From Raoultibacter phocaeensis (GTDB taxonomy: Bacteria; Actinomycetota; Coriobacteriia; Coriobacteriales; Eggerthellaceae), in contig NZ_CABDUX010000001.1 in the NCBI RefSeq assembly GCF_901411515.1, forward strand, positions 558,001 to 622,000: 64,000 nt of DNA, in the 5' to 3' direction. The translations under genes and the position numbers were made by a program. Positions 1 through 64,000 of this stretch are shown here, piece after piece (within the stretch, counting starts at the first letter, position 1; each line of letters opens with the position of its first letter). Below the pieces are notes generated by a model, which did not search any database, was not told the origin of the DNA, and saw only the letters and a program-made list of their open reading frames with translations.

Positions 1-74
1 CCTACCAGAAGCTCGGCGTGTCCAACGCGCTCGACGCCGTCCGCGAGGCCCGCCGCCTCGAGCTCATCGAGTAG
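1..74 (+). CDS. C-terminal end of a LuxR-family regulator (cut by left edge)
   Basis: Reading from base 3, the last 23 codons before TAG encode a peptide starting YQKLGVSNALDAV and ending LELIE. In an end-to-end comparison 14 of 23 residues match the C-terminus of the MalT-like regulator that converges on it (ending RARELGLIE). This is the last part of a LuxR-type helix-turn-helix domain, so the truncated gene is probably a paralogue of that neighbour. Nothing upstream is visible, so its sensor domain and target are unknown. Confidence 0.8.
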   Translation, partial: YQKLGVSNALDAVREARRLELIE

Positions 75-178
75 AAGGGCCGCGGCGGATACAGCCCGCT
101 TCCGCCCAAGGAGACGCAAGAGGGATCGGCCCGATGGCGCGACCGGGGCGTAACTTCGCATCCTGGGCACGCAATAAG

Positions 179-234
179 ATCGTCGGGCGAAAAACACGGT
201 TTCGGCGCAAAAACCGTGTTTTTCGCCCGACGAT
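179..234. terminator. 24-bp perfect palindrome between convergent genes, probable bidirectional terminator
   Basis: Two 24-bp arms (179-202 and 211-234) are perfectly complementary around an 8-nt loop CGGCGCAA. The arms carry A5/T5 runs, so either transcript would form a very stable hairpin. It lies between two convergent LuxR genes, the expected place for a bidirectional terminator. A second 24+8+24 hairpin of different sequence lies at 4877-4932 in a divergent region, so a pure terminator role is not certain. Confidence 0.6.
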
Positions 235-317
235 TTGCATACGCCGACAACAGCTTCGGCGGATAGTTTGGCGTTCGTACGCGCGGAACCTTCATCGAGG
301 CCTTTTCATGGCCGGTT

Positions 318-2918
318 TTACTCGATCAGCCCCAATTCCCGTGCTCTCAACACGGCATCGGGAGCGCAGTGCACGGCGAGCTTGCGGTAAGCCGCTTGGA
401 TGTGGCTCTTCACGGTGGGCATCGAAAGCCCCGTCTCCTCGACGATCTCGGCGTTACGGTACCCGCGCGCAAGCAGTTCGAGGATGCGCTTTTGCTGCTT
501 GGACAGTTTTATCGGCTTATCGCTCCTGGCAAGATTCGCGCATACGCCGCGGAAGCGCCGAGAGCGATCGTGCGCCGCAAGAAACGCTTCCTGCACGAAC
601 GCGCGAGCGAGCGGACCCGCGTAATCGGGTTGCGCGATGCGTGACGCCAGGCTCTTGAGCACCGGCTCGATCGCCGCGCCCTCGTCAGCCACCACCCGCA
701 CATACCCGTAAGGCGCAAGCGCCTCGAGGGCCTCCGCGAGCGCATCGACGGCCTCTTTCTTCCTCCCAACAGCCCACAGCAGGGCGGCCAACAGGGTCCC
801 GGCCTCCCCGACGTCGAGCGGACGCCGAAACTCCCGACCGAACGCGAGCAAGCACCCGAGCAGGCATTCAGCCTCGTCGGTGCGCCCGAGCACGATGAGC
901 GAGCGCGCCGTCGTGAAGTGCTGGAACACGCGAACGAGCTCGATGCGCTTCACGTCGGTCACGAAGTACTCGTCCATCCAAACCCCCGCAGCGCGCCTGT
1001 CGGCATCGAACAGCCTGAGCTTCGTGCGGTACGCCTTGAGGTTCGGGAGGAAATACAAAGCGTCGCGTTCCACGAACGCCGAAAGCTCCTCGAGCGCGGC
1101 GGCCTGCGCCCCGTCGTCGCCCATCTGCCAGAGCGTCGCGTGGCGCATGAGCAGGATGCAGATGCGCCCGTCCTCCTTGTTTTCGGGCACGAGGGCCCGC
1201 CACGCTTCGTCAAGCCCGCCGAGCGCTTCGTCGAGGCGGTTGCGCTCGTAGGCGAAACACGCCGGCATGAGCGGGTAGATGTAGCCCCATTCGGCGCCGA
1301 GCAGCTGGGCGAACGTGCGCCCGAGCAGATCCATGCCGCCCTCTTCGAGCCCGATCGCCGAGTAATCGAGGTTGCTGCGGTGCGGGTACGGAAGGTTGTG
1401 CGTGAACGAGGCGATGGCCGTTGCCAGACCCTCGGGCGTGAACCGCTTGACGAACCGGCTGAACATCGAGAACTTCTTCGCCTTCTCGATGATGGTCGTC
1501 CGATGATCGACGCTGTAGGCGAGGATGACGAACTCGACGAAGCGCGAATCGGAAACGGCGATGCGCGGCAGCGTGCGGTACAGCTCGTCCATGTGGTGCT
1601 CGTAGGCTTCACGTTGGCTCGTCAGATACGTGTACCAGGCGGCGAGCACCCGCAGAGGGGGGCACGCCCTGTACGCGTCGTCGGTAAGCGCTTCGATGTC
1701 GAGCGTCCGCAGAAATTCGGCGTAGTCGGCCACCGATCCGCGGTTGTTCTCGAACAGAAACAGCAGCAGATACGTATCCATGCCGTGAAACTCGCCGCTT
1801 TCGAGCCAGAAGCGCAGCGCACGGGTGTAATCGCCGCGCGTGCGGAAGTGCTCGGCCGCGCGCTTGCAGAGGGCCGCATGGTCAACGCCGCCGGCGGCAG
1901 CCTTGTCGCGCAGGAAATCCTGGAACAGGTGGTGGTAGCGGTACGTGTCGCCGTGAAGCCGCGAAAGGAACGTGTTTGAGCGAGCGAGGCTGTCCATGAC
2001 CTCGCGGGCATCGTCGCGGCCCGAAAGGAGCGCCGCAAGGTCGGGATCGAACGAATCAGCCACGCTCGTCGCCAAGCAGAACGCCCGCAAACCCTCGTCC
2101 CACGTGCTCCACACCTGCTCTTCAAAATAGCTTGCGAACAGATCGCGATCGCTTCCTTTCCCCATCTGCTCTGATTTGGCCAGAGCCGCCACGCCGATCG
2201 CCCATCCTTCGGTTGCCCCGAACACGAGATTCGTCTCGTCGGGGGTGATGAAGCGCCCGAGCGCGTTGAAGTAGTGGCGTATCTCGTCTTTGGCGAAACG
2301 CAAGTCATCGGCTCCCAGCACAGCCGGACCGTCGTCTGCGCCGATTTGCTTCCACTCTTCGGGCAGTTCGGCGCGCGATAAGAGCACGACCGAGAACGCC
2401 CCCGGCAGCCGCTTGAGCACGGCCGGGAGCGATTTGACGATCTCCTTGTTCTCGATGAGATGGAGGTCGTCGAGAACGAGCACGTGGCGCCGATCGAGCG
2501 GCAGCATCTCGGCGATCAGGCTGATCGCATGCTCGACGGGCGATGCCGAAAACGAAGGCGATTCGAGCACCGCGCGCATAGCGGCGTTTTCCGCCTGGAC
2601 GGAATAAAGGCCGGTCGAAAGCTGCTTGTAGAACACCGAGGGCACGTTGTCGTAGCGGTCGAGCCCGATCCACACGGTAGGTCGGTTGCTTTTCTTGAGC
2701 CACAGAAGCGCAGACACCGTCTTGCCGCTTCCCGCAGGAGCGCCGATGTACACAAAACGCCTTGCCGCCGCACGGTTGATCGTATCGACGACGCGAAGGC
2801 GCGGGGCGCATATATCCGGGAGGGAGGCCGGGGCGAACTTATCGCTCAAGATGAGATCGGCGCACAGCCCCCCGTCGCCGGCGTCCTCGCCGATGGCGTC
2901 GCGTGCGTCGTCGGCCAT
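318..2918 (-). CDS. MalT-like LuxR-family transcriptional regulator with N-terminal NTPase
   Basis: This 866-residue protein has the STAND/MalT layout. An N-terminal P-loop NTPase carries Walker A GAPAGSGKTVSALLW (about residue 60) and a Walker B-like VLVLDDLHLIEN. A long helical, TPR-like middle follows, then a C-terminal LuxR HTH (LSKQQKRILELLARGYRNAE, about 800-866). Proteins of this class bind an inducer and ATP, oligomerise and activate promoters. The start is supported by a GAGGAAAGGGG Shine-Dalgarno sequence. A dyad about 85 bp upstream recurs before the two GLUG surface-protein genes, suggesting autoregulation and control of those genes. The inducer cannot be told from sequence; the nearby alkyl sulfatase hints at a sulfated or surface ligand, which is inference only. 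Confidence 0.9.
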   Translation of the reverse strand: MADDARDAIGEDAGDGGLCADLILSDKFAPASLPDICAPRLRVVDTINRAAARRFVYIGAPAGSGKTVSALLWLKKSNRPTVWIGLDRYDNVPSVFYKQLSTGLYSVQAENAAMRAVLESPSFSASPVEHAISLIAEMLPLDRRHVLVLDDLHLIENKEIVKSLPAVLKRLPGAFSVVLLSRAELPEEWKQIGADDGPAVLGADDLRFAKDEIRHYFNALGRFITPDETNLVFGATEGWAIGVAALAKSEQMGKGSDRDLFASYFEEQVWSTWDEGLRAFCLATSVADSFDPDLAALLSGRDDAREVMDSLARSNTFLSRLHGDTYRYHHLFQDFLRDKAAAGGVDHAALCKRAAEHFRTRGDYTRALRFWLESGEFHGMDTYLLLFLFENNRGSVADYAEFLRTLDIEALTDDAYRACPPLRVLAAWYTYLTSQREAYEHHMDELYRTLPRIAVSDSRFVEFVILAYSVDHRTTIIEKAKKFSMFSRFVKRFTPEGLATAIASFTHNLPYPHRSNLDYSAIGLEEGGMDLLGRTFAQLLGAEWGYIYPLMPACFAYERNRLDEALGGLDEAWRALVPENKEDGRICILLMRHATLWQMGDDGAQAAALEELSAFVERDALYFLPNLKAYRTKLRLFDADRRAAGVWMDEYFVTDVKRIELVRVFQHFTTARSLIVLGRTDEAECLLGCLLAFGREFRRPLDVGEAGTLLAALLWAVGRKKEAVDALAEALEALAPYGYVRVVADEGAAIEPVLKSLASRIAQPDYAGPLARAFVQEAFLAAHDRSRRFRGVCANLARSDKPIKLSKQQKRILELLARGYRNAEIVEETGLSMPTVKSHIQAAYRKLAVHCAPDAVLRARELGLIE

Positions 2919-3002
2919 TCGATCCCCTTTCCTCGTGCTCGCTGCGAACGTGCCTTGGACGCGATTGATCCCGAAACCGGACGGTCCCCGGCACGATCCT
3001 TC

Positions 3003-3028
3003 AAAACCTCATCCCGGATGATAGTTTT
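3003..3028. promoter_or_regulatory. Putative operator (CTCATCCCGGATGA dyad), copy 1
   Basis: This imperfect palindrome has core CTCATCCCGGATGA flanked by AAAAC and GTTTT. It lies 85 bp upstream of the MalT-like regulator gene. The core recurs at 4997-5022 and, in degenerate form, at 8740-8764, each time about 85-100 bp before a start codon. A shared binding site for the MalT-like regulator is the simplest reading. Confidence 0.6.
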
Positions 3029-3143
3029 ATTGGTTCGACCTCAGTATAGTCCAAATATGACCCAGGCATGCAGGAGTTCCGAAAGCGGTAATGCTTGCGG
3101 TACACGGAGCAATCAAGCTTAAAGATACAAGGACGGTGCCCCT

Positions 3144-3518
3144 ATGGATCGATCGAACGAGGCGTTCGACTTCGCCATCCGCGTGGCCGAGCTCGTGCGG
3201 TACTTGCGCGAGAAGCCCGAGCGCTTCCCGCTTGCCGCCGAAATGCTGGCCGCCGGCGTGCGCGCGGGCATGGCAGCGCGCGACCTGGAAGATCTGACCG
3301 GCCCCGCCGAGACGTCTCGCGCCCGCGAGGCGGCGGCGGCCGTCGATGAGGTGCGCTACTACCTGGAGATGGCCGTGCGCTCCGGCTATGCAACCGATCT
3401 CGAAGCTTCGCGCATCCGCCAGATGGGAGCCGACCTCCACAAAGCGCTCGTCGGCGATTCGGCACCATCCACGCAGCACCCTTTCGATGCCGATGCAACT
3501 AAGCCAAGTATCTCATAG
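3144..3518 (+). CDS. Four-helix-bundle protein (S23/IVS-like)
   Basis: This 124-residue, largely helical protein (NEAFDFAIRVAELVRYLREK at the N-terminus, DEVRYYLEMAVRSGYA in the third helix) resembles the four-helix-bundle family (TIGR02436) first described from proteins encoded in 23S rRNA intervening sequences. Members are small oligomeric bundles of unknown role, also found as isolated chromosomal genes. No rRNA is present here. The gene is monocistronic, and its last codons overlap the last codons of the convergent ATPase gene by 6 nt. The last 20 residues are low-complexity and probably disordered. The family call is from pattern only. Confidence 0.65.
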   Translation: MDRSNEAFDFAIRVAELVRYLREKPERFPLAAEMLAAGVRAGMAARDLEDLTGPAETSRAREAAAAVDEVRYYLEMAVRSGYATDLEASRIRQMGADLHKALVGDSAPSTQHPFDADATKPSIS

Positions 3519-4808
3519 CGGCAGGCAATGTGCGGCGTAGAGGGGGACGTTGACCATCCAGCCTTCCTCACGATACCCCGCAAGCGACAATCGGACGGCT
3601 CGGCCCACCTCATAGGTCGAGCTGAAGCTTGCCAGGCTCTTGCTCTTAAGGTTCTCCTGCGCTTTCACCTCCACAGGGGTAATCTCGCCCTCGTTTTGAT
3701 AGAGAAAGTCGATCTCTCCAGACCCCTTCGGCGACGACCAATAATAGGGATGCAGTCCGCAATCGGACACCATCTGCTGACACGCATACTGCTCCGCCAG
3801 CGCCCCTTTGAACTCCTCGAACAGCGTGTTGCCTTCGACGATGGTTCGACTGTCAACGCCCGACATCGCACTCAAAAGCCCCACGTCGACGAAGAACAGC
3901 TTGAACGCCGCTTCGTCGCGGTACGAGGCAAGCGGAACGCCCGGCTTGGCCACTCGGTCGACCCTCATCACCAACCCGCAATCAACCAAGAACTGGATGG
4001 CTTCGAAAAAGTCGCGCCCTCGCGCGCCCTCCTTCACCACGCCGTACACGAACTTCTTGTTCTCTCTGGAAAGCTGACGCGGCAACGAACGCCAAACCAT
4101 ACGGCAGCGCTCGGCCATGACAGGTGAGGCGTGCTTCGAAAGATCGGCTTCATACGCATCGAGTATATCTGCCTGAATGGCTCGAACCGATCCAAAATCA
4201 CCGTTGGCAACAAAGGACTTCACAGCTTCAGGCATGCCGCCAACGTAATAGTACTGCTTCAGCAGATCGGCGTAGCGCTCTCTGAACACCCCCATCATGT
4301 CGAAATTCCTTGTCTGCAGGAAATCAACGAGAGATCGCTCGCCTACGGCCATCAGGAATTCATAGAAACTCATGGGGTAAAGATCCAGAAACGTCACCTT
4401 CCCCACGGGGAATGATACCCCCTGGTGCATGGCCACACCCAAAAGCGACCCCGCAACCGCTATCGCGTACTCGGGAGCGTCTTCGTTAAAGTACTTCAAA
4501 GCCGTCAAAGCGCGAGGCACGGCCTGAACCTCATCGAGAATGAGCAGTGTCGTGTTCGGGTTTATCGACTGCCCCGAAAATGCAGAGATTCCCGCGATAA
4601 GCCGCGAGGGCTCCAGCGATCCTGCGAACAATTGAGCCATGGCATCGTTATCCTCGAGCCGAACGTAGACGCACGTATCGAACATGCGAGCACCGAACTC
4701 TTTCAACAGCCACGTCTTGCCCACCTGACGCGCACCGCGAAGTACGAGGGGCTTTCTTGCAGGAGCATTCCGCCACGCTTCTAACTTGTCGAGCAGCACA
4801 CGTTCCAT
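3513..4808 (-). CDS. AAA-family ATPase with C-terminal DUF4143 domain
   Basis: The 431-residue protein has an N-terminal P-loop domain with Walker A LRGARQVGKTWLLKEF (about residues 22-37) and Walker B LLILDEVQAVPRALTALKYF (about 90-110). A C-terminal DUF4143 region follows, with the usual PD-(D/E)XK-like segment (GSGEIDFLYQNEGEITPVEV). Such proteins are common in gut anaerobes; a DNA- or nucleotide-related role is assumed but their function is unproven. The start is supported by AGGTTTCAG just upstream. The gene is alone. A double palindrome (4877-4932) lies 69 bp before it and could bind a regulator. Confidence 0.88.
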   Translation of the reverse strand: MERVLLDKLEAWRNAPARKPLVLRGARQVGKTWLLKEFGARMFDTCVYVRLEDNDAMAQLFAGSLEPSRLIAGISAFSGQSINPNTTLLILDEVQAVPRALTALKYFNEDAPEYAIAVAGSLLGVAMHQGVSFPVGKVTFLDLYPMSFYEFLMAVGERSLVDFLQTRNFDMMGVFRERYADLLKQYYYVGGMPEAVKSFVANGDFGSVRAIQADILDAYEADLSKHASPVMAERCRMVWRSLPRQLSRENKKFVYGVVKEGARGRDFFEAIQFLVDCGLVMRVDRVAKPGVPLASYRDEAAFKLFFVDVGLLSAMSGVDSRTIVEGNTLFEEFKGALAEQYACQQMVSDCGLHPYYWSSPKGSGEIDFLYQNEGEITPVEVKAQENLKSKSLASFSSTYEVGRAVRLSLAGYREEGWMVNVPLYAAHCLPL

Positions 4809-4876
4809 CTGAAACCTCCATCGCCCTTGAATTACCGAAGCAGATCGTTTGACTATATCATGTGCGGCAGCAAATA

Positions 4877-4932
4877 CACATTATTCGATTGAAAAATGTG
4901 TTCTGATGCACATTTTTCAATCGAATAATGTG
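4877..4932. repeat. Perfect 24-bp inverted repeat with 8-nt spacer in a divergent promoter region
   Basis: Arms 4877-4900 and 4909-4932 are perfectly complementary around TTCTGATG. Each arm is itself a dyad (CACATT at one end, AATGTG at the other), so four CACATT-like half-sites are present. It lies between the divergent starts of the ATPase and the first GLUG protein gene, which makes a pair of operator sites more likely than a terminator. Confidence 0.7.
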
Positions 4933-4996
4933 CGACTACCGCACGCTGCCAACCAACTACCGCACGCCAAGGCAGCGGGCGCCACAGCAATCTCGC

Positions 4997-5022
4997 AAAC
5001 CCTCATCCCGGATGATATTTTT
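4997..5022. promoter_or_regulatory. Putative operator (CTCATCCCGGATGA dyad), copy 2
   Basis: The core CTCATCCCGGATGA is identical to that at 3003-3028 and keeps the T-rich right flank. It lies about 100 bp before the ATG of the first GLUG surface protein. See copy 1. Confidence 0.6.
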
Positions 5023-5122
5023 CTACCGGCTGCCGCGTTATCGTGGAAGGGGATCGCACACCGCAAAGAAAGCATGCGCGTTTGAAGCGAACCCGATGCT
5101 GGACCAACCTGAAGGAGCTTTG

Positions 5123-8100
5123 ATGAAACCCAGGCATCGCATCCTACGCCCGGTGCGCACCTTGCTCTGCCTTCTGCTTGCACTGAGCATGGTCGCCGTC
5201 ATGACCCCGATCCCAGGCGTCGGCGCGGTCGCCGCATTCGCCGATCAGGAAGAAGGCAACACGGACCTGCTATCCGAAGAAAGCACCTACGACGTGCGCG
5301 GGCCCGCCGAATGGGCGCTCGACAAGGTGCTCGACATCGCCTTCGAGCTCGTCATGAGCGCGGCGCTCGAAGGGCTCGGCCAAGCGGCCGACGCCTCGGG
5401 CAACGAAGATCTCGTCGAAATCGTGGAGTTCATCGACGGCGTGCTCGGGGGAAGCTCGAGCATCGAGCACGAATGCGAGAAGATTTTGAAGGCGGTCGAC
5501 GACCTCAGCCAGCAGATGGCCGATCTCGAGGCAGACATCGACGCGCATTTCAACGCGCTCGAGCAGACGATCACCCTCAACCAGATCGAAGATCAGCGCG
5601 CCCAGATCGTCAAGATGAGCGATTCGGTGTACGCCCCCGCGCTCAAAGCGTACAACGAGTACATCCAGGCTTCGAAAGACTACTCGGATTCGATCGGCAC
5701 CACCAACGAGGCGAACCGCAAGCAGACGGCGCTCACCAAAGAACGCGCGATGGTAGCCGCGTTTGACAAGCTCGACTACCAGGCCGATCTCACCACCATC
5801 GAAACCTACGGCATCAACATGGGCAACTACACCAACCATCGCTACCTGTACAACCTTAACAAGTACGCCGACGAGACACTGCCGTTCGACCACCAGCGCT
5901 ACGCCCTGCTCACCGCCGGCATCAACGACGTGGCGGCGAACCTCGGCATCGTCGCCTACGTGCAGCGCCTCGAGTACGACTACTGGGCGGCCAAGGCGAA
6001 AGCAGCCCCCGGCGACGCAACGCTGCAGCAAAAAGCGCTCGATCTTGAAAACGCGCTCAAGACCAACCTCGACCGCACCATCGACGACGTCAATTACCTC
6101 ACGTCCGAGTACGCCAACAAAGACAACGATCCGAACTGGCCGCGCACCGATCTGCTCACCCTCATGCGCCCGTACGATTTCGAAACCGTCTACAGCTTCG
6201 ACGCCCAGTACAGCACGAACCGGGAGTTCAAATATTACCAGAGCAGCGGAAACCGGGTCGAAACGAGGACCTGGCACTACACCACGAAAGCGCAGAAGAC
6301 CCAATCGAACATGAAGGCCTACCGCATCTGCATCGACAACCAGCCCTATCTCGTGATGAGCGGCGAAAACGACCTTTCGTACGGCGCGAAGCACGGCGAC
6401 GTCATCCACGGCATGCGCTACTGGGAGAAGATCCCCGAAGGCTTCGGCCTGCTTCTCGCCGAATACGTGGGCTTCCCCGATCAGGATTTCTACAACCTCC
6501 TTTCGACGAGGGACGGCGTGTACGAGATGCCGAAGGATTTCACGCCGCTCGCACCGCTCGTGTCGTCTACCCCTTACCGCACCTACGGCGGATCGCTGCC
6601 TCGCTATCTCGCCCACAACGGCATGTCCAGCTTGGGATCAGAATCGTACGTGATCATGAATTCGTACACCGAGCCCCTGTATACCTCGGGCGCGCTCAAC
6701 CAGAACCACTACACAAAGTTCAACTGGTACAACACATCGATTCCCGCAAGCGGCGATTACGGAAGGGCGAAGGTCGCGCTCACCGCCGAAGACAGCGTGG
6801 GCGATGCCAGGCTGCTCGCCGTTTTGACGCAGAAAGCCGGAGCGCACGAGGCCCATCCGCTCTACCTGCAAACCGAGGGAAGCGGCCTTACCATCACCGC
6901 AACCGACAAGGATGGCAACGCCATCGCATCGGGCGCTCGGGTGGCGGCGGGAAGCCGCGTCACGATAACCGTGAGCGCAACGGAGCCCTCCGCACTCGAT
7001 TCGCTCGTGCTCAAGAACCGCGGCGGGGAAGTGCTCCAAACGCTTGCAAGCGAGGGATCGGCTTCGCTTATCGAGGGAGGCACGAGCAACGCCACCTTCA
7101 CGTTCACCATGCCCTATCAACCGGCCAGCCTCGTGGGGGTGCCGGGCAAAGCGCAGCCGAACCCGCTCAATTTCGCCGAAGACGCCGACGGAGCCTTTCT
7201 CGTGAGCACGCTCGACGACCTCGTAAAGGTGGCAGCAGCCTACGAGCAGCATCCGGGCATGTACGAGAACGCGACGTTTCGGCTTGCCGCCGACATCGTG
7301 AACCTGCGCACGCCCTTCCCCGCATGGACCACCCCCATCGGCACCGAGGCCCATCCATTCACCGGCACGTTCGACGGCAACGGCCACAGCATCGGCGGCT
7401 TCACGATGGACATGACGAAGGAGCCGCTCGCGAACCAGAAGTACGGCGGCATCTTCGGCGTCATCGGTGAAACGGGAATCGTGCGCAACGTGGCCGTCTA
7501 CGGCACCGAATTCAGCGGCGATTCGGCGAACCATGCGGTTGGCGGGCTTGCGGGCCTCAATTACGGCTCGATCACGGGCTGCTCGACGGGATCGCCGCAG
7601 ACCGGCTTCCGAGCGTCCGCACCGACACTAACGCCCGAAGAGCTCAGGCTCATGAACTCGACCGCAACGGGATTCGATGCGGGCGGACTCGTGGCCGTCA
7701 ACCGCGGCCACGTGCTCAACTGCTGGTCGGGAGCCGATGTGACCGCTTCGGCAAACGGCGGACACGCAGGCGGGCTCATCGGGTATTCGCATCAGGGATC
7801 GAGCGTATGGAACTCGTACGCTATGGGCGACGTGCTCGGGGGCGGACAAGTTGGCGGGCTCATCGGGCCGAACTACGCCGACGTGCACAACGCCTACTTT
7901 TGCGGAGCGAGCGTTACGGGCGCTCAGGCGGGCAGCTTCATCGGCGCGAACCACCACGACGTGTTTGCGAGCTTCGTGATCGAGGGAGCCGCCGCGAAAC
8001 CCTTCGGCAGCGGCTACAAGGGGGACAGCCCCGATTCGAGCCTTGAGGTGCTCTCGCATGCCGCCATGACCTCGCAGACCTTCGCCGACACGCTGAACAC

Positions 8101-8725
8101 CGAGGTTACGGGGGACATGGCCTGGTGGGCGCAGTCGCCCGATGAGAACAACGGGTTTCCCTACCTGGTAAGCGACCCCATGATGAAGCGCACGATTACC
8201 GACGAGGCCACCGGCGTCACGCTTTCCGGAACCATGCACGTTGCGGCGCGCCTTGCGATCGAGCCCCTCGCCGAAAACAGCGCGAGCCGCAAGGCCCTCG
8301 TGCAGCACGCACGCGACGCCGGGCTTCTGGGCACCATGGCGGCGAGCTACAACGCGCTCCTTCCCGTTCTCGGCAAGAAGTCGGGGCAGCACGCGGTCGA
8401 CGGCACGGTTACGCTGCGCATACCCGTAGCCCGCGAGCATCAGGGGCTCGCGATCACGGTGCTGCAGGAAACGCGCGGTGCGGTGGAAACGCACGATGCG
8501 GTTGTTCGCGAGGGGTTCGCCTCGATCGAAATCGACACGCTCTCGCCCTTCGCCCTCGTGGTGACGGACGACGGCTCGGCGGCTTCGCTCGCAAAGGTGG
8601 GCGACGACTCCGAGTTGCCCGCAAACCTGACAGCGCTCTTTGCGCTCGCTGCGTTGTGCGTGCTGGGAATAGTGGGGGGCATGCTGCGCAAGAGGCGGCG
8701 AAGCGCACCGGGGGCGAAGCGGTGA
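5123..8725 (+). CDS. Large secreted GLUG-repeat surface protein, membrane-anchored (paralogue 1)
   Basis: The ATG follows AAGGAGC and begins a clear Sec signal peptide (MKPRHRILRPVRTLLCLLLA, cleavage probably after about residue 40), so I prefer it to earlier in-frame starts; length 1200 residues. After the signal come a helical, coiled-coil-like region (about 110-170), an unrecognised middle, a beta domain ending FTFTMP (about 650), and a GLUG-motif array (VGGLAGLN, AGGLIGY, VGGLIGPN; about 780-950). The C-terminus has one membrane helix and a basic tail (LRKRRRSAPGAKR), with no LPxTG. GLUG repeats occur in adhesins and other surface proteins. It is probably displayed on the cell surface; the ligand is unknown. 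A paralogue follows directly. Confidence 0.85.
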   Translation: MKPRHRILRPVRTLLCLLLALSMVAVMTPIPGVGAVAAFADQEEGNTDLLSEESTYDVRGPAEWALDKVLDIAFELVMSAALEGLGQAADASGNEDLVEIVEFIDGVLGGSSSIEHECEKILKAVDDLSQQMADLEADIDAHFNALEQTITLNQIEDQRAQIVKMSDSVYAPALKAYNEYIQASKDYSDSIGTTNEANRKQTALTKERAMVAAFDKLDYQADLTTIETYGINMGNYTNHRYLYNLNKYADETLPFDHQRYALLTAGINDVAANLGIVAYVQRLEYDYWAAKAKAAPGDATLQQKALDLENALKTNLDRTIDDVNYLTSEYANKDNDPNWPRTDLLTLMRPYDFETVYSFDAQYSTNREFKYYQSSGNRVETRTWHYTTKAQKTQSNMKAYRICIDNQPYLVMSGENDLSYGAKHGDVIHGMRYWEKIPEGFGLLLAEYVGFPDQDFYNLLSTRDGVYEMPKDFTPLAPLVSSTPYRTYGGSLPRYLAHNGMSSLGSESYVIMNSYTEPLYTSGALNQNHYTKFNWYNTSIPASGDYGRAKVALTAEDSVGDARLLAVLTQKAGAHEAHPLYLQTEGSGLTITATDKDGNAIASGARVAAGSRVTITVSATEPSALDSLVLKNRGGEVLQTLASEGSASLIEGGTSNATFTFTMPYQPASLVGVPGKAQPNPLNFAEDADGAFLVSTLDDLVKVAAAYEQHPGMYENATFRLAADIVNLRTPFPAWTTPIGTEAHPFTGTFDGNGHSIGGFTMDMTKEPLANQKYGGIFGVIGETGIVRNVAVYGTEFSGDSANHAVGGLAGLNYGSITGCSTGSPQTGFRASAPTLTPEELRLMNSTATGFDAGGLVAVNRGHVLNCWSGADVTASANGGHAGGLIGYSHQGSSVWNSYAMGDVLGGGQVGGLIGPNYADVHNAYFCGASVTGAQAGSFIGANHHDVFASFVIEGAAAKPFGSGYKGDSPDSSLEVLSHAAMTSQTFADTLNTEVTGDMAWWAQSPDENNGFPYLVSDPMMKRTITDEATGVTLSGTMHVAARLAIEPLAENSASRKALVQHARDAGLLGTMAASYNALLPVLGKKSGQHAVDGTVTLRIPVAREHQGLAITVLQETRGAVETHDAVVREGFASIEIDTLSPFALVVTDDGSAASLAKVGDDSELPANLTALFALAALCVLGIVGGMLRKRRRSAPGAKR

Positions 8726-8739
8726 GCGAAGCCGTGCCG

Positions 8740-8764
8740 AAACCTCATCCCGGGAGATGGTTTT
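8740..8764. promoter_or_regulatory. Putative operator (CTCATCCCGG dyad), copy 3, degenerate
   Basis: AAACCTCATCCCGGGAGATG followed by GTTTT keeps the left half and the flanks of the dyad seen at 3003 and 4997, with a changed right half. It lies 85 bp before the second GLUG protein gene. The weaker symmetry may mean lower affinity. Confidence 0.5.
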
Positions 8765-8849
8765 ACCCGAACGATTCCTCGAGACTGCAGGATACATGCA
8801 AGAGCGAAGCCTTCGCAGATACGGTGCGGGGCGGCCAAAGGAGTGAACT

Positions 8850-11800
8850 ATGAGTGCCATCAAGCCTGCCGACAGCACCTTCGCGCCCCGTCTTTTACGC
8901 ACCGCGTTAAGCCTTCTGCTTGCGCTCGGCTTGGTCGCCTTCATGGCCCCAATACCCGCGGTGGGCGCGCCCTCGGAATGGAACCTCGGCAAGATATCCG
9001 GCATCGCCTTCAGCTTGGCCGACGGTGCGGCGTTCAAGCCGCTCGGCATGGCCGCGGACCCGAACACCGCGACCGACCTCGAAAACGTGATCGACCGCGT
9101 CGACGGCCTTCTGGAAGACGCCAAAAGCATCGAGCTCGAGTGCGAGAAGATCCTGCAGGCGGTGGACGACCTGAGCACGCAGCTGAGCGACCTCGAAAAC
9201 AGGAACAACCAGCAGTTCAACGACCTCAAGCAAACCGCCACGACCGATACGATCAAGATCCAGCGGGAGCAGATAGTAAAGATGAGCGACTCGGTGTACG
9301 CCCCCGCGCTCGCTGCCTACAGCCATTTCGTCGAAGCGGCGCGGGACTACTCCGCGTCCAGAGGCACCGCCAACGAGTCTGCCTGCCTGCAAGCCGCGCA
9401 CCTGGCGGAAGGGGCGCTCGTGGCCGCGTTCGACATGCTCGACTACGAAGGCGACCTCGCCACCCTTGAAACCCAGGGCATCAACATGGGCGACTACGCG
9501 AACCAGCGCTATCTGTACAACCTGGACAAGTACGCCGACGAAGCGTTCGCCTTCGACCATCAGCGCTACGCCCTGCTCACTGCCGGCATCAACGATGTGG
9601 TGGCCAACCTGAACGTCGTCGTCTACGTGCAGCGTCTGGAGTACGACTACTGGAGCGCCAAAGCCGAAAACTCGAGCGACCCCGCCCTACCCGCCAAGGC
9701 GAAAGCTCTCGAAAACGCCCTGGTCACCAACCTCAGGCGCGTCGCCGAGGACATCGACTACACCGTGGCCGAGTTCGCCAACAAGAGCGGCGACGCCTCG
9801 TGGCCGCGCACCGACCTGCTCACCCTCATGCGCCCCTACGACTTTCAAACCGAGTACGACTTCAACTACGAAAGCTCGTCCAGCAGGACGTTCAAGTATC
9901 AAACGTCCGACTCCAACGGCCCAACCACCTCGACGACGCACTACACGGCCACAGCGGTGAAAACCGCCCCTGTCATGCCCGTGTACCGCGCCTCGGTGAA
10001 CGGCGCGACGTACCTGGTGGTCGACGGCGGCAGGGGCATCTCGCACGGCGAGAAGCAGGGCGACCTCATCCACGGTCTGCGCTATTGGGAGAAGCTGGGC
10101 TCCGGCACGCTTCTCACCTACGACTGCTTCGGCCTGCCCGACCAGGATTTCTACAACCTGCTTTCCACTCGCGACGGCGTGTACTCGCTTCCACAGGACT
10201 TCGCGCCCCTCGCACCGCTGGTCACGCAGAAGAGCTATGCGAACTCGGAAGGATCGCTGACCTCCTTCCTGAACAGCAACGGCATGACATCCATCGGCCC
10301 GACACCCTACGTGCTCATGAACAGCTACGTCGATCCGGCCTCCCCGTCCAGCGTCGATGCGCAGAACCGCTCCTCGTCGTTCAACCTCTCCAGCACCGCC
10401 ATTCCGACCAGCGGCGATTACGAGAGCGCGAAGACCAGCCTGACCATGGATGACACCGCCGGCGATCCCGGTATGCTGGTGGTGCTGGCCCAGGAGGCGG
10501 GCAAGCGCGAGGCCTACCAGCTGCACGCGAACCCCGAAGGAAGCGGGCTCGACATCGTCATGACCGACCTGGCGGGCAACCCCCTTCCGGCCGAGGTGCC
10601 GGCGGGCACCTGCGTCAAGCTTTCCGTCGTTGCATCGGAACCGTCGATGCTCGATTCGCTCGTGCTCAAGAATGCGAACGGCGACGTGCTGGAGAAGCTC
10701 GCCACACCCGAGGCGGCGTCGCTGGTCGAGCCCGACCAGCCGACCGATACCAACCGGCCCGGCGCGATGAGCTTCACGTTCGCCATGCCCTTCCAAGACG
10801 CGTTCGTCGTGGCCGCATCGGGCGCCACTTTGGCCAACCCGCTGAGCTTCGCCGAGGATGCCGACGGGGCGTATCTGGTGAGCACGCTCGACGACCTGGT
10901 GAAAGTGGCCGCCGCCTTCGAGCAGCACGCGGAAGCGTACGAGCGCGCTACGTTCAGGCTGGCCGCCGACATCGTGAACCAGAGCACGCCCTTCCCGGCG
11001 TGGACGACGCCCATCGGCACCGAGGTGCACCCGTTCACGGGCACCTTCGACGGGGCGGGCCACCGCATCGGCGGCTTCACCATGGACATGAGCCAGGGCG
11101 CGCTCGCCGCGCAGAAGTTCGGCGGCATCTTCGGCGTGATCGGCGAGGGGGGCGTGGTGCGCGACGTGGCGGTGAGCGCCGTCGACTTCAGCGGCGATCC
11201 CGCCAGCCAGTCGGTGGGCGGGCTGGCCGGCCTCAACCGGGGCAGCATCGTCGATTGCTCCACGGGGTCGGCGCAGGCCGGCACCGCCACCTCACCCTCG
11301 CTGCTCGCCTTTGAGGGTGAGCCCACGAACGCCGCGGTAGGAGGGCTCGACGCGGGAGGGCTCGTGGCCGTGAACAGCGGGCAGGTGCTCAACTGCTGGT
11401 CGGGCGCCGACGTGCGTGCCAGCGCGAACGGCGGGCGCGGCGGCGGGCTGGTCGGCGTGGCCGAGGCGGGATCGAGCGTGTGGAACGGCTACGCTTTGGG
11501 CAACGTGTACTCAGGCGAGCAGGCAGGCGGCCTCATCGGGAGCAACTCCGGCGATGTCTACAACGCGTATTTCGCCGGCGCCGAGGTGAGCGGCACGCAA
11601 GCCGGCAGCTTCATCGGCGCGAACCACCACGACGTGTTCGCGGCCTATTTCGTAGAGGGCGTCGCGGGCCGCGCGTTCGGAAGCGGCTTTGCGGGCGACG
11701 ACCCCGAGGCCGGCCTCGTGGAGATGGCACGGGAGTCCATGGCCGCTCAGGGTTTCGCCGATCAGCTCAACGCCAGGGTGACCGGCGCCATGAACTGGTG

Positions 11801-12401
11801 GACTTGGTCGCGCGACGCGAACGCGGAGATGCCTTCGCAGGTGAAGGACCCGATGATCGAGCGTACGATAACCGATGGGACCACCGGCATCTCGCTTGCC
11901 GGCACCATCCACGCGGGCGCGGTGCTCTCCCTCGAGCCCCTCGCCGAAGGCGACGCGAGCTACGACGCGCTCCTGCAGCATGCGGAAGCGTCCGGCCTGC
12001 TGGGCGAGCTGGCGGCGAGCTGGCGGGCCCTGCTGCCCGTGAACGGGAGGAAGTCGGGCCAGTCATCGTTGGACGGCCTCGTCGAGCTGAGGATTCCCCT
12101 GGCGGCGGACTATGCGGGTTGCGACGTCACGGTGCTTCAAGAGCTTCCCGGCGGCATGGTGGCCCTCGATGCCGCCATCGTCGACGGAACGGCGACGGTG
12201 CAGGTGAGCGCGGTGTCGCCCTTCGCCGTGATCATCGGCGACCCGAAGGGCGGCACGCTCGCGCCTGTAGGCGACGGCGCGGCCGGTTGGGCGGGGGCAT
12301 TTGGGGCGCTTCTGGCTGCGGCGGCGGCAGTCGTGCTATCATGCCGATGGCTCCGCAGCGATTCCAAAAGAAAGCGAGGCCCCAATGGGCTGCAACCATA
12401 A
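8850..12401 (+). CDS. Large secreted GLUG-repeat surface protein, membrane-anchored (paralogue 2)
   Basis: This 1183-residue paralogue of the preceding protein is colinear over its whole length. It shares the signal peptide type (LLLALGLVAFMAPIPAVGA), the coiled-coil-like segment with KMSDSVYAPAL, the FTFAMPF beta domain, a GLUG array (VGGLAGLN, AGGLIGSN), and the tract TTPIGTEVHPFTGTFDG. It ends in one C-terminal helix and a basic tail. The SD is AAAGGAG. It uses CTG and GTG more freely than paralogue 1, which favours CTC, so the copies are old or one was acquired separately. The last 17 nt overlap the alkyl sulfatase start, so the two are probably co-transcribed. The binding target is unknown. 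Confidence 0.85.
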   Translation: MSAIKPADSTFAPRLLRTALSLLLALGLVAFMAPIPAVGAPSEWNLGKISGIAFSLADGAAFKPLGMAADPNTATDLENVIDRVDGLLEDAKSIELECEKILQAVDDLSTQLSDLENRNNQQFNDLKQTATTDTIKIQREQIVKMSDSVYAPALAAYSHFVEAARDYSASRGTANESACLQAAHLAEGALVAAFDMLDYEGDLATLETQGINMGDYANQRYLYNLDKYADEAFAFDHQRYALLTAGINDVVANLNVVVYVQRLEYDYWSAKAENSSDPALPAKAKALENALVTNLRRVAEDIDYTVAEFANKSGDASWPRTDLLTLMRPYDFQTEYDFNYESSSSRTFKYQTSDSNGPTTSTTHYTATAVKTAPVMPVYRASVNGATYLVVDGGRGISHGEKQGDLIHGLRYWEKLGSGTLLTYDCFGLPDQDFYNLLSTRDGVYSLPQDFAPLAPLVTQKSYANSEGSLTSFLNSNGMTSIGPTPYVLMNSYVDPASPSSVDAQNRSSSFNLSSTAIPTSGDYESAKTSLTMDDTAGDPGMLVVLAQEAGKREAYQLHANPEGSGLDIVMTDLAGNPLPAEVPAGTCVKLSVVASEPSMLDSLVLKNANGDVLEKLATPEAASLVEPDQPTDTNRPGAMSFTFAMPFQDAFVVAASGATLANPLSFAEDADGAYLVSTLDDLVKVAAAFEQHAEAYERATFRLAADIVNQSTPFPAWTTPIGTEVHPFTGTFDGAGHRIGGFTMDMSQGALAAQKFGGIFGVIGEGGVVRDVAVSAVDFSGDPASQSVGGLAGLNRGSIVDCSTGSAQAGTATSPSLLAFEGEPTNAAVGGLDAGGLVAVNSGQVLNCWSGADVRASANGGRGGGLVGVAEAGSSVWNGYALGNVYSGEQAGGLIGSNSGDVYNAYFAGAEVSGTQAGSFIGANHHDVFAAYFVEGVAGRAFGSGFAGDDPEAGLVEMARESMAAQGFADQLNARVTGAMNWWTWSRDANAEMPSQVKDPMIERTITDGTTGISLAGTIHAGAVLSLEPLAEGDASYDALLQHAEASGLLGELAASWRALLPVNGRKSGQSSLDGLVELRIPLAADYAGCDVTVLQELPGGMVALDAAIVDGTATVQVSAVSPFAVIIGDPKGGTLAPVGDGAAGWAGAFGALLAAAAAVVLSCRWLRSDSKRKRGPNGLQP

Positions 12402-14433
12402 CCTAGACAGGCGCACCTTCGTTACGGGCGCTTTCGCCACCGGGGCGCTCGTTGCCGCCGGAGCCGCACTCTGCGGGTGCGCCGGGCACCAGCAAGCCGG
12501 TGCGCCCGAAAACGCTGCCGCGCTCACCGGCCTCACGACCGACACCAAACCCGCAACCGATTCCACTTTCGCCGCCAACGACGCCGTCTACGCGCTCCTT
12601 GACTTCTCCGACGAGCGCGAACGCGACTTCGCAAGCCGGGGCCTCATCGACGCGCCCGATGCGCTCGAGATAACCGACGACGCCGGCAAGGTCGTCTGGA
12701 GCCAGGAGGCCTACGCGTTTCTCGACGGGGCCGACGGCTCGCCCGCCGAAGCGCCCGATACCGCGAACCCGAGCCTCTGGCGCAACGCGCAGCTGAACCA
12801 CCTGTACGGTCTCTTCGAAGTGGTCGAGGGCATCTACCAGGTGCGCGGATACGACATGACCAATATCACGTTCGTGCGCGGCGAGACCGGCTGGATCGTA
12901 TTCGATCCGCTCATGAGCGTCGAGTGTTCCCGCGCCGCGTTCGAGCTCGTCTCCGAAAACCTCGGAGCCCGCCCCGTCGCGGGCATCGTCATGAGCCATC
13001 CCCATGTCGATCACTACGGCGGGATCAAGGGCATCGTAAGCGAAGAAGAGGTCGCCGAGCGTTCCATCCCTATTATCGTGCCCGCAGGGTTCGCCGAGCA
13101 CGCGGTGGCCGAAAACGTCTACGCCGGCAACGCGATGGGCAGGCGCGCAGGCTACCAGTACGGCACCTTCTTGGAGCCGGACGCGCAGGGCTCCCTCTGC
13201 ATCGGCATCGGCATGGGGCAATCCAAAGGCAGCGTCTCCTACATAGCGCCGAACGATACGATCGCCACTACCGGCGAGGTGCGTATAATCGACGGCGTCA
13301 CCATGGAATTCCAGATGACGCCCGGTACCGAAGCCCCCGCTGAGATGAACACGTGGTTTCCCGATTTCAAGGCGCTTTGGGTGGCAGAGAACTGCACAGG
13401 CACGCTGCACAACCTCTACACCCTGCGCGGCGCCGAGGTGCGCGACGGCAACGCATGGGCGAACTACCTTATGGAGTCGAAAGCGCGCTACGGCACCGAG
13501 GCACAGGTGACGTTCCAGGCGCACAACTGGCCGCATTGGGGCAACGACGTCGTGAACGAGTACATCGAAAATACGGCCGCCATGTACAAGTTCATCACCG
13601 ACCAGACGCTCATGTACCTCAATCAGGGCTACACGTCCACCGAGATCGCGAACATGATCGAGCTTCCCGCCGCACTCGAAAAGAACTGGTACACGCGCCA
13701 ATACTACGGCACGGTGCGCCATAACGCCAAAGCGGTCTACCAGAAGTACATGGGCTGGTACGATGCGAACCCCGTGAACCTCCATCCCCTGCCCCCCGTA
13801 GATACCGCAAAGAAGTTCGTCGAGTACTTCGGCGACGTCGATGCCGTGCTCGCCCGCGCGACGCAGGATTTCGATGCGGGCGAATACCAGTGGGTCGCCC
13901 AGGTAACGAACCTCATCGTGTTTGCTGATCCCGCGAACGAGCCCGCGCGCCTGTTGTGCGCCGATGCGCTCGAGCAGCTGGGCTACGCGGCTGAATCCGG
14001 CACCTGGAGAAACGCCTACCTCACCGGTGCGAAGGAGCTGCGGTTCGGCGTAGACAGCGACCCGAAGTACCGCGCCACCGGCTCGGCCGATATCCAACGA
14101 GCGATGGAGCCCGGGATGATGCTCGACTACCTGGGCATCCTCCTCGATGCGAACGCTGCTGAGAACGTGAATCTGCGCATCAACCTCACCTTCACCGACG
14201 AGGATCCGTACCTGCTTACCGTGCGCTCGGGCGTGGTACTCTACGAACGCGGCGTTCAATCCGAAGACGTCGATGCGACGCTCACGATGCCGCGCCTCGG
14301 GATGTTCGCCATCTTGAACCGCGACGAAGAAGCCCAGAAAGCAATCCAGATCGAGGGTGACCAGGACGTTATCGCCAAACTCACCGAGCATATGGTGACA
14401 TACGAGTTCTTCTTCAACATTATAGAACCGTAA
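12385..14433 (+). CDS. Tat-exported lipoprotein alkyl sulfatase (metallo-beta-lactamase fold)
   Basis: The start inside the end of the upstream gene gives a twin-arginine signal (LDRRTFVTGAFATG) followed by a lipobox LCGC, so the 682-residue product is probably exported folded and lipid-anchored. The catalytic part has the MBL motif MSHPHVDHYGGIKG (about residue 205) and alkyl-sulfatase blocks (MTPGTEAPAEMNTWFPDFKA, VAENCTGTLHNLYTLRG). A helical dimerisation region and a C-terminal SCP2-like domain follow. Enzymes of this family (SdsA1/BDS1) hydrolyse primary or secondary alkyl sulfates to alcohol and sulfate with two zinc ions. Coupling to the GLUG gene suggests a surface function, for example use of sulfated lipids or detergents; the substrate is inferred. 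Confidence 0.85.
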   Translation: MGCNHNLDRRTFVTGAFATGALVAAGAALCGCAGHQQAGAPENAAALTGLTTDTKPATDSTFAANDAVYALLDFSDERERDFASRGLIDAPDALEITDDAGKVVWSQEAYAFLDGADGSPAEAPDTANPSLWRNAQLNHLYGLFEVVEGIYQVRGYDMTNITFVRGETGWIVFDPLMSVECSRAAFELVSENLGARPVAGIVMSHPHVDHYGGIKGIVSEEEVAERSIPIIVPAGFAEHAVAENVYAGNAMGRRAGYQYGTFLEPDAQGSLCIGIGMGQSKGSVSYIAPNDTIATTGEVRIIDGVTMEFQMTPGTEAPAEMNTWFPDFKALWVAENCTGTLHNLYTLRGAEVRDGNAWANYLMESKARYGTEAQVTFQAHNWPHWGNDVVNEYIENTAAMYKFITDQTLMYLNQGYTSTEIANMIELPAALEKNWYTRQYYGTVRHNAKAVYQKYMGWYDANPVNLHPLPPVDTAKKFVEYFGDVDAVLARATQDFDAGEYQWVAQVTNLIVFADPANEPARLLCADALEQLGYAAESGTWRNAYLTGAKELRFGVDSDPKYRATGSADIQRAMEPGMMLDYLGILLDANAAENVNLRINLTFTDEDPYLLTVRSGVVLYERGVQSEDVDATLTMPRLGMFAILNRDEEAQKAIQIEGDQDVIAKLTEHMVTYEFFFNIIEP

Positions 14434-14556
14434 ACGGCGCAACCTCATTGAACGGATGGGCCGAGGCGCACGCCAAGAGCGCAACGCCACACCGTGCGGG
14501 AAGCACCAAGCAACTCCCGGCCTGCGAAACCGGGCTTATCACGCCCCGCCGCAGCA

Positions 14557-14664
14557 GAGGTTGCTGTATCCCGGCCCGCAGTACGCTGCGGCAGGGGTTG
14601 GTTTGTTCCAGCCCTCAGTACGCAGAAGGGGTTGCTTTGTTCCAGCCCGCAGTACGCTGCAGCA
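14557..14664. repeat. Three imperfect tandem repeats of about 36 bp
   Basis: Units begin near 14557, 14594 and 14628 and share GGGTTG-TTTGTTCCAGCCC followed by (G/T)CAGTACGC, with unit 1 diverged. The 308-bp gap between the alkyl sulfatase and the release-factor-like gene holds nothing else I can recognise. The repeats lack the unique spacers of a CRISPR array. Confidence 0.6.
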
Positions 14665-14741
14665 GCGCATTGCGCATTGCGGCTCGGCAACCGCTCATGC
14701 GCTTCAAAGGGACGGCGCGCGACACCTGCTACAATGGCCCT

Positions 14742-15113
14742 ATGGACAGCGAGCATCTGACATACCGCGATTATGCTGCCTTCGCGCAGCAATCGCTTGA
14801 CGAAATCGCCCGCGATTGCGAGGTATCGGTGTTCCGTGCTACTGGCCCAGGCGGCCAGGGCGTCAACACCACTGATTCGGCCGTGCGCATGAAGCACCTG
14901 CCCACGGGTGTCACCGTCACTTCACGCGAATCGCGCAGTCAGTTCCGCAATCGCCAGCTCTGCCTCTCGAAGCTTCGCACCATCTTCGAGCGCAAAGCCC
15001 GACCACCGAAGATCCGCAAGCAAACCCGCATCCCCCGCCGCGCAAAAGAGAAACGGCTCCAGGACAAACGGTTGACCAGCGAGAAGAAAGCAACCCGGAG
15101 GCGGGTGGACTAG
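14742..15113 (+). CDS. Peptide-chain-release-factor-like protein (GGQ domain, ArfB-like)
   Basis: This 123-residue protein has only the catalytic domain of class I release factors: GPGGQGVNTTDSAVRM (about residues 42-57), with the GGQ that triggers peptidyl-tRNA hydrolysis, and a basic lysine/arginine-rich tail. It lacks stop-codon-recognition domains, as in ArfB/YaeJ and related RF-1-domain proteins that rescue stalled ribosomes, so a rescue role is likely but not certain. The tail could occupy the mRNA channel. The start gives a normal-length protein; longer in-frame starts would translate the tandem repeats. Confidence 0.8.
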   Translation: MDSEHLTYRDYAAFAQQSLDEIARDCEVSVFRATGPGGQGVNTTDSAVRMKHLPTGVTVTSRESRSQFRNRQLCLSKLRTIFERKARPPKIRKQTRIPRRAKEKRLQDKRLTSEKKATRRRVD

Positions 15114-15162
15114 GTGTTTCTCCATTTTCCATCGTAGACTAGCGACTCTCAGTTTTCCCTTG

Positions 15163-16131
15163 TCATACGGCAACAGGCAGGCCGTATCGCCTTCCGCTAA
15201 ACAATTCCGTCCTCAAACGGCTGCGCGCGTTCACAAAACTGCCTTCGTCGTAACGTAACTGATGCCCGGTAAGCTGAGAAAACGCGTTTGCGGCTTCATC
15301 TGTCGCTTCCCTGCTTTTAAGCAGGTCGAATGTTACGTTCACTACGGTATACCCCATCGCTTCAAGCGCATTGCGGCGTGCCGTGTCCTTTGTTTTCTTG
15401 CGCTCGCCTTTATGGTACTTGTCGCTATCGTATTCGCCGATCAAACGGCTTTCGGGCCAGTAGAGGTCCACCTCGAAGAAATCATTCGATGTGAACCTCT
15501 TGCCGGTTTTTGTTACCTTGATCCTATGGTTAAGCAGAGGTGCCTTAATTCCATACCCCCCGAGTTTGTACGGCAAGCACAAAAGCATCACCAGCTCCGT
15601 CTCCTTTGGCGAAGCTGAGTTTTCCACAATGTAGCGCACTGCCCTCAACGCTTTTTTCCGACACGCTGCATGCGGCATATTCTCGATGGATGAAATAAGC
15701 TTAGCTACCGTAGTGAGCGGTGCGCATCTCGGAATATCATCGCCTTCGGATAAGAGATCGTATATGCCGCACAGTTCGAAGCCGAGCTGGATAAGCTCAA
15801 TGAGTGAGAGGCGCGATGCCATCTGAAGGAAGCATAGCTCAGGGGAACACACGTAAAACCCGTTTCGCGTGTCGAGCACCATGCCTTTCGGAAGCGCAGT
15901 CCCCCAAATATGGCAGACGTACTCTTTCGAATGGCGACGAAGCGCTGCCTGCGAAACGAGCACATGCAACGGCCGTGAAATCCACCACGGGCCCAGTGCT
16001 TTCTCCTCATGCGAACCGGGCGGCTGCGCAATCAGCGATTTCGCGTGAGATACCGCAACAAAGCTCCTCGACTGACTGCGAACCGAAAGCCAGTACTCAA
16101 GTGCCGATATGTGACTGAGAACGATAGCCAT
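15163..16131 (-). CDS. Unknown protein with C-terminal PD-(D/E)XK/DUF559-like region
   Basis: The 322-residue protein begins MAIVLSHISALEYW, a start resembling AbiEi-like Coriobacteriia proteins. Its C-terminal third carries a nuclease-like pattern: FFEVDLYWPESRLIGEYDSD, a helix with RRNALEAMGY and a strand TVVNVTFDLL, as in Vsr/DUF559 folds. A role in DNA cleavage or in antitoxin-like regulation is possible; neither is proven. No partner gene is adjacent. A long inverted repeat lies 40-186 bp upstream of the start. Codon use is less G+C-rich than neighbouring metabolic genes, which fits horizontal transfer. Confidence 0.6.
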   Translation of the reverse strand: MAIVLSHISALEYWLSVRSQSRSFVAVSHAKSLIAQPPGSHEEKALGPWWISRPLHVLVSQAALRRHSKEYVCHIWGTALPKGMVLDTRNGFYVCSPELCFLQMASRLSLIELIQLGFELCGIYDLLSEGDDIPRCAPLTTVAKLISSIENMPHAACRKKALRAVRYIVENSASPKETELVMLLCLPYKLGGYGIKAPLLNHRIKVTKTGKRFTSNDFFEVDLYWPESRLIGEYDSDKYHKGERKKTKDTARRNALEAMGYTVVNVTFDLLKSREATDEAANAFSQLTGHQLRYDEGSFVNARSRLRTELFSGRRYGLPVAV

Positions 16132-16170
16132 ACCTGCATGGTACAGCAGTTTTGCAAATTAGCGGCATCG

Positions 16171-16317
16171 TTTTAGTACAAAATGACGTTTGCGAATGAT
16201 CTTTTTTCAGAATAGTCGATTGTACTTGATTACGAACTGGGACGTTTCTTTTCTTCCCTTTTCTCTGATCTGGATTCGAGTGAAATAACCGTTCGCAAAC
16301 GTCATTTTGTACTAAAA
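16171..16317. repeat. 147-bp inverted-repeat element, 26-bp perfect arms
   Basis: The left arm (16171-16196) and right arm (16292-16317) are perfect reverse complements with a 95-bp A+T-rich centre. No ORF with a start signal lies inside. The right arm, TTCGCAAACGTCATTTTGTA, resembles the arms of the elements at 25510-25657 and 41395-41595. It lies just upstream of the nuclease-like gene. It could be a MITE, a regulatory site or an invertible segment. Confidence 0.75.
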
Positions 16318-16670
16318 ATTTTTCGGATTTGGAAATTTATGGTAGGAGTTGCTCGCTCGAAAGCGCTTGCACCTGCGCTGTGGATTCACTTCCGAATCCG
16401 CTCGCAACGTAGGCGGACGGCTGCAACGCGGACTCGCTCCGCAACTGCGGCCCCAGCGCCCGCAGCGCGGTCGAACAGCCGTAATCCGAATCCCCAAGGT
16501 GCAAGCCTCGTCGTCTGCAGCGCCCTCGGATTCTCCCACCGTTTGCGTGACGATGAGGGAACCGCAAGCGCCGCCGCAAAATCTGCTGGGGCGACATCGC
16601 GGCAGCTGCCCGGCCGAACCGCCGGGGGCAACGCCGCTCAAGCGGCATCGCCCCGGAAACGGCAAACGAC
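16318..16670. other. Gene-free stretch of 353 bp
   Basis: Between the inverted-repeat element and the 3' end of the NrfD gene I see no ORF with convincing protein character on either strand. The translations are alanine/arginine-rich and lack start signals. It may be decayed coding DNA or the 3' untranslated region of the reductase operon. Confidence 0.4.
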
Positions 16671-17567
16671 CTACAGCATCATCGGCACGACGATCGTAAC
16701 CGGCACCGCGCCCACCACGATCAAGAAGCGCAGTAGGAAACCGCCCACGAGCACGCCCACATCGGACGCGGCCGACAGGTAGTGCGCCTTGCGACTCTCC
16801 TCGAACTCGCGGGGCGAGAAGAACAAGAGCCACGTCTCGAGCAAAGTCGGAATTACAAGGCCCACGAGCACGAGCCCGATCCAGAACGGCAGCGCGTACT
16901 GGCCCACAAGCAGGTTCATGACCGAATTCCAACCGGCCTCGGAGTTGAACGACGTGATAAACATGAGCGAGGCAAGCAGCACAAGCTCGATGATCGGAAA
17001 GCAGAAGTGGAACTTCTTGAGAACGCCCACCATGTTGAACTCGTCGGCATGGCGAAACACCGCTATGAGCAGAACCGCCGCCGCACCGGCCGACATAGCC
17101 GACACGAGAAACAGGATCGGCAGAAGCGCGTTGTTCCACAAGGGAAACGTCTTGCAGACACCCAACAGCACGCCCGTGTAGATGGCCACGCACACCGCGA
17201 ACACCGTGCCCACGATGTCGAGCCACACCGGAATCGAGCGCTTGAGGAAATCGAGCAGCACAGCCACAAGCGAGATGACGACGAAGCCCGCGAGAAACAC
17301 GACGCCCCACGTCATCACCGATCCGAAGTTCGTGAGCAAGAGCGCGAAGCGCAGCGGATTATGCAAGCCGCCCTCGGCATCAACCATGAGCAGGCACAAA
17401 CCGATGATCACCACAATAGGCGCGATGATATGCGCGATCTTGCGCATGTTCACCGCTTCAGGGTGCTTCCATCCCAAAAAGGCCGAGGTGGCGAACGCGC
17501 CGCCGCCGAGACCCGCCAAGAACAGGTACCACGCGATGATGGCACCCCATACAGGTTCGAAAGACAT
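16671..17567 (-). CDS. NrfD/PsrC-family membrane subunit of a molybdopterin oxidoreductase
   Basis: This 298-residue, very hydrophobic protein has about eight to nine membrane helices and starts MSFEPVWGAIIAWYLFLAGL, the typical NrfD/PsrC opening. Such subunits anchor the periplasm-facing ferredoxin and catalytic subunits and exchange electrons with menaquinol. It is the last gene of the minus-strand operon, 6 nt after the ferredoxin subunit. The family member (polysulfide, DMSO, arsenate or other) cannot be set from this subunit. Confidence 0.88.
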   Translation of the reverse strand: MSFEPVWGAIIAWYLFLAGLGGGAFATSAFLGWKHPEAVNMRKIAHIIAPIVVIIGLCLLMVDAEGGLHNPLRFALLLTNFGSVMTWGVVFLAGFVVISLVAVLLDFLKRSIPVWLDIVGTVFAVCVAIYTGVLLGVCKTFPLWNNALLPILFLVSAMSAGAAAVLLIAVFRHADEFNMVGVLKKFHFCFPIIELVLLASLMFITSFNSEAGWNSVMNLLVGQYALPFWIGLVLVGLVIPTLLETWLLFFSPREFEESRKAHYLSAASDVGVLVGGFLLRFLIVVGAVPVTIVVPMML

Positions 17568-17573
17568 CGCTCA

Positions 17574-18119
17574 TCACCTCACATAAAAGACTTTGGCCTT
17601 CGTGAGGCTGCCCGCGATTGGCTGGGCGTTCTCTCTCACGATTGCCTTGGATATATCGCTATCGGGATCGTCGAGATCGCCGAAGATGCGCGCATCGGTC
17701 AGGCACGCATCGACGCACGTCGACATCTTCGTCCCCGATTCCGCCGAGCTCACCACGCAGAAGCGGCACTTGTCGACCGTCCCCGTTGTGTGGCTGTGCA
17801 CGCGCACCTGGTACGGGCACGCGGCCATGCAGTACTTGCACCCGATGCAACGCCCGTGATCGACGCCCACGATGCCGTCAGGTCCTTGGTACGCAGCGCC
17901 CGTCGGGCACACCGACACGCACGGCGCATCCTCGCAATGCATACACTGCAACGGCACCGTCTCGATCGACACGTTCGGATACGTGCCCGCCTCGCGTTCT
18001 TCGTAGCGGATGAACGCCTGCTCGGACTCGAGGCTGTTCTGCCGCTGACACGCTACACGGCACGCGTAGCAGCCGATGCATTTCTTGGTGTTGATCAGCA
18101 TTCCGTAGCGGGCCATCAT
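17574..18119 (-). CDS. Four-cluster ferredoxin subunit (DmsB/PsrB/NrfC type)
   Basis: About 181 residues contain four Cys clusters: KKCIGCYACRVAC, MHCEDAPCVSVC, GRCIGCKYCMAAC and KCRFC with a later CVDAC. This is the electron-transfer subunit between the NrfD anchor and the catalytic subunit. It has no signal peptide, as expected for a subunit co-exported with the Tat-tagged partner. The start codon overlaps the stop of the catalytic gene (ATGATGG), so translation is coupled; the second ATG (18116) is an equally good start. Confidence 0.9.
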   Translation of the reverse strand: MMARYGMLINTKKCIGCYACRVACQRQNSLESEQAFIRYEEREAGTYPNVSIETVPLQCMHCEDAPCVSVCPTGAAYQGPDGIVGVDHGRCIGCKYCMAACPYQVRVHSHTTGTVDKCRFCVVSSAESGTKMSTCVDACLTDARIFGDLDDPDSDISKAIVRENAQPIAGSLTKAKVFYVR

Positions 18120-20317
18120 GCACCTACTTTCTTCACCGATACGAGGGCTTCTTGCGTACAAGCCGCTCCGTATGCAGTCTCAATCCTGAAGGGCACGAAG
18201 TCCATCTGGCGAAGGCCGACCTCGTACGCCGTATGCTGGTCGGGAGACGAGCATCCGTAATGGCTCGGCATGTAGAGCGCCGTCGGGTTGATGCGCTGCG
18301 TTACCTTCGCACGGCAGCGTCCCGTGTGCTTCTCGTTCGAAACCTCCACCTCGTCACCGTCGGCAATCCCGAGTTTTTCAGCGACGTCGGCGTTAATCCA
18401 TACGCGCGTAAGGTCGTAATCCTTCGTGATCTGCATGAGATCTTCGATGTTCGCCGTTTGCGTATGGCTGTGGATGGCCTGCTTGCCGCCGATAAGCCTA
18501 AGTTCGTTGCCCGAGGGCATGACGGCGGGTTCCACCCACACGGGTGCAGCTGACAAACCTGCCGCCGTTGCCGCCTCGCTCGTAAACTGGATCTTACCGG
18601 TCGGCGTCTTCCACTCGGGTACCTTGCCGTACGAGAACTCTTTGTCCGGGAAATAGGCGACTCCGGTGGTTTTCAGAGCGTCGAGCGAAAGGCCGACGGT
18701 TTCAAGCTGCGCCTCGGCGAGCTCTTCAACCGTGAAGTCGAAGTACTGTCCCACGCCACATGCCTCGGCGAGTTCGGAGAATATCTCGTCGGACGTCTTC
18801 GTGTTCGGATGCACCTTTTCGATCACCTGGTCGCGCAAGGCAACGGCAGGAACGATGCCGCCGATGAATTCGGGCAGCTCCATACGCTCGAGGTAGCTGC
18901 ACTCGGGCAGCACGTAATCGGCGAGCAGAGCGGTTTCCGACATCTGCACGTCGACGACGACGCAGAGTTCGAGGTTCTCAAGCGCTTCGGCCAGATACGC
19001 GGTGTTCGAATATCCCGCAGCCATGTTCGAGTTGTAGAAGAACATGCCTTTGACTGTGCCTTCTTTCGCCTGTTGGGCGGCATAGAGGTTCGAACCCATG
19101 CTCGTAAGGGCAAGCGGATATTCTGCGGCGCCGAGCTGCTTGCCCTCGGGCTTGGGCACTGCCGGGAACTTCGCCTCGTCGAGATCGCCTGCCGAAACGC
19201 TCGGCGTAAACAGCGCACCTCCCTTTTGGTTCCAGCATCCCAGAAGCGTGTTGAACACGCAGATGGCGCGTGCCGTCTCGCCGGAATTCTCGTAAGCGCA
19301 TCCGAAGGCACCGCGCCAGCTCGGCTCGATGGAAGCAGCCGGGGCGGCATTTGCGAACTCGAATGCAAGCCGCGTGATGGTGTTCGCCGGAATGCCCGTG
19401 ATACCCTCGGCCCACTCGGGCGTATGCTCGACGATCTGAGCAGCCCATTCATCGAACCCGTCGACATTCGCCGCTACGAACTCCTTGTCGTAGCGCCCCT
19501 CACGCACGAGCACCTGCGACATCGCAAGTACGAGCGCGAGATCGGTCCCCGGATTGATGGGCACCCATTCGTCAGCGAAAATGCGGGTGTTGTTGCAGCG
19601 CGGATCGACGATGACGACCTTGGCTCCGCGCTCATGCGCCTTCTGGAGCGCCATCACAGAACTCGGACGGATGGCATCGGCGTAACTGCGCCCGATGAAC
19701 ATGACCATATCGGTGTTCTCGATATCCGATTCGTAGTTCCCCTTGCCGATGACTTGGGTGAAGCCGCTTTCTTTCGACAGGTTGCACGCGGCTCCGTGGG
19801 TGTAGAAATTCGGCGAGCCAAGCGCGTTGATGAACCGTTTCGTGTAGTACTTGCCCGACGGGCGCGGATCCTGCACCATGGCGAGGGCGCCGGGGCCGTC
19901 GGCATCGATGATGGACTTCACGCGATCGGCGATTTCACTGTACGCCTGATCCCATGAAATGGCTTCGAAGGAGCCGTCCTCCGTTTTTTTGAGCGGGTCG
20001 GTCAGACGGTCCTCGGAATAGGCGATCTGCGAATACCCGTATCCGCGGGCGCAGAGCTTGCCCTGCGCATAAGGGTGATCCTGATCGCCGATCAACCTCG
20101 ACAACCGCCCATCCGTAACATAAGCCGTGAACCCGCATTTTGTGGAGCAGGCGTTGCAGAGCGAGTGCGCCGTGGTCGTTTGACCGTGCGCTTCAGACTC
20201 TTCAGCATGCGCCTGTCCCCAGGCATCGAAGCTCAGGTATCCGGCACCTGCGACGAGCGCCACCGCACCCGCACTGCCGGCCAGGAAGCTTCGCCTGGTC
20301 ACTGCGTTTTCTGACAT
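18116..20317 (-). CDS. Tat-exported molybdopterin oxidoreductase, catalytic subunit (DMSO reductase family)
   Basis: 733 residues. The N-terminus has a Tat signal (VTRRSFLAGSAGA). A 4Fe-4S site follows (Cys54, Cys57, Cys61, Cys89; spacing C-x2-C-x3-C-x27-C). The molybdopterin domains contain THGAACNLSKES, where Cys178 is the likely metal ligand, placing it closer to PsrA/PhsA (polysulfide/thiosulfate) or similar Cys-ligated enzymes than to Ser-ligated DMSO reductases. The C-terminal dinucleotide-binding domain is present (PSHYGCSS near 700). With the ferredoxin and NrfD subunits it forms a three-subunit, menaquinol-linked reductase acting outside the membrane. The substrate is not predictable; Eggerthellaceae carry many such enzymes for varied acceptors. 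Confidence 0.88.
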   Translation of the reverse strand: MSENAVTRRSFLAGSAGAVALVAGAGYLSFDAWGQAHAEESEAHGQTTTAHSLCNACSTKCGFTAYVTDGRLSRLIGDQDHPYAQGKLCARGYGYSQIAYSEDRLTDPLKKTEDGSFEAISWDQAYSEIADRVKSIIDADGPGALAMVQDPRPSGKYYTKRFINALGSPNFYTHGAACNLSKESGFTQVIGKGNYESDIENTDMVMFIGRSYADAIRPSSVMALQKAHERGAKVVIVDPRCNNTRIFADEWVPINPGTDLALVLAMSQVLVREGRYDKEFVAANVDGFDEWAAQIVEHTPEWAEGITGIPANTITRLAFEFANAAPAASIEPSWRGAFGCAYENSGETARAICVFNTLLGCWNQKGGALFTPSVSAGDLDEAKFPAVPKPEGKQLGAAEYPLALTSMGSNLYAAQQAKEGTVKGMFFYNSNMAAGYSNTAYLAEALENLELCVVVDVQMSETALLADYVLPECSYLERMELPEFIGGIVPAVALRDQVIEKVHPNTKTSDEIFSELAEACGVGQYFDFTVEELAEAQLETVGLSLDALKTTGVAYFPDKEFSYGKVPEWKTPTGKIQFTSEAATAAGLSAAPVWVEPAVMPSGNELRLIGGKQAIHSHTQTANIEDLMQITKDYDLTRVWINADVAEKLGIADGDEVEVSNEKHTGRCRAKVTQRINPTALYMPSHYGCSSPDQHTAYEVGLRQMDFVPFRIETAYGAACTQEALVSVKKVGA

Positions 20318-21030
20318 AACTGTTTCCCTTCTATACCCTGCATATGGTTTGGAATCGGCGAAACCGCTCCCTGCTGGGCCCTGATTCCCAAGAGCACGTC
20401 TACAAGCCCCACGTAGAAACTCGTATCGTCTTCAAGGCTCAAGAGCCTTATACGGTAGGCGGTCAGCCATTCGAATCGCTCGGACAAGTACTGGCGCGCT
20501 TCGTCTCTCATGCCCGACCGCAAAAGCACCGCCACGAGATCGAGTTCGAGCGCCAAATGGTCCGGGCAGGCGGAAAACCGCTTCGGAAGCTCAAGGCCCA
20601 GCCGCCCGATCAAATCTCCCATGTACAGAGCCGAATCTCCTTGGTAGAGACCCGTTGTACGGGAAAACGGGGTGCGGGCAGCTTCGTCGTGAGACCACCG
20701 GACGTACAGCGATTCCACCGGAACGGCCGACTCGGGCAAACCGCCCGTGAAATGGCGAGCAGCGAAGCGCTCCTTCTCGGCAAACGTCGGCGGCGCGTAC
20801 AGCGCCTTCACCTCGCCTGCCGAAAGGAAATCCTGCAGCGGGCAGCGTCTGCCGACGCGCTGAATCGTACCGTGCGCGCAACCGAGCAGCTTTTCATCCT
20901 GCATCGCGCGACGCGCACCGTCGAGAAAGCCCGACCAGGTCGTGCTCTTCGTCAGCGCCTGCCATTCGCGCTCGTCGATCGGAGCGAAGCATTTCGACAT
21001 GATCGAGAAGATGTCCTCGTCCTCAATCAT
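20299..21030 (-). CDS. TorD/DmsD-family assembly chaperone
   Basis: This 243-residue, all-helical protein has the TorD-family pattern YMGDLIGRLGLELP and CPDHLALELDLVAVLLRSGM. These chaperones bind the Tat leader of the catalytic subunit and hold it until the cofactor is inserted. It lies just before the catalytic gene, overlapping its start by 19 nt, which supports a dedicated role for that enzyme. Confidence 0.85.
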   Translation of the reverse strand: MIEDEDIFSIMSKCFAPIDEREWQALTKSTTWSGFLDGARRAMQDEKLLGCAHGTIQRVGRRCPLQDFLSAGEVKALYAPPTFAEKERFAARHFTGGLPESAVPVESLYVRWSHDEAARTPFSRTTGLYQGDSALYMGDLIGRLGLELPKRFSACPDHLALELDLVAVLLRSGMRDEARQYLSERFEWLTAYRIRLLSLEDDTSFYVGLVDVLLGIRAQQGAVSPIPNHMQGIEGKQLCQKTQ

Positions 21031-21074
21031 TCGTCCGTCCTTTCTTCAAAACCTTGCAGCGTATCGTTGCGTCT

Positions 21075-21803
21075 CTATACGATGGTCGCCGTCGAAACCA
21101 CGCCCTGGGCGATAACTTCGTCGGCGATGTCTTTCCAGTCGATGAACTTGATAGCGCCGTTGGGACACTGCTCGGCGCAGCGGCCGCACGAGATGCACTT
21201 CGTCGATTTACCCGTTTCGGAATCGACGACCGGCATGTTCCACGGACATGCCGCATGGCACATTCCGCAGCCGATGCAACGCTCGGAATCAACGACGCGC
21301 GCGCCCGATTCTTCGTCACAGTAAATCGCATGGACGGGACAGTAGTTCATGCATTGCGGATCGGCGCACTGCTTGCAGCTCTCGATGGTGAACTGGCAGT
21401 TTTCGAATGCGCCGTCTTTCGTGTCGACACCGTGGCCGTAATTGTAGTTCGGCCAGACGCGAACGCGGGCGATGCTCTGGCATACGCGCCCGTCGTTCTT
21501 GAGCGTGCACATCATCTCGCAACGCTGGCAGCCCGAGCAGCGGGCGCGGTCGGTGACGATCATCTTGGTTGGAGTGGTGCGGATGGTCACGCGTCCCGAC
21601 GCAATCGATTCGGATGTCACGCCCCAGGTGGCCAGGACGCCTCCGACAACGAGACCGGCAACGCCGCATCCCGCCATCGCAAGAACTTGTCGGCGGGTCA
21701 CCGTTTTGCGCGGCTTCGCATTCGAGCCATCGGTTTCAGGCAGAGCCTCGGAATCGGGCGTCTGCTGCGGTGAAACCTGATCGTGCAGATTGGTATCTGA
21801 CAT
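21075..21803 (-). CDS. Tat-signal four-cluster ferredoxin
   Basis: 242 residues. A hydrophilic 30-residue lead precedes a twin-arginine motif (TVTRRQVLAMAG, Arg37-Arg38) and a hydrophobic helix (VAGLVVGGVLATW). Four Cys clusters follow (ARCSGCQRCEMMC, ESCKQCADPQCMNYC, ERCIGCGMCHAAC, KCISCGRCAEQC). It is therefore exported or membrane-tethered on the outer face. It is the first gene of the minus-strand operon (44 nt before the chaperone gene) and is divergent from the AOR-family gene. It may carry electrons for either enzyme; in Escherichia coli the AOR homologue YdhV is encoded with ferredoxin-like YdhY, a similar pairing. Confidence 0.85.
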   Translation of the reverse strand: MSDTNLHDQVSPQQTPDSEALPETDGSNAKPRKTVTRRQVLAMAGCGVAGLVVGGVLATWGVTSESIASGRVTIRTTPTKMIVTDRARCSGCQRCEMMCTLKNDGRVCQSIARVRVWPNYNYGHGVDTKDGAFENCQFTIESCKQCADPQCMNYCPVHAIYCDEESGARVVDSERCIGCGMCHAACPWNMPVVDSETGKSTKCISCGRCAEQCPNGAIKFIDWKDIADEVIAQGVVSTATIV

Positions 21804-21943
21804 AGTTTCTTTCTCCCCTCACGTACTCGTCTGTGAGTTCTACTTCGTTGGTACGGCCCGTATCCGGGGCCCTTTCCTCCCTTGAAACTCGCACAGCACC
21901 CTCACACAACACCAAGCATTCTGCCCGCCCGCGCGGGATGCCA

Positions 21944-21962
21944 TTACCCTCTTTGAGAGTAA
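21944..21962. promoter_or_regulatory. Putative operator (CTC-N3-GAG dyad), copy a
   Basis: TTACCCTCTTTGAGAGTAA is a 19-bp dyad. Two copies (this and 21981-21999), 37 bp apart centre to centre, lie in the divergent region between the Tat-ferredoxin operon and the AOR-family gene. A third is at 27537-27555 beside a membrane LuxR gene. Confidence 0.6.
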
Positions 21963-21980
21963 AGTCGCAGATCATGGGAA

Positions 21981-21999
21981 TTACCCTCAAAGAGGGGAT
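21981..21999. promoter_or_regulatory. Putative operator (CTC-N3-GAG dyad), copy b
   Basis: TTACCCTCAAAGAGGGGAT has the same dyad as copy a with an inverted AAA centre. Read on the other strand it matches 17 of 19 bases of the copy at 27537-27555. Confidence 0.6.
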
Positions 22000-22112
22000 A
22001 CGCGCTTTCGCCCGGATCGCATACTCGCAGACGACGATTTTTCGTCCATGCTGCCCAATATCTCGCATGTCCTTCACACAACACAGGACCCAAGAGATTT
22101 GGAGATAACACC

Positions 22113-24242
22113 ATGGCTGACCAGAAATCGTACGGATGGGCCGGAAAGATACTGCGCGTCAATTTGAGCACAGGATCTATTTCCACCGAGCCGACCGATC
22201 CGTATAAGCTCTACATCGGGGGCATGGGCCTCGCCAACAAGATCATGTACGACGAAGTGCCCGCTGGAACCGATCCTTTGTCGCCCGAGAACAAGATCGT
22301 ATTCGCCGTCGGGCCCCTGACAGCATCGGGCGTGCCGCTGGCAGGGCGCACAACCATCTGCTCGTTGTCCACATTCACGAAAGATCACCTCATCGTCGAC
22401 GCCCATTGCGGCGGCATGATCGGTGCGAAGATCAAGCTCGCCGGCTACGATGCGATCGTGGTCGAGGGAGCATCGGATCACCCGGTGTACCTCAACATCA
22501 AAAACGAGAAGGTCGAGATCAAAGACGCTTCCGACGTGTGGGGCATGGGCACGCGCGAGGCAACCGAGGCGCTGAGCCGCAAAGAAAGCACGAAAGCCTG
22601 CGTTGCAACCATTGGGCCCGCAGGCGAGAACCTCCTACCGTACTCGTGCATCATCAACTCGCGCAACCACTCGGGCGGCGCGGGCGTGGGAGCCGTCATG
22701 GGCTCGAAGATGTGCAAGGCGCTCGTCGTCGAGGGAGACGGTTCGGTGAACGTGGCCGATCCGCAAGCGGTTGCCGACTTGTCCGACTACATGCTGCGCG
22801 AGGTTATCGGCTCGAACAACAACCACGTCGTGCCGCAAACCCAACAGGAGTGGGCCGAATACTACGACAAGGGCTCTCGTTGGTCTGCGCGCAAGGGCCT
22901 CACCTGGGGCATCGCAGAGGGAGGAGCCATCGACGTCGGCGAGCCGAAACCGGGCGAGCTCAACACCGTGGGCTACCGCTGCATGAAATCGGTCTACGAC
23001 CTCGGCGAGGTTGCCGAAAAGTACACCGTCAAGATGAACGGCTGCCACAGCTGCCCGATCCACTGCTATTCGGATCTGCGCATCGACCGCACCGCCGAGC
23101 TCGGCGGCAAGGCGACCGCCGGCAACACCTGTGCCGCAAACTTCCCCTTCAAGTACATGAACGGCATCCTTAAAACCGATATCAAGGAAGACACCGAATC
23201 GGGCATCCTCTGGAACACGCTCATCGGCACGACGATCGACGAGCTGGGCCTGTGGTGCAACTACGCGCAGCTCTGGCGCGACTTCGCCCACTGCATCAGC
23301 GCAGGCGTCTTCGACCGCGTACTGCCCGAAGAGGAAAAGGCGCTCTTCGACTGGAACCGCATCTACGAAGACGATCCCACCATCATGGTCGAGGTTCTCA
23401 ACAAGATCGCGCAGAACGATTCGGAGATCGCGTACCTCGCGTACGGTCCTTACGTTTGGGCCGAGCGCTGGGACGATGCCGATTGGTTCAATCAGAAGCC
23501 GAGTGCGCTCATCAATTACCGCGGCTGGCCCGTACATCATGCGACCGAATGCTTTGGCCAGGTAGGCGGCGTGTACAACATGATGTTCAACCGCGACGAC
23601 ATGATTCACTCCGCCGTGAACTTCCAAGGCTGCGGGCTTCCCTTCGAACTCAAACAGCAGATTGCCGAAGAGGTATGGGGCGGTGCCGATGCAATCGACC
23701 CCGACAAGAATTACACCCCCATGAACGACCACAAGGCGAATTTCTGCTGGTGGTCTATCGTCACCGACGTGTTGCACGACTCGCTCACGCTGTGCAACTG
23801 GGTATGGCCGATGACCATGAGCCCCACCAAACAGCGCGATTACCGCGGTGACCTCGATTTGGAGGCGAAGTTCTACAAGGCTGTCACAGGCGAAGACGTC
23901 ACGACCGACGATTTGTACCAGGCGGGTGCACGCATCATGACGCTCCAGCGCGCCAACACCGTACGCGGCATGACGAAGGCGGACGGCACGATGGGCAACA
24001 ACGATCTGCGCAACGACCACGATCGCATTACCGATTGGGTGTTCGATCACGATCCCGATTTCGAGCCCTTCACCGAAGGCACGATCAAAATCGACCGCGA
24101 CGACTTCCAGACCGCGCTTTCTATGGTGTACGGAAAATTCGGTTGGGATGAGACGCTCGGATGCCCCACAGCCGAATGCCTCGAAAGCTACGGCATGACC
24201 GATGTGAAGGAAGACCTCGATTCGCTCGGGCTGCTTCCGTAA
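22113..24242 (+). CDS. Aldehyde:ferredoxin oxidoreductase-family tungsto/molybdo-pterin enzyme
   Basis: 709 residues of AOR type. The N-terminal domain reads GWAGKILRVNLSTGSIST and LYIGGMGLANKIMYDE, with the pterin-contact segment GRTTICSLS near 90. The 4Fe-4S cysteines are in NGCHSCPIHCYSD (C-x2-C-x3-C, about 310-317), with the fourth probably in LTLCNWVWP. There is no signal peptide, so it should be cytoplasmic. AOR enzymes oxidise aldehydes to acids with ferredoxin, but the family includes YdhV-like members of unknown substrate, and this one sits beside an exported ferredoxin. Two putative LuxR operators lie upstream. Confidence 0.85.
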   Translation: MADQKSYGWAGKILRVNLSTGSISTEPTDPYKLYIGGMGLANKIMYDEVPAGTDPLSPENKIVFAVGPLTASGVPLAGRTTICSLSTFTKDHLIVDAHCGGMIGAKIKLAGYDAIVVEGASDHPVYLNIKNEKVEIKDASDVWGMGTREATEALSRKESTKACVATIGPAGENLLPYSCIINSRNHSGGAGVGAVMGSKMCKALVVEGDGSVNVADPQAVADLSDYMLREVIGSNNNHVVPQTQQEWAEYYDKGSRWSARKGLTWGIAEGGAIDVGEPKPGELNTVGYRCMKSVYDLGEVAEKYTVKMNGCHSCPIHCYSDLRIDRTAELGGKATAGNTCAANFPFKYMNGILKTDIKEDTESGILWNTLIGTTIDELGLWCNYAQLWRDFAHCISAGVFDRVLPEEEKALFDWNRIYEDDPTIMVEVLNKIAQNDSEIAYLAYGPYVWAERWDDADWFNQKPSALINYRGWPVHHATECFGQVGGVYNMMFNRDDMIHSAVNFQGCGLPFELKQQIAEEVWGGADAIDPDKNYTPMNDHKANFCWWSIVTDVLHDSLTLCNWVWPMTMSPTKQRDYRGDLDLEAKFYKAVTGEDVTTDDLYQAGARIMTLQRANTVRGMTKADGTMGNNDLRNDHDRITDWVFDHDPDFEPFTEGTIKIDRDDFQTALSMVYGKFGWDETLGCPTAECLESYGMTDVKEDLDSLGLLP

Positions 24243-24373
24243 GAAGCTCTCGGCGTTTCGCATGCAGGGATACAAGGCGGCAGGCGTCGACCCCCAGGGC
24301 GTTTCGCGCGTCGGCGCTCATGCGACGGCAGAAACGCTGCCGTAAACCGATTCGAGCCGCATCCCTCTGCGGC

Positions 24374-24411
24374 CACCCGAAGACCCTCGCATGTGCGGGG
24401 GTCTTCGGGTG
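24374..24411. terminator. Hairpin between convergent genes
   Basis: CACCCGAAGACCC (24374-24386) pairs perfectly with GGGTCTTCGGGTG (24399-24411) around a 12-nt loop. It sits between the convergent AOR-family and ADP-ribosylglycohydrolase genes. No long T-run follows, so termination efficiency is uncertain. Confidence 0.65.
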
Positions 24412-24412
24412 C

Positions 24413-25243
24413 CTAGAACAAGCACGCCTCCATGATGCCGCGCCCGCGCAATGCGCCGATCCATGCGCGTGGTATGGCATCGTAGCCGTAGACGATGCCT
24501 GCCAACCCGCCCGTGACGGCACCGACCGTATCGGTGTCGTCGCCAAGATTTACTGCGGCGAGCACCGCATCCTCGAAGCTATCGGTGGTTGCGAGGCTCC
24601 AGAGCGCTGCTTCGAGCGTATCGACCACGTATCCGGTCGAGCTGATTTCGTCGCGCGAGAAGGAGGCGATACCCGATAGGCGCTCGAACGGCCTGCCTTC
24701 GACAGGCTCGGCAATCGCTTCGCCAACCGATGCACCCGCGAGCAGGCGCTGCGCAAGCCGCACGTAAATGACGCAGGCGTGTTTCGCAATCGCATGGGCA
24801 TGGGTGATCGCCGAAACCGCCTCGATCTGCGCATCGGTGATACCATCGACGAAGGCAAGCGGCACTGCGCGCATGAGCGAGCCGTTGCCGTTGTCGCGCT
24901 CGCCATCGAGCCCCCGCCCCTCGCGAAGCGCTTCTGCTGTCGTGCGGCCAACATCGAACACGTCGCCGTCAACCACATAGGCTCCGTCGAACAACCACGC
25001 TCGGTACCGCTCGCGCATGTCATCGACATCGATGCCGCCGCAGATGCGGATGCTGTTGGCCGTCGCAAGCGTGAGGCTCGTATCGTCGGAGAACGTTCCC
25101 GCGGGCTTTCCGTACGTGCCGCCGCCGATCATGCCCTCGATGCGATAGCTGTCGCGCGCCTTGAATTCAACCGGCACCCCGAGCGCATCGCCCACCGCAA
25201 CACCGTATATCGCATCGCGAACCGTTCGCCTAAGCCGTGTCAT
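24413..25243 (-). CDS. ADP-ribosylglycohydrolase-family protein
   Basis: 276 residues with the hallmarks of the ADPRH/DraG fold: an early GVAVGDALGVPVEF, SDDTSLTLA (metal-binding aspartates), DNGNGSLMRA in the middle and NLGDDTDTVGAVTGGLAG near the C-terminus. These residues bind two magnesium ions and remove ADP-ribose from proteins or small molecules. The gene stands alone, so the substrate is unknown; nitrogenase-type control is unlikely as no nitrogenase genes are nearby. Confidence 0.88.
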   Translation of the reverse strand: MTRLRRTVRDAIYGVAVGDALGVPVEFKARDSYRIEGMIGGGTYGKPAGTFSDDTSLTLATANSIRICGGIDVDDMRERYRAWLFDGAYVVDGDVFDVGRTTAEALREGRGLDGERDNGNGSLMRAVPLAFVDGITDAQIEAVSAITHAHAIAKHACVIYVRLAQRLLAGASVGEAIAEPVEGRPFERLSGIASFSRDEISSTGYVVDTLEAALWSLATTDSFEDAVLAAVNLGDDTDTVGAVTGGLAGIVYGYDAIPRAWIGALRGRGIMEACLF

Positions 25244-25509
25244 GTATACCTCCTCGTCAGGTTACGGCATCAGTATACGGAAACCAACACCGACCCTGCG
25301 ATGCTGTTCAAAATCTGCAATCCGTCACACCGCTTCAAACCCTTCCTGCGGCCAGATTACACGCGGGCCCGAGGAAGCATCCCTACGCTTTGGCACCTTG
25401 ACATCGGGCGAGCGCACCGTTCACGCGTCAATCGCCGCATTTCCTAGACATGGGCACGAGGCATATCGCACGCATTTCACCCTTCTCTGTTCCCGTCGTC
25501 TCGAATTTC

Positions 25510-25657
25510 GGCACAAAATTAGAGGTTTGACAATTAGGGAATACCATGCATTTTAGTTTCAGATCACCAAGCATTATAATGCCTGGTCATTTTTAGTCAG
25601 TATCAGATGCAGTATGCGTAAGGTAATACTGTTTTGTCAAACCTCCAATTTTGTGCC
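25510..25657. repeat. 148-bp inverted-repeat element, 24-bp arms with one mismatch
   Basis: Arms 25510-25533 and 25634-25657 (GGCACAAAATTAGAGGTTTG and onward) are complementary at 23 of 24 positions. The centre holds a second near-perfect palindrome around CATTATAATG. The size almost equals the 147-bp element at 16171, and the arms share ACAAAAT and GTTTG blocks. The rest of the 545-bp gap (25244-25788) has no recognisable gene. Confidence 0.7.
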
Positions 25658-25788
25658 CGATTTAGGGAATCCAGGAGCACAGCGGCGGAACTGCTGCCGA
25701 CCGACTCGGCAGATTTACACCCGCATCCTACAGTTTACCGCCAGGCACGCAGGGGTCCCAGGAGCAGCAAGAGCGGTGAGACTGGAGT

Positions 25789-26874
25789 CTACAGGTACAT
25801 CCCCCGCTCGACGGCATGCCATTCGGCAAGCGAAGCGGCATAGGCGGAGCTCAGGTACTCGGTCGAGTAGAAGAACACATCGCCGTTCGAGGCTACCGTG
25901 GTTTCGATGTCGGGGTACGCACCCGATTCGCGGATGGCGTTCCACGTTTCTTCGATTTCCTCGTCGCTCATGCTGAACGGTTCGTTCTTCAAACCATCGA
26001 TCGACATGGGGCGTGGATAGGTGCGAGCCTCTTCGCGCACGCATTCGACAAAGGTGACAATGCGGTCGTCTTCACGCGCGAGAAACGCCCAGTGAGCGTA
26101 GCGGTCGGTCATAATGTCTCTCGAATAGAGATAATAGCTTCGCTTGCCTACGAGCACGGCGATATCGTCGCAGGCGAGTGCATCGGCAGCGTCTTCTTCG
26201 TCGATCGGCACAAGCGTCAGCTCGCCCTCCAACTCTACCAGTTCAAAGCCTTCGGGGATTGCGAAATCGGACAGGGCGAGCTCGGGATCGCTTGAATTGG
26301 GGGCGGCAACATCGGTCTGGGTGGATTCAGGGTTATCCGAATAGGGAACAACAACATCGCTCGGGGTAGGCTCATCCCCATCCGTATCGGAAATGGCGAA
26401 ATCAGACGATCCGGATTCAGCTTCTTCAACAAGGGGAATCATACCATCGGGCGAAGCGGACTCGTCTTCGCCACCAACCGGCCCAGACATTCGGGGAACC
26501 CCTACGGCACGCGTTGCGGTACGGTACACCGGCTCGGGCTCGGTAGGCTTCACAGGTTCTTCGGCCCGATGCCCTTCGAGGTACTCGTACACGAGCATCT
26601 CGAATTCATCAGGCTCCCTATGGTCGGGCACCAGCCCCGCCTGCACCCAATCCTCGGGAGCAACCAGCCGGCCGTCTGCCGAAGCCTCTCGCACATCCGC
26701 GAACACCGCGGCAAGCGCTTCCCGATCATCGGCGGCTTCGAAAGCCGCAATCTCTTCAGGAGTGAATTCGGTTTCCTCGAAAGGCAATGCGTCCTCATCG
26801 TTGCAGACGGCATCCTCGAATTCGCACCCAGCGTTGTTCGCCGAAGCGTTCTCGTCCGTGAATTCTTCTTCCAT
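25789..26874 (-). CDS. Acidic protein of unknown function with repetitive linker
   Basis: I do not recognise this 361-residue protein. The N-terminal third is highly acidic (FEETEFTPEEIAAFEAADD). The middle (about 130-205) is a low-complexity linker with imperfect 14-residue repeats built on the pattern DFAI-SD and VVVPYSDNPESTQTDVAAPN. The C-terminal 125 residues look like a folded domain (GKRSYYLYSRDIMTDRYAHW, then NGDVFFYSTEYLSSAYAASL). There is no signal peptide or membrane helix. It is encoded 7 nt after the NifU-like gene, so the two are probably co-expressed. Confidence 0.7.
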   Translation of the reverse strand: MEEEFTDENASANNAGCEFEDAVCNDEDALPFEETEFTPEEIAAFEAADDREALAAVFADVREASADGRLVAPEDWVQAGLVPDHREPDEFEMLVYEYLEGHRAEEPVKPTEPEPVYRTATRAVGVPRMSGPVGGEDESASPDGMIPLVEEAESGSSDFAISDTDGDEPTPSDVVVPYSDNPESTQTDVAAPNSSDPELALSDFAIPEGFELVELEGELTLVPIDEEDAADALACDDIAVLVGKRSYYLYSRDIMTDRYAHWAFLAREDDRIVTFVECVREEARTYPRPMSIDGLKNEPFSMSDEEIEETWNAIRESGAYPDIETTVASNGDVFFYSTEYLSSAYAASLAEWHAVERGMYL

Positions 26875-26881
26875 ACCGATC

Positions 26882-27481
26882 CTATCCCGCCGCTCGCCCG
26901 AACCGAAGCTCGATGCGCCCGTCGCGCAGCGAACAATGCTCGGTCATGATGCATCCAACACTGCACGTATCGCACAAAACGCGCCGATCGAGGTCATCAA
27001 TCCCTGCGCCTTGACGAATCAGATAGTCTCCGACCAGGGCTCGAATGCCCTCTATGGCGAAATACACCGTATGGATGCGATCCCATGGCACACCGTCGAG
27101 AGCGCCTTTGATGTCCTCGCCCGTGATGGCAAGCGCCTCATCGAGCGTTTTGCCCTCGAGCATCGAGCACACCGTACTCGCGCACGCCGTCATGGCAAGG
27201 CAGCCGCGCGATTTGAACCCTACCCGCACGAACGCCTCTTCGTCCGGATCGACAACGGCAAACAAGCGCATGGCAACTTCCCCGCGCTTCGACTTGCCGA
27301 CCATGCATTGCGCGTTGAACCCGTCGGGCGCACCGCTGTTGCTGAACGTAGCCACTACCGAAAGCAGCGTGTCTGAATAGCCAGTCGTCCCGATCTCGCT
27401 TTCGGTTTGATAGACGTCGGCAGTGCGAATGACCGCCCGCTCGACGGGTTCGATATACACGTTTCTCTCCGACACGCGCAC
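26882..27481 (-). CDS. NifU/IscU-like scaffold protein with C-terminal Cys cluster
   Basis: 199 residues. The core resembles the NifU N-terminal/IscU scaffold: a KRGEVAMRLF strand, GCLAMTACASTVCSM, then GKTLDEALAITGEDIKGAL and HTVYFAIEGIRALVGDY, which match the helix pattern of NifU proteins. An extra tail carries CDTCSVGCIMTEHC (Cys170, 173, 177, 183; C-x2-C-x3-C-x5-C), which could hold an Fe-S cluster. It may build or sense Fe-S clusters. It is divergent from a membrane LuxR gene and shares a putative operator with the AOR/ferredoxin region, suggesting a link with those iron-sulfur enzymes. Confidence 0.7.
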   Translation of the reverse strand: MRVSERNVYIEPVERAVIRTADVYQTESEIGTTGYSDTLLSVVATFSNSGAPDGFNAQCMVGKSKRGEVAMRLFAVVDPDEEAFVRVGFKSRGCLAMTACASTVCSMLEGKTLDEALAITGEDIKGALDGVPWDRIHTVYFAIEGIRALVGDYLIRQGAGIDDLDRRVLCDTCSVGCIMTEHCSLRDGRIELRFGRAAG

Positions 27482-27536
27482 CTCGCTTTCTCATTCGTTT
27501 CTATACTTCCATGATGTCCAAGCGAGCAAAACCACC

Positions 27537-27555
27537 ATCCCCTCTTTGAGGATAT
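27537..27555. promoter_or_regulatory. Putative operator (CTC-N3-GAG dyad), copy c
   Basis: ATCCCCTCTTTGAGGATAT lies 56 bp before the NifU-like gene and upstream of the divergent LuxR gene. It is the third copy of the dyad seen twice at 21.9 kb, which suggests the adjacent LuxR protein binds it. Confidence 0.55.
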
Positions 27556-27720
27556 TTTGAACCTTTCTGGTTTACTAACACGGTAACTACCTGTATAAAC
27601 AGTTCAGCCACAATGTAGGTGCGCACAAAGCTGCGCATGCACGGCGCACTACAATGAATGCTTGCCAGCCTTGCGGGGATGCAAGCGCTGGCCGCTCAGC
27701 CAAATGAAATGGGAGGAATT

Positions 27721-29265
27721 TTGGCAGAACGAATGCACGAGGATACCATTCGCGATACTCCGAGAAAAAGCGGCCTCGCCGACTTCTTCAAAACATATCT
27801 TCCGCTGTGGCCGTTCGTGCTTGGGCTCGCATTCGCCCGCTCGGGGCTCATCGTGGCGAGCTACGGCAGCTATACGCAAACCGATGAAGGCGTGTTCACC
27901 GACGGCGGCATGCTCATCGCGCTTTTCTTTCTGGGCATCTCATGGGCTGTTTCCGCTGTCCGCAAAACCAAATACACCAAGAAGCAAGTCGGCACCCTCA
28001 TGGCGGCAAGCGTCGCCCTCGAAGCGGTGGCGCTTGTCGGCTTAACGGGCATGGAGTTCTTCGCCATCCATAACGATGGGATCAAACTCGCCCTCTGTGC
28101 GGGTTGCACGCTTTTCGGATCGCTCGCCTTGTACTACTGGCTTCGCCGTGCGCGCGGCTCAACAACGACCATCACCGCCGTATACGTGTTCGCCGCGCTA
28201 TTTCTCAGCGAGATTATCATATACCTCTGCGCGCTGCTGCCTCATGCGGTCGCATATACCGTCGGCGCGCTGTTCGTCGTCGCCCAGTACCCCTGCATCG
28301 TTGTCTCGAGAAACCGCAGCAAGCTTTTGCTTGCTCCCCCCGATACCAAAGCACACGATTACTTCGGCTTTGCAAAAACCCTGATATCGAACAAGCAGTT
28401 TCTCGCCGTTACCGGTATCGGCATCGGGCTGCTGTCGATCGTCATCGGCTTGCTACGCGGCTATCCCGATGGTGCGCCCATCGCGTTTGAACCAGCGACG
28501 CGCATCGCCTATATGGTGCTCACCATGGCGCTTTCTGCCGCAATCATCGTCCTTGTCGTACGGGGTAAAGGACAGGTCATGACGATCGGAATTTGGATCA
28601 TCATGCAAACACTCGCCTGTTTGGCCCTGATCGCCTACACGGCGTTTCCCGAAAGCCTCGATATCGGGGCCCTGTTCACCACGACGCTCAACGCCATGAT
28701 GGTCGGCTTCACCTGGTATGCCGTCGTTGCGTTCATGAGCTACGGTTGGCGCGATCCGTACTACTACGCCATCGCGTGCTGGCTCGTCTGGCTTGGCAGC
28801 AGAGCCATCGCCCGTATCGTTCTGATTGAGATGTACCCGCTCTCGATGAACGACTCGCTTATCGCAACGCTTATGGGGGCGTTGATCGTCGTTTCCGCCC
28901 AATCGGTGTTCGTCCAATTCATCTACATCGCCAAACGGGAAAACGAAGACGAACAGGAAAAGGTTGCTTCGCGCCACAGCGCGCTGGTCAAGTTCATGGG
29001 CCTCGACAACAACGAGAGCCTCTCCGACATGCGCCAGGCCACCATGGAACACAATGCCGAAGAGATGGGCAAGCAGTTTTTGCTGTCCGAGCGCGAAATC
29101 GAGGTGCTTACGCTGTACGCGCTCGGGTTCACGCAGAAGCGCGTGGCCGAAGAGCTCTACATCAGCCAGGGCACGGCGCACGCCCACATCAAACGCATCT
29201 ACGCAAAAACCGGGCTGCATTCGCGCCAGGAAATTCTTGACTATATGAAGCAGTATACGTCGTAG
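27721..29265 (+). CDS. Membrane-spanning LuxR-family regulator
   Basis: The N-terminal ~400 residues form about twelve hydrophobic helices (KTYLPLWPFVLGLAFA first). The C-terminus is a LuxR HTH (LSEREIEVLTLYALGFTQKR, HIKRIYAKTGLHSRQEILDY). Regulators of this architecture are widespread in Eggerthella, where several control adjacent reductases in response to their substrates. I choose the TTG because GGGAGGA sits 5 nt before it; ATG 27733 or 27658 are alternatives. It is divergent from the NifU-like gene, and the dyad at 27537 lies between them. Confidence 0.85.
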   Translation: MAERMHEDTIRDTPRKSGLADFFKTYLPLWPFVLGLAFARSGLIVASYGSYTQTDEGVFTDGGMLIALFFLGISWAVSAVRKTKYTKKQVGTLMAASVALEAVALVGLTGMEFFAIHNDGIKLALCAGCTLFGSLALYYWLRRARGSTTTITAVYVFAALFLSEIIIYLCALLPHAVAYTVGALFVVAQYPCIVVSRNRSKLLLAPPDTKAHDYFGFAKTLISNKQFLAVTGIGIGLLSIVIGLLRGYPDGAPIAFEPATRIAYMVLTMALSAAIIVLVVRGKGQVMTIGIWIIMQTLACLALIAYTAFPESLDIGALFTTTLNAMMVGFTWYAVVAFMSYGWRDPYYYAIACWLVWLGSRAIARIVLIEMYPLSMNDSLIATLMGALIVVSAQSVFVQFIYIAKRENEDEQEKVASRHSALVKFMGLDNNESLSDMRQATMEHNAEEMGKQFLLSEREIEVLTLYALGFTQKRVAEELYISQGTAHAHIKRIYAKTGLHSRQEILDYMKQYTS

Positions 29266-29369
29266 ACAGCCGCTCAGCGAATGGTCGCGCAAAGCAGCTT
29301 GAGGCAAACGAGCCGCCTTGCCCTATAATGCATACAACACACGCGAACCGACGAAAGGCCACTGATCCC

Positions 29370-30395
29370 ATGCTGCATTTCGATAGCGATTACATGGAGG
29401 GCGCACACCCCGCGATCCTCGAACGCCTGATGGAAACGAACTTCGACCAGACACCCGGTTACGGAACCGATGCGTACTGCGAACGAGCCCGTGCACTCGT
29501 GCGAAAGGCATGCGATTGCCCCGAAGCCGAGGTTTTCTTCCTTGTGGGCGGCACGCAGACCAACGCCACCATCGTCGATGCGCTGCTCGGACGCACGCAG
29601 GGCATCATCGCCGCCGATACCGGACACATCGCTTCGCATGAGGCCGGGGCCATCGAAGCGGGCGGCCATAAGGTGCTCTGCCTGCCCCACACGCTCGGCA
29701 AGATCGACGCAGCCGCCGTACGCGCGTGGTGCGAAACGTTTTTCGGCGATGAGAACCACGAACACATGGTGGCACCGGGAGCCGTGTATATCTCGCACCC
29801 CACCGAATACGGTACGATCTACTCGCTTGCCGAGCTCGAAGCGCTCTCCGATACCGCGCATGCGTTCGGGCTGCCGCTGTTCCTCGACGGAGCACGGCTT
29901 GGCTACGGGCTTACCGCGGAAGGCGCCGACGCGACGCTTGAGGATATCGCGCGGCTCAGCGATGTGTTCTACCTCGGCGGCACGAAAGTGGGGGCACTGT
30001 TCGGCGAAGCGGTTGTGTTCACCAAGCCCGAGCTTGCGAAGGGCTTTTTCACGCTCATGAAACAGCACGGCGCGCTGCTCGCGAAGGGACGCATGCTCGG
30101 CATCCAGTTCGAGACGCTGCTTGCCGAGAACCGCTACCTCGAGATTTCGCAACACGCGATCGACCTGGCCATGAAGCTCAAGCAAGCGTTCGTCGATGCG
30201 GGCTACGAACTCTATATCGACTCCCCCACCAACCAGCAGTTCGTCGTACTCGACGAAGCTACGAAACAGCGCATCGGAGCGCATGCATCGTTCGGCTTTT
30301 GGGAGACGCTCGAAGACGGCCGCACCGTCGTGCGCTTCGCCACAAGCTGGGCGACGAGGGAAGAATCCGTTGACGAGCTGATCGGGCTTTTATAG
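29370..30395 (+). CDS. Threonine aldolase-family PLP enzyme
   Basis: 341 residues of the beta-eliminating-lyase/threonine-aldolase fold (type I PLP). The N-terminus reads LHFDSDYMEGAHPAILERL. EVFFLVGGTQTNATIVDALL is the cofactor-cradling segment, PLFLDGARLGYGL contains the PLP-binding aspartate, and YLGGTKVGALFGEAVV carries the Schiff-base lysine. Low-specificity aldolases cleave L-threonine/allo-threonine to glycine and acetaldehyde. Interestingly, the product acetaldehyde is a classical AOR substrate and an AOR homologue lies 5 kb away; this link is speculative. It follows the LuxR gene by about 100 bp and converges on the aminotransferase. Confidence 0.85.
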   Translation: MLHFDSDYMEGAHPAILERLMETNFDQTPGYGTDAYCERARALVRKACDCPEAEVFFLVGGTQTNATIVDALLGRTQGIIAADTGHIASHEAGAIEAGGHKVLCLPHTLGKIDAAAVRAWCETFFGDENHEHMVAPGAVYISHPTEYGTIYSLAELEALSDTAHAFGLPLFLDGARLGYGLTAEGADATLEDIARLSDVFYLGGTKVGALFGEAVVFTKPELAKGFFTLMKQHGALLAKGRMLGIQFETLLAENRYLEISQHAIDLAMKLKQAFVDAGYELYIDSPTNQQFVVLDEATKQRIGAHASFGFWETLEDGRTVVRFATSWATREESVDELIGLL

Positions 30396-30430
30396 AACGC
30401 CCGAGAAGCCCGCCTCGATGTACCGACAAC

Positions 30431-31615
30431 CTACTTCTGATACGATTCCATTAGCGCCTTGAACGCCGGCATAGAATTCTCGATGGTGGCCTTATCGACG
30501 CAGTAGCCGATACGCACATACCCCGTGCTACCGAAGCTCGTCGACGGCACGAGCAAAAGCTCGAGAGCCTTCGCGCGCTCGGCGAACGCCTGCTCATCGG
30601 CCTCGAGAGCCTTCACCCACAGGTAGAACGCGCCTTGGGGCTCGACGTACTCGTAGCCGAGCTCCGTCAGACCGCGGCATAGAAGCTCGCGGTTCTCGGC
30701 GTAGGCGGCAACGTCGGTCGGAGCATCGACGCACTTCTCGATCACACCTTGGAACAGCGACGGCGCGCACACGAAGCCGAGCGCACGGCCCGCTCCGCAC
30801 ACGGCCGCATAGACACGCTCCCATTCGGGCATGCGTTCGGGTATGTAGAGGTAGCCGATGCGCTCGCCGGGCAAGCTCAACGATTTCGAGTACGAATAGC
30901 ACACGATCGTGTTGTCGTAGAGCGCGGGGATGTAGGGCACCTCAACGCCCTCGTACACGATTTCGCGGTACGGCTCGTCGCAAATCACGTATATGCTGCT
31001 GCCGTGCTCTTCCTGTTTAGCGCGCAGCACGTCGGCAAGGGCGCACAGGTTCTCTTCGGAATACACCGAGCCGACCGGATTGTTGGGCGAGTTGACGATA
31101 ATGCCCTTGGTCTTCGGCGCGATGGCCGCCTTGACAGCCTCAACGTCTATCTGGAAATCGGATATGCGGGCCATGACCTCGACGCACGTGCAGCCCGCCG
31201 CCTCGATCCAGATGCGGTACTCGGGAAAGTACGGCGCGATCACGATGAATTCGTCGCCCTCGTTGGCGATCGCGGTAAGGGAAATGTCGAGCGATGCCGC
31301 CGCACCGGCAGTCATGTAGATGTTGGCAGCCGTCGCCTTCATGCCGAAGCGTCGGTTGATGGACTCTGCGATGGCCGTGCGCACGCCGGGCGTTCCCTGT
31401 GCAGGCGTGTAGCCGTGAAGCGCAACGGGCGGCTCACCCAAAAGCTCGAGGATCGCCTGTTTGACGACGGGGGGCGCAGGAATGCTCGGGTTGCCCAAGC
31501 TGAAATCGAACACCTTGTCCGCGCCGATTTCGGCCTTGCGCGCCAGCCCGTACGCGAACAGCTCGCGTATCGCCGACGGCTCGCTACCCAAATCGTACAT
31601 AGTCTCGTTGATCAT
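30431..31615 (-). CDS. Class I/II PLP-dependent aminotransferase
   Basis: 394 residues from the ATG after GTGAGGCGG. Fold-type I motifs include FDFSLGNPSIPAPP, TAGAAASLDISL, IIVNSPNNPVGSVY (the NNP-G motif), YVICDEPYREIVYEG with the PLP aspartate, and CYSYSKSLSLPGERIGYLY with the Schiff-base lysine. This fits aspartate/tyrosine/alanine-type aminotransferases; the amino donor cannot be fixed. It lies downstream of the permease and amidase genes on the same strand but after a 370-bp gap, so its co-expression with them is uncertain. Confidence 0.88.
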   Translation of the reverse strand: MINETMYDLGSEPSAIRELFAYGLARKAEIGADKVFDFSLGNPSIPAPPVVKQAILELLGEPPVALHGYTPAQGTPGVRTAIAESINRRFGMKATAANIYMTAGAAASLDISLTAIANEGDEFIVIAPYFPEYRIWIEAAGCTCVEVMARISDFQIDVEAVKAAIAPKTKGIIVNSPNNPVGSVYSEENLCALADVLRAKQEEHGSSIYVICDEPYREIVYEGVEVPYIPALYDNTIVCYSYSKSLSLPGERIGYLYIPERMPEWERVYAAVCGAGRALGFVCAPSLFQGVIEKCVDAPTDVAAYAENRELLCRGLTELGYEYVEPQGAFYLWVKALEADEQAFAERAKALELLLVPSTSFGSTGYVRIGYCVDKATIENSMPAFKALMESYQK

Positions 31616-31645
31616 GTCCGCCTCACTTCCGCTCGAATCGTGCAC

Positions 31646-31986
31646 GGGATAGCATACCTCACTTCGCGCTCAGCGAAAGCACGGACCAGCCTATCGGCTC
31701 GCGAGAACGGCCCAAGCAGGGTTTGCCAGCAAGCGTTTAGGGATAGGCTTTGCTCACCCCTATGACGGTTTGGGCGGGATGCCGGTGTCCTCGAGCGGGC
31801 GGTTTATCGACAGCGCCCTCTGCGGCAAGTCAGGACGTGCAAAGGGCCCAGCCCGGCCGCCGAACGCAAACGCATCGCATTCGGCCAACCGCGGCAAGGC
31901 CCTGCTTTACCAAGAAACTTCGGACGAACGAACAGCTTTCCGTCCAAGCGGCAGCTCTCAATGCGCCGCTTCGGACTTCTGGCCGC
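31646..31986. other. Gene-free stretch of 341 bp
   Basis: Between the aminotransferase start and the permease stop I see no credible ORF, hairpin terminator or repeat. It presumably contains the aminotransferase promoter on the minus strand. Confidence 0.4.
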
Positions 31987-33384
31987 CTACACCTCGAGGT
32001 GCTTGAACGCCTCGGGCACTTCTTTGTAGCCCTTCGACTTCACTGCCCCGATGATGAGGCCGACCACCAGCCACGAAACGCCGACGGCGTACGTTTGCAG
32101 ATCGAAGCCCGTGAACACGTACACGAGGATGAAGATGCCCAGCCACGGGCAGATCAGGTACTTCACGTAATCGCCGAACGAACTTCGCTTCTTCTCCTTC
32201 ACGAAGAAGAACAGGAACACCGCGAAATTCAACAGGATGAACGACGAGAGCGCCCCGAAGTTCACGAACGCCACGAGCGTGGTCATATCGAGGAAGATCG
32301 GGAGGATGAGCGATATGCAGCCGAGCGCGATGGAGGCGATCCACGGCGTGCGGAACTTAGGATGCACCTTGCCGAAGAAGCGCGGAATCACGCCGTCGCG
32401 GCCCATGGAGTACAGAAGGCGCGAAGAGGCCAGCTGCGCGTTCATGATGTTCGCGATGCCCACGGCGACGATGTTGACCACCAGAAGCACTTTCTGAAGC
32501 AGCGGACCACCGGCGAGCAAGGCGGCATCGAAGAAGCCCATCTCGGCACTGACCTGCGAAACGTCGGGCTGAATGAGCGCCGCCACATACGTTTGCGCAA
32601 CGAACACAACCACCATGATGCACAGCGCGATGATGATGCCCTTGCCGATGGTCTTCTCAGGCTTCACCGTTTCCTCGGCAAGCGTCGACATGCCGTCGAA
32701 TCCGAGGAACGAAAGGCAGGCGATGGATACCGCCGTCGCGATGAAGTGTGCATCGACCTTACCCGGTTGGTAGATCGGGTCAAGCGTGAGCTGGCCCGCA
32801 CCACCGCCTCCGAGCACGAAGCTCGTGCCAATGGCGATGAATGCGATGACGGCGAGGATCTCGACGATGAAGATGACCCAGTCGACGCCCTTCGTCATCG
32901 ATATGCCGCGGATGTTCACAAACGTGTTGAACACCACGAACACGACGACCCACAGATACCACGGACTGCCCGGCACAAGCGCAACGCCCCAGTTGGCCAC
33001 CATGACCAGCAGGAGCGAAGGCACGAACACGTAGTCGAGCAGGATGAGCCACCCTGCGATAAATCCCACATGCGGATTGACGCCGCGCTGCACGTAGGAG
33101 TACACGGAACCCGCGATGGGAAACCGGTTTGACATGCGCAGATAGCTGAGCGCCGTGAAGCTGATGGCGACGAAGCCCACGATGTAGACGAGCGGCGTCA
33201 TGCCGCCCGAGGCGATTTGGATCTCGCCGTAAATCGATTGCGGCGCGATGATGACCATGAACAGCACGCCGTACAAAACGACATCGCGCAGGGTCATACC
33301 GCGACGAAGCTCTTGTTTATAGCCGAATTGCTCGATGTTCTCGCCTTGAGAACCCTGAGCCTTCGACGGTTGCTTTTCTTCCAT
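31987..33384 (-). CDS. APC-superfamily amino acid/amine permease
   Basis: 465 residues with about twelve membrane helices and the APC signature early in the chain (LRDVVLYGVLFMVIIAPQSI, then FPIAGSVYSYVQRGVNPHVG in helix 3). Helix 6-7 holds CLSFLGFDGMSTLAEE. The first 30 residues are polar and cytoplasmic. It is 22 nt downstream of the acetamidase/formamidase gene and probably forms an operon with it: uptake of an amine, amide or amino acid followed by hydrolysis. The substrate is not predictable. Confidence 0.88.
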   Translation of the reverse strand: MEEKQPSKAQGSQGENIEQFGYKQELRRGMTLRDVVLYGVLFMVIIAPQSIYGEIQIASGGMTPLVYIVGFVAISFTALSYLRMSNRFPIAGSVYSYVQRGVNPHVGFIAGWLILLDYVFVPSLLLVMVANWGVALVPGSPWYLWVVVFVVFNTFVNIRGISMTKGVDWVIFIVEILAVIAFIAIGTSFVLGGGGAGQLTLDPIYQPGKVDAHFIATAVSIACLSFLGFDGMSTLAEETVKPEKTIGKGIIIALCIMVVVFVAQTYVAALIQPDVSQVSAEMGFFDAALLAGGPLLQKVLLVVNIVAVGIANIMNAQLASSRLLYSMGRDGVIPRFFGKVHPKFRTPWIASIALGCISLILPIFLDMTTLVAFVNFGALSSFILLNFAVFLFFFVKEKKRSSFGDYVKYLICPWLGIFILVYVFTGFDLQTYAVGVSWLVVGLIIGAVKSKGYKEVPEAFKHLEV

Positions 33385-33406
33385 TGTCGTATCTTTCTCG
33401 AGGGGA

Positions 33407-34309
33407 TTACGGTTGCACTACGAGCGGCGGGAACTGCGGCAGCTTGGGCGTTCCGAAGCGCAGGCTCAGCGGAACCTCGCACGGTTTGCACCCTTGGCTG
33501 ACCTCAACGTCGCTTTGTACCGACATGTACATGTACGTTTCAACACCGTCCCAGCCCGTAACGCGCATGAGCAGGCGCTGCAGTTCTTTGCTCGCGTTGA
33601 CGAGCGCTTCGTTGTACTCCTGTGCGCACGCGTTCACGTACCAGCGATCATGCGTTTCGAGCACGGGCCAGTTGAGCTCGAAGTCCTTGACGAGCTGCAC
33701 GCGCACGGTAATGCACGCGGGAATCTCGATGCCGGTTCCGCACACTTCTCCATCGCCCATGGTGGCGTGCACATCGCCCATCTGCAGAAGCGCGCCGGGC
33801 ACCCGCACGGGGAAATACAGCCGCGCGCCCTTCGTGATGAGCTTGTTGTCCATGTTGCCGCCGTGGTTGCCCACGTAGCCGTCGATGACATCGTCGCCGT
33901 CGGGTGCCGTGCCGATAACCCCGATCATCGGATCTATGGGGAATTTCACTCCGTTGAAATCCGCCATGCCATCCGAGATCGTGATCTTTTTAGTACGGTA
34001 TCCCGTCGTTTCAAACAGCGGGCCGCAGTGATCGTCCGTCGAGATGGTTCCCTCGCTGGCAACCTCGATGTCGTAGATGTCCACCACGAGCACATCGCCG
34101 ACCTCGGCACCTTCGACGAACACAGGACCGGCCGCAGGGTTCGCAACGTCGTAGCCATAATCCAAGTCGGCCATAGTCACATCCTCCCCCGTGATCTTGT
34201 TGGAGAAGCAATCGAGCGTCTTGAATTTCAGTACCTCGCCGGGTTGCACCGTAGCGCATGGCTCGTTGTTCTTTGAGAACGCATACACTTGGCTCTCGAT
34301 CGTTTTCAT
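33407..34309 (-). CDS. Acetamidase/formamidase-family hydrolase
   Basis: 300 residues matching the FmdA/AmdA family: GPVFVEGAEVGDVLVVDIYD near 80, IGVIGTAPDGDD near 140, NHGGNMDNKLITKGARLYFP near 160, and GDVHATMGDGEVCGTGIEIP near 195, which holds metal-binding histidine and glutamate residues. Family members release ammonia from formamide, acetamide or similar short amides. A strong GGAGG precedes the ATG by 9 nt. Probably cytoplasmic, supplying ammonium or carboxylate from an imported compound with the permease downstream. Confidence 0.88.
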   Translation of the reverse strand: MKTIESQVYAFSKNNEPCATVQPGEVLKFKTLDCFSNKITGEDVTMADLDYGYDVANPAAGPVFVEGAEVGDVLVVDIYDIEVASEGTISTDDHCGPLFETTGYRTKKITISDGMADFNGVKFPIDPMIGVIGTAPDGDDVIDGYVGNHGGNMDNKLITKGARLYFPVRVPGALLQMGDVHATMGDGEVCGTGIEIPACITVRVQLVKDFELNWPVLETHDRWYVNACAQEYNEALVNASKELQRLLMRVTGWDGVETYMYMSVQSDVEVSQGCKPCEVPLSLRFGTPKLPQFPPLVVQP

Positions 34310-34650
34310 TGCATTTCACCTCCTCGATTGTATAGGGTGCTCGTATTCTACTCTTGTGAACGCATGCTGAACAGGTGCATTATCTAGAAATGCCATTCTT
34401 GAGCCATGAGAAAGTCTTTGATGTTCACATGACGGATTCCCCTTCGCGAGCTACGGGCGGATGTTTTCGGAAAATCATGAACCACCCCTCCAAGGGGTGG
34501 TTTGCACAGGGCCTATAAGGCCAAGGGCTGCCGGCAGCGTCTAAAGGCGCCGCCTTTCACTTCGTTCAAGCCGCATCGCCTTTGACTCGTCGCAGCCGCT
34601 TGAAGCGGCGCTCGTACTACCCGGCTACCCCCGAAGGGGGTTCTCGGAGG

Positions 34651-35109
34651 CTACCCCTTCTTGAAGGGGTCCTCGTACTCCTTGACGCTGAGCTTGTCCA
34701 GCGCGATGTCGTGGGCTTCCTGCTCCCTGATGTACTTGGCTATCGTGGCCTCGTTCAGCCCGACCGTCGACACGTAGTAGCCCTCGGCCCAGAAGTGCCG
34801 GTTGCCGAACTTGTACTTCAGGTTCGCGTGCTTGTCGAACATCATGAGCGCGCTCTTGCCCTTGGGGTACCCCATGAAGCTCGACACTGCCAGCTTGGGC
34901 GGGATGCTGACCAGCATATGCACGTGGTCCGGCATCAGGTGGCCCTCGATTATCTCGACCCCCTTGTACCTGCAGAGCTGCCGGAATATCTCGCCCAGCG
35001 AATCCCGGTATTGGTTGTAGATGATTTTGCGCCTATACTTCGGTGTGAACACGATATGGTACTTGCACAGCCACTTCGTGTGCGACAGGCTTTGCGCCTT
35101 GTTTGCCAT
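34651..35109 (-). CDS. tnpA: IS200/IS605-family Y1 HUH transposase TnpA
   Basis: 152 residues, full family length and intact. The HUH motif is His62-Val63-His64 (in HLMPDHVHMLVSIPP) and the catalytic tyrosine is Tyr126 (ATIAKYIREQE). TnpA dimers cut and rejoin single-stranded ends held by the subterminal hairpins. The 5' untranslated region folds over the ribosome-binding site (see 35113-35172). Confidence 0.92.
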   Translation of the reverse strand: MANKAQSLSHTKWLCKYHIVFTPKYRRKIIYNQYRDSLGEIFRQLCRYKGVEIIEGHLMPDHVHMLVSIPPKLAVSSFMGYPKGKSALMMFDKHANLKYKFGNRHFWAEGYYVSTVGLNEATIAKYIREQEAHDIALDKLSVKEYEDPFKKG

Positions 35110-35112
35110 AAT

Positions 35113-35172
35113 GACCGCCCTTCCAGGTCGGATGCGACTTGAACACTTGCATCTTATCCCTGGTCGGCGGTC
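35113..35172 (-). promoter_or_regulatory. Long hairpin masking the tnpA ribosome-binding site
   Basis: On the minus strand GACCGCC pairs with GGCGGTC at the base and CCAGG with CCTGG further in. The GAAGGG Shine-Dalgarno sequence lies in the downstream stem just before the tnpA ATG. IS200 elements are known to limit transposase translation in this way. Confidence 0.6.
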
Positions 35173-35274
35173 GTTTGGTTTGCAAGGGTGAAACCTTCGA
35201 CGCGCACCCGCATAGCGGGTGGTTTATTGCCCTGCGCGCTTCGCGCCCAGTGCAGGCTCACGAGCCTGAAACCA

Positions 35275-35308
35275 AGCGGCGCCTCAGCCACAAGGCTGGG
35301 GCGCCGCT
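35275..35308. terminator. Strong GC hairpin, possible terminator
   Basis: AGCGGCGCC-T-CAGCC and GGCTG-G-GGCGCCGCT form a near-perfect 15-bp stem with an ACAA loop. It lies 100 bp downstream of the flavoprotein gene (minus strand) and beside the IS right end; a clear T-run is missing, so the role is tentative. Confidence 0.45.
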
Positions 35309-35405
35309 CTTTACCGTCTGTCTGCCTACCGAGGATACTGCAGTTGACGAGCATGTGAAGGCTCGCGAGCCGCCCGCTTCGCTGCAACCGGCAAGCGTTC
35401 GCTGG

Positions 35406-37160
35406 TTACTTGCCTGCTGCGGCATTACGGCCGGCAAGGCGGCCGAACGACATGGCCATCGAATGGCTGGCGCCGGCTACCGTGACGGGATAGTCCACGA
35501 GGAAACGGCCGCCCATCGTGTTGCCTGCAACGTAGAGACCAGGTACCGGGTTCTTCTCGGCGTCGAGCGCATGCAGATCGGGGTCGCAATCGATGCCGCC
35601 GATGAGTACGAGCATACCCGAATCTCCGAAGGGAACCGCGTAGAACGGGCCTTCCTCGATGGGGAACAGGCGGCTCGATACCTTCGAGAAGTCCTCGTCG
35701 ACGCCCTTATGGGCGAGCTCGTTGTAGCGCTCGACCGTCGCCTTGAGCGCATCGGCCGGAACCTCGATCTTGCCGGCGAGCTCTTCGATCGAATCGGCCG
35801 GGATGATCGAACCGGCCTCGATCTCGCCTTGGAAGTAACTGTCGGATGCGTAGCCTGCCGCAAAGTGGCTGATGGCGTGCGCGTACTGCTCCTCTTCCTC
35901 AGGCGGCACGTAGTGGGTCACACCGCCGAAGCACTGAGGCATGTACTGCAGCTGCTCGGGCCACCTGCTATCGAAGATCTGGTAGGTCACGCCGTCCTTC
36001 TGGCGCTTGATCTGGTTCTGCAGCTCCTGGGCTCCCACATCTTCGTTCGCGAAACGCTGGCCCAGCTTGTTCACCATAAGGTACGGATCGATGCCGATGG
36101 AGTTGGTGCCGAGGCTGTGGGTCATGGGTGCATACGGACCGTCTTCCATGACGGCACCCGCCCACAAGGCCATCTTATGGCCGTCGCCGGTGTTGACGGG
36201 TTTGCCGCTCTTGTCCATCGAGCTGAAGAACACGCCGTACTTGGTGGCCTGCGGCGCGTAGTAGGTGAGCATTTCGGTATCGCTTGAGATGTCGCCCGTG
36301 GAAAGCACGACGCCCTTGGCAGCGTTGATGCGGATGATGTTGCCATCCTCGTCGGATGCGTACACGCCTGTGACCTTGTCGCCCTCTTTTATGAGCTGCT
36401 CGCCCTTCGTGTCGAAGCGGGCTTCGGCACCCGACGCCTGAGCGGCTTCGAGCGTACCGTGCATAGCCCAACCGTGATCGGGAAGCAGGTGCACCATGCC
36501 GGGGAAGCACGGGTAGTTCTCCTCGCGCCAGTTGTAGTTCTCGTTCACGGGGCAGCGCTCGGGGAACACGTAGGGCTTTTCGGGGTCGGTCGGAACATCG
36601 CTGTCGCTCGTCAAAAGCTCGTGCTCGGCGGTACCGATGTACCAATCGAGGTCGGCACCTGAATTGCCGATCCAGTAGTTCAAAAGCTGGGCGTTCGGAC
36701 GGTTGCCCATGACCTTCATAAGCTCGTTCACGACTTCCTGCGTCTCGGGCTGTTCGATGCCGAGCTGCTTGTGGATTTCACTGCCGAACGTGCCGAACTC
36801 GCCCGAGCGGTAGCCCACATCGGGGCCCTTGTCGATGCCGATGACCTTCGCGCCGCTGTCAGCCGCTTCACGCAGGGCGCATACCCCCGCCAAACCGAGA
36901 CCCACGACGCACACGTCGACGTCGATGGTCTCGGTGACCTTCGACTCGTCGATCGGCTCGGGCGGGTTCATGAACGACGGGACAAATTCGGTAGGGTTGC
37001 CGCTACCTGCAGCAGGAGCTGCCGCATCGCCCGAACCAGCCGACGCGCTCGAATCGGCTTTCGGAGCAGGCGAGCAGCCCGCAATCCCCGCGCCCGCAAC
37101 CACGGCTGCCGTCGCGCCGAGACCTAGAAACGCTCGGCGTGATAGATTCTTCTCTTCCAT
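35406..37160 (-). CDS. Tat-exported lipoprotein FAD-dependent reductase (fumarate/urocanate-reductase type)
   Basis: 584 residues. A Tat motif and lipobox (LSRRAFLGLGATAAV, AGC) are followed by a Ser/Ala-rich linker. The FAD domain starts VCVVGLGLAGVCALREAA, and the C-terminal FAD block is GLYVAGNTMGGRFLVDYP. The middle capping region has GQRFANEDVGAQELQNQI. This is the flavin-subunit fold of soluble fumarate reductases without the FMN or haem domains, so it must take electrons from a separate carrier. In Eggerthellaceae many such paralogues reduce different organic acceptors at the cell surface; the substrate is unknown. Two LuxR genes lie divergently and probably regulate it. Confidence 0.88.
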   Translation of the reverse strand: MEEKNLSRRAFLGLGATAAVVAGAGIAGCSPAPKADSSASAGSGDAAAPAAGSGNPTEFVPSFMNPPEPIDESKVTETIDVDVCVVGLGLAGVCALREAADSGAKVIGIDKGPDVGYRSGEFGTFGSEIHKQLGIEQPETQEVVNELMKVMGNRPNAQLLNYWIGNSGADLDWYIGTAEHELLTSDSDVPTDPEKPYVFPERCPVNENYNWREENYPCFPGMVHLLPDHGWAMHGTLEAAQASGAEARFDTKGEQLIKEGDKVTGVYASDEDGNIIRINAAKGVVLSTGDISSDTEMLTYYAPQATKYGVFFSSMDKSGKPVNTGDGHKMALWAGAVMEDGPYAPMTHSLGTNSIGIDPYLMVNKLGQRFANEDVGAQELQNQIKRQKDGVTYQIFDSRWPEQLQYMPQCFGGVTHYVPPEEEEQYAHAISHFAAGYASDSYFQGEIEAGSIIPADSIEELAGKIEVPADALKATVERYNELAHKGVDEDFSKVSSRLFPIEEGPFYAVPFGDSGMLVLIGGIDCDPDLHALDAEKNPVPGLYVAGNTMGGRFLVDYPVTVAGASHSMAMSFGRLAGRNAAAGK

Positions 37161-37323
37161 GAATATCCCCTTTCGGATAGATGGTGTACTGCACCGGATT
37201 CAAGCGAGACCGTCTGCTTGCGCATCCTCCCATTCGCTTTCCGATGCCTGCACAAGCCTACGGCGGCAGCGTGTTGCGCGTCATCCCCCGAAGCGACCGA
37301 ACGTGATGCACCGCCGTATCGGC

Positions 37324-37366
37324 CTCACCCGAAACGGCTCAATTTCGTTTGCGCCACACGGGTGAG
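37324..37366. promoter_or_regulatory. Inverted repeat CTCACCCG/CGGGTGAG in divergent promoter region
   Basis: CTCACCCG (37324-37331) and CGGGTGAG (37359-37366), 27 nt apart, lie between the flavoprotein and the divergent LuxR pair. It could be an operator for one of these LuxR proteins. The support is symmetry and position only; no second locus shows it. Confidence 0.4.
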
Positions 37367-37430
37367 CATCGCTTTATGGCGAAATCACCGCTTCACGAGT
37401 ATCATGGAAACATCATCCACAGGAGGGAAT

Positions 37431-37469
37431 ATGCGCCGCATCGAAAACGGCAGCAACCAAGCAGCATGA
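37431..37469 (+). CDS. 12-codon leader ORF translationally coupled to the LuxR gene
   Basis: A strong AGGAGGG lies 4 nt before an ATG that opens MRRIENGSNQAA and stops at a TGA overlapping the LuxR ATG (ATGA). The LuxR gene itself has no Shine-Dalgarno sequence, so ribosomes finishing this peptide probably restart there. It may only be a coupling device or could act in attenuation. An alternative is that the LuxR protein starts further upstream in its own frame. Confidence 0.5.
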   Translation: MRRIENGSNQAA

Positions 37470-39103
37470 CGAAGCAAGCCATCTCGATCCCCTACGCGGG
37501 TTTTTCGCTCTACCTGTTCGCCGAAATTCTGGCGTTCCACTCGAGTACGGCCTTCGTCGGAGGCGCAGGGCTCGGCGAACCTGCAGCCGAAACGTTCGCC
37601 TACGCGTCGATCGCAGCACGCATCGCCGCGTTTCTCATCGTCGCCCTCATTGCTTCGGGCAAACGGCGCAACCCGCTTTCCCGCCGCAGAGCACCCGCCA
37701 TCGCAACGCTTGCATCCTGTACAGGTCTCGCGCTCACCCTCTTCGGCAACGCTTTCGACGCGTTCGCCCTTGCAGCGACGGTCTTCGGAGGCGCGCTGTT
37801 CGGTGGAGCCCAAGGCATCATGGGACTCATCTGGCTCACCGTGCTGCCCTCGTTTGCGTACCGCACAAGCTACCTGTTCCTTCTTTCGAGTCATGCCGTG
37901 GCAACGGCACTGTGCACAATCGTGCTGTTGCTGCCCCCTGTAGTTCTCGTGCCCGCGCTTGTCGCATGCATGGTCCTCGGCAACGGATGCACGGCGCTGC
38001 TTCCGCCGACAACGACGCATCGCCATACCGTCCGCTCGCACATCACCGGTATTGCGCCGTTTCTCTGGAAGGGCGTTCTCGCAGTGGGCGTGTTCGCGTT
38101 CTTGAGCGGATTCGTAACCGCCGTGGCTAGCCACGCATCCGATCCGCTCGATCCGGTGGGCATGCAGTTCTTCGTACTCGGCATTTCAGCTGCCGTCATC
38201 GTCATCATGCTCATTCCCGCCCTCGCGTTTCATCAGCCGCTCAAGCTCGAAAACAGCTACAAGGTGGCGCTCCCGCTTTCTGCGCTCGGCTTCCTCATCC
38301 TGCCTGGACTCGTCTCCGCCATCCCCACCCCAGTTGCCGGCGTTCTGGCCACATCTGGCTACATGCTCACGGGCATCGTTCTCTCGTGCACGATCGCCGA
38401 AATCGCACGAGCCGCCGACGTACCTTCGTCTTCGCTGTTCGCAGGGAGCGACACGATTACGCTCACGAGCCTTTTGGCGGGCATGGCGCTCGGATCGGCA
38501 TTCGCCACGCGTCTTGCTGAAGCGGGTGCGGGCGTTGCCCTCATCGGACTCGGAAGCCTGTACCTCATCGCCATCGCCGCCTCGTCTTTCCTCGGGCGCC
38601 AGCAGGCTCATCGCGAAGCGAGCTCGACTGCTGACAGAGAGCCTTCAAGAAGCGAATTCACCGCGCATGGCGCGCCTTCAACGCCTTCCATAGTCTCCGC
38701 CGACGAAATCTTGCCGACACAAACGGGCTGTTCCGCACAGACGGTAGGCGCCCCGCTCTCGCTTGCCGACCTGAGCGAACGATATCGCTTCACCGATCAG
38801 GAACGGCAGATCTTCATGCAGCTCATCGAAGGACGCACCATTCCCCGCATCGCCCAAGACCTCTATCTTTCAGCGAGCACTGTCAAATACCACACCCAGA
38901 AGATTTATCGCCGCTTTGATGTGCACTCCCGATCCGAACTCGTAGGCACCGTGGAGCTTATGAGGAAAGGTGCAGGTAGCGTTAGGTGGGAGCGCGATGA
39001 GACAGGCAGTGCCGAAAGCGAGCGCAAAAGCACGGGCGGGGTCGAACGCGAGCGAACTGGGGCAGGTAGCACCGAAAGCAAGCGGGAAGAGACAGACGCA
39101 TGA
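37466..39103 (+). CDS. Membrane-spanning LuxR-family regulator, first of a tandem pair
   Basis: 545 residues from this start. About twelve hydrophobic helices (YAGFSLYLFAEILAFHSS first) precede a LuxR HTH (LSERYRFTDQERQIFMQLIE, PRIAQDLYLSASTVKYHTQK). Unusually, about 45 residues follow the HTH, a charged tail with imperfect ten-residue repeats (TGSAESERKS, TGGVERERTG, AGSTESKREE). Its stop overlaps the start of a second LuxR gene (ATGA), and both diverge from the flavoprotein gene, so the pair probably regulates it. Confidence 0.85.
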   Translation: MTKQAISIPYAGFSLYLFAEILAFHSSTAFVGGAGLGEPAAETFAYASIAARIAAFLIVALIASGKRRNPLSRRRAPAIATLASCTGLALTLFGNAFDAFALAATVFGGALFGGAQGIMGLIWLTVLPSFAYRTSYLFLLSSHAVATALCTIVLLLPPVVLVPALVACMVLGNGCTALLPPTTTHRHTVRSHITGIAPFLWKGVLAVGVFAFLSGFVTAVASHASDPLDPVGMQFFVLGISAAVIVIMLIPALAFHQPLKLENSYKVALPLSALGFLILPGLVSAIPTPVAGVLATSGYMLTGIVLSCTIAEIARAADVPSSSLFAGSDTITLTSLLAGMALGSAFATRLAEAGAGVALIGLGSLYLIAIAASSFLGRQQAHREASSTADREPSRSEFTAHGAPSTPSIVSADEILPTQTGCSAQTVGAPLSLADLSERYRFTDQERQIFMQLIEGRTIPRIAQDLYLSASTVKYHTQKIYRRFDVHSRSELVGTVELMRKGAGSVRWERDETGSAESERKSTGGVERERTGAGSTESKREETDA

Positions 39104-40632
39104 TGGCGCTCAGGCTCGCTGGCTTCTCGTTGTTTCTGTTCGCGGAGCTCATCTGCTTCCACGGCACCATCCTCTTCCCCGGCCTGCTCGGCACTTCGCA
39201 GGAAATCGCCGTCGCCGTTATGACGGTCAGCTTGCTCAGCAAGGGGTTCGGCTACTTCGGATGCTTTTTCTTTTCGCTGGTAAGCGCCTCGAAACAGCGG
39301 CAGTTCGGCAAAGTGGGCGCTCTTTTGTTCATTGTCGGCATTCTCGCGATGCCGGGACTCGGATCGGTTTCGAGCTTTGCAGACCTTTCCTTCGGATCGC
39401 TCATCGAACTCGTGATCGCAGGTGCGCTGCTCGGCGTAGGAGACGTGCTCATCAGCATATCGTGGGGGAGGCTCTGCGCAGCGCTTCCCTTGAGGCCCGC
39501 GTACCTGTTCGTACTCGGGAGCCAGACTGCAGCACTCGTCCTCTACGGGGTGACGTTCTTCCTTCCCGATCTTGCCATTGTCGTTTCGGCCATCGTCGCC
39601 ATCGTCGTCGTTGCCGCGATACTCATCAAGCTGCCCGACCATTCGTCGGTCGCGTTCGATGGGCCGCGATTGCGTTCGGTGACAAGCGAGCTGTGGCGAC
39701 CGATTTTCGGCACCTCGGTGTTCGCGTTCCTCACCGGGCTCATGCCCTGGATTTCCGGTCAGTACGACGGATCGATCGAAACGATGCGCCTGCTTTCCAT
39801 CGGAAGCAGTGCCGTCGTGCTGCTGCTTTTAGCTGCTCCTGTCGCGTTTTTCAAGCAGAACATGCGGCTCGAGAACATTTACAAACTCATCTTGCCCATC
39901 GTGGCCACAGGCTTTCTTCTGCTCCCCATCATCTGGAACGGATTCGGCGGCGTGGTGAACGCGTTCGTGGGCGCGGGATCGTACGCAGCGGGCATCGTGC
40001 TGTGGTGTCTTGCCGCCGACAGCTCGCGCCGTCATAACCTCAGCGCCACAACGAGCTTCGGCCTCGCGCTCGGCACGACATCGCTTGCCGGCGCGCTCGG
40101 CAAAGCGTTCGGGTACTTCGGCGGCAGAACCCTTACCGAGGGCGATCTGTCGATCACGGCGATTTCGCTCGTATCGCTCTACCTGCTTTCGATGATCGCC
40201 CTGTTCGTGTTTCGGAAGAAGCCAGAACAGGAGACCGGTACGCCTGCCAACGAAGCGGACCGCGCAGACGAACTAGCTACGAATCGCGCAGTCCCGCCCG
40301 TCGATCCCGGCGGAATCCCTGCCCGAATTCCGGGAACCTCGCCGAACGCTTCTTCTGCACGCAATCGCTCGTCTGAATCGGCAGCCGACCCCGCATCGCT
40401 TCGCGCCGCTACCTGCGCAACGCTCGCGGACGAACACGATCTGACCGATCGCGAGCACGACGTGCTCATGCTGCTTTCGAGGGGGCAATCAGTCGCCGAC
40501 ATAGCTGCCGCGCTCGGCGTTTCCGAGAACACGGCGAAGACCCATATCAAGAACGTATACCGCAAGCTCGGCGTCCACTCGAAACAAGATATCATCGAAA
40601 TGTGCCGCGAGCTGGAGGCGAAAGCCCACTAG
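39100..40632 (+). CDS. Membrane-spanning LuxR-family regulator, second of a tandem pair
   Basis: 510 residues: about twelve hydrophobic helices (MALRLAGFSLFLFAELICFH at the start), a Ser/Ala-rich linker, and a C-terminal HTH (DLTDREHDVLMLLSRGQSVA, SENTAKTHIKNVYRKLGVHS). Translation is coupled to the upstream LuxR gene by an ATGA overlap. The membrane parts of the two proteins differ, so they may sense different ligands or form hetero-oligomers. Confidence 0.87.
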   Translation: MMALRLAGFSLFLFAELICFHGTILFPGLLGTSQEIAVAVMTVSLLSKGFGYFGCFFFSLVSASKQRQFGKVGALLFIVGILAMPGLGSVSSFADLSFGSLIELVIAGALLGVGDVLISISWGRLCAALPLRPAYLFVLGSQTAALVLYGVTFFLPDLAIVVSAIVAIVVVAAILIKLPDHSSVAFDGPRLRSVTSELWRPIFGTSVFAFLTGLMPWISGQYDGSIETMRLLSIGSSAVVLLLLAAPVAFFKQNMRLENIYKLILPIVATGFLLLPIIWNGFGGVVNAFVGAGSYAAGIVLWCLAADSSRRHNLSATTSFGLALGTTSLAGALGKAFGYFGGRTLTEGDLSITAISLVSLYLLSMIALFVFRKKPEQETGTPANEADRADELATNRAVPPVDPGGIPARIPGTSPNASSARNRSSESAADPASLRAATCATLADEHDLTDREHDVLMLLSRGQSVADIAAALGVSENTAKTHIKNVYRKLGVHSKQDIIEMCRELEAKAH

Positions 40633-40758
40633 CGCTACAATAACGCCAACCGTTTCAGCGTAGGCTGGCACCACGGGTAAGAGGATCGCTCTCGCATGCC
40701 TCCCATCGCGCAAAACGGGCAGCGCCGCAGGTAAGAAACGCCCGAGGAAGGATGATCC

Positions 40759-41202
40759 ATGGCACTCCATTACAAGCGCATCTTCGCAGCACTCGACGGC
40801 GGATCGACCCAGGAAGCCGTAACGGCGCGCGCCATCGCGCTTGCGGCCGATAACCATGCGAGCCTCGTATTCGGCCACGTCATAGACTCGGTACCCTACG
40901 AGGCGTCGGGGACCGACTTCAAGGCGCTCTGCAGCGACGTAACCGATCGGCTCGAACACGACATCGCCGACGTTCTTGCCGAGGCACGCAACAACCCCGA
41001 CATTCCCTCGTTCGAACTCGTCGTCCGCGCAGGCCGCATCACCGACACGCTCACCGAGCAGATGATTGAGCCTTTGGACCCTGATCTCGTTGTCTGCGGC
41101 GAGCGCGGCCTTTCGAACATCAAATACGCGTTCGTGGGAAGCGTATCGACCTTCCTCATTCGCAACGTGCGCTGCGACGTGCTTGTAGTGAAGCAGGACT
41201 AG
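40759..41202 (+). CDS. Universal stress protein (UspA family)
   Basis: 147 residues, a normal single Usp domain. The ATP-binding signature G-x2-G-x9-G-S is complete in GERGLSNIKYAFVGSVS, followed by LIRNVRCDVLVVK, and the N-terminus YKRIFAALDGGSTQEA matches the first strand. It probably binds ATP and acts in stress or energy-starvation response. GAGGAAGGA precedes the ATG. It lies about 130 bp after the LuxR pair and could be transcribed with it or alone. Confidence 0.9.
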   Translation: MALHYKRIFAALDGGSTQEAVTARAIALAADNHASLVFGHVIDSVPYEASGTDFKALCSDVTDRLEHDIADVLAEARNNPDIPSFELVVRAGRITDTLTEQMIEPLDPDLVVCGERGLSNIKYAFVGSVSTFLIRNVRCDVLVVKQD

Positions 41203-41394
41203 CCGTCCCAGCCAACAGATTCTCAGCGAAACGGGAAGAAAGGGCTGGCTAACGCCCGGTTGCCTGATTGACGGTTACGCTGCGGCATCCCGCATGAACC
41301 CCGGTTCCCCCGAAGGGCGATCAAGCCGCACGCTGGCGTTGTCGTTGCACCAATCGCAAGCGAGATGAGTCGCGGGCGCTCGGGCAGAAAATAT

Positions 41395-41595
41395 GCCTTC
41401 GCGTAACGGATTTTTTCGACTTGTGCGCACATGGCAGGGCAAAACGGCATGCCTGCGAGATAATTCAACGCATGAAAGATGACATGTCGGACGTTTGCCC
41501 TGATGACGAAATAGGCGGTGCTGTCAGCACACAATCGAAGCGACAAGTAAACACCTCCAGCATGCACAAGTCGAAAAAATCCGTTACGCGAAGGC
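41395..41595. repeat. 201-bp inverted-repeat element with 32-bp perfect arms
   Basis: Arms 41395-41426 and 41564-41595 are perfect reverse complements (left arm begins GCCTTCGCGTAACGGATTTT) around 137 bp. The arms resemble those at 16171 and 25510 (TTCGC, AACG and ATTTT blocks) but point the other way. No gene is convincing in the 574-bp gap between uspA and the next regulator, although a minus-strand ORF starting near 41567 crosses the element. MITE, invertible segment or paired binding sites are all possible. Confidence 0.75.
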
Positions 41596-41776
41596 GGTTT
41601 CGCCGACCGAACGATGTTTTACTCCAGCTGCGCGTGCGAGGCTCAAGCCGTTCCCTCGGTATGCTTTACATCGCACATACATTCGATGCTCAAGCGAAAC
41701 GAACGGACACCGCAGCTTCGAAGTGGCACTCACCCGCCATCGATCGCTTGAACGTAAGCAGGCGAACACTTTCCCC

Positions 41777-43357
41777 TCAGCAACAAATGGCTTCGAGTTT
41801 ACCCATGAGCTCGGCGCGGTTGTGCACGTCGCATTTCTCGTAGATGTGGCGCACGTGGGTCTTCACCGTCGCCTCGGATATGACGAAGGTCTCCTGGATG
41901 TATTTCGAGCCGCGGCCAGTGACCCACAACGCAAACACCTCTTTCTCGCGCGGCGAAAACCCGTACTCCTTCGCCATCGCGTCGATGCGACTCGTAAGAT
42001 TGCTGCGAATCAGCACATCGTCGTCAACGACGCTCTCAGGCTGACCCGAAATCGCTGCGCCGGATTTGCCGCCTGACGCCATCGCGGCAAGGTAAGCCGG
42101 ACCGTCCGCCTCGCGCATCTCCGAGACTCCCACACCGCCATCGGCAGCACGAGCGAGACGCTCAAGCTCCTCGGGCGTCGGCGGCTCGAACAGAAACGTC
42201 GTATCCCGATCGGTGAAGGTGAACCCGACCGACACGAACAAAAGGCCGATGGCAAGCACCGCGAACACGACGAGGTTGCCGATCATCGCAAACGCCACGA
42301 GCTCACCCGCAACAATGCCGCCATGCACCGCAAGGCGTCCCACCGCGAAGATGAGTAGCGGCGAATAGTGCGTCGTGCGCGTGATTTCTACCAAGAGCGC
42401 CCAGGTGAGAATTTCGAACAGCACCGACGCCGTAGACATCATGAAGAAGGCGAGTGCAGCGTTGTCGCCTCCGAACAGCGCGATCAGCACGAGCGCCAGC
42501 GCAAACAGCGGCAGGGCCACGCGGTATAGGATGCCCAGGTTCAGACTCGTGCGCGACACGAACATGCCGTACACGAAAAAGACGATCGCGCCGAAAGCAA
42601 GCGGCAACGTCATAAGCAGCGGATCGCGGTACACAACCGGCGCGATGTCGCCGAAATACACGCGCATACCACCGCATACGAACAGCGCGACAACCAGGCC
42701 GACGATGATCCTCCAGGAAAGCCCCGTGCGCACGAGGTGCGCGAGCTCCCCTGTTTTCGTACCTGCATTGGCTTGAGGAACCGGTCGCTCTTGTATTCCT
42801 TCCTGCTTGTGCAAACTGACTGCGACCAACACCGCCGCAAGCACGGGGAACAGCGAAACAACGACCGACGAGGCAACGCTATCCAAAAGCGACACGGCGA
42901 AGTACAGCACCGCAGCGCCGAAAAACGTCATCGACGTGAACAAGACGGCATTGCGGGCGGAAAGGTCGCGATAGACCACGCCCCATGCCAGCACGATCGC
43001 CGAACAGGTGAGGCCCGAGATAACGGCACCCGTCACCGACAGCACGTCGTTTCCGGCAAACCCGGGAAACGTGTACATAAGCGTTCCCGCACAGGCCACC
43101 ACCGAAGCCGCACCAAGCCCGACGCCGATAGCGCGTGGAGCTTTCGCCATGATTGCGCGATGAAACACGATGGCCAGCACGAACGTCACCATGGCTGCGG
43201 CGGAAGATACCACATGCACGATGGACAGGATTTCGTGCGAGCCGCCCTGCGCCGTGAGGTCGGAGGAGTTGAAGGACAGAAACACCCACGCCCAGTAAAA
43301 GCTCAAGCCCGCATACCGCATCGTAAACGTGCGGCTTGTATCGAAGAAGCTGTGCAC
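41777..43357 (-). CDS. Membrane-spanning LuxR-family regulator
   Basis: About 526 residues from a GTG placed just after AAAGGGAGA; a longer ATG start at 43495 would add a 46-residue polar, arginine-rich lead that fits a membrane protein poorly. About twelve hydrophobic helices (MRYAGLSFYWAWVFLSF first) lead to the HTH (FSPREKEVFALWVTGRGSKY, SEATVKTHVRHIYEKCDVHN). It diverges from a secreted flavin reductase gene, and direct repeats at 43457-43514 lie between them. It probably activates that gene when the acceptor is present. Confidence 0.85.
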   Translation of the reverse strand: MHSFFDTSRTFTMRYAGLSFYWAWVFLSFNSSDLTAQGGSHEILSIVHVVSSAAAMVTFVLAIVFHRAIMAKAPRAIGVGLGAASVVACAGTLMYTFPGFAGNDVLSVTGAVISGLTCSAIVLAWGVVYRDLSARNAVLFTSMTFFGAAVLYFAVSLLDSVASSVVVSLFPVLAAVLVAVSLHKQEGIQERPVPQANAGTKTGELAHLVRTGLSWRIIVGLVVALFVCGGMRVYFGDIAPVVYRDPLLMTLPLAFGAIVFFVYGMFVSRTSLNLGILYRVALPLFALALVLIALFGGDNAALAFFMMSTASVLFEILTWALLVEITRTTHYSPLLIFAVGRLAVHGGIVAGELVAFAMIGNLVVFAVLAIGLLFVSVGFTFTDRDTTFLFEPPTPEELERLARAADGGVGVSEMREADGPAYLAAMASGGKSGAAISGQPESVVDDDVLIRSNLTSRIDAMAKEYGFSPREKEVFALWVTGRGSKYIQETFVISEATVKTHVRHIYEKCDVHNRAELMGKLEAICC

Positions 43358-43456
43358 CCATCTCCCTTTCAGCGCCGATTGACCTATTGTACTGGATTTC
43401 CTCCTGCTTTCCGAAAACCGCTTCGAAACGGATCGGCCCGTTTGCCGAGGTCGCGC

Positions 43457-43514
43457 ATCAACCCTTTCAGGTGATGTTGCCTGTACGCACACCAATCAAC
43501 CTTTTTAGTCGGTG
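43457..43514. promoter_or_regulatory. Direct repeats ATCAACC(C/T)TTT, possible regulator sites
   Basis: ATCAACCCTTTCAGGTGATG (43457) and ATCAACCTTTTTAGTCGGTG (43495) match at 15 of 20 positions with a 38-bp period. They lie between the LuxR gene and the divergent reductase, 70 bp before the latter's ATG. A 37-bp spacing is also seen between the dyads at 21.9 kb. Confidence 0.45.
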
Positions 43515-43583
43515 CGGATGCACGCGCGACCGCGTAGGGTACGGCTTGTCTTTGCGAGGGATGATCAAGAGAAAGAGGACACC

Positions 43584-45362
43584 ATGAAAGATACCCCCTT
43601 AAGCAAGCACGGCATCAGCCGCCGCTCATTTCTCGGCCTCGGTGCCACAGCAGCAGTGATTGCTGGCGCGGGACTTGCCGGATGCGCACCTTCTGCAAGC
43701 GAGGCAACCGCTGCATCGGGCGGCTCGTCGGCATCGGGCGGCGCGGCTGCCGCTTCGACCGGAACCGCGAGCTTCCTTACCGCCCCGGAGCCTCTAGCCG
43801 ACAGCGATATCGCCGAGACCATCGACGCGGAGATCGTCGTCGTGGGTGCGGGAATCTCGGGCATCAGCGCTGTACGATCTGCCGTGGAGAACGGCGCGAA
43901 GGATATCGTCGTGGTCGAGAAAGGCACGACGTGGCAGTACCGCTCGAACCAAGTTGGCTGCATCGGCGGCAAGATCCAGGAAGACCTCGGCATCGAAATC
44001 GACAAGAACGCCGTCGTGGCCCAGCTTATGAAAGAGTGCGGCTACCGCCCGAACCAGCGCATTTTGAACCTGTGGGCCGAAAACTCCGGCGAGGCGTTCG
44101 ACTGGTTCCTCGCACCCAGCGAGGGCAAATACGTCGTCGAAGCCGAATCCGATCCGTACGACGGCGAGAGCATGAGCGTGCGCAAGATGCACTGGCCGCA
44201 CCCCGAGGGCGCCAACACCGCCGACGACTACTACCCCATCTTCGACGATTGCCAGATCTGCCTGCCCGATAACGGCCCCTACATCGAAGCCATGGTGAAG
44301 ATCTGCGAGGATGCCGGCGTCACGTTTATGTACTCCACCTTTGCGCGCCAGCTCGTGCGCCCGGACAACTCGGGTCGCGTCGAAGGCGTCATCGTCGAAG
44401 ACATGGATGGGACGTACAAGAAGATCAACGCGTCGAAAGCTGTGCTGCTTGCCACAGGCGACTACGCTTCGAACGCCGAGATGATGGAGCACTACGTACC
44501 GTGGTCGGCGCGCTTCATGAGCATCTTCCCGAACACCGATGCCAAGGGCGAGAAGACCAACACCGGCGACGGCCAGCAGATGGGCATGTGGATCGGCGCC
44601 AAGATGGAAGACGGTCCGCATGCGCCGATGACCCACCACCTGGGCGGCCCACTCGGCGTGGATGCGTTTCTGCTCACCGATATCTACGGCAACCGCATCA
44701 TGAACGAAGATGTAGGCGGCCAACCGCTGCAAAACCAGATCTCGCGTGCACCCAAAAAGCAAGTATGGCAGATCTTCGATGCGAAGTGGACCGAGCAGCT
44801 TGGCTTCATGGATACCGGCCATGGCAACGTGAACTGGTACGTTGAGAGCGGATCGGATGTGCCGAACGGATCGTACGGCAAGAACGCCTACATCTCGCTC
44901 GAGGACAACGAAGACGGCAACACGCCCGGTTTCACAAGCTACTTCGAAGGCCCGAACGCCCTCGGCAAAACCGCCGACAGCATCGCCGAGCTGGCTGAGC
45001 AAATGGGTGTTGACGCAACGACGCTCCAGGCGACCATCGACCGTTACAACGAGTTGGCAGCCAAGGGGCATGATGACGATTTCGGCAAGCGCGCCGACCG
45101 TTTGTTCCCCATTGAAGAGGGACCGTTCTACGCCTTCCCGCTCACCGATACGGTGATCCTCGTGAACATGGGCGGCCTCGAGACCGATGTGGACTTCAAC
45201 GTGCTCGATACCGAAGACGAGCCGATCGAGGGCCTGTACGCCGTCGGCAACACGCAGGGCGGTCGCTTCCTCGTGGATTACCCGCTGCCTGCCCCCGGCA
45301 TCAGCCATGGCATGGCCATCACTCACGGCATGCTTGTTGGACGCGTGCTCGCAAACCTGTAA
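43584..45362 (+). CDS. Tat-exported lipoprotein FAD-dependent reductase (fumarate/urocanate-reductase type)
   Basis: 592 residues. Tat motif SRRSFLGLGATAAVI and lipobox AGC; Ser/Ala linker; FAD-binding IVVVGAGISGISAVRSAV; capping region with NRIMNEDVGGQPLQNQIS; C-terminal AVGNTQGGRFLVDYPLPAPG. It is closely similar in layout to the reductase at 35.4 kb (shared EDVG-QLQNQI and GGRFLVDYP blocks) but has its own regulator. It has no FMN or haem domain, so the electron donor must be encoded elsewhere. The acceptor is unknown. A strong terminator follows. Confidence 0.88.
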   Translation: MKDTPLSKHGISRRSFLGLGATAAVIAGAGLAGCAPSASEATAASGGSSASGGAAAASTGTASFLTAPEPLADSDIAETIDAEIVVVGAGISGISAVRSAVENGAKDIVVVEKGTTWQYRSNQVGCIGGKIQEDLGIEIDKNAVVAQLMKECGYRPNQRILNLWAENSGEAFDWFLAPSEGKYVVEAESDPYDGESMSVRKMHWPHPEGANTADDYYPIFDDCQICLPDNGPYIEAMVKICEDAGVTFMYSTFARQLVRPDNSGRVEGVIVEDMDGTYKKINASKAVLLATGDYASNAEMMEHYVPWSARFMSIFPNTDAKGEKTNTGDGQQMGMWIGAKMEDGPHAPMTHHLGGPLGVDAFLLTDIYGNRIMNEDVGGQPLQNQISRAPKKQVWQIFDAKWTEQLGFMDTGHGNVNWYVESGSDVPNGSYGKNAYISLEDNEDGNTPGFTSYFEGPNALGKTADSIAELAEQMGVDATTLQATIDRYNELAAKGHDDDFGKRADRLFPIEEGPFYAFPLTDTVILVNMGGLETDVDFNVLDTEDEPIEGLYAVGNTQGGRFLVDYPLPAPGISHGMAITHGMLVGRVLANL

Positions 45363-45464
45363 GTTAGATCAGAACATGCGGCCTTCGCAGTGCGGACCGC
45401 ACACAACCAACCCCGCGCAGCTCACTCCTCCCTTCTCTGGGCTGCGTATGCCGACATGGCTAAA

Positions 45465-45494
45465 GCGGCCCCGACTTTTTTGAGTCGGGGCCGC
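45465..45494. terminator. Rho-independent terminator
   Basis: GCGGCCCCGACT (45465-45476) and AGTCGGGGCCGC (45483-45494) form a perfect 12-bp stem. It ends the reductase gene; the minus-strand toxin gene also converges here, so it may act both ways. Confidence 0.8.
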
Positions 45495-45524
45495 ATGTTC
45501 TAAGAAATGCGCGTGGTTTTCGTG

Positions 45525-45800
45525 CTAGAGATTGCGGTACACGTCGCGCCGATGGCCGATCTTGAACAATTCGATAACCACGAGTCCGTCATCAACCGTG
45601 CCGAGCACGCGATAGGTCCCCACACGCCATCGCCAGCCGTTATCGATACCTTGCAGTTTCTTGGCATTGGGAAGCGCGCAGGGGTTGTCGCAGCCGTCAA
45701 GTTGGCTGTCAATGAAAGCAGCTACGAGCAACAACGTCTTTTGATCGAGCGAGGCGAGCTGCTTTTCTGCTCGCCTCGTCAATTCGACACGGTAGCCCAT
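45525..45800 (-). CDS. RelE/ParE-family toxin
   Basis: 91 residues of the RelE/ParE fold: YRVELTRRAEKQLASLDQKT at the N-terminus, WRWRVGTYRVLGTVDDGLVV in the central sheet, and ELFKIGHRRDVYR at the end. RelE-type members cut mRNA on the ribosome; ParE-type inhibit gyrase; the conserved GHR-x-VY end favours RelE-like. It starts directly after the antitoxin stop codon, the usual order. Confidence 0.88.
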   Translation of the reverse strand: MGYRVELTRRAEKQLASLDQKTLLLVAAFIDSQLDGCDNPCALPNAKKLQGIDNGWRWRVGTYRVLGTVDDGLVVIELFKIGHRRDVYRNL

Positions 45801-46031
45801 CTAACGAGCCAGCCCTAGATTGCGCTTGGCTTCCTCCCAAGACACGCCCGGCTCACCGTCGTTTTCTTCGACGGCCTCTTTCAAATCCCGCGCGTCCAGT
45901 TCATCCTCGAGCCGCTCCAGCGCCCACTGCCTAACCTGCGCAGAAAACGTTGTGCCGTTCATCTCGGCAAACGAGGTAATCCATTCCTTTTCCTCCGGCG
46001 CAAACCGTATGGCAGATGCCGTCATAGCCAT
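45801..46031 (-). CDS. RelB-like (DUF6290-type) antitoxin
   Basis: 76 residues. A short ribbon-helix-helix-like N-terminus (TASAIRFAPEEKEWITSFAE) and an acidic C-terminal half (DLKEAVEENDGEPGVSWEEA) that would wrap the toxin. AAAGGAGG precedes the ATG. It should repress its own promoter through the two palindromes upstream. Confidence 0.85.
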   Translation of the reverse strand: MAMTASAIRFAPEEKEWITSFAEMNGTTFSAQVRQWALERLEDELDARDLKEAVEENDGEPGVSWEEAKRNLGLAR

Positions 46032-46045
46032 AGTTGCCTCCTTTG

Positions 46046-46098
46046 TGAGTTTACGTTGTCAACTCATTATAGTGATATGAGTTTACGTTGTCAACTCA
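46046..46098 (-). promoter_or_regulatory. Consensus promoter with two antitoxin operators
   Basis: On the minus strand TTGACA (46089-46094), a 17-nt spacer and TATAAT (46066-46071) form a perfect sigma-70 promoter. Two copies of the 21-bp dyad TGAGTTTACGTTGTCAACTC(A) (46046-46066 and 46078-46098), 32 bp apart, cover the -35 box and the start site. Three helical turns of spacing suggests cooperative binding by the toxin-antitoxin complex. Confidence 0.8.
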
Positions 46099-46167
46099 TC
46101 TCAGCTGAGAGCATTTCACCCTTCGACACTATGCACACCGTCTTTATCCCACAGTCGAGCAGCACGC

Positions 46168-46203
46168 CAAAAAGGCCCCGCGCAGCTGCAGGGCCCCTTT
46201 GGC
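46168..46203 (-). terminator. Rho-independent terminator of the cytochrome/flavoprotein operon
   Basis: Read on the minus strand, GCCAAAGGGGCCC and a matching GGGGCCTTTTTGGC form a stem containing a T5 tract, about 20 nt after the cytochrome stop codon. Confidence 0.65.
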
Positions 46204-46221
46204 TCGTATGTGTTTCCCGTC

Positions 46222-46731
46222 CTATGCCTTCGAGGTATCCACCGGCGTACCGTCGGCGCTCGGCACCTCGGCGGTCGGATCCTGCCAACCTGCTTCCGGA
46301 AGCGGCCATCCGTTGCCGCCGCCGTGGTAGCCGCCGTGACACGCCGTGTTGCACACGAGCACCGACGTACCCTCGATCGAATGGCACATGCCGCAATCGT
46401 ACGCCTCGGTGTGGGCAGCGTGGGGATTGTAGCCCTCCGCCCCGCCGTAATCCTCGGTCAACGCCGTAATAGTGTCGCGCGGATGACAGCCGAGGCAGTT
46501 CTTTTTCGACCAGTCGCCGTCGATGAGCTTGAGCTGATCGGGCGTATGCACTGCCATCATGCTGCCAGGCTGCGCTTCGGTGCTCGCCGTTGCAGGCTCG
46601 CCGCCCGACGTTCCTCCTTCAGAGGATCCGCCGCCTCCCCCGCCGCACGCGCACAGCGCAAGCAGGGCGCACATGAGCACAGCGGCCAAACCGAGCTGTA
46701 TCGCACACGATACGCGTCTTTTCTTTTCCAT
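46222..46731 (-). CDS. Small multihaem c-type cytochrome lipoprotein
   Basis: 169 residues. Signal peptide with lipobox (ALLALCACGG) and a Gly/Ser linker, then two classic haem sites CLGCH and CGMCH and a third atypical CNTACH (C-x3-CH). Extra histidines nearby (PHAAHTEAYD, GGYHGG) could be distal ligands. It is probably the electron carrier that feeds the secreted flavin reductase encoded 30 nt upstream, replacing the haem domain that is fused in soluble flavocytochrome c fumarate reductases. Confidence 0.85.
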   Translation of the reverse strand: MEKKRRVSCAIQLGLAAVLMCALLALCACGGGGGGSSEGGTSGGEPATASTEAQPGSMMAVHTPDQLKLIDGDWSKKNCLGCHPRDTITALTEDYGGAEGYNPHAAHTEAYDCGMCHSIEGTSVLVCNTACHGGYHGGGNGWPLPEAGWQDPTAEVPSADGTPVDTSKA

Positions 46732-46761
46732 GATACGTTCCTCGCCGTTCGCTCGATGCCG

Positions 46762-48522
46762 CTAGATGTATTCCATGCCGAGCATGTCTTTGACCGCTAG
46801 CCATGCGAAGCACTGACCGTGACCGATGCCCGAGCCCATGACGTTGGGCGGATAGACGTTGCCATAGAACGATCCGGCCGTGTTGCCCGCCACATACAAA
46901 CCGGGGATCGGCATGCCCTCTTTGTCGAGCACACGGCACCGCTCGTCGTTGCGCAGACCGCCGCGCGTGCTCGTGATGCTCACAACGTGGCGCGACGCGT
47001 AGAACGGCGGCGTATCGATGGTGGTGAGCCACAGCGGATTCTTGTAGAAGTCGAGATCTTTGCCCGCTTCGCAGAACCCATGGTATCGATCGAGCTGCTC
47101 GGAGAATATCTCGGGATTGACGCCCATCTTCTCAGCAAGCTCTTCGATAGTGTCCGCCTGGATGGTCACGCCGTTTTTCACATCGATTTCGATCTGCTCG
47201 GGCGAGTTCTCGGAAAGGTAGTCGCCCTTGGGATAGCCCTCGGGGAACTTCTCCTGCCACGCGCTGTCCCATACGCTCCACGCCGAGCCGTCCGACGTCG
47301 CGGTGATCTTAGGGACCGAGCACGCCTGGAACGGCAGATCCTCGGGCATGAGACGACGGCCCGTGGTATCCACCATGAACACCGGCAGGTTCGCCACCGC
47401 TGCATAGGACTTGCTGTCGGGCGAGGTGGGACGCTCGCCGCTCGCATCGACAGCCACGAACGGGAACAGGTCTCCCGCCGCGAAGTCATCCATGTCGGCG
47501 CCGATCCACATACCCATCATCTGCCCATCGCCCGTGTTCTTGGTTTCGGCAACGCTGCGGGTCTTCAAAAGCGAGGTGTTGTAATAACCCATCATCTCGC
47601 GGTTGCCGCCCATATCGCCGCAGGCGAGCAAAATGCCCTTCGAAGCGTTGATCTTGATGTATTCGCCCACCTCGTTCTCGCCGATGACCGAGGTAACCCG
47701 ACCGCTGTCGTCGCGCACGAGTTGCACGGCGGGGGTGTTGTAGTGGATGGTCGCACCCTTGTCGGTTGCGTAATCGGCGAGAATGCCCGTCCAATCGACG
47801 TTCACGCCGTCGGCAAGCGTCTTGCCGTCCTTGTCGACGAAGTAGATCATGGCTGCATACGTTGCCCAGAATTCGTTCGCGCCCACCTGGCCGACACCGT
47901 CGTTGGTGACCTTGAAGCCCGTCACCTGCTGCGGCACGATATCGCACCCGACCGACTGGCAAACCCCCTGCAGCCAATCGATGTACGGTGCGCTGTTGTC
48001 GAACCACTTGCCGTACGAGGACATGCGGCCCTGGCTGCCGTTCGTGATCTTCCATACGTCGGTGATGAACTTGTCGCGATCGTACGTGATGCCGTTGTCG
48101 GTTTGGCACTTCGCGTTGAACCCGCAGGTGCACAGACGCGCGGTGCTGTACGTACCGGCCTTCTCGAGCACGTGCACATTCGCACCCTGCTCGGCAGCAA
48201 GCGCCACACCCGGAAGCCCCGCAATGCCTGCGCCGCACACCGCGATGTCGCAGTCAATGGTTTCGACGATCATATCGTCGGTAATGGGCTCGGGAGCAAC
48301 CTCCCACGGCTGCTGCCCGGATGCCGCTTGCGCACTACCGCCTTCCGGAGATTCGGGGGCAGGTTCTTTTGCCGCCGCACCATCCGATGCGGGCTTTGCC
48401 GTATCGCCTCCCGAAGCGCAACCCGCAAGCCCCGCCATCGCCGCACCCGCCCCGAGTACCGCAGCGCCCGTTATGAAACCGCGCCTCGACAACGTTGCCT
48501 TTGCCTCGTAATCGCTCAACAT
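46762..48522 (-). CDS. Tat-exported lipoprotein FAD-dependent reductase with cytochrome partner
   Basis: 586 residues. Tat motif LSRRGFITGAAVLGAG and lipobox AGC; linker rich in Ala/Ser/Pro; FAD domain CDIAVCGAGIAGLPGVALAA; C-terminal block GLYVAGNTAGSFYGNVYPP. It differs from the other two reductases in the capping region (GRRLMPEDLPFQACSV) and in the final FAD loop, so it likely uses a different acceptor. It is followed by a multihaem lipoprotein and is divergent from a LuxR gene. The arrangement fits a surface respiratory module: menaquinol, cytochrome, flavoprotein, organic acceptor. Confidence 0.88.
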   Translation of the reverse strand: MLSDYEAKATLSRRGFITGAAVLGAGAAMAGLAGCASGGDTAKPASDGAAAKEPAPESPEGGSAQAASGQQPWEVAPEPITDDMIVETIDCDIAVCGAGIAGLPGVALAAEQGANVHVLEKAGTYSTARLCTCGFNAKCQTDNGITYDRDKFITDVWKITNGSQGRMSSYGKWFDNSAPYIDWLQGVCQSVGCDIVPQQVTGFKVTNDGVGQVGANEFWATYAAMIYFVDKDGKTLADGVNVDWTGILADYATDKGATIHYNTPAVQLVRDDSGRVTSVIGENEVGEYIKINASKGILLACGDMGGNREMMGYYNTSLLKTRSVAETKNTGDGQMMGMWIGADMDDFAAGDLFPFVAVDASGERPTSPDSKSYAAVANLPVFMVDTTGRRLMPEDLPFQACSVPKITATSDGSAWSVWDSAWQEKFPEGYPKGDYLSENSPEQIEIDVKNGVTIQADTIEELAEKMGVNPEIFSEQLDRYHGFCEAGKDLDFYKNPLWLTTIDTPPFYASRHVVSITSTRGGLRNDERCRVLDKEGMPIPGLYVAGNTAGSFYGNVYPPNVMGSGIGHGQCFAWLAVKDMLGMEYI

Positions 48523-48629
48523 GATGTTCTCCCTCCTTTGGCGGGAAGCACCCCTCGTGCTTCCTCGGAATCATCATGGGAATACCCCGGTAGGTTAGCG
48601 AAGACCCAACTGCGATCGATTCTCAAAAA

Positions 48630-48663
48630 CGGTTAACCCCTTCCGTTAACCCCCTGGGTTACT
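48630..48663. promoter_or_regulatory. Direct repeats (C/G)GTTAACCCC in divergent promoter region
   Basis: CGGTTAACCCC (48630) and CCGTTAACCCC (48643) have a 13-bp period, with GGGTTAC following at 48657. They lie between the flavoprotein and the divergent LuxR gene and are the best candidate for its binding site. There is no second locus for support. Confidence 0.45.
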
Positions 48664-48721
48664 CAATCGATCCTGTTGCGGTTTCGTCACCTGTGGGACA
48701 ATGTCGCCAGGGAGCAATGCG

Positions 48722-50188
48722 ATGCATTGGAGAGATATGGGAAGAATCGGCCAAGCGTGGTCAACCACTCAAGACGCCATCAAAACGTGCGCAGCCGACA
48801 CGCGATGGTACTACTACGGTTCGTCGTTCCTTGTTGCAGTCATCACGCTTACCCATTACGTGCATGGGTACAAGACAACCATGATCGGGCTTTCATACGC
48901 CGATACGATCTGCATCACGAGCATCGCTGTTGCGCTCTGCATCACCGCCCTCGGCACCCATGGGGTATTCAAGCGCTTACGGAGGCCGATCATCGCCGTT
49001 GCCGCCTTTTTTCCTTCCTTCTCGTTTCTGCTCATGAGGGCGGCTACGGCGTTCGCTCCTCATATCTACGGAGTCGCGTTCATCGTCTCGGCCGTTTCAG
49101 TCGGAGTGTTTATCGGGATCATAGCGGTGTACTGGTTCGACTTCTTCGTCGGCCAAGCGGTCGAGACCGTCGCGTTTTCGCTGCTCGGCTCAATAATCCT
49201 TGGATGCGTGATTTCCTGGTTTCTGCTCGGCATGCTGTGGGATCGCGTTTTGGTCGGCTACATCGCCGTGGTGCTGTGCGCTGGGTGGACGATTTCGCAT
49301 GCGCTCGATACACGGCCCAAGCGAATCCCACGCACCGAAAGCACCGAACGGCCTTCGTTCACGTTTCTTGCCGGGCCGCTGCTGACCGCATTCTTGTTCA
49401 GTTTCGCGTTCATGCTTTCCGTATCGTTCGTCGGCCTCGAATCATGGCACTCGGATGCCGGATGGAGTATGCTGTGGCCCGCTGCGATCGTACTCGGCAT
49501 CGTGGCTTTGTTCTCCAAGAAAGTGAACGTCGCTTCGCTTCTCTACCTCGCGCTCACGCTCGTGGTTGCGGGCATGCTGTTTGCGTCGTTTCTCCATATC
49601 GACGAATCGTTCATATTCTCGCTTGCCACAATGGGATGCGCCGTCAACATTTCGTACCTCGTCATCTTATTCTGCAACATCGGGGGACGTTTCTCGATCA
49701 ATTCGTACCGGCTTGCCTCGCTCCTGCTGATTTCGGTGTTCAGCGGATGCTTGCTCGGACGCCCTGCCGCACTTGCCATGGATGCGCTCGACGCGAGCGG
49801 AACGCTTAAGACGCTCGTTTCGATATGCCTCGTTATCGCCATCATCGCCTGCACGCTCTTCAGTTTAAGCAACCGCACGATCCAGCTGTATTCGAAATAC
49901 CGGTTCAAAGAACAAGGGAAAACGGGCGACGCTTCCGTCGAAACCTCGTCGTTCATCGCAGCCTTCGCCATCGAGCAGGGTCTCGGGGCACGGGAGCAGG
50001 AGGCGCTTGCGCTGCTGCTTGAGGGGAAGACAGCGAGCGAAGTGGCCGAATGCATGTTTATAGCCCGAGGCACCGCCAAGGCGCACATCCGCCACATCTA
50101 CCGAAAGCTCGACGTCCACGACCGCGAGGAGCTTTTCGGCCTCATGCGCGACGTCGACCCGCAGTTCGAGGTGGAGCGCAGCGCGTAA
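48722..50188 (+). CDS. Membrane-spanning LuxR-family regulator
   Basis: 488 residues from the ATG that follows AGGGAG by 7-8 nt. About twelve hydrophobic helices (YYYGSSFLVAVITLTHYVHG first) precede an HTH with GLGAREQEALALLLEGKTAS and IARGTAKAHIRHIYRKLDVH. It diverges from the flavoprotein-cytochrome pair and is the probable regulator of that operon. Confidence 0.88.
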   Translation: MHWRDMGRIGQAWSTTQDAIKTCAADTRWYYYGSSFLVAVITLTHYVHGYKTTMIGLSYADTICITSIAVALCITALGTHGVFKRLRRPIIAVAAFFPSFSFLLMRAATAFAPHIYGVAFIVSAVSVGVFIGIIAVYWFDFFVGQAVETVAFSLLGSIILGCVISWFLLGMLWDRVLVGYIAVVLCAGWTISHALDTRPKRIPRTESTERPSFTFLAGPLLTAFLFSFAFMLSVSFVGLESWHSDAGWSMLWPAAIVLGIVALFSKKVNVASLLYLALTLVVAGMLFASFLHIDESFIFSLATMGCAVNISYLVILFCNIGGRFSINSYRLASLLLISVFSGCLLGRPAALAMDALDASGTLKTLVSICLVIAIIACTLFSLSNRTIQLYSKYRFKEQGKTGDASVETSSFIAAFAIEQGLGAREQEALALLLEGKTASEVAECMFIARGTAKAHIRHIYRKLDVHDREELFGLMRDVDPQFEVERSA

Positions 50189-50271
50189 CCATCGGAAGCC
50201 CGCACGCTCTCAGAGCCCTACGCACTCACTAACAACACGAAACCCCTCGGAGCGCTCCGCGCCCGACACCA

Positions 50272-50985
50272 TCACGCCGTGACGAGCAGCATGACGCCTA
50301 CGAACAGCAAAAGCACGTACGTGAGCTTCAAAAACTTCTCTTGGCTGATCCTCTTTTGCAGGCGGTTGCCGAGCCAGGTTGCCACCACGGCAACGGGAAT
50401 GCACATGAGCACGACCTGGATGACATCGCCGGTGAAGCTTCCCTGCTGAAACGCGATAAGGGCGTAGATGAGGTTCAAGATGGCCCACGTGGCCGAAAGC
50501 GTCGTGCGGAACTGCTGCTTGTCCTGAAGCTTCTGCACCGCATAGATCACGAGGAGCGCTCCGCCCGACACGAACATGCCCTGGATGAGGCCGGCGAGCG
50601 CAAGGATGATCCACAGTGCCCATTCGGGTAGGAACTTCTGCTTTTTCTGCACGAGATTCTTGATGCCAATGATCACGATGATCGCACCGTAGATGCGCAA
50701 AAGCACATGGAGCGGCAGCACCGTATCGAGCCAGATGCCCACGATCACAAACGGGAGCATGGTCAGCACGATCTTTGCAAGTTCGCGCCAATTGACGTTT
50801 TTGATGTTCATGATCGTCAAAAGGCCGCACGCGAAAAAGCCCATGGCGTTCAGAATAGCGACCGAACTCGACAAGCCCAGAAGCTGCGTGCCTACGGGCA
50901 TGGCGAAGATGTTGCCGGCGAACCCGGTGATCGCCTGTACGGTGTATGCGAAAAAGAACGCGGCTACGAAGAGGGCTTTTGCCAT
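50272..50985 (-). CDS. TauE/SafE-family membrane transporter
   Basis: 237 residues with about seven to eight helices and the two-repeat TauE/SafE layout (YTVQAITGFAGNIFAMPVGT, then LAGLIQGMFVSGGALLVIYA in the second repeat, both with the Gly-rich turn). Family members export or import sulfite, sulfonates or organic acids. It diverges from the oxoprolinase operon with 173 bp between starts, so it may move 5-oxoproline, glutamate or a related acid; this is inference from position only. Confidence 0.82.
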   Translation of the reverse strand: MAKALFVAAFFFAYTVQAITGFAGNIFAMPVGTQLLGLSSSVAILNAMGFFACGLLTIMNIKNVNWRELAKIVLTMLPFVIVGIWLDTVLPLHVLLRIYGAIIVIIGIKNLVQKKQKFLPEWALWIILALAGLIQGMFVSGGALLVIYAVQKLQDKQQFRTTLSATWAILNLIYALIAFQQGSFTGDVIQVVLMCIPVAVVATWLGNRLQKRISQEKFLKLTYVLLLFVGVMLLVTA

Positions 50986-51158
50986 ACCGATTCAAACTCC
51001 AATCGAACAATTCAGCTTAGTGTACCACCGAACAGCGACTCGAGGGCTTTTCCTCGGCAGGAGGTCGCCCGCCACACGGCAAGCCTCCGTACAAGGACGA
51101 TTCCCAGGTATGCTAAAATCCCTTCACGAGATCGTACGAAACTTTAGGAAGTACCGGT

Positions 51159-51887
51159 ATGGCGGGATTCGACATAACGATAGCAGGCGATTCGGCGCTC
51201 AATCTGGAGTTCGCCGACGTTATCACGCCCGAAACCAGCACCATGATCCGCATCGCCGCACAGAACCTCACCGAAGATCCTATCGACGGCATCGTCGAGC
51301 TCGTACCGACGTTCTGCTCGCTCATGGTGTACTACAATCCCCTCGAAATCACGTTCGACGAACTGTCGTATCGGCTGCGCGGGAAGCTGCGCGGACTCGA
51401 TTCGGCCGATGTGAACGTGAAGAAGATCGTGCAGATTCCCGTGTGCTACGGCGGTGAATACGGCCCCGACATCCAAACCGTCGCCGATCATGCAAAGCTC
51501 TCCATCGACGAAGTCATCGAGATCCATTCCTCGAAAGACTACCTCATCGACATGCTTGGCTTCCTGCCGGGCTTCGCCTATTTAGGCGGCCTCGATGAGC
51601 GCATCTGCACACCGCGCCTCGCCGTTCCGCGCACGCTCATCGAACCGGGATCCGTCGGCATCGGCGGATCGCAAACGGGCATCTATCCCCTGCCTTCGCC
51701 CGGAGGTTGGCAGATCATCGGCCGCACGCCTCTTCGCCCCTACGATCCCGATCGGGAAGAGCCGATCCTGTACGCTGCCGGCGAGTACCTGCGTTTCGTG
51801 CCGATCGCGCCCGACGAGTACAGCGCCATCGAAACGCAGCTCGCGTCGAACGCGTACGAATACCAGATCGTCTGGGAGGGGATGTAG
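51159..51887 (+). CDS. pxpB: 5-oxoprolinase subunit B (KipI/carboxyltransferase-domain family)
   Basis: 242 residues with the PxpB/KipI pattern FLPGFAYLGGLDERICTPR and GSVGIGGSQTGIYPLPSPGG. It is homologous to half of the carboxyltransferase domain of urea carboxylase and to allophanate-hydrolase subunit 1 annotations. With PxpC and PxpA it hydrolyses 5-oxoproline to glutamate using ATP in other bacteria. It is the first gene of a six-gene operon, with an AGGAAG site; its stop codon directly abuts the pxpC start. Confidence 0.9.
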   Translation: MAGFDITIAGDSALNLEFADVITPETSTMIRIAAQNLTEDPIDGIVELVPTFCSLMVYYNPLEITFDELSYRLRGKLRGLDSADVNVKKIVQIPVCYGGEYGPDIQTVADHAKLSIDEVIEIHSSKDYLIDMLGFLPGFAYLGGLDERICTPRLAVPRTLIEPGSVGIGGSQTGIYPLPSPGGWQIIGRTPLRPYDPDREEPILYAAGEYLRFVPIAPDEYSAIETQLASNAYEYQIVWEGM

Positions 51888-52961
51888 ATGGGCGTTGTCG
51901 TCAAAAAACCCGGCGTGCTCACCACCATCCAGGACGCGGGCCGCATCGGATACGTGGGAAGCGGATTTGCACCGAGCGGCGTCATGGATCGCCGTGCGTT
52001 CATCATCGCGAACCTGCTCGTGGAAAACGACCCGAACACCTGCGTCATCGAGTTCGCGCTCGCAGGACCCACGCTGCGCTTCACCACAAGCACGTTCATC
52101 GCCATCACCGGGGGCGATTTCTCCCCCACCCTCGACGGCGAGCCCGTGCCCATGTATGCGGCCCTTATGGTAAAGCGCGGATCGATCCTGCATTTCGGAG
52201 CGCCGCGTACGGGCGCGTACGGCTACCTCGCTATCGCCGGCGGATCGGTAAGGGTTCCCGAAGTCATGGGCAGCCGTTCGACAAGCCTCAAACTCGGCAT
52301 CGGCGGATGGCAGGGCCGCAGCCTCCAGCTCGGCGATTACTTGCCTTTCATGTCAAAGAACCTCGAGTTTCTCCCGAATCTCGGCTCGCACCGCATCGAA
52401 TACGATACGAGCTACGGCTTCGGGTCCGACGAAACCACAGTGCGCGTAGTGCCGGGACCCCAAGACACCCTGTTCACCGAACGCGGCATCGAGACGTTCT
52501 ACAGCCAGGTGTACGAGGCAACGGCGAAATGCGACCGCATGGGATACCGCCTCGACGGCCCTGAAATCGAGACGAAACACGGTTCGGATATCATATCCGA
52601 CGGCATCGCGTTCGGTGCCGTGCAAGTGCCCTCGCACGGGCGGCCCATCATCATGCTGGCCGACCGCCAAACCACGGGCGGCTACGCCAAGATAGGAACC
52701 ATCGCCTCGGTGGATATCCCCAAACTCGTGCAGTGCCGCCCGGGCAGCAAGATCAGATTTACGCCGATAACGGTGCAGGAAGCGCAAACTCTGTACCGCA
52801 AGGAATACAAGTACTTCAAGGGACTCGCCAAGATCGTACGCAGGCCCTGCGCCGACGGCATCTCGCCGAGACGCACGGCCCGCAAGCTCAGACCGATTCT
52901 CGAAGAGCAGGCGCGCAAGAACCAAGCCGAAACGCTCTGGATCAACCGGTCGGAACGATAA
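51888..52961 (+). CDS. pxpC: 5-oxoprolinase subunit C (KipA/biotin-dependent carboxyltransferase family)
   Basis: 357 residues: GVLTTIQDAGRIGYVGSGFA at the N-terminus, MDRRAFIIANLLVENDPN, FGAPRTGAYGYLAIAGG, and a C-terminal AVQVPSHGRPIIMLADRQTT. This is the second half of the urea-carboxylase-type carboxyltransferase fold and forms a heterocomplex with PxpB. The next two genes encode a biotin carrier and biotin carboxylase, which is the missing remainder of such an enzyme. Confidence 0.9.
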   Translation: MGVVVKKPGVLTTIQDAGRIGYVGSGFAPSGVMDRRAFIIANLLVENDPNTCVIEFALAGPTLRFTTSTFIAITGGDFSPTLDGEPVPMYAALMVKRGSILHFGAPRTGAYGYLAIAGGSVRVPEVMGSRSTSLKLGIGGWQGRSLQLGDYLPFMSKNLEFLPNLGSHRIEYDTSYGFGSDETTVRVVPGPQDTLFTERGIETFYSQVYEATAKCDRMGYRLDGPEIETKHGSDIISDGIAFGAVQVPSHGRPIIMLADRQTTGGYAKIGTIASVDIPKLVQCRPGSKIRFTPITVQEAQTLYRKEYKYFKGLAKIVRRPCADGISPRRTARKLRPILEEQARKNQAETLWINRSER

Positions 52962-53028
52962 GCGCACGAATAAGGCAACGTACCGGCGAAAGCCCGATAC
53001 GAAGCAGATGAGCACGAAGGAGAACAAC

Positions 53029-53502
53029 GTGGATACCAAGGCAATCGAAGAACTGATCGCCATCATGGACAAGGCGGAGCTCACGGCTCTGCGCGTCGAC
53101 GACGGCGAAACCAAGATCGAGCTCGAGCGCAGCCGCGGCACGTTCTCCCCGACCGCTCTGCCCCTCATGGCGGAGCGCGTAAGCGCGCTGCTTGCCGGCA
53201 AGGACGAGAGCAACGACGCCGCTGCAGCCGATCAGGCAGACACCGACACGTCGGTTCTCGTGCGCAGCCCCACGGTGGGTATGTTCTACGTTGCACCGAG
53301 CCCCGACGAGGATCCGTTCGTCAAAGCGGGTCAGGAAGTGCTTTCGGGACAAACGCTTGCCGTCGTCGAAGCCATGAAGATGATGAATGAGATAACCGCG
53401 CCGGTGCCCGGCATCGTCACCGAGGTACTTGCCGGGAACGGAACCCAGGTCGAATACGATCAGCCCCTCTTCCGCATCGCCACAAGCGACATGGCCCAAT
53501 AA
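53029..53502 (+). CDS. Biotin carboxyl carrier protein (AccB-like)
   Basis: About 157 residues from a GTG that follows AAGGAG with good spacing; an ATG at 53008 is the alternative. The N-terminal helix (TKAIEELIAIMDKAELTALR) and acidic linker are followed by a biotinyl domain (VRSPTVGMFYVAPSPDEDPF) with the biotin lysine in EAMKMMNE. It resembles acetyl-CoA carboxylase BCCP, but in this operon it probably carries carboxybiotin for the PxpB/PxpC carboxyltransferase-like pair. Confidence 0.9.
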   Translation: MDTKAIEELIAIMDKAELTALRVDDGETKIELERSRGTFSPTALPLMAERVSALLAGKDESNDAAAADQADTDTSVLVRSPTVGMFYVAPSPDEDPFVKAGQEVLSGQTLAVVEAMKMMNEITAPVPGIVTEVLAGNGTQVEYDQPLFRIATSDMAQ

Positions 53503-53520
53503 ACGACGGGATGTGGGCCT

Positions 53521-54870
53521 ATGTTTGAGAAGATACTTATAGCGAACCGCGGCGAGATCGCCGTACGCATCATCCGCGCCTGCCGCGCGATGGGCATCAA
53601 AACCGTCGCCGTTTACTCAACGGCCGATTCCCGCGCCCTGCACACCTACCTTGCCGACGAGAGCATCTGCATCGGGCCGCCTCTCGCCCGCGACAGCTAC
53701 CTCAACATCGCTGCCATCATCACGGCGGCGAAGGGCACCCGTGCCGAAGCCATCCATCCCGGCTACGGGTTTCTTTCCGAAAACTCCACGTTCGCCAAAC
53801 TTTGCCGCGATAACGGCATCGCCTTCATCGGCCCCGCACCCGATGTCATCGACCGCATGGGCAACAAGAGTCAGGCGCGAAAAACCATGATGGAGGCCGG
53901 CATTCCCGTCGTGCCGGGCACGAAAGACCCCGTCCACAATGCCGAAGACGCGCTCGCGCTCGCCTACGACATCGGCTGGCCCATCATGATCAAGGCAAGC
54001 GCGGGCGGCGGCGGCAAGGGCATGCGCGTGAGCACATGCGAGGACGATTTCATCGAGGCGTTCAGCATCGCCCAGCGCGAAAGCATGAACGCGTTCGGCG
54101 ATAATAGCATGTACCTCGAACGGTGCATCATGAATCCGCGCCATGTCGAGGTGCAGATCATCGGCGACACGTTCGGCAACGTCGTATCGCTCGGCGAACG
54201 CGACTGCTCGGTACAGCGTAACCATCAGAAGATGGTGGAAGAGAGCCCCTCGCCGTTCGTGAGCGACGAGGTTCGCCGTGCCATGAGCGAGGCCGCCGTA
54301 CGCGCAGCCCAAGCCGTCGGCTACACCTCGGCCGGAACCGTCGAGTTTCTGCTCGACGAGAACCGCGACTTCTACTTCATGGAAATGAACACGCGCATCC
54401 AGGTTGAGCATCCCGTAACCGAGATGGTCACCCGCACCGATCTCATTGAAGAGATGATCACCGTTGCTGCAGGGGAGCCGCTCACCTTCACTCAGGAAGA
54501 CATCGATCCGCGCGGCCACGCCATCGAGTGCCGCGTGAACGCCGAAGAGCCCGAGCGCGGGTTTTTGCCCTCCCCCGGCACCATATCGCAGATGCATTTG
54601 CCCGGTGGAAACGGAGTACGCGTGGACACTGCCGCTTACGACGGATTCCAGATCACCCCGTACTACGACTCCATGATTGCGAAGATCATCGTGCACGGCC
54701 GTAACCGCACCGAGGCCATCGCCAAGATGCGTACCGCCTTGGAGGAGATGGTCGTGGTAGGCGTGAAAACCAACCTCGATTTCCAGTACGCCATCATGGA
54801 AAACGAAACGTTCGCCGCCGGAAATGCCGATACGAGCTTCATCGAACGGTTCTTAAAGGGCGAAGTGTAG
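53521..54870 (+). CDS. Biotin carboxylase (AccC family)
   Basis: 449 residues, complete. ATP-grasp biotin carboxylase motifs: KILIANRGEIAVRIIRACRA, EAIHPGYGFLSENSTFA, the glycine-rich KASAGGGGKGMRVS, RDCSVQRNHQKMVEE, and MEMNTRIQVEHPVTEMVT with catalytic residues. It carboxylates biotin on the adjacent carrier with ATP and bicarbonate. No acetyl-CoA carboxyltransferase (accA/accD) is nearby, supporting a role in the 5-oxoproline system; housekeeping use in fatty-acid synthesis cannot be excluded. Confidence 0.9.
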   Translation: MFEKILIANRGEIAVRIIRACRAMGIKTVAVYSTADSRALHTYLADESICIGPPLARDSYLNIAAIITAAKGTRAEAIHPGYGFLSENSTFAKLCRDNGIAFIGPAPDVIDRMGNKSQARKTMMEAGIPVVPGTKDPVHNAEDALALAYDIGWPIMIKASAGGGGKGMRVSTCEDDFIEAFSIAQRESMNAFGDNSMYLERCIMNPRHVEVQIIGDTFGNVVSLGERDCSVQRNHQKMVEESPSPFVSDEVRRAMSEAAVRAAQAVGYTSAGTVEFLLDENRDFYFMEMNTRIQVEHPVTEMVTRTDLIEEMITVAAGEPLTFTQEDIDPRGHAIECRVNAEEPERGFLPSPGTISQMHLPGGNGVRVDTAAYDGFQITPYYDSMIAKIIVHGRNRTEAIAKMRTALEEMVVVGVKTNLDFQYAIMENETFAAGNADTSFIERFLKGEV

Positions 54871-54962
54871 CGTCGAATTCCCGAAAGGGCGCACGCTCGC
54901 AAGGCGTGATTCGGCTGCGCATACGTGCGAAACAGGGCGGCACCGATACGAAGGAGGCAGCA

Positions 54963-55796
54963 ATGAGCATCCAACCAGTAAAACCCGAAGGCGTCAGCAC
55001 CGAGGTATGGCAGGCCATGCTTACCGCAACGCCCGTCGAGGCACGCCGTCTCATACGAACAGGCACGTTCGCTGCGCCGACAAGCGGGTTGTGCCCCGGA
55101 TACGCGCAGGCGAATCTTATCGTCCTACCTAAAGAGCAGGCCTACGATTTCTTGCTGTTCGCGCAGCGCAACCCCAAACCCTGCCCGCTTTTGGAAGTCA
55201 CCGAAACAGGTGCCCGCGAAGCGACTATCTGCGCATCCGACTGCGACATAGCAACCGATTTTCCGAAGTACCGCATCTACGAGCACGGCGAACTCGTTGC
55301 CGAGGTGACCGATGTGGCCGACTACTGGCGCGATGACCTCGTGTCGTTCGTGATCGGTTGCTCGTTCTCGTTCGAATCCGAGCTTGTCGAAGCGGGCATC
55401 GAGATGCGTCACAACACCATGGGCCGCAACGTTTCCATGTACCTGACGGGCGTGGATTGCCTTCCCGCTGGCTCCATGAGCGGCAAAATGGTCATGTCGA
55501 TGCGCCCGATTCCTTACGATCAGGTGGTACAAGCCGTGCAGATTTCGGGTGCGATCCCCAAGGTCCACGGAGCGCCTATGCACATCGGCAATCCTGAAGC
55601 CATCGGCGTGCACGATCTTGCGCATCCCGAGTTCGGCGACCCAGTGGACATTCGCGAAGGCGAAGTGCCGGTGTTCTGGGCGTGCGGCGTAACGCCCCAA
55701 TCGATTGTCATGAGCTCGAAGCCTGCGTTCGCGATCACCCACGCGCCTGGCTGCATGCTCATCACCGATACGAAGAACATCGACTTGAAGGAATGA
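54963..55796 (+). CDS. DUF1445 family, D-glutamate cyclase-like hydro-lyase
   Basis: 277 residues from the ATG after GAAGGAGG. Conserved blocks: TSGLCPGYAQANLIVLP, SFVIGCSFSFESELVEAGI, NVSMYLTGVDCLPAG, and FWACGVTPQSIVM near the end. This family (PF07286) includes enzymes interconverting D-glutamate and 5-oxo-D-proline and is often encoded with pxp genes. Here it could feed D-glutamate from peptidoglycan turnover into the 5-oxoproline pathway. The exact reaction is inferred. Confidence 0.82.
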   Translation: MSIQPVKPEGVSTEVWQAMLTATPVEARRLIRTGTFAAPTSGLCPGYAQANLIVLPKEQAYDFLLFAQRNPKPCPLLEVTETGAREATICASDCDIATDFPKYRIYEHGELVAEVTDVADYWRDDLVSFVIGCSFSFESELVEAGIEMRHNTMGRNVSMYLTGVDCLPAGSMSGKMVMSMRPIPYDQVVQAVQISGAIPKVHGAPMHIGNPEAIGVHDLAHPEFGDPVDIREGEVPVFWACGVTPQSIVMSSKPAFAITHAPGCMLITDTKNIDLKE

Positions 55797-55905
55797 ATGC
55801 ACTGCCGATCCGTCTGATCGGAAAACTTTCTTCCCGTATGAGGTGCGATACAATACGCTTCATGCGAATCATCGATCGAACCCGAACCGGATAGGGCGTG
55901 AAACC

Positions 55906-56670
55906 ATGCACAGCGTTGACCTTAACTGCGATCTCGGGGAAAGCTTCGGCCGTTACACGCTCGGCCTTGATGCCGAAGTCATTCCCCTCGTCTCAAGCTG
56001 CAACATCGCATGCGGCATGCATGCAGGCGATCCCGTGGTCATGCAGAAGACGGTGGCCCTTGCCGCCGACGCGGGCATCGCACTCGGTGCGCATCCGGGC
56101 TATCCCGACCTGCAAGGGTTCGGTCGTCGCGACATGAATCTATCGCCTGAGGAAGCCTACGCCTACACCGTCTACCAGATCGGCGCGCTTGCGGGCTTCT
56201 GCGCGGCGCGGGGCGTGCAGCTCAACCACGTGAAGCCGCATGGGCAGCTCTACAACCGCGCTGCAATCGATGCCCGTCTTGCCGAAGCCATCGCACAGGC
56301 CGTCTTCGACATCAATCCGAGCCTCGTGCTTGTCGGTCTTGCAAACGGCGAGCTCATCGATGCCGGGCGCGCCGTCGGCCTCACCGTTGCCCAGGAGTTT
56401 TTCACCGACCGAAACTATACCGACGAAGGCGTGCTCGTGTCGCGCTCGCTTCCGAATGCGCTCATCACCGACGAGAAGTTCGCTGTCGAGCGCGTGGTGC
56501 GCGTGGTGAAGGAAGGCACGATCGAAAGCGCCTCGGGCAAGACCATTGAAATCCAAGCCGATACGATCTGCGTTCACGGCGACAATGCGCACGCACTCGA
56601 ATTCGTTAAGCGCATCCGCAGCGCACTTGCAGCCGAGGGAATCGCCATCGAGCCGGTTGCAGGGGCATAG
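55906..56670 (+). CDS. pxpA: 5-oxoprolinase subunit A (LamB/YcsF family)
   Basis: 254 residues of the LamB/YcsF fold: VDLNCDLGESFGRYTLG, SSCNIACGMHAGDPVVM, ALGAHPGYPDLQGFGRR, LNHVKPHGQLYNRAA, and a C-terminal ADTICVHGDNAHALEF. His/Asp residues of these motifs form the metal-dependent active site. It completes the PxpABC set and is the last gene of the operon, after a 109-bp gap. The product is L-glutamate. Confidence 0.92.
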   Translation: MHSVDLNCDLGESFGRYTLGLDAEVIPLVSSCNIACGMHAGDPVVMQKTVALAADAGIALGAHPGYPDLQGFGRRDMNLSPEEAYAYTVYQIGALAGFCAARGVQLNHVKPHGQLYNRAAIDARLAEAIAQAVFDINPSLVLVGLANGELIDAGRAVGLTVAQEFFTDRNYTDEGVLVSRSLPNALITDEKFAVERVVRVVKEGTIESASGKTIEIQADTICVHGDNAHALEFVKRIRSALAAEGIAIEPVAGA

Positions 56671-56698
56671 ATGCCTTCGCTCGGCGCAGTGCCGTCTT

Positions 56699-58042
56699 CT
56701 ACATCCCTCGGTACACAGCTGCCCGCTCAGCAGCAAGATCGTCGATAGCGTCGATGTTTCTCTGCACATGACGGGCGGCGTGATGCGCAAACTCTTCGGA
56801 CAGCGCCGCGTTCATGCCGAGTACCGTTGCAACCGTATCCGAAAACCCTTCGAGCATCGCAGGGTCGTACCATGAGATATCCTCAACGAACGCCAACTGC
56901 TGCGAGGGATACTCCGAAAACGGATGTGACGTCCACGTAAACCGCTTACCGGCAATCTCGGCACGTGTCGCTCGGGAGAAAAACCCTGCACCGTTATCGA
57001 ACAGCGGCGCTATGCGCCACCCATCAAGCGTCTCTACGGTTCTCATGAGTCCGAAATTCCCTCGATGGCGATCGAAGTTCGCCATAACATGATCGCATAC
57101 GATCATCTTCGCCATACTCGTTCTCGCATCACGTATGCCGAACCGCTCGCATGCTTCGATATATCCTGTATAGAAGTTTCGGCCCTTGGTGATACCAGCG
57201 AACACTGCGACGTCATGCGCTGGCACGAATTCTGTTTCCGAAGTCGCCATAGTCGGGCAGAGGGAGAAAACTCTGCCATCCAGCTCTTCCATACGATAGG
57301 GCACATACTCGCTCGGATCGAGCAAACGGTGCATAAGCTCTGTTGCCAGCAGTTCGTTGTACGGCTCGCGCTGATCGTTCCCCGACGACCCCTTGACCAG
57401 ATAGTCGACTCCTTCAATGCGTTTCCACCGTTTTGGAAGAGCCCCTGGCGTCGAGCTGTCCGGCGTTCGCAAAGGCGTTTCGGGATCGTAGCAGTACTCG
57501 TTTTCGAAGAAGTTCACCTCATGCCAATCGATGGATGCGTTTTCGGGTCTGAACCAATACTGGTCTGAAAGGTTGAGCCCGAGCGATCCGAACATGAGCT
57601 CATCGGGAGCCGAAACCCCTGCAGCCTGCATAAGCACAGCCGTTCCCTGCCGGAGCGGAGGCATGTACCTGCGTGTAAGCCATACGGCAAAATCAAAGGC
57701 ATTCGGCTTGCACCCCTCCCGTCCCAAACCAAGCGGCACCCATGCAATGCCGTCGTGCAACGAACCGATGCTCACCCGCTTGCTTTCGTTGTCGTAGACG
57801 AAATCGAGAACTTCGTGGTTGCGGTTCATAAGCGTATACCGTTTCAGACTCATAAGGTTTTTCTGACCCAGCTTCGGCCTGCCCTTGAGCTTGGGTTCGG
57901 ATGCACGCAGGGCAACGGAACTCTCATCGACGATCCATGAGCGCCCGAGCTTTTGCGCTTCGAGATCACCCGCCTGTATGAGCGCGACAACGCGTCGCGT
58001 CGAAATGCCGAGCCGTTCAGCCGCTTCTTTCGTCGTTATCAT
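56699..58042 (-). CDS. Fusion of an excisionase-type HTH and a HipA-like kinase
   Basis: 447 residues. The first ~55 residues are a MerR/excisionase-type HTH (TTKEAAERLGISTRRVVALI, QKLGRSWIVDESS). The C-terminal ~250 resemble HipA/CtkA kinases: DYLVKGSSGNDQREPYNELL with the ATP lysine and glutamate, CDHVMANFDRHRGNFGLMRT as catalytic loop and APLFDNGAGFFSR as the metal-binding aspartate. HipA kinases phosphorylate a translation factor such as a tRNA synthetase and are normally paired with a separate HipB DNA-binding antitoxin. Here the DNA-binding domain is fused, and no hipB gene adjoins. It lies 99 bp after recQ and converges on pxpA. Confidence 0.75.
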   Translation of the reverse strand: MITTKEAAERLGISTRRVVALIQAGDLEAQKLGRSWIVDESSVALRASEPKLKGRPKLGQKNLMSLKRYTLMNRNHEVLDFVYDNESKRVSIGSLHDGIAWVPLGLGREGCKPNAFDFAVWLTRRYMPPLRQGTAVLMQAAGVSAPDELMFGSLGLNLSDQYWFRPENASIDWHEVNFFENEYCYDPETPLRTPDSSTPGALPKRWKRIEGVDYLVKGSSGNDQREPYNELLATELMHRLLDPSEYVPYRMEELDGRVFSLCPTMATSETEFVPAHDVAVFAGITKGRNFYTGYIEACERFGIRDARTSMAKMIVCDHVMANFDRHRGNFGLMRTVETLDGWRIAPLFDNGAGFFSRATRAEIAGKRFTWTSHPFSEYPSQQLAFVEDISWYDPAMLEGFSDTVATVLGMNAALSEEFAHHAARHVQRNIDAIDDLAAERAAVYRGM

Positions 58043-58054
58043 ACGTCCCCATTC

Positions 58055-58092
58055 GGTATACTTTATTTATTTCAGTCGAAACTAAGTATACC
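58055..58092. promoter_or_regulatory. Inverted GTATAC repeats upstream of the HTH-kinase fusion
   Basis: GGTATACTT (58055-58063) and AAGTATACC (58084-58092) are perfect inverted repeats 20 nt apart, 13 bp before the gene. Each has a GTATAC palindromic core. They are plausible autoregulatory sites for the fused HTH. Confidence 0.5.
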
Positions 58093-58140
58093 TTATTCGG
58101 AATGCTTTTCTTCCACGACGATCTCAAGCAAACTTGGTTT

Positions 58141-60012
58141 CTACCCCGCTTTGTGCTCCCGAATCGCCTCGATAAACGCTGCTCCATAGCGCTCAGCTTT
58201 TACTTGTCCGACACCTGAAACCGCAAGCAGCTCTTCTTCGGTTGCGGGCTGTTTCTCGCACATGTCGGCAAGCGTGGCATTCGCGAACACGATGTAGGCG
58301 GGAACGCCCGCCTCGGAAGCCAGCCTGAAACGAACCGCCTTGAGCTTCTCAAACAGCTCGGGGTCGGACGAGTTCGCACCCGAAGGCTTCAAGCCGCGCA
58401 ACGCGGCCGATTTGGCAAGTTCTTCTTCCTTCGGCAGGCGCTTGGGCACTTTGATCTCGAATGTTTGCCGATCTCTGAGAAATGCCGCGCCCTGCTCGGT
58501 CGCTTCGACGACAGGATAGCTTCCGCCCGTCTGCACGAGCATTCCTTCAGACACAAGCGCATCAAGCACATAGCGTACGCGTTTGGCGGGCACTGTGTCC
58601 ATGATGCCGTACGTCGAAAGGCTATCGTAGCCCTGCGCGAGCACCCGTTCGGCTTTCGAGCCGCGTAAGATGTCCACAATGAGCGCTTTGCCCGCTTGAC
58701 GGTTACGCTGCGCCAGGCGCAGCACACACGAGATGATCTTCTGTGCTTCGAGGGTCACATCCTCAACCTCGAAATCGGTCGAACAGTTCGAGCAATGCTC
58801 GCATCGAAACGCCGTCTCGACCTGTCCGAAGTACTGCAAAATGAACGAGCGCAAACAATCGGTGGTCGTACAGTAAAAGACCATCTGCCGCAGCCGTTCG
58901 CAATCACGCTCGTACAGAATGCGGGAGGCCTCTACGGGTTCGTCGGCGCTGCGCTCTTCGAAGCTCTTGTCGATGAGGAACTGGCACGTTTGCACGTCTT
59001 TCTTGTTGTAGATGAGCAGGCAATCGGCAGGACTCCCATCGCGCCCGGCGCGGCCCGCTTCCTGATAGTAGCTTTCGATGTCGGAAGGCATAGTGTAGTG
59101 GATAACGAAACTCACGTTCGACTTGTCGATACCCATGCCGAACGCATTCGTGGCAACCATCACCGACCTGCGGTCGTACAGGAAATCCTCCTGGTTAGCA
59201 TGGCGCTCGGAAGCGGAAAGCCCCGCATGGTAGCGCGTGGCCGCCACCCCGTTCTCGCATAACAGCTCGCATACCTCCTCTACGGCGGCCCGGGTCGAGC
59301 AATACACGATGCCCACTTGGTCCTTCCGTTCGCGCACAAGGCGCAAGAGGCAGGTGCGTTTCGCCTTGGGTTCGGGACGTTCGACGCCGAAGTACAGGTT
59401 CGGGCGATCGAACCCCGAAACGAGCACAAGAGGATCGACAAGGCGAAGCGCACCCAGAATATCGCGTTGCACCTCGGGCGTAGCCGTCGCAGTGAGCGCG
59501 CATACCGCAGGACGCTCGGGCAGACTTTCGATGAAGCTGGCGATGCCGAGATAGCTCGGTCGAAAATCCTGCCCCCACTGCGATACGCAATGAGCCTCGT
59601 CAACAGCCACAAGCGATATCTTCGCCGCTTTGCACAGTGCAACGAAACGCGGCGCATCGAGACGCTCGGGAGCAACGTAGAGCAGCTTGCACGCGCCGGT
59701 TGCCGCATACTCGAGCACCTCTGCCTGCTCGCGGGGTTCAAGCGAGCTGTTGAGAAACGCCGCTTTAACGCCCGCCTCGTTGAGGGCGTTAACCTGGTCT
59801 TTCATAAGCGAGATGAGTGGCGAGATAACGATAGCGAGCCCATCGAGCACGAGTGCGGGTATCTGGTACACGAGCGATTTGCCCGCCCCCGTCGGCATGA
59901 CGGCGAGCGCATCGCCCCGATCGAGCAACCGCTCGATGAGCTCGCCCTGGTTCGGCCTGAACCCGTCGTGGCCGAAATGCTCCTTCAATACCTTTTGTGC
60001 CTGTTCGAGCAT
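58141..60012 (-). CDS. recQ: ATP-dependent DNA helicase RecQ
   Basis: 623 residues from the ATG after GAAAGGGAG. Helicase motifs: VMPTGAGKSLVYQIPALVLD (I), DEAHCVSQWGQDFRPSY (II with the aromatic loop), VMVATNAFGMGIDKSNVSFV (V), QEAGRAGRDGSP (VI). A zinc-binding RQC region follows (CTTTDCLRS, CEHCSNC), and a C-terminal HRDC domain (ELLAVSGVGQVKAERYG). It unwinds DNA 3' to 5' in recombination and repair. The gene is in its usual single-gene context. Confidence 0.93.
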   Translation of the reverse strand: MLEQAQKVLKEHFGHDGFRPNQGELIERLLDRGDALAVMPTGAGKSLVYQIPALVLDGLAIVISPLISLMKDQVNALNEAGVKAAFLNSSLEPREQAEVLEYAATGACKLLYVAPERLDAPRFVALCKAAKISLVAVDEAHCVSQWGQDFRPSYLGIASFIESLPERPAVCALTATATPEVQRDILGALRLVDPLVLVSGFDRPNLYFGVERPEPKAKRTCLLRLVRERKDQVGIVYCSTRAAVEEVCELLCENGVAATRYHAGLSASERHANQEDFLYDRRSVMVATNAFGMGIDKSNVSFVIHYTMPSDIESYYQEAGRAGRDGSPADCLLIYNKKDVQTCQFLIDKSFEERSADEPVEASRILYERDCERLRQMVFYCTTTDCLRSFILQYFGQVETAFRCEHCSNCSTDFEVEDVTLEAQKIISCVLRLAQRNRQAGKALIVDILRGSKAERVLAQGYDSLSTYGIMDTVPAKRVRYVLDALVSEGMLVQTGGSYPVVEATEQGAAFLRDRQTFEIKVPKRLPKEEELAKSAALRGLKPSGANSSDPELFEKLKAVRFRLASEAGVPAYIVFANATLADMCEKQPATEEELLAVSGVGQVKAERYGAAFIEAIREHKAG

Positions 60013-60378
60013 GGTACGAACTCCCTTTCGCAAAACCGATTGCCCCATTATAGAGGCAACCGCCGCCCCGAGCACCTCATGGCGCGAAAAGCAGTGCGAA
60101 CGCTTTTTGCCTAAGAGGTTCAACTCCGTCGGTCATCACGACTGATGGAGCACCCGAACGCTCAACCGCCGAACGCGAACATCATTCCTAAAGTCTCCCT
60201 TAATCCGTAACGTGCGCATAATTCCTTGCGTTTTCAGGTAAAATCATTCCATTGCATTCGAGCAGGCGTTTCGGCTTCGTTAATTCTTGCAGAGGAGCAC
60301 GCAAGGGACCCCTCGCACTGCGACAATGCATAGGGGATTCATCGAATGCTCTACCAGAAAACTCGAAAAGGAGGTTGC

Positions 60379-61629
60379 ATGAGCTCATCATTAGTTCAGC
60401 GCCTGAAGAACATCGGCCCGGGTGCGCTCGTGGCTGCTGGCTTCATCGGCCCCGGTACGGTTACCACCTGTACGGTTTCCGGCGCAAACTACGGCTACAC
60501 GATGCTGTGGGCGTTGCTGTTCGCAACGGTCGCAACCATCATCTTCCAGGAGATGGCCGCCCGTGTCGGCATCGTCAGCCAAAAAGGCCTTGGTGAAAAC
60601 ATCCGCGATCGCATTCCCAACAAAGCACTGATGTGGATTGCTATTGTAGTTGTTCTCATCGCCATTTTCGTCGGCAACATCGCCTACGAAACGGGCAACA
60701 TCACCGGCGGCATTTTGGGCATCCAGGCGTTTCTGCCCGATGTACCCGTCGGCATTATCGTCGTCATTCTCGGCGTTCTTGCGTTCATTGCCATGTGGAT
60801 CGGCAGCTACAAGCTCGTGGAAGCCATTCTCACCGGAATCGTCGTATTCATGGGCGTCGTATTCGCCGTAACCGCGTTCGCCTCGGGTCCCGATTGGGGT
60901 GCTGTCGTACACGGGCTGTTCGTTCCCTCGCTTCCTGCTGAGGGATCCGCGGGCATCCTGACCGCCGTGGGCCTTATCGGAACCACCATCGTGCCGTACA
61001 ACCTGTTCCTCCATGCCTCCGGTGCCGGTGAGCGCTGGAAGGATCCCGACCAGGTTCCCGATGCGCGCCTCGATGCCGTCATCTCGATCGGCCTCGGCGG
61101 CCTCATCTCCATGGCCATCCTGATCTGCGCCGCCGCAAACATCTACGGCACCGGCGTCACGGTTGCCAACGGCAAGGATATGGCGCTCGCGTTGCAGCCG
61201 CTGCTCGGATCGTGGGCGACGTGGATGATCGGTCTCGGTCTTCTGGCTGCAGGCTTCTCTTCCGCCATCACCGCCTCGCTGTCTGCAGCGTTCGCCGTCA
61301 ACGGCGTACTCGGCTGGAAGAAATCCCTGAAGGACATCAAGTTTAAGTCCATCTGGATGATCGTGCTTCTGGCCGGTTGCATCATGGCCATCGTGCTCGG
61401 CAGCAGCCCCACGCAGCTCATCTTGGTCGCACAGGCCGCAAACGCCATCCTGCTTCCGTTCATCGCGTTCTTCGTACTGTACTGTGCGAACGGCAAGGAT
61501 CTCGGCAAGTGGAAGAACCATCTCTTCGCGAACATAGCGGGCGTCGTGATCATCGTGATCACGCTGTTCATGTGCTACCGCAACATGTCGAGCTTCCTCA
61601 CCTCGCTCCAAGCGCTCATCGGCGGGTAA
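60379..61629 (+). CDS. NRAMP-related magnesium transporter (NRMT type)
   Basis: 416 residues with about eleven helices. A strong AAGGAGG precedes the ATG. In helix 1 the NRAMP metal-binding DPGN is replaced by GPGT (FIGPGTVTTCTVSGANYGY), and helix 6 has IVPYNLFLHASG where classical NRAMPs have the Met-Pro-His motif. These exchanges mark the NRAMP-related magnesium transporter group, whose characterised member comes from Eggerthella lenta and carries magnesium and manganese. A substrate of Mg2+ is therefore more likely than Fe2+. The gene is monocistronic with a terminator after it. Confidence 0.85.
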   Translation: MSSSLVQRLKNIGPGALVAAGFIGPGTVTTCTVSGANYGYTMLWALLFATVATIIFQEMAARVGIVSQKGLGENIRDRIPNKALMWIAIVVVLIAIFVGNIAYETGNITGGILGIQAFLPDVPVGIIVVILGVLAFIAMWIGSYKLVEAILTGIVVFMGVVFAVTAFASGPDWGAVVHGLFVPSLPAEGSAGILTAVGLIGTTIVPYNLFLHASGAGERWKDPDQVPDARLDAVISIGLGGLISMAILICAAANIYGTGVTVANGKDMALALQPLLGSWATWMIGLGLLAAGFSSAITASLSAAFAVNGVLGWKKSLKDIKFKSIWMIVLLAGCIMAIVLGSSPTQLILVAQAANAILLPFIAFFVLYCANGKDLGKWKNHLFANIAGVVIIVITLFMCYRNMSSFLTSLQALIGG

Positions 61630-61668
61630 GCTTAGCTGCACATCACGCATCACCGAAGGCACACTCAG

Positions 61669-61698
61669 AAAGCGCATCCACCTGGATGCGCTTTTCTA
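61669..61698 (+). terminator. Rho-independent terminator after the NRMT gene
   Basis: AAAGCGCATCCA and TGGATGCGCTTT pair perfectly around CC and run into a T-rich end. It lies 40 nt after the stop codon. Confidence 0.8.
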
Positions 61699-61710
61699 TT
61701 CCGTATCGTA

Positions 61711-61744
61711 CCAGATCAAGCGTATGTCAAACACTTTTGGCACC
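61711..61744. promoter_or_regulatory. Shared 34-bp upstream motif with TGTCAAA dyad, copy 1
   Basis: This 34-bp sequence matches 62187-62220 at 30 positions. Both contain TGTCAAA-N4-TT(T/C)G(G/A)CA, an operator-like dyad. Copy 1 is 128 bp before the DUF6440 gene. Confidence 0.6.
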
Positions 61745-61871
61745 AGGAAAACGCCTCTGCCGAAGGGATATGCCACACTATCGTATACCGTATTCGCATG
61801 AGTTGCATATCGGCTGTGAACGCGAGCCGCTCGTGCACCTGTCCCGTAGTCGAGCAAAGGAGTACGAAATC

Positions 61872-62072
61872 ATGGCAAAGGATCGTTTTGTAGAAATCTA
61901 TTCGCAAGGGGTAACCAATGTGCGAAAAATAATCGTCGACAGCGAAACGGGCGTCAATTACCTTCTGATGTCATCGAACATGACGAGCGGTTGCGGATTG
62001 TCGGTTTTGGTAGACGAGAGCGGAAAGCCAGTCATCACCCCTGCCGACGCCATCGTATCCATTTACGAATAG
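61872..62072 (+). CDS. Small DUF6440-family protein
   Basis: 66 residues: AKDRFVEIYSQGVTNVRKII, then DSETGVNYLLMSSNMTSGCG and LSVLVDESGKPVITP. This is a typical DUF6440 protein, common in Firmicutes and Coriobacteriia, of unknown function. There is no signal or membrane helix. It is monocistronic with a terminator, and shares its upstream motif with the downstream XRE regulator. Confidence 0.8.
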   Translation: MAKDRFVEIYSQGVTNVRKIIVDSETGVNYLLMSSNMTSGCGLSVLVDESGKPVITPADAIVSIYE

Positions 62073-62087
62073 CCGCACCATCGCCGA

Positions 62088-62122
62088 AAGCAGCCGGGCA
62101 TACATCCGGCTGCTTCTTTTTT
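62088..62122 (+). terminator. Rho-independent terminator after the DUF6440 gene
   Basis: AAGCAGCCGG and CCGGCTGCTT form a perfect 10-bp stem with an 8-nt loop, followed by TTTTTT. Confidence 0.85.
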
Positions 62123-62186
62123 CCAAGTTGGCACGACAACCGACAGGCGAATCCTTCGCGCGCTTTTTGCCACACGGCTCGATGCA

Positions 62187-62251
62187 CCAGATCAAACGCA
62201 TGTCAAACACTTTCGACACCGCTAAAATACAAGTGTCAAAGCCATTTGGTG
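62187..62251. promoter_or_regulatory. Shared 34-bp upstream motif, copy 2, plus a further TGTCAAA site
   Basis: The motif at 62187-62220 repeats the one at 61711. A second dyad-like site, TGTCAAAGCCATTTGGTG, lies at 62234-62251. Together they are 50-110 bp before the XRE gene and may be its autoregulatory operators. Confidence 0.55.
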
Positions 62252-62299
62252 GTATGGTGTCTTTCATCATGGCACTCTCTTATAGGCGAAAGGAACGCA

Positions 62300-62866
62300 G
62301 TGGAACTCGGCAATCAGATTCGGAACTATCGCACGGCAGGTGGACTGTCCCAGGAAGACCTCGCAGCGAAGATTTACGTTTCGCGGCAGACGATCTCGAA
62401 CTGGGAAACAGATCGTACGTATCCGGATGTGCAAAGCCTGCTTCTGCTGAGCGCGCTTTTCGACGTAACGATAGACGAATTAGTCAAAGGAGATGTCAAA
62501 GCCATGAAAGAAGCCGTTGATGCGAACAAGATGAAAAAGCTCAGCTACGTGATGTTGGCGGGCATGGTATTGAGCGTCGCGCTGATCGGGCCATGCTTCA
62601 AGCTGTGGGGGTGGATGGGGCTTCTCATTCCTCTTGCAATTTGGGCGGTCGCGCTAGTAAGTTCGATCATCGTCGACCGGATGAAGAAACAGCACGATAT
62701 AAAAACGTTTTCTGAAATCCTCGCGTTCATGGAAGGCGAGCCCGTGGACCGCGAAAAGGCCGAGCGGGAGCGCAAACACCACCTGCTCACGAAAACGCTC
62801 CTCGTTATCGGCATCGGAGTGGCTGCCGGTCTCATCGCATTCGCGAGCCTTGCGCTGTTCGGGTAG
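62300..62866 (+). CDS. XRE-family regulator with two membrane segments
   Basis: 188 residues from a GTG after AAAGGA. An N-terminal HTH_3 domain (RTAGGLSQEDLAAKIYVSRQ, TISNWETDRTYPDVQSLLLL) is followed by hydrophobic helices (VMLAGMVLSVALIG, MGLLIPLAIWAVALVSSIIV) and a last one near the C-terminus (TLLVIGIGVAAGLIAFASLA). This is the common layout of membrane-linked XRE regulators in gut anaerobes. It probably represses itself and the DUF6440 gene through the shared TGTCAAA sites. Confidence 0.85.
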   Translation: MELGNQIRNYRTAGGLSQEDLAAKIYVSRQTISNWETDRTYPDVQSLLLLSALFDVTIDELVKGDVKAMKEAVDANKMKKLSYVMLAGMVLSVALIGPCFKLWGWMGLLIPLAIWAVALVSSIIVDRMKKQHDIKTFSEILAFMEGEPVDREKAERERKHHLLTKTLLVIGIGVAAGLIAFASLALFG

Positions 62867-62951
62867 CACGCGGCACCCGGCACGCAGCGTGTGAGCCGTG
62901 TAGGAAGCAAAGCCACCGACCGATCGTCACACAGCAATGCACAGGACCCAA

Positions 62952-62977
62952 AGCGCCCGCCATAAACGGCGGGCGCT
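62952..62977. terminator. Hairpin terminator between convergent genes
   Basis: AGCGCCCGCC and GGCGGGCGCT pair perfectly around a 6-nt loop, between the XRE gene and the convergent TetR gene. The T-run is weak. Confidence 0.7.
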
Positions 62978-63007
62978 CTCTGTTCGATCTGACACCGCCA
63001 AACTAGC

Positions 63008-63607
63008 CTACACACCACGATGCATCTTGCTGGGCGCTTCGATCTGCAAAGCACGGAACAGACGGTCGGGAACGAGGCTGACCAGGTCATCGGTCCATTG
63101 AGCAAGGTTCGTCGGTTGATCGGACCGAAACCAGTCGTTGAGCACTTCGCATTCGAGCTTTGAGAATATCTCCACCAGAAACATCATGTTGTGATCGACC
63201 GACATGTGGCGGTATTTCTCGAGCGTTTCAAGCAGTACGGTCTTTCGGTTTTCGGGCATAACGGTCTGGCCGAACGGGGTGTTGATGCTGTACTGGATCG
63301 ACTTACGGTAAAAATCACGTTCTTGGGCAATGAGGCGCAAATGATGGTAGTACCCCGTCACCCAATCGATGGTGCGGCCTATCTCGTTGAGATAGAACTG
63401 ACGACAGAAGATCGAATGCCACCAAGGTATATCGTACTTGCTTTCGAAATGCCGATAGAAGGTCTGCCGCGACACGCCGGCGTTGGCGCAGATTTCCGAT
63501 ATCGTGATCTGATCGAGCGACTTGTTCACGCCATGGAGTATCTTCATCTTCGTTTTGATGTCGGGGGATTCGAATATATCGTTTCCATGAGCAAGATCCA
63601 TCAGCAT
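63008..63607 (-). CDS. TetR/AcrR-family regulator
   Basis: 199 residues from the preferred ATG; an upstream ATG at 63673 would add a basic lead. The HTH is SLDQITISEICANAGVSRQT followed by FYRHFESKYDI, as in TetR proteins. The C-terminal ligand-binding part is helical and unassigned. It diverges from the gene that starts at 63975, and a perfect palindrome lies between them, so it probably represses that gene and itself. Confidence 0.85.
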   Translation of the reverse strand: MLMDLAHGNDIFESPDIKTKMKILHGVNKSLDQITISEICANAGVSRQTFYRHFESKYDIPWWHSIFCRQFYLNEIGRTIDWVTGYYHHLRLIAQERDFYRKSIQYSINTPFGQTVMPENRKTVLLETLEKYRHMSVDHNMMFLVEIFSKLECEVLNDWFRSDQPTNLAQWTDDLVSLVPDRLFRALQIEAPSKMHRGV

Positions 63608-63761
63608 GCAATCACCCACCGTTCCTGCTCGCTTTGCGGCACGTGAGCCACTGCGACAGAGAAACCTTACCACATACGTTTTGTTGAGATTCGAAGCGAC
63701 GAACAGACAACGTTTTCGCTTTGTCTTAAGCGTACTACATTACCGTCTTTCATTCCCCCTT

Positions 63762-63792
63762 CGCGTGACAAATCCATGCGATTTGTCACGCG
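63762..63792. promoter_or_regulatory. Perfect 13-bp palindrome, likely TetR operator
   Basis: CGCGTGACAAATC and GATTTGTCACGCG flank CATGC. The position between the TetR gene and the divergent gene at the right edge is typical for a TetR operator. The rest of this 367-bp region (63608-63974) shows no gene. Confidence 0.7.
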
Positions 63793-63974
63793 CTTCGTAC
63801 GACGTTGTCTCGCTGTCATGATTTGGCGACAAGCCATGATTCTGCTGGATGGCAGAGCGGAACAAACACCGCCGCCCGCCTCTTGGCATACGCCTCGAAA
63901 ATTCTGAAAATGAACGCACCGAAGCACGGAAACCCAAATCTTGGAAGGCGCCGCCTTCCGGAAAGGAGACTGTC

Positions 63975-64000
63975 ATGGCGAAGATAGTCAGCTCTTGGAA
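63975..64000 (+). CDS. Start of a gene cut by the right edge
   Basis: An ATG follows GGAAAGGAG with ideal spacing and opens MAKIVSSW. Too little is visible to identify it. It is divergent from the TetR regulator, which probably controls it. Confidence 0.6.

Follow-up and report, generated by a model that had tools for sequence, protein, structure and literature searches.

Genes of the locus

The window (the whole 64,000-nucleotide stretch of Raoultibacter phocaeensis DNA that was analyzed) carries a minus-strand operon of five genes in the order worS/ydhY, torD, PhsA-like molybdopterin subunit, second 4Fe-4S protein, and nrfD. The first gene (21075..21803) encodes a WorS/YdhY homologue, a 4Fe-4S protein with the Tat motif TRRQV that scores 221.7 against the NCBIfam model PRK09898 (cut-off, 213). 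It is followed by a TorD-like chaperone (20299..21030; PF02613), a Tat-exported PhsA/PsrA-like molybdopterin subunit (18116..20317; PF00384, PF01568, and PF04879, with PRK15488 below its cut-off), the second 4Fe-4S dicluster protein (17574..18161; PF13247), and, as the last gene, an NrfD membrane subunit (16671..17567; PF03916). On the plus strand, 22113..24242 encodes a WorL/YdhV homologue of the AOR family (PF02730 and PF01314) that reaches 1081 bits against the NCBIfam model PRK09849 (cut-off, 868). A further minus-strand operon encodes a NifU_N-type scaffold protein with a GTG start (26882..27481; PF01592) and a 361-aa YdhW-family protein (25789..26874), the latter matched by NCBIfam PRK09947 on C-terminal residues 233-357 (E value, 1e-30), below the full-length cut-off. 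We take PRK09849 and PRK09898 to be the models of Escherichia coli YdhV and YdhY, respectively.

By profile matches and subunit make-up, the enzyme set is placed as a Class V WOR/ydh-type system, and the AOR-family protein, the Tat-ferredoxin, and the protein adjoining NifU are assigned as homologues of E. coli YdhV, YdhY, and YdhW. The set includes a WorL related to YdhV (PRK09849 above cut-off), a WorS Fe-S subunit with a Tat signal (PRK09898 above cut-off; TRRQV), and an extra membrane-associated subunit, NrfD, which lies in the same operon and is conserved along with it. Since its second protein is the YdhW homologue, the nifU operon appears to belong to the same system. The earlier note had described an AOR-family enzyme plus a molybdoenzyme with an Fe-S scaffold; the enzyme description is refined here to one predicted Class V WOR/ydh-type system. 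The NifU-like and YdhW-like proteins are fused into one ORF in two genomes that have no LuxR (L172:10248-11759 and L175:11319-12962), which suggests that the two may act together. A 148-bp MITE-like element with 23-bp inverted ends (GGCACAAAATTNGAGGTTTGACA) occupies positions 25510-25657, between an ADP-ribosylglycohydrolase-like gene and the ydhW-like gene, and its end sequence has 36 genomic copies (≤3 mismatches), including twelve inverted pairs with a spacing of about 126 bp.

In E. coli, ydhYVWXUT is a single operon under the control of FNR, NarL, and NarP (Partridge et al. 2008, as cited in PMC4549865). The R. phocaeensis system shares the YdhV, YdhY, and YdhW homologues but is spread over three transcription units. 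It further includes a PhsA-like molybdoenzyme, NifU-like, TorD, and NrfD proteins, and a membrane LuxR of its own. The coriobacterial Class V WORs of clade 41 are described in PMC13328260 as consisting of WorL, a Tat-type WorS, a transmembrane (TM) subunit, and a pyranopterin subunit of unknown role, the same make-up as found here; the Class V section of that source does not deal with how the genes are regulated, with YdhW, or with a NifU-like protein.

The regulator is a LuxR protein of 514 aa on the plus strand (27721..29265), read from a likely TTG start at 27721 with GGGAGGA ahead of it. A C-terminal helix-turn-helix (HTH) domain of the GerE/NarL type is matched by PF00196 (48.9 bits) between residues 476 and 529 of the 535-aa ORF, and its predicted recognition helix reads H487-A-H-I-K491-R-I-Y494. 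Hydropathy gives ten hydrophobic spans, one of them sufficient for two helices, or about 12 helices. The AlphaFold model, built from a two-row alignment, has the HTH at a pLDDT of about 85 and likewise 12 helices in the membrane part, at a low confidence (pLDDT, <45). The protein thus combines a C-terminal PF00196 HTH with 10 to 12 N-terminal TM helices, the helix model being of low confidence, as expected of a 10-12-TM LuxR.

Three dyads and their predicted promoters

Three 19-bp dyads with the layout TACCCTC-3 bp-GAGGGTA lie at the positions that the earlier note had given. Dyad 1 (21944-21962; TTACCCTCTTTGAGAGTAA) and dyad 2 (21981-21999; TTACCCTCAAAGAGGGGAT) occupy the divergent region between the FeS (worS/ydhY) operon and the AOR gene (worL/ydhV), as putative operators of the respective promoters, and dyad 3 (27537-27555; ATCCCCTCTTTGAGGATAT) lies in the nifU/luxR divergent region, as the putative operator of the nifU-ydhW promoter. 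Dyad 3 is identical to dyad 2 at 17 of 19 positions on the opposite strand, again as noted earlier, at a distance of 5,556 bp from center to center. Dinucleotide-preserving shuffles of the window yielded 0.00 to 0.01 matches (≤3 mismatches), compared with 2 and 3 observed. A search of the whole 3.86-Mb genome, the first check that the earlier note had proposed, confined full matches to this locus: WWMCCCTCWWWGAGGGKWW occurs at 0 to 1 mismatch only as the three dyads, with no further regulon members at that threshold, and allowing 2 mismatches adds one genomic place. The exact core CCTCWWWGAGG is found five times genome-wide, twice within the locus.

Each dyad center lies 30 bp from a predicted -10 element, CAGAAT for the FeS operon (21918..21923, minus strand), CATACT for the AOR gene (22020..22025, plus strand), and CATCAT for the nifU-ydhW operon (27511..27516, minus strand). 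Across genomes, a -10 hexamer at +30/31 from the dyad center was found for AOR in 49/58, for FeS in 44/57, and for nifU-ydhW in 25/40. With one genome per genus, the corresponding values are 13.5/23, 14.8/23, and 14.9/20, compared with 0.6/21 on the LuxR side. In the dyad-centered alignment, the CATACT/CATCAT-like -10 is the main other conserved feature common to the three target promoters. A -10 that starts 30 to 31 bp from the dyad center puts the dyad near -42, the position of a class II activator; by this predicted spacing, the operator lies near -41.5 and overlaps the -35 in most genomes. Within the FeS/AOR gap, the final two dyads are separated by 37 bp here and by 17 to 197 bp elsewhere (most often 48 bp), so that they do not make up a fixed array and each would go with a promoter of its own.

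The earlier note had placed dyad 3 beside luxR, which is correct, but the placement of the -10 shows it to face nifU-ydhW and not luxR. Its center lies 65 bp from the nifU start codon and 175 bp from that of luxR. A -10 toward luxR at +31 occurs in only 3/47 genomes, and none is found at that spacing in this locus, so that autoregulation of luxR through dyad 3 is not supported. A separate conserved element, GTTGYGTG, lies about 8 to 15 bp past the FeS-operon -10 in many genera (L111-L124) and is possibly a start-region or leader element.

The layout recalls the 7-2-7 sites of E. coli NarL, in which inverted half-sites also start with TACCC and are read by a recognition helix of the same family. 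The present dyad departs from these in its gap of 3 bp rather than 2 bp between heptamers and in the downstream half-site letters, and its regulator carries a membrane sensor instead of a receiver domain.

Conservation of the dyads and covariation with LuxR

We compared 138 genomes of the family, scoring presence or absence of LuxR genome-wide at the single threshold of E ≤ 1e-60; 67/138 genomes encode LuxR by this measure, and 70/138 encode the AOR protein. The earlier note had named absence of the dyad from orthologous loci that keep the same genes as the finding that would speak against it; at such loci the dyad is present, and more than 20 genera retain it in both intergenic regions (the FeS/AOR gap and the one ahead of luxR). 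The dyads persist down to about 40% LuxR identity, despite rearrangements in which nifU and ydhW are swapped or AOR has shifted to the other side of luxR, and also where the molybdoenzyme is a replacement of 35 to 40% identity. Of the two half-sites, the one nearer the promoter (GAGGGKAT) is more strongly conserved, and the flanking columns are mostly without conservation. At five LuxR-positive loci (G028, G039, G052, G102, and G133), the dyad departs from the pattern by more than 2 mismatches.

Presence of the dyad follows presence of LuxR. The FeS/AOR gap contains a dyad (≤3 mismatches) at 56/58 LuxR-positive loci but only 2/7 LuxR-negative loci, and in both of these exceptions the contig breaks off short of the luxR position; excluding them leaves 0/5. 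The association is significant by Fisher's test (P = 5e-5; P = 3e-6 without the two short contigs; P = 3e-4 at the genus level). Five genomes (G011, G051, G075, G076, and G126) keep the WOR operon and have neither the LuxR orthologue nor the dyad, and within a single genus (g20), G050 has LuxR and dyads while G051 has neither. Genome-wide, dyads number 90 versus 19 for a reversed-pattern control in the 67 LuxR-positive genomes, as opposed to 29 versus 27 in the 71 LuxR-negative genomes. Independent losses of LuxR are few because only about four genera are without it, and the co-occurrence of LuxR, dyad, and genes is in part shared ancestry.

The letters of the dyad also change with the recognition helix among LuxR paralogues. 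In the class-A proteins, H487, H489, K491, R492, I493, and Y494 are invariant (60/60). In clade B, K491 is replaced by G, T, or S, and the adjoining dyad reads GTGTCMTCT-N5-AGAKGACAC. Clade C (H489Y) adjoins TTACCCTNAAANNGGGTAC, clade D (H487R, A488V, and R492H) adjoins TACCCCCTNAGGGGGTA, and pair E (K491R and R492H) adjoins ATCCTCTC..GAGAGGAT. Clades B, C, and D each form a monophyletic group (bootstrap support, 99 to 100%), and the size of the dyad stays similar as its letters change. The clade D helix, STVRVHIKHVY, resembles STVKVHVKHML of NarL, and the clade D dyad resembles an engineered NarL site, TACCCCTAAAGGGGTA (PMC4549865). Poor clade B sites exist as well (L153 and L154). By eye, the promoter offset of +30/31 is seen again in clade B (L191), clade C (L188), and pair E (L182 and L183), in each case at the site nearest the promoter, and an offset of +32 is seen, likewise by eye, in clade D and in G040. 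A K491G or K491T replacement would be expected to abolish recognition of the class-A dyad and might confer recognition of GTGTCATCT. Clades A and B meet as tandem luxR genes at a single locus in G019 and G020 (L133 and L152), and in G020 a clade B dyad is also found near a second torD-molybdoenzyme operon.

A proposed regulatory model and its reach in the family

The three dyads are very probably operators of the neighboring 12-TM LuxR, which is predicted to activate all three transcription units. From sequence comparison, the proposal of the earlier note that LuxR controls the AOR-family enzyme, the five-gene operon, and the NifU-like operon together is supported, in that the dyad follows the LuxR orthologue and shifts with its recognition helix. 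We infer that the C-terminal NarL/GerE-type domains would bind the 19-bp dyad TTACCCTC-WWW-GAGGGTAA directly and as a pair, centered about 42 bp upstream of the three predicted transcription starts and overlapping the -35. These starts would fall about 7 bp past the -10 elements, near 22032 on the plus strand and near 21911 and 27504 on the minus strand. Bound LuxR would then contact RNA polymerase and activate worL/ydhV, worS/ydhY-torD-molybdoenzyme-FeS-nrfD, and nifU-ydhW, so that a signal sensed by the membrane domain would switch on the chaperone, the scaffold proteins, and the entire Class V WOR/Ydh-type membrane oxidoreductase. A ydh-type system scattered over three transcription units, one dyad each, would in this way be tied together by one 12-TM LuxR.

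It is unlikely, in our estimate, that LuxR instead represses the three promoters from the dyads until a ligand frees it. A dyad over the -35 could equally block RNA polymerase, but class II activators classically have their center near -42, ydhYVWXUT of E. coli is activated by FNR at -42.5 (PMC3688515), and the three characterized 10-12-TM LuxR members are activators (PMC9734109). We regard as quite improbable a regulator encoded elsewhere (e.g., one responding to Mo/W, Fe-S, or redox state), with LuxR a mere neighbor. Although a global regulator of cofactor supply would suit the gene set, no result of the analysis favors another regulator, and such a reading is at odds with the confinement to three genomic sites, with the LuxR-less genomes that keep the operons without the dyad, and with several paralogue clades in which altered recognition-helix residues of LuxR go with altered dyad letters. 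A role of the dyads in RNA, as terminator or attenuator hairpins, has a negligible chance; each might fold into a short stem closed by a loop of three bases, but there is no T-run, the half-sites covary with a DNA-binding protein, and we rejected this reading since the dyads lie upstream of -10 elements at a fixed spacing. Hardly any probability attaches to a functionless leftover of local duplication, which the clustering of all dyads within 6 kb might suggest but which is already contradicted by their conservation at equivalent places in more than 20 genera among mostly unconserved flanking columns, and by the lack of excess over the control pattern in LuxR-negative genomes.

The proposed activator resembles DadR, HcdR, and CadR of Eggerthella lenta, which are 10-12-TM LuxR regulators of the Coriobacteriia (Dong et al. 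2022, PMC9734109), in its membrane domain of about 12 helices, its C-terminal LuxR HTH, its metalloenzyme gene neighbors, and its bacterial class. Those regulators act on one adjacent operon, whereas it is predicted to control a Class V WOR whose genes are divided among three transcription units. By analogy with these regulators, the signal is probably the substrate. An operator and a promoter geometry are proposed here, while the main text of PMC9734109 gives no binding motif, and we found no operator described in the literature for the gut-bacterial 12-TM LuxR family.

Roughly 97 LuxR matches occur in the R. phocaeensis genome. Palindromes beside 40 paralogous luxR genes reach 8/8 at 4 loci (0.5 expected) and do not exceed expectation at 7/8; the enrichment is mild in the former and nil in the latter, so these palindromes are a hint. 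Strong dyads, such as AATCACATGGTGCATGTGATT, lie close upstream of paralogous membrane luxR genes in the same genome (L240, L247, L236, and L215), and three of these share TCAYRTG-type half-sites. The genetically tractable E. lenta retains the locus with an orthologous luxR. In G054, which we take to be E. lenta DSM 2243, an 8/8 dyad (AAATCATCAATAATTGATGATAC) with the -10 element TAGCAT at +31 separates a luxR gene from a divergently oriented TorD/molybdoenzyme operon around 562.9 kb (L249). At the LuxR-LysR locus of G054 that fits dadR/dadh (dadR/dadS), the best dyad is without a -10 at +30. Because this DadR-activated promoter, the sole experimentally characterized one examined, departs from the geometry, the latter cannot be taken as established family-wide.

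Several paralogue clades lead us to suggest, tentatively and with slightly less than even confidence, that the whole 10-12-TM LuxR family of the Coriobacteriia may use one readable code, a 17- to 23-bp dyad centered 30 to 31 bp upstream of a CATACT-like -10, with the half-site set by few recognition-helix residues (487-492 here). If this code is true, the regulons and inducers of drug-, polyphenol-, and steroid-metabolizing enzymes would be predictable from sequence. According to a 2026 survey, neither an activity nor a physiological role has been assigned to any Class V WOR (PMC13328260). Together, the dyad, the promoter spacing, and the helix covariation give the gut-bacterial 12-TM LuxR family a first operator rule that can be tested, and a membrane sensor with a defined operator would offer a handle on the inducer, and hence the likely substrate, of a Class V WOR.
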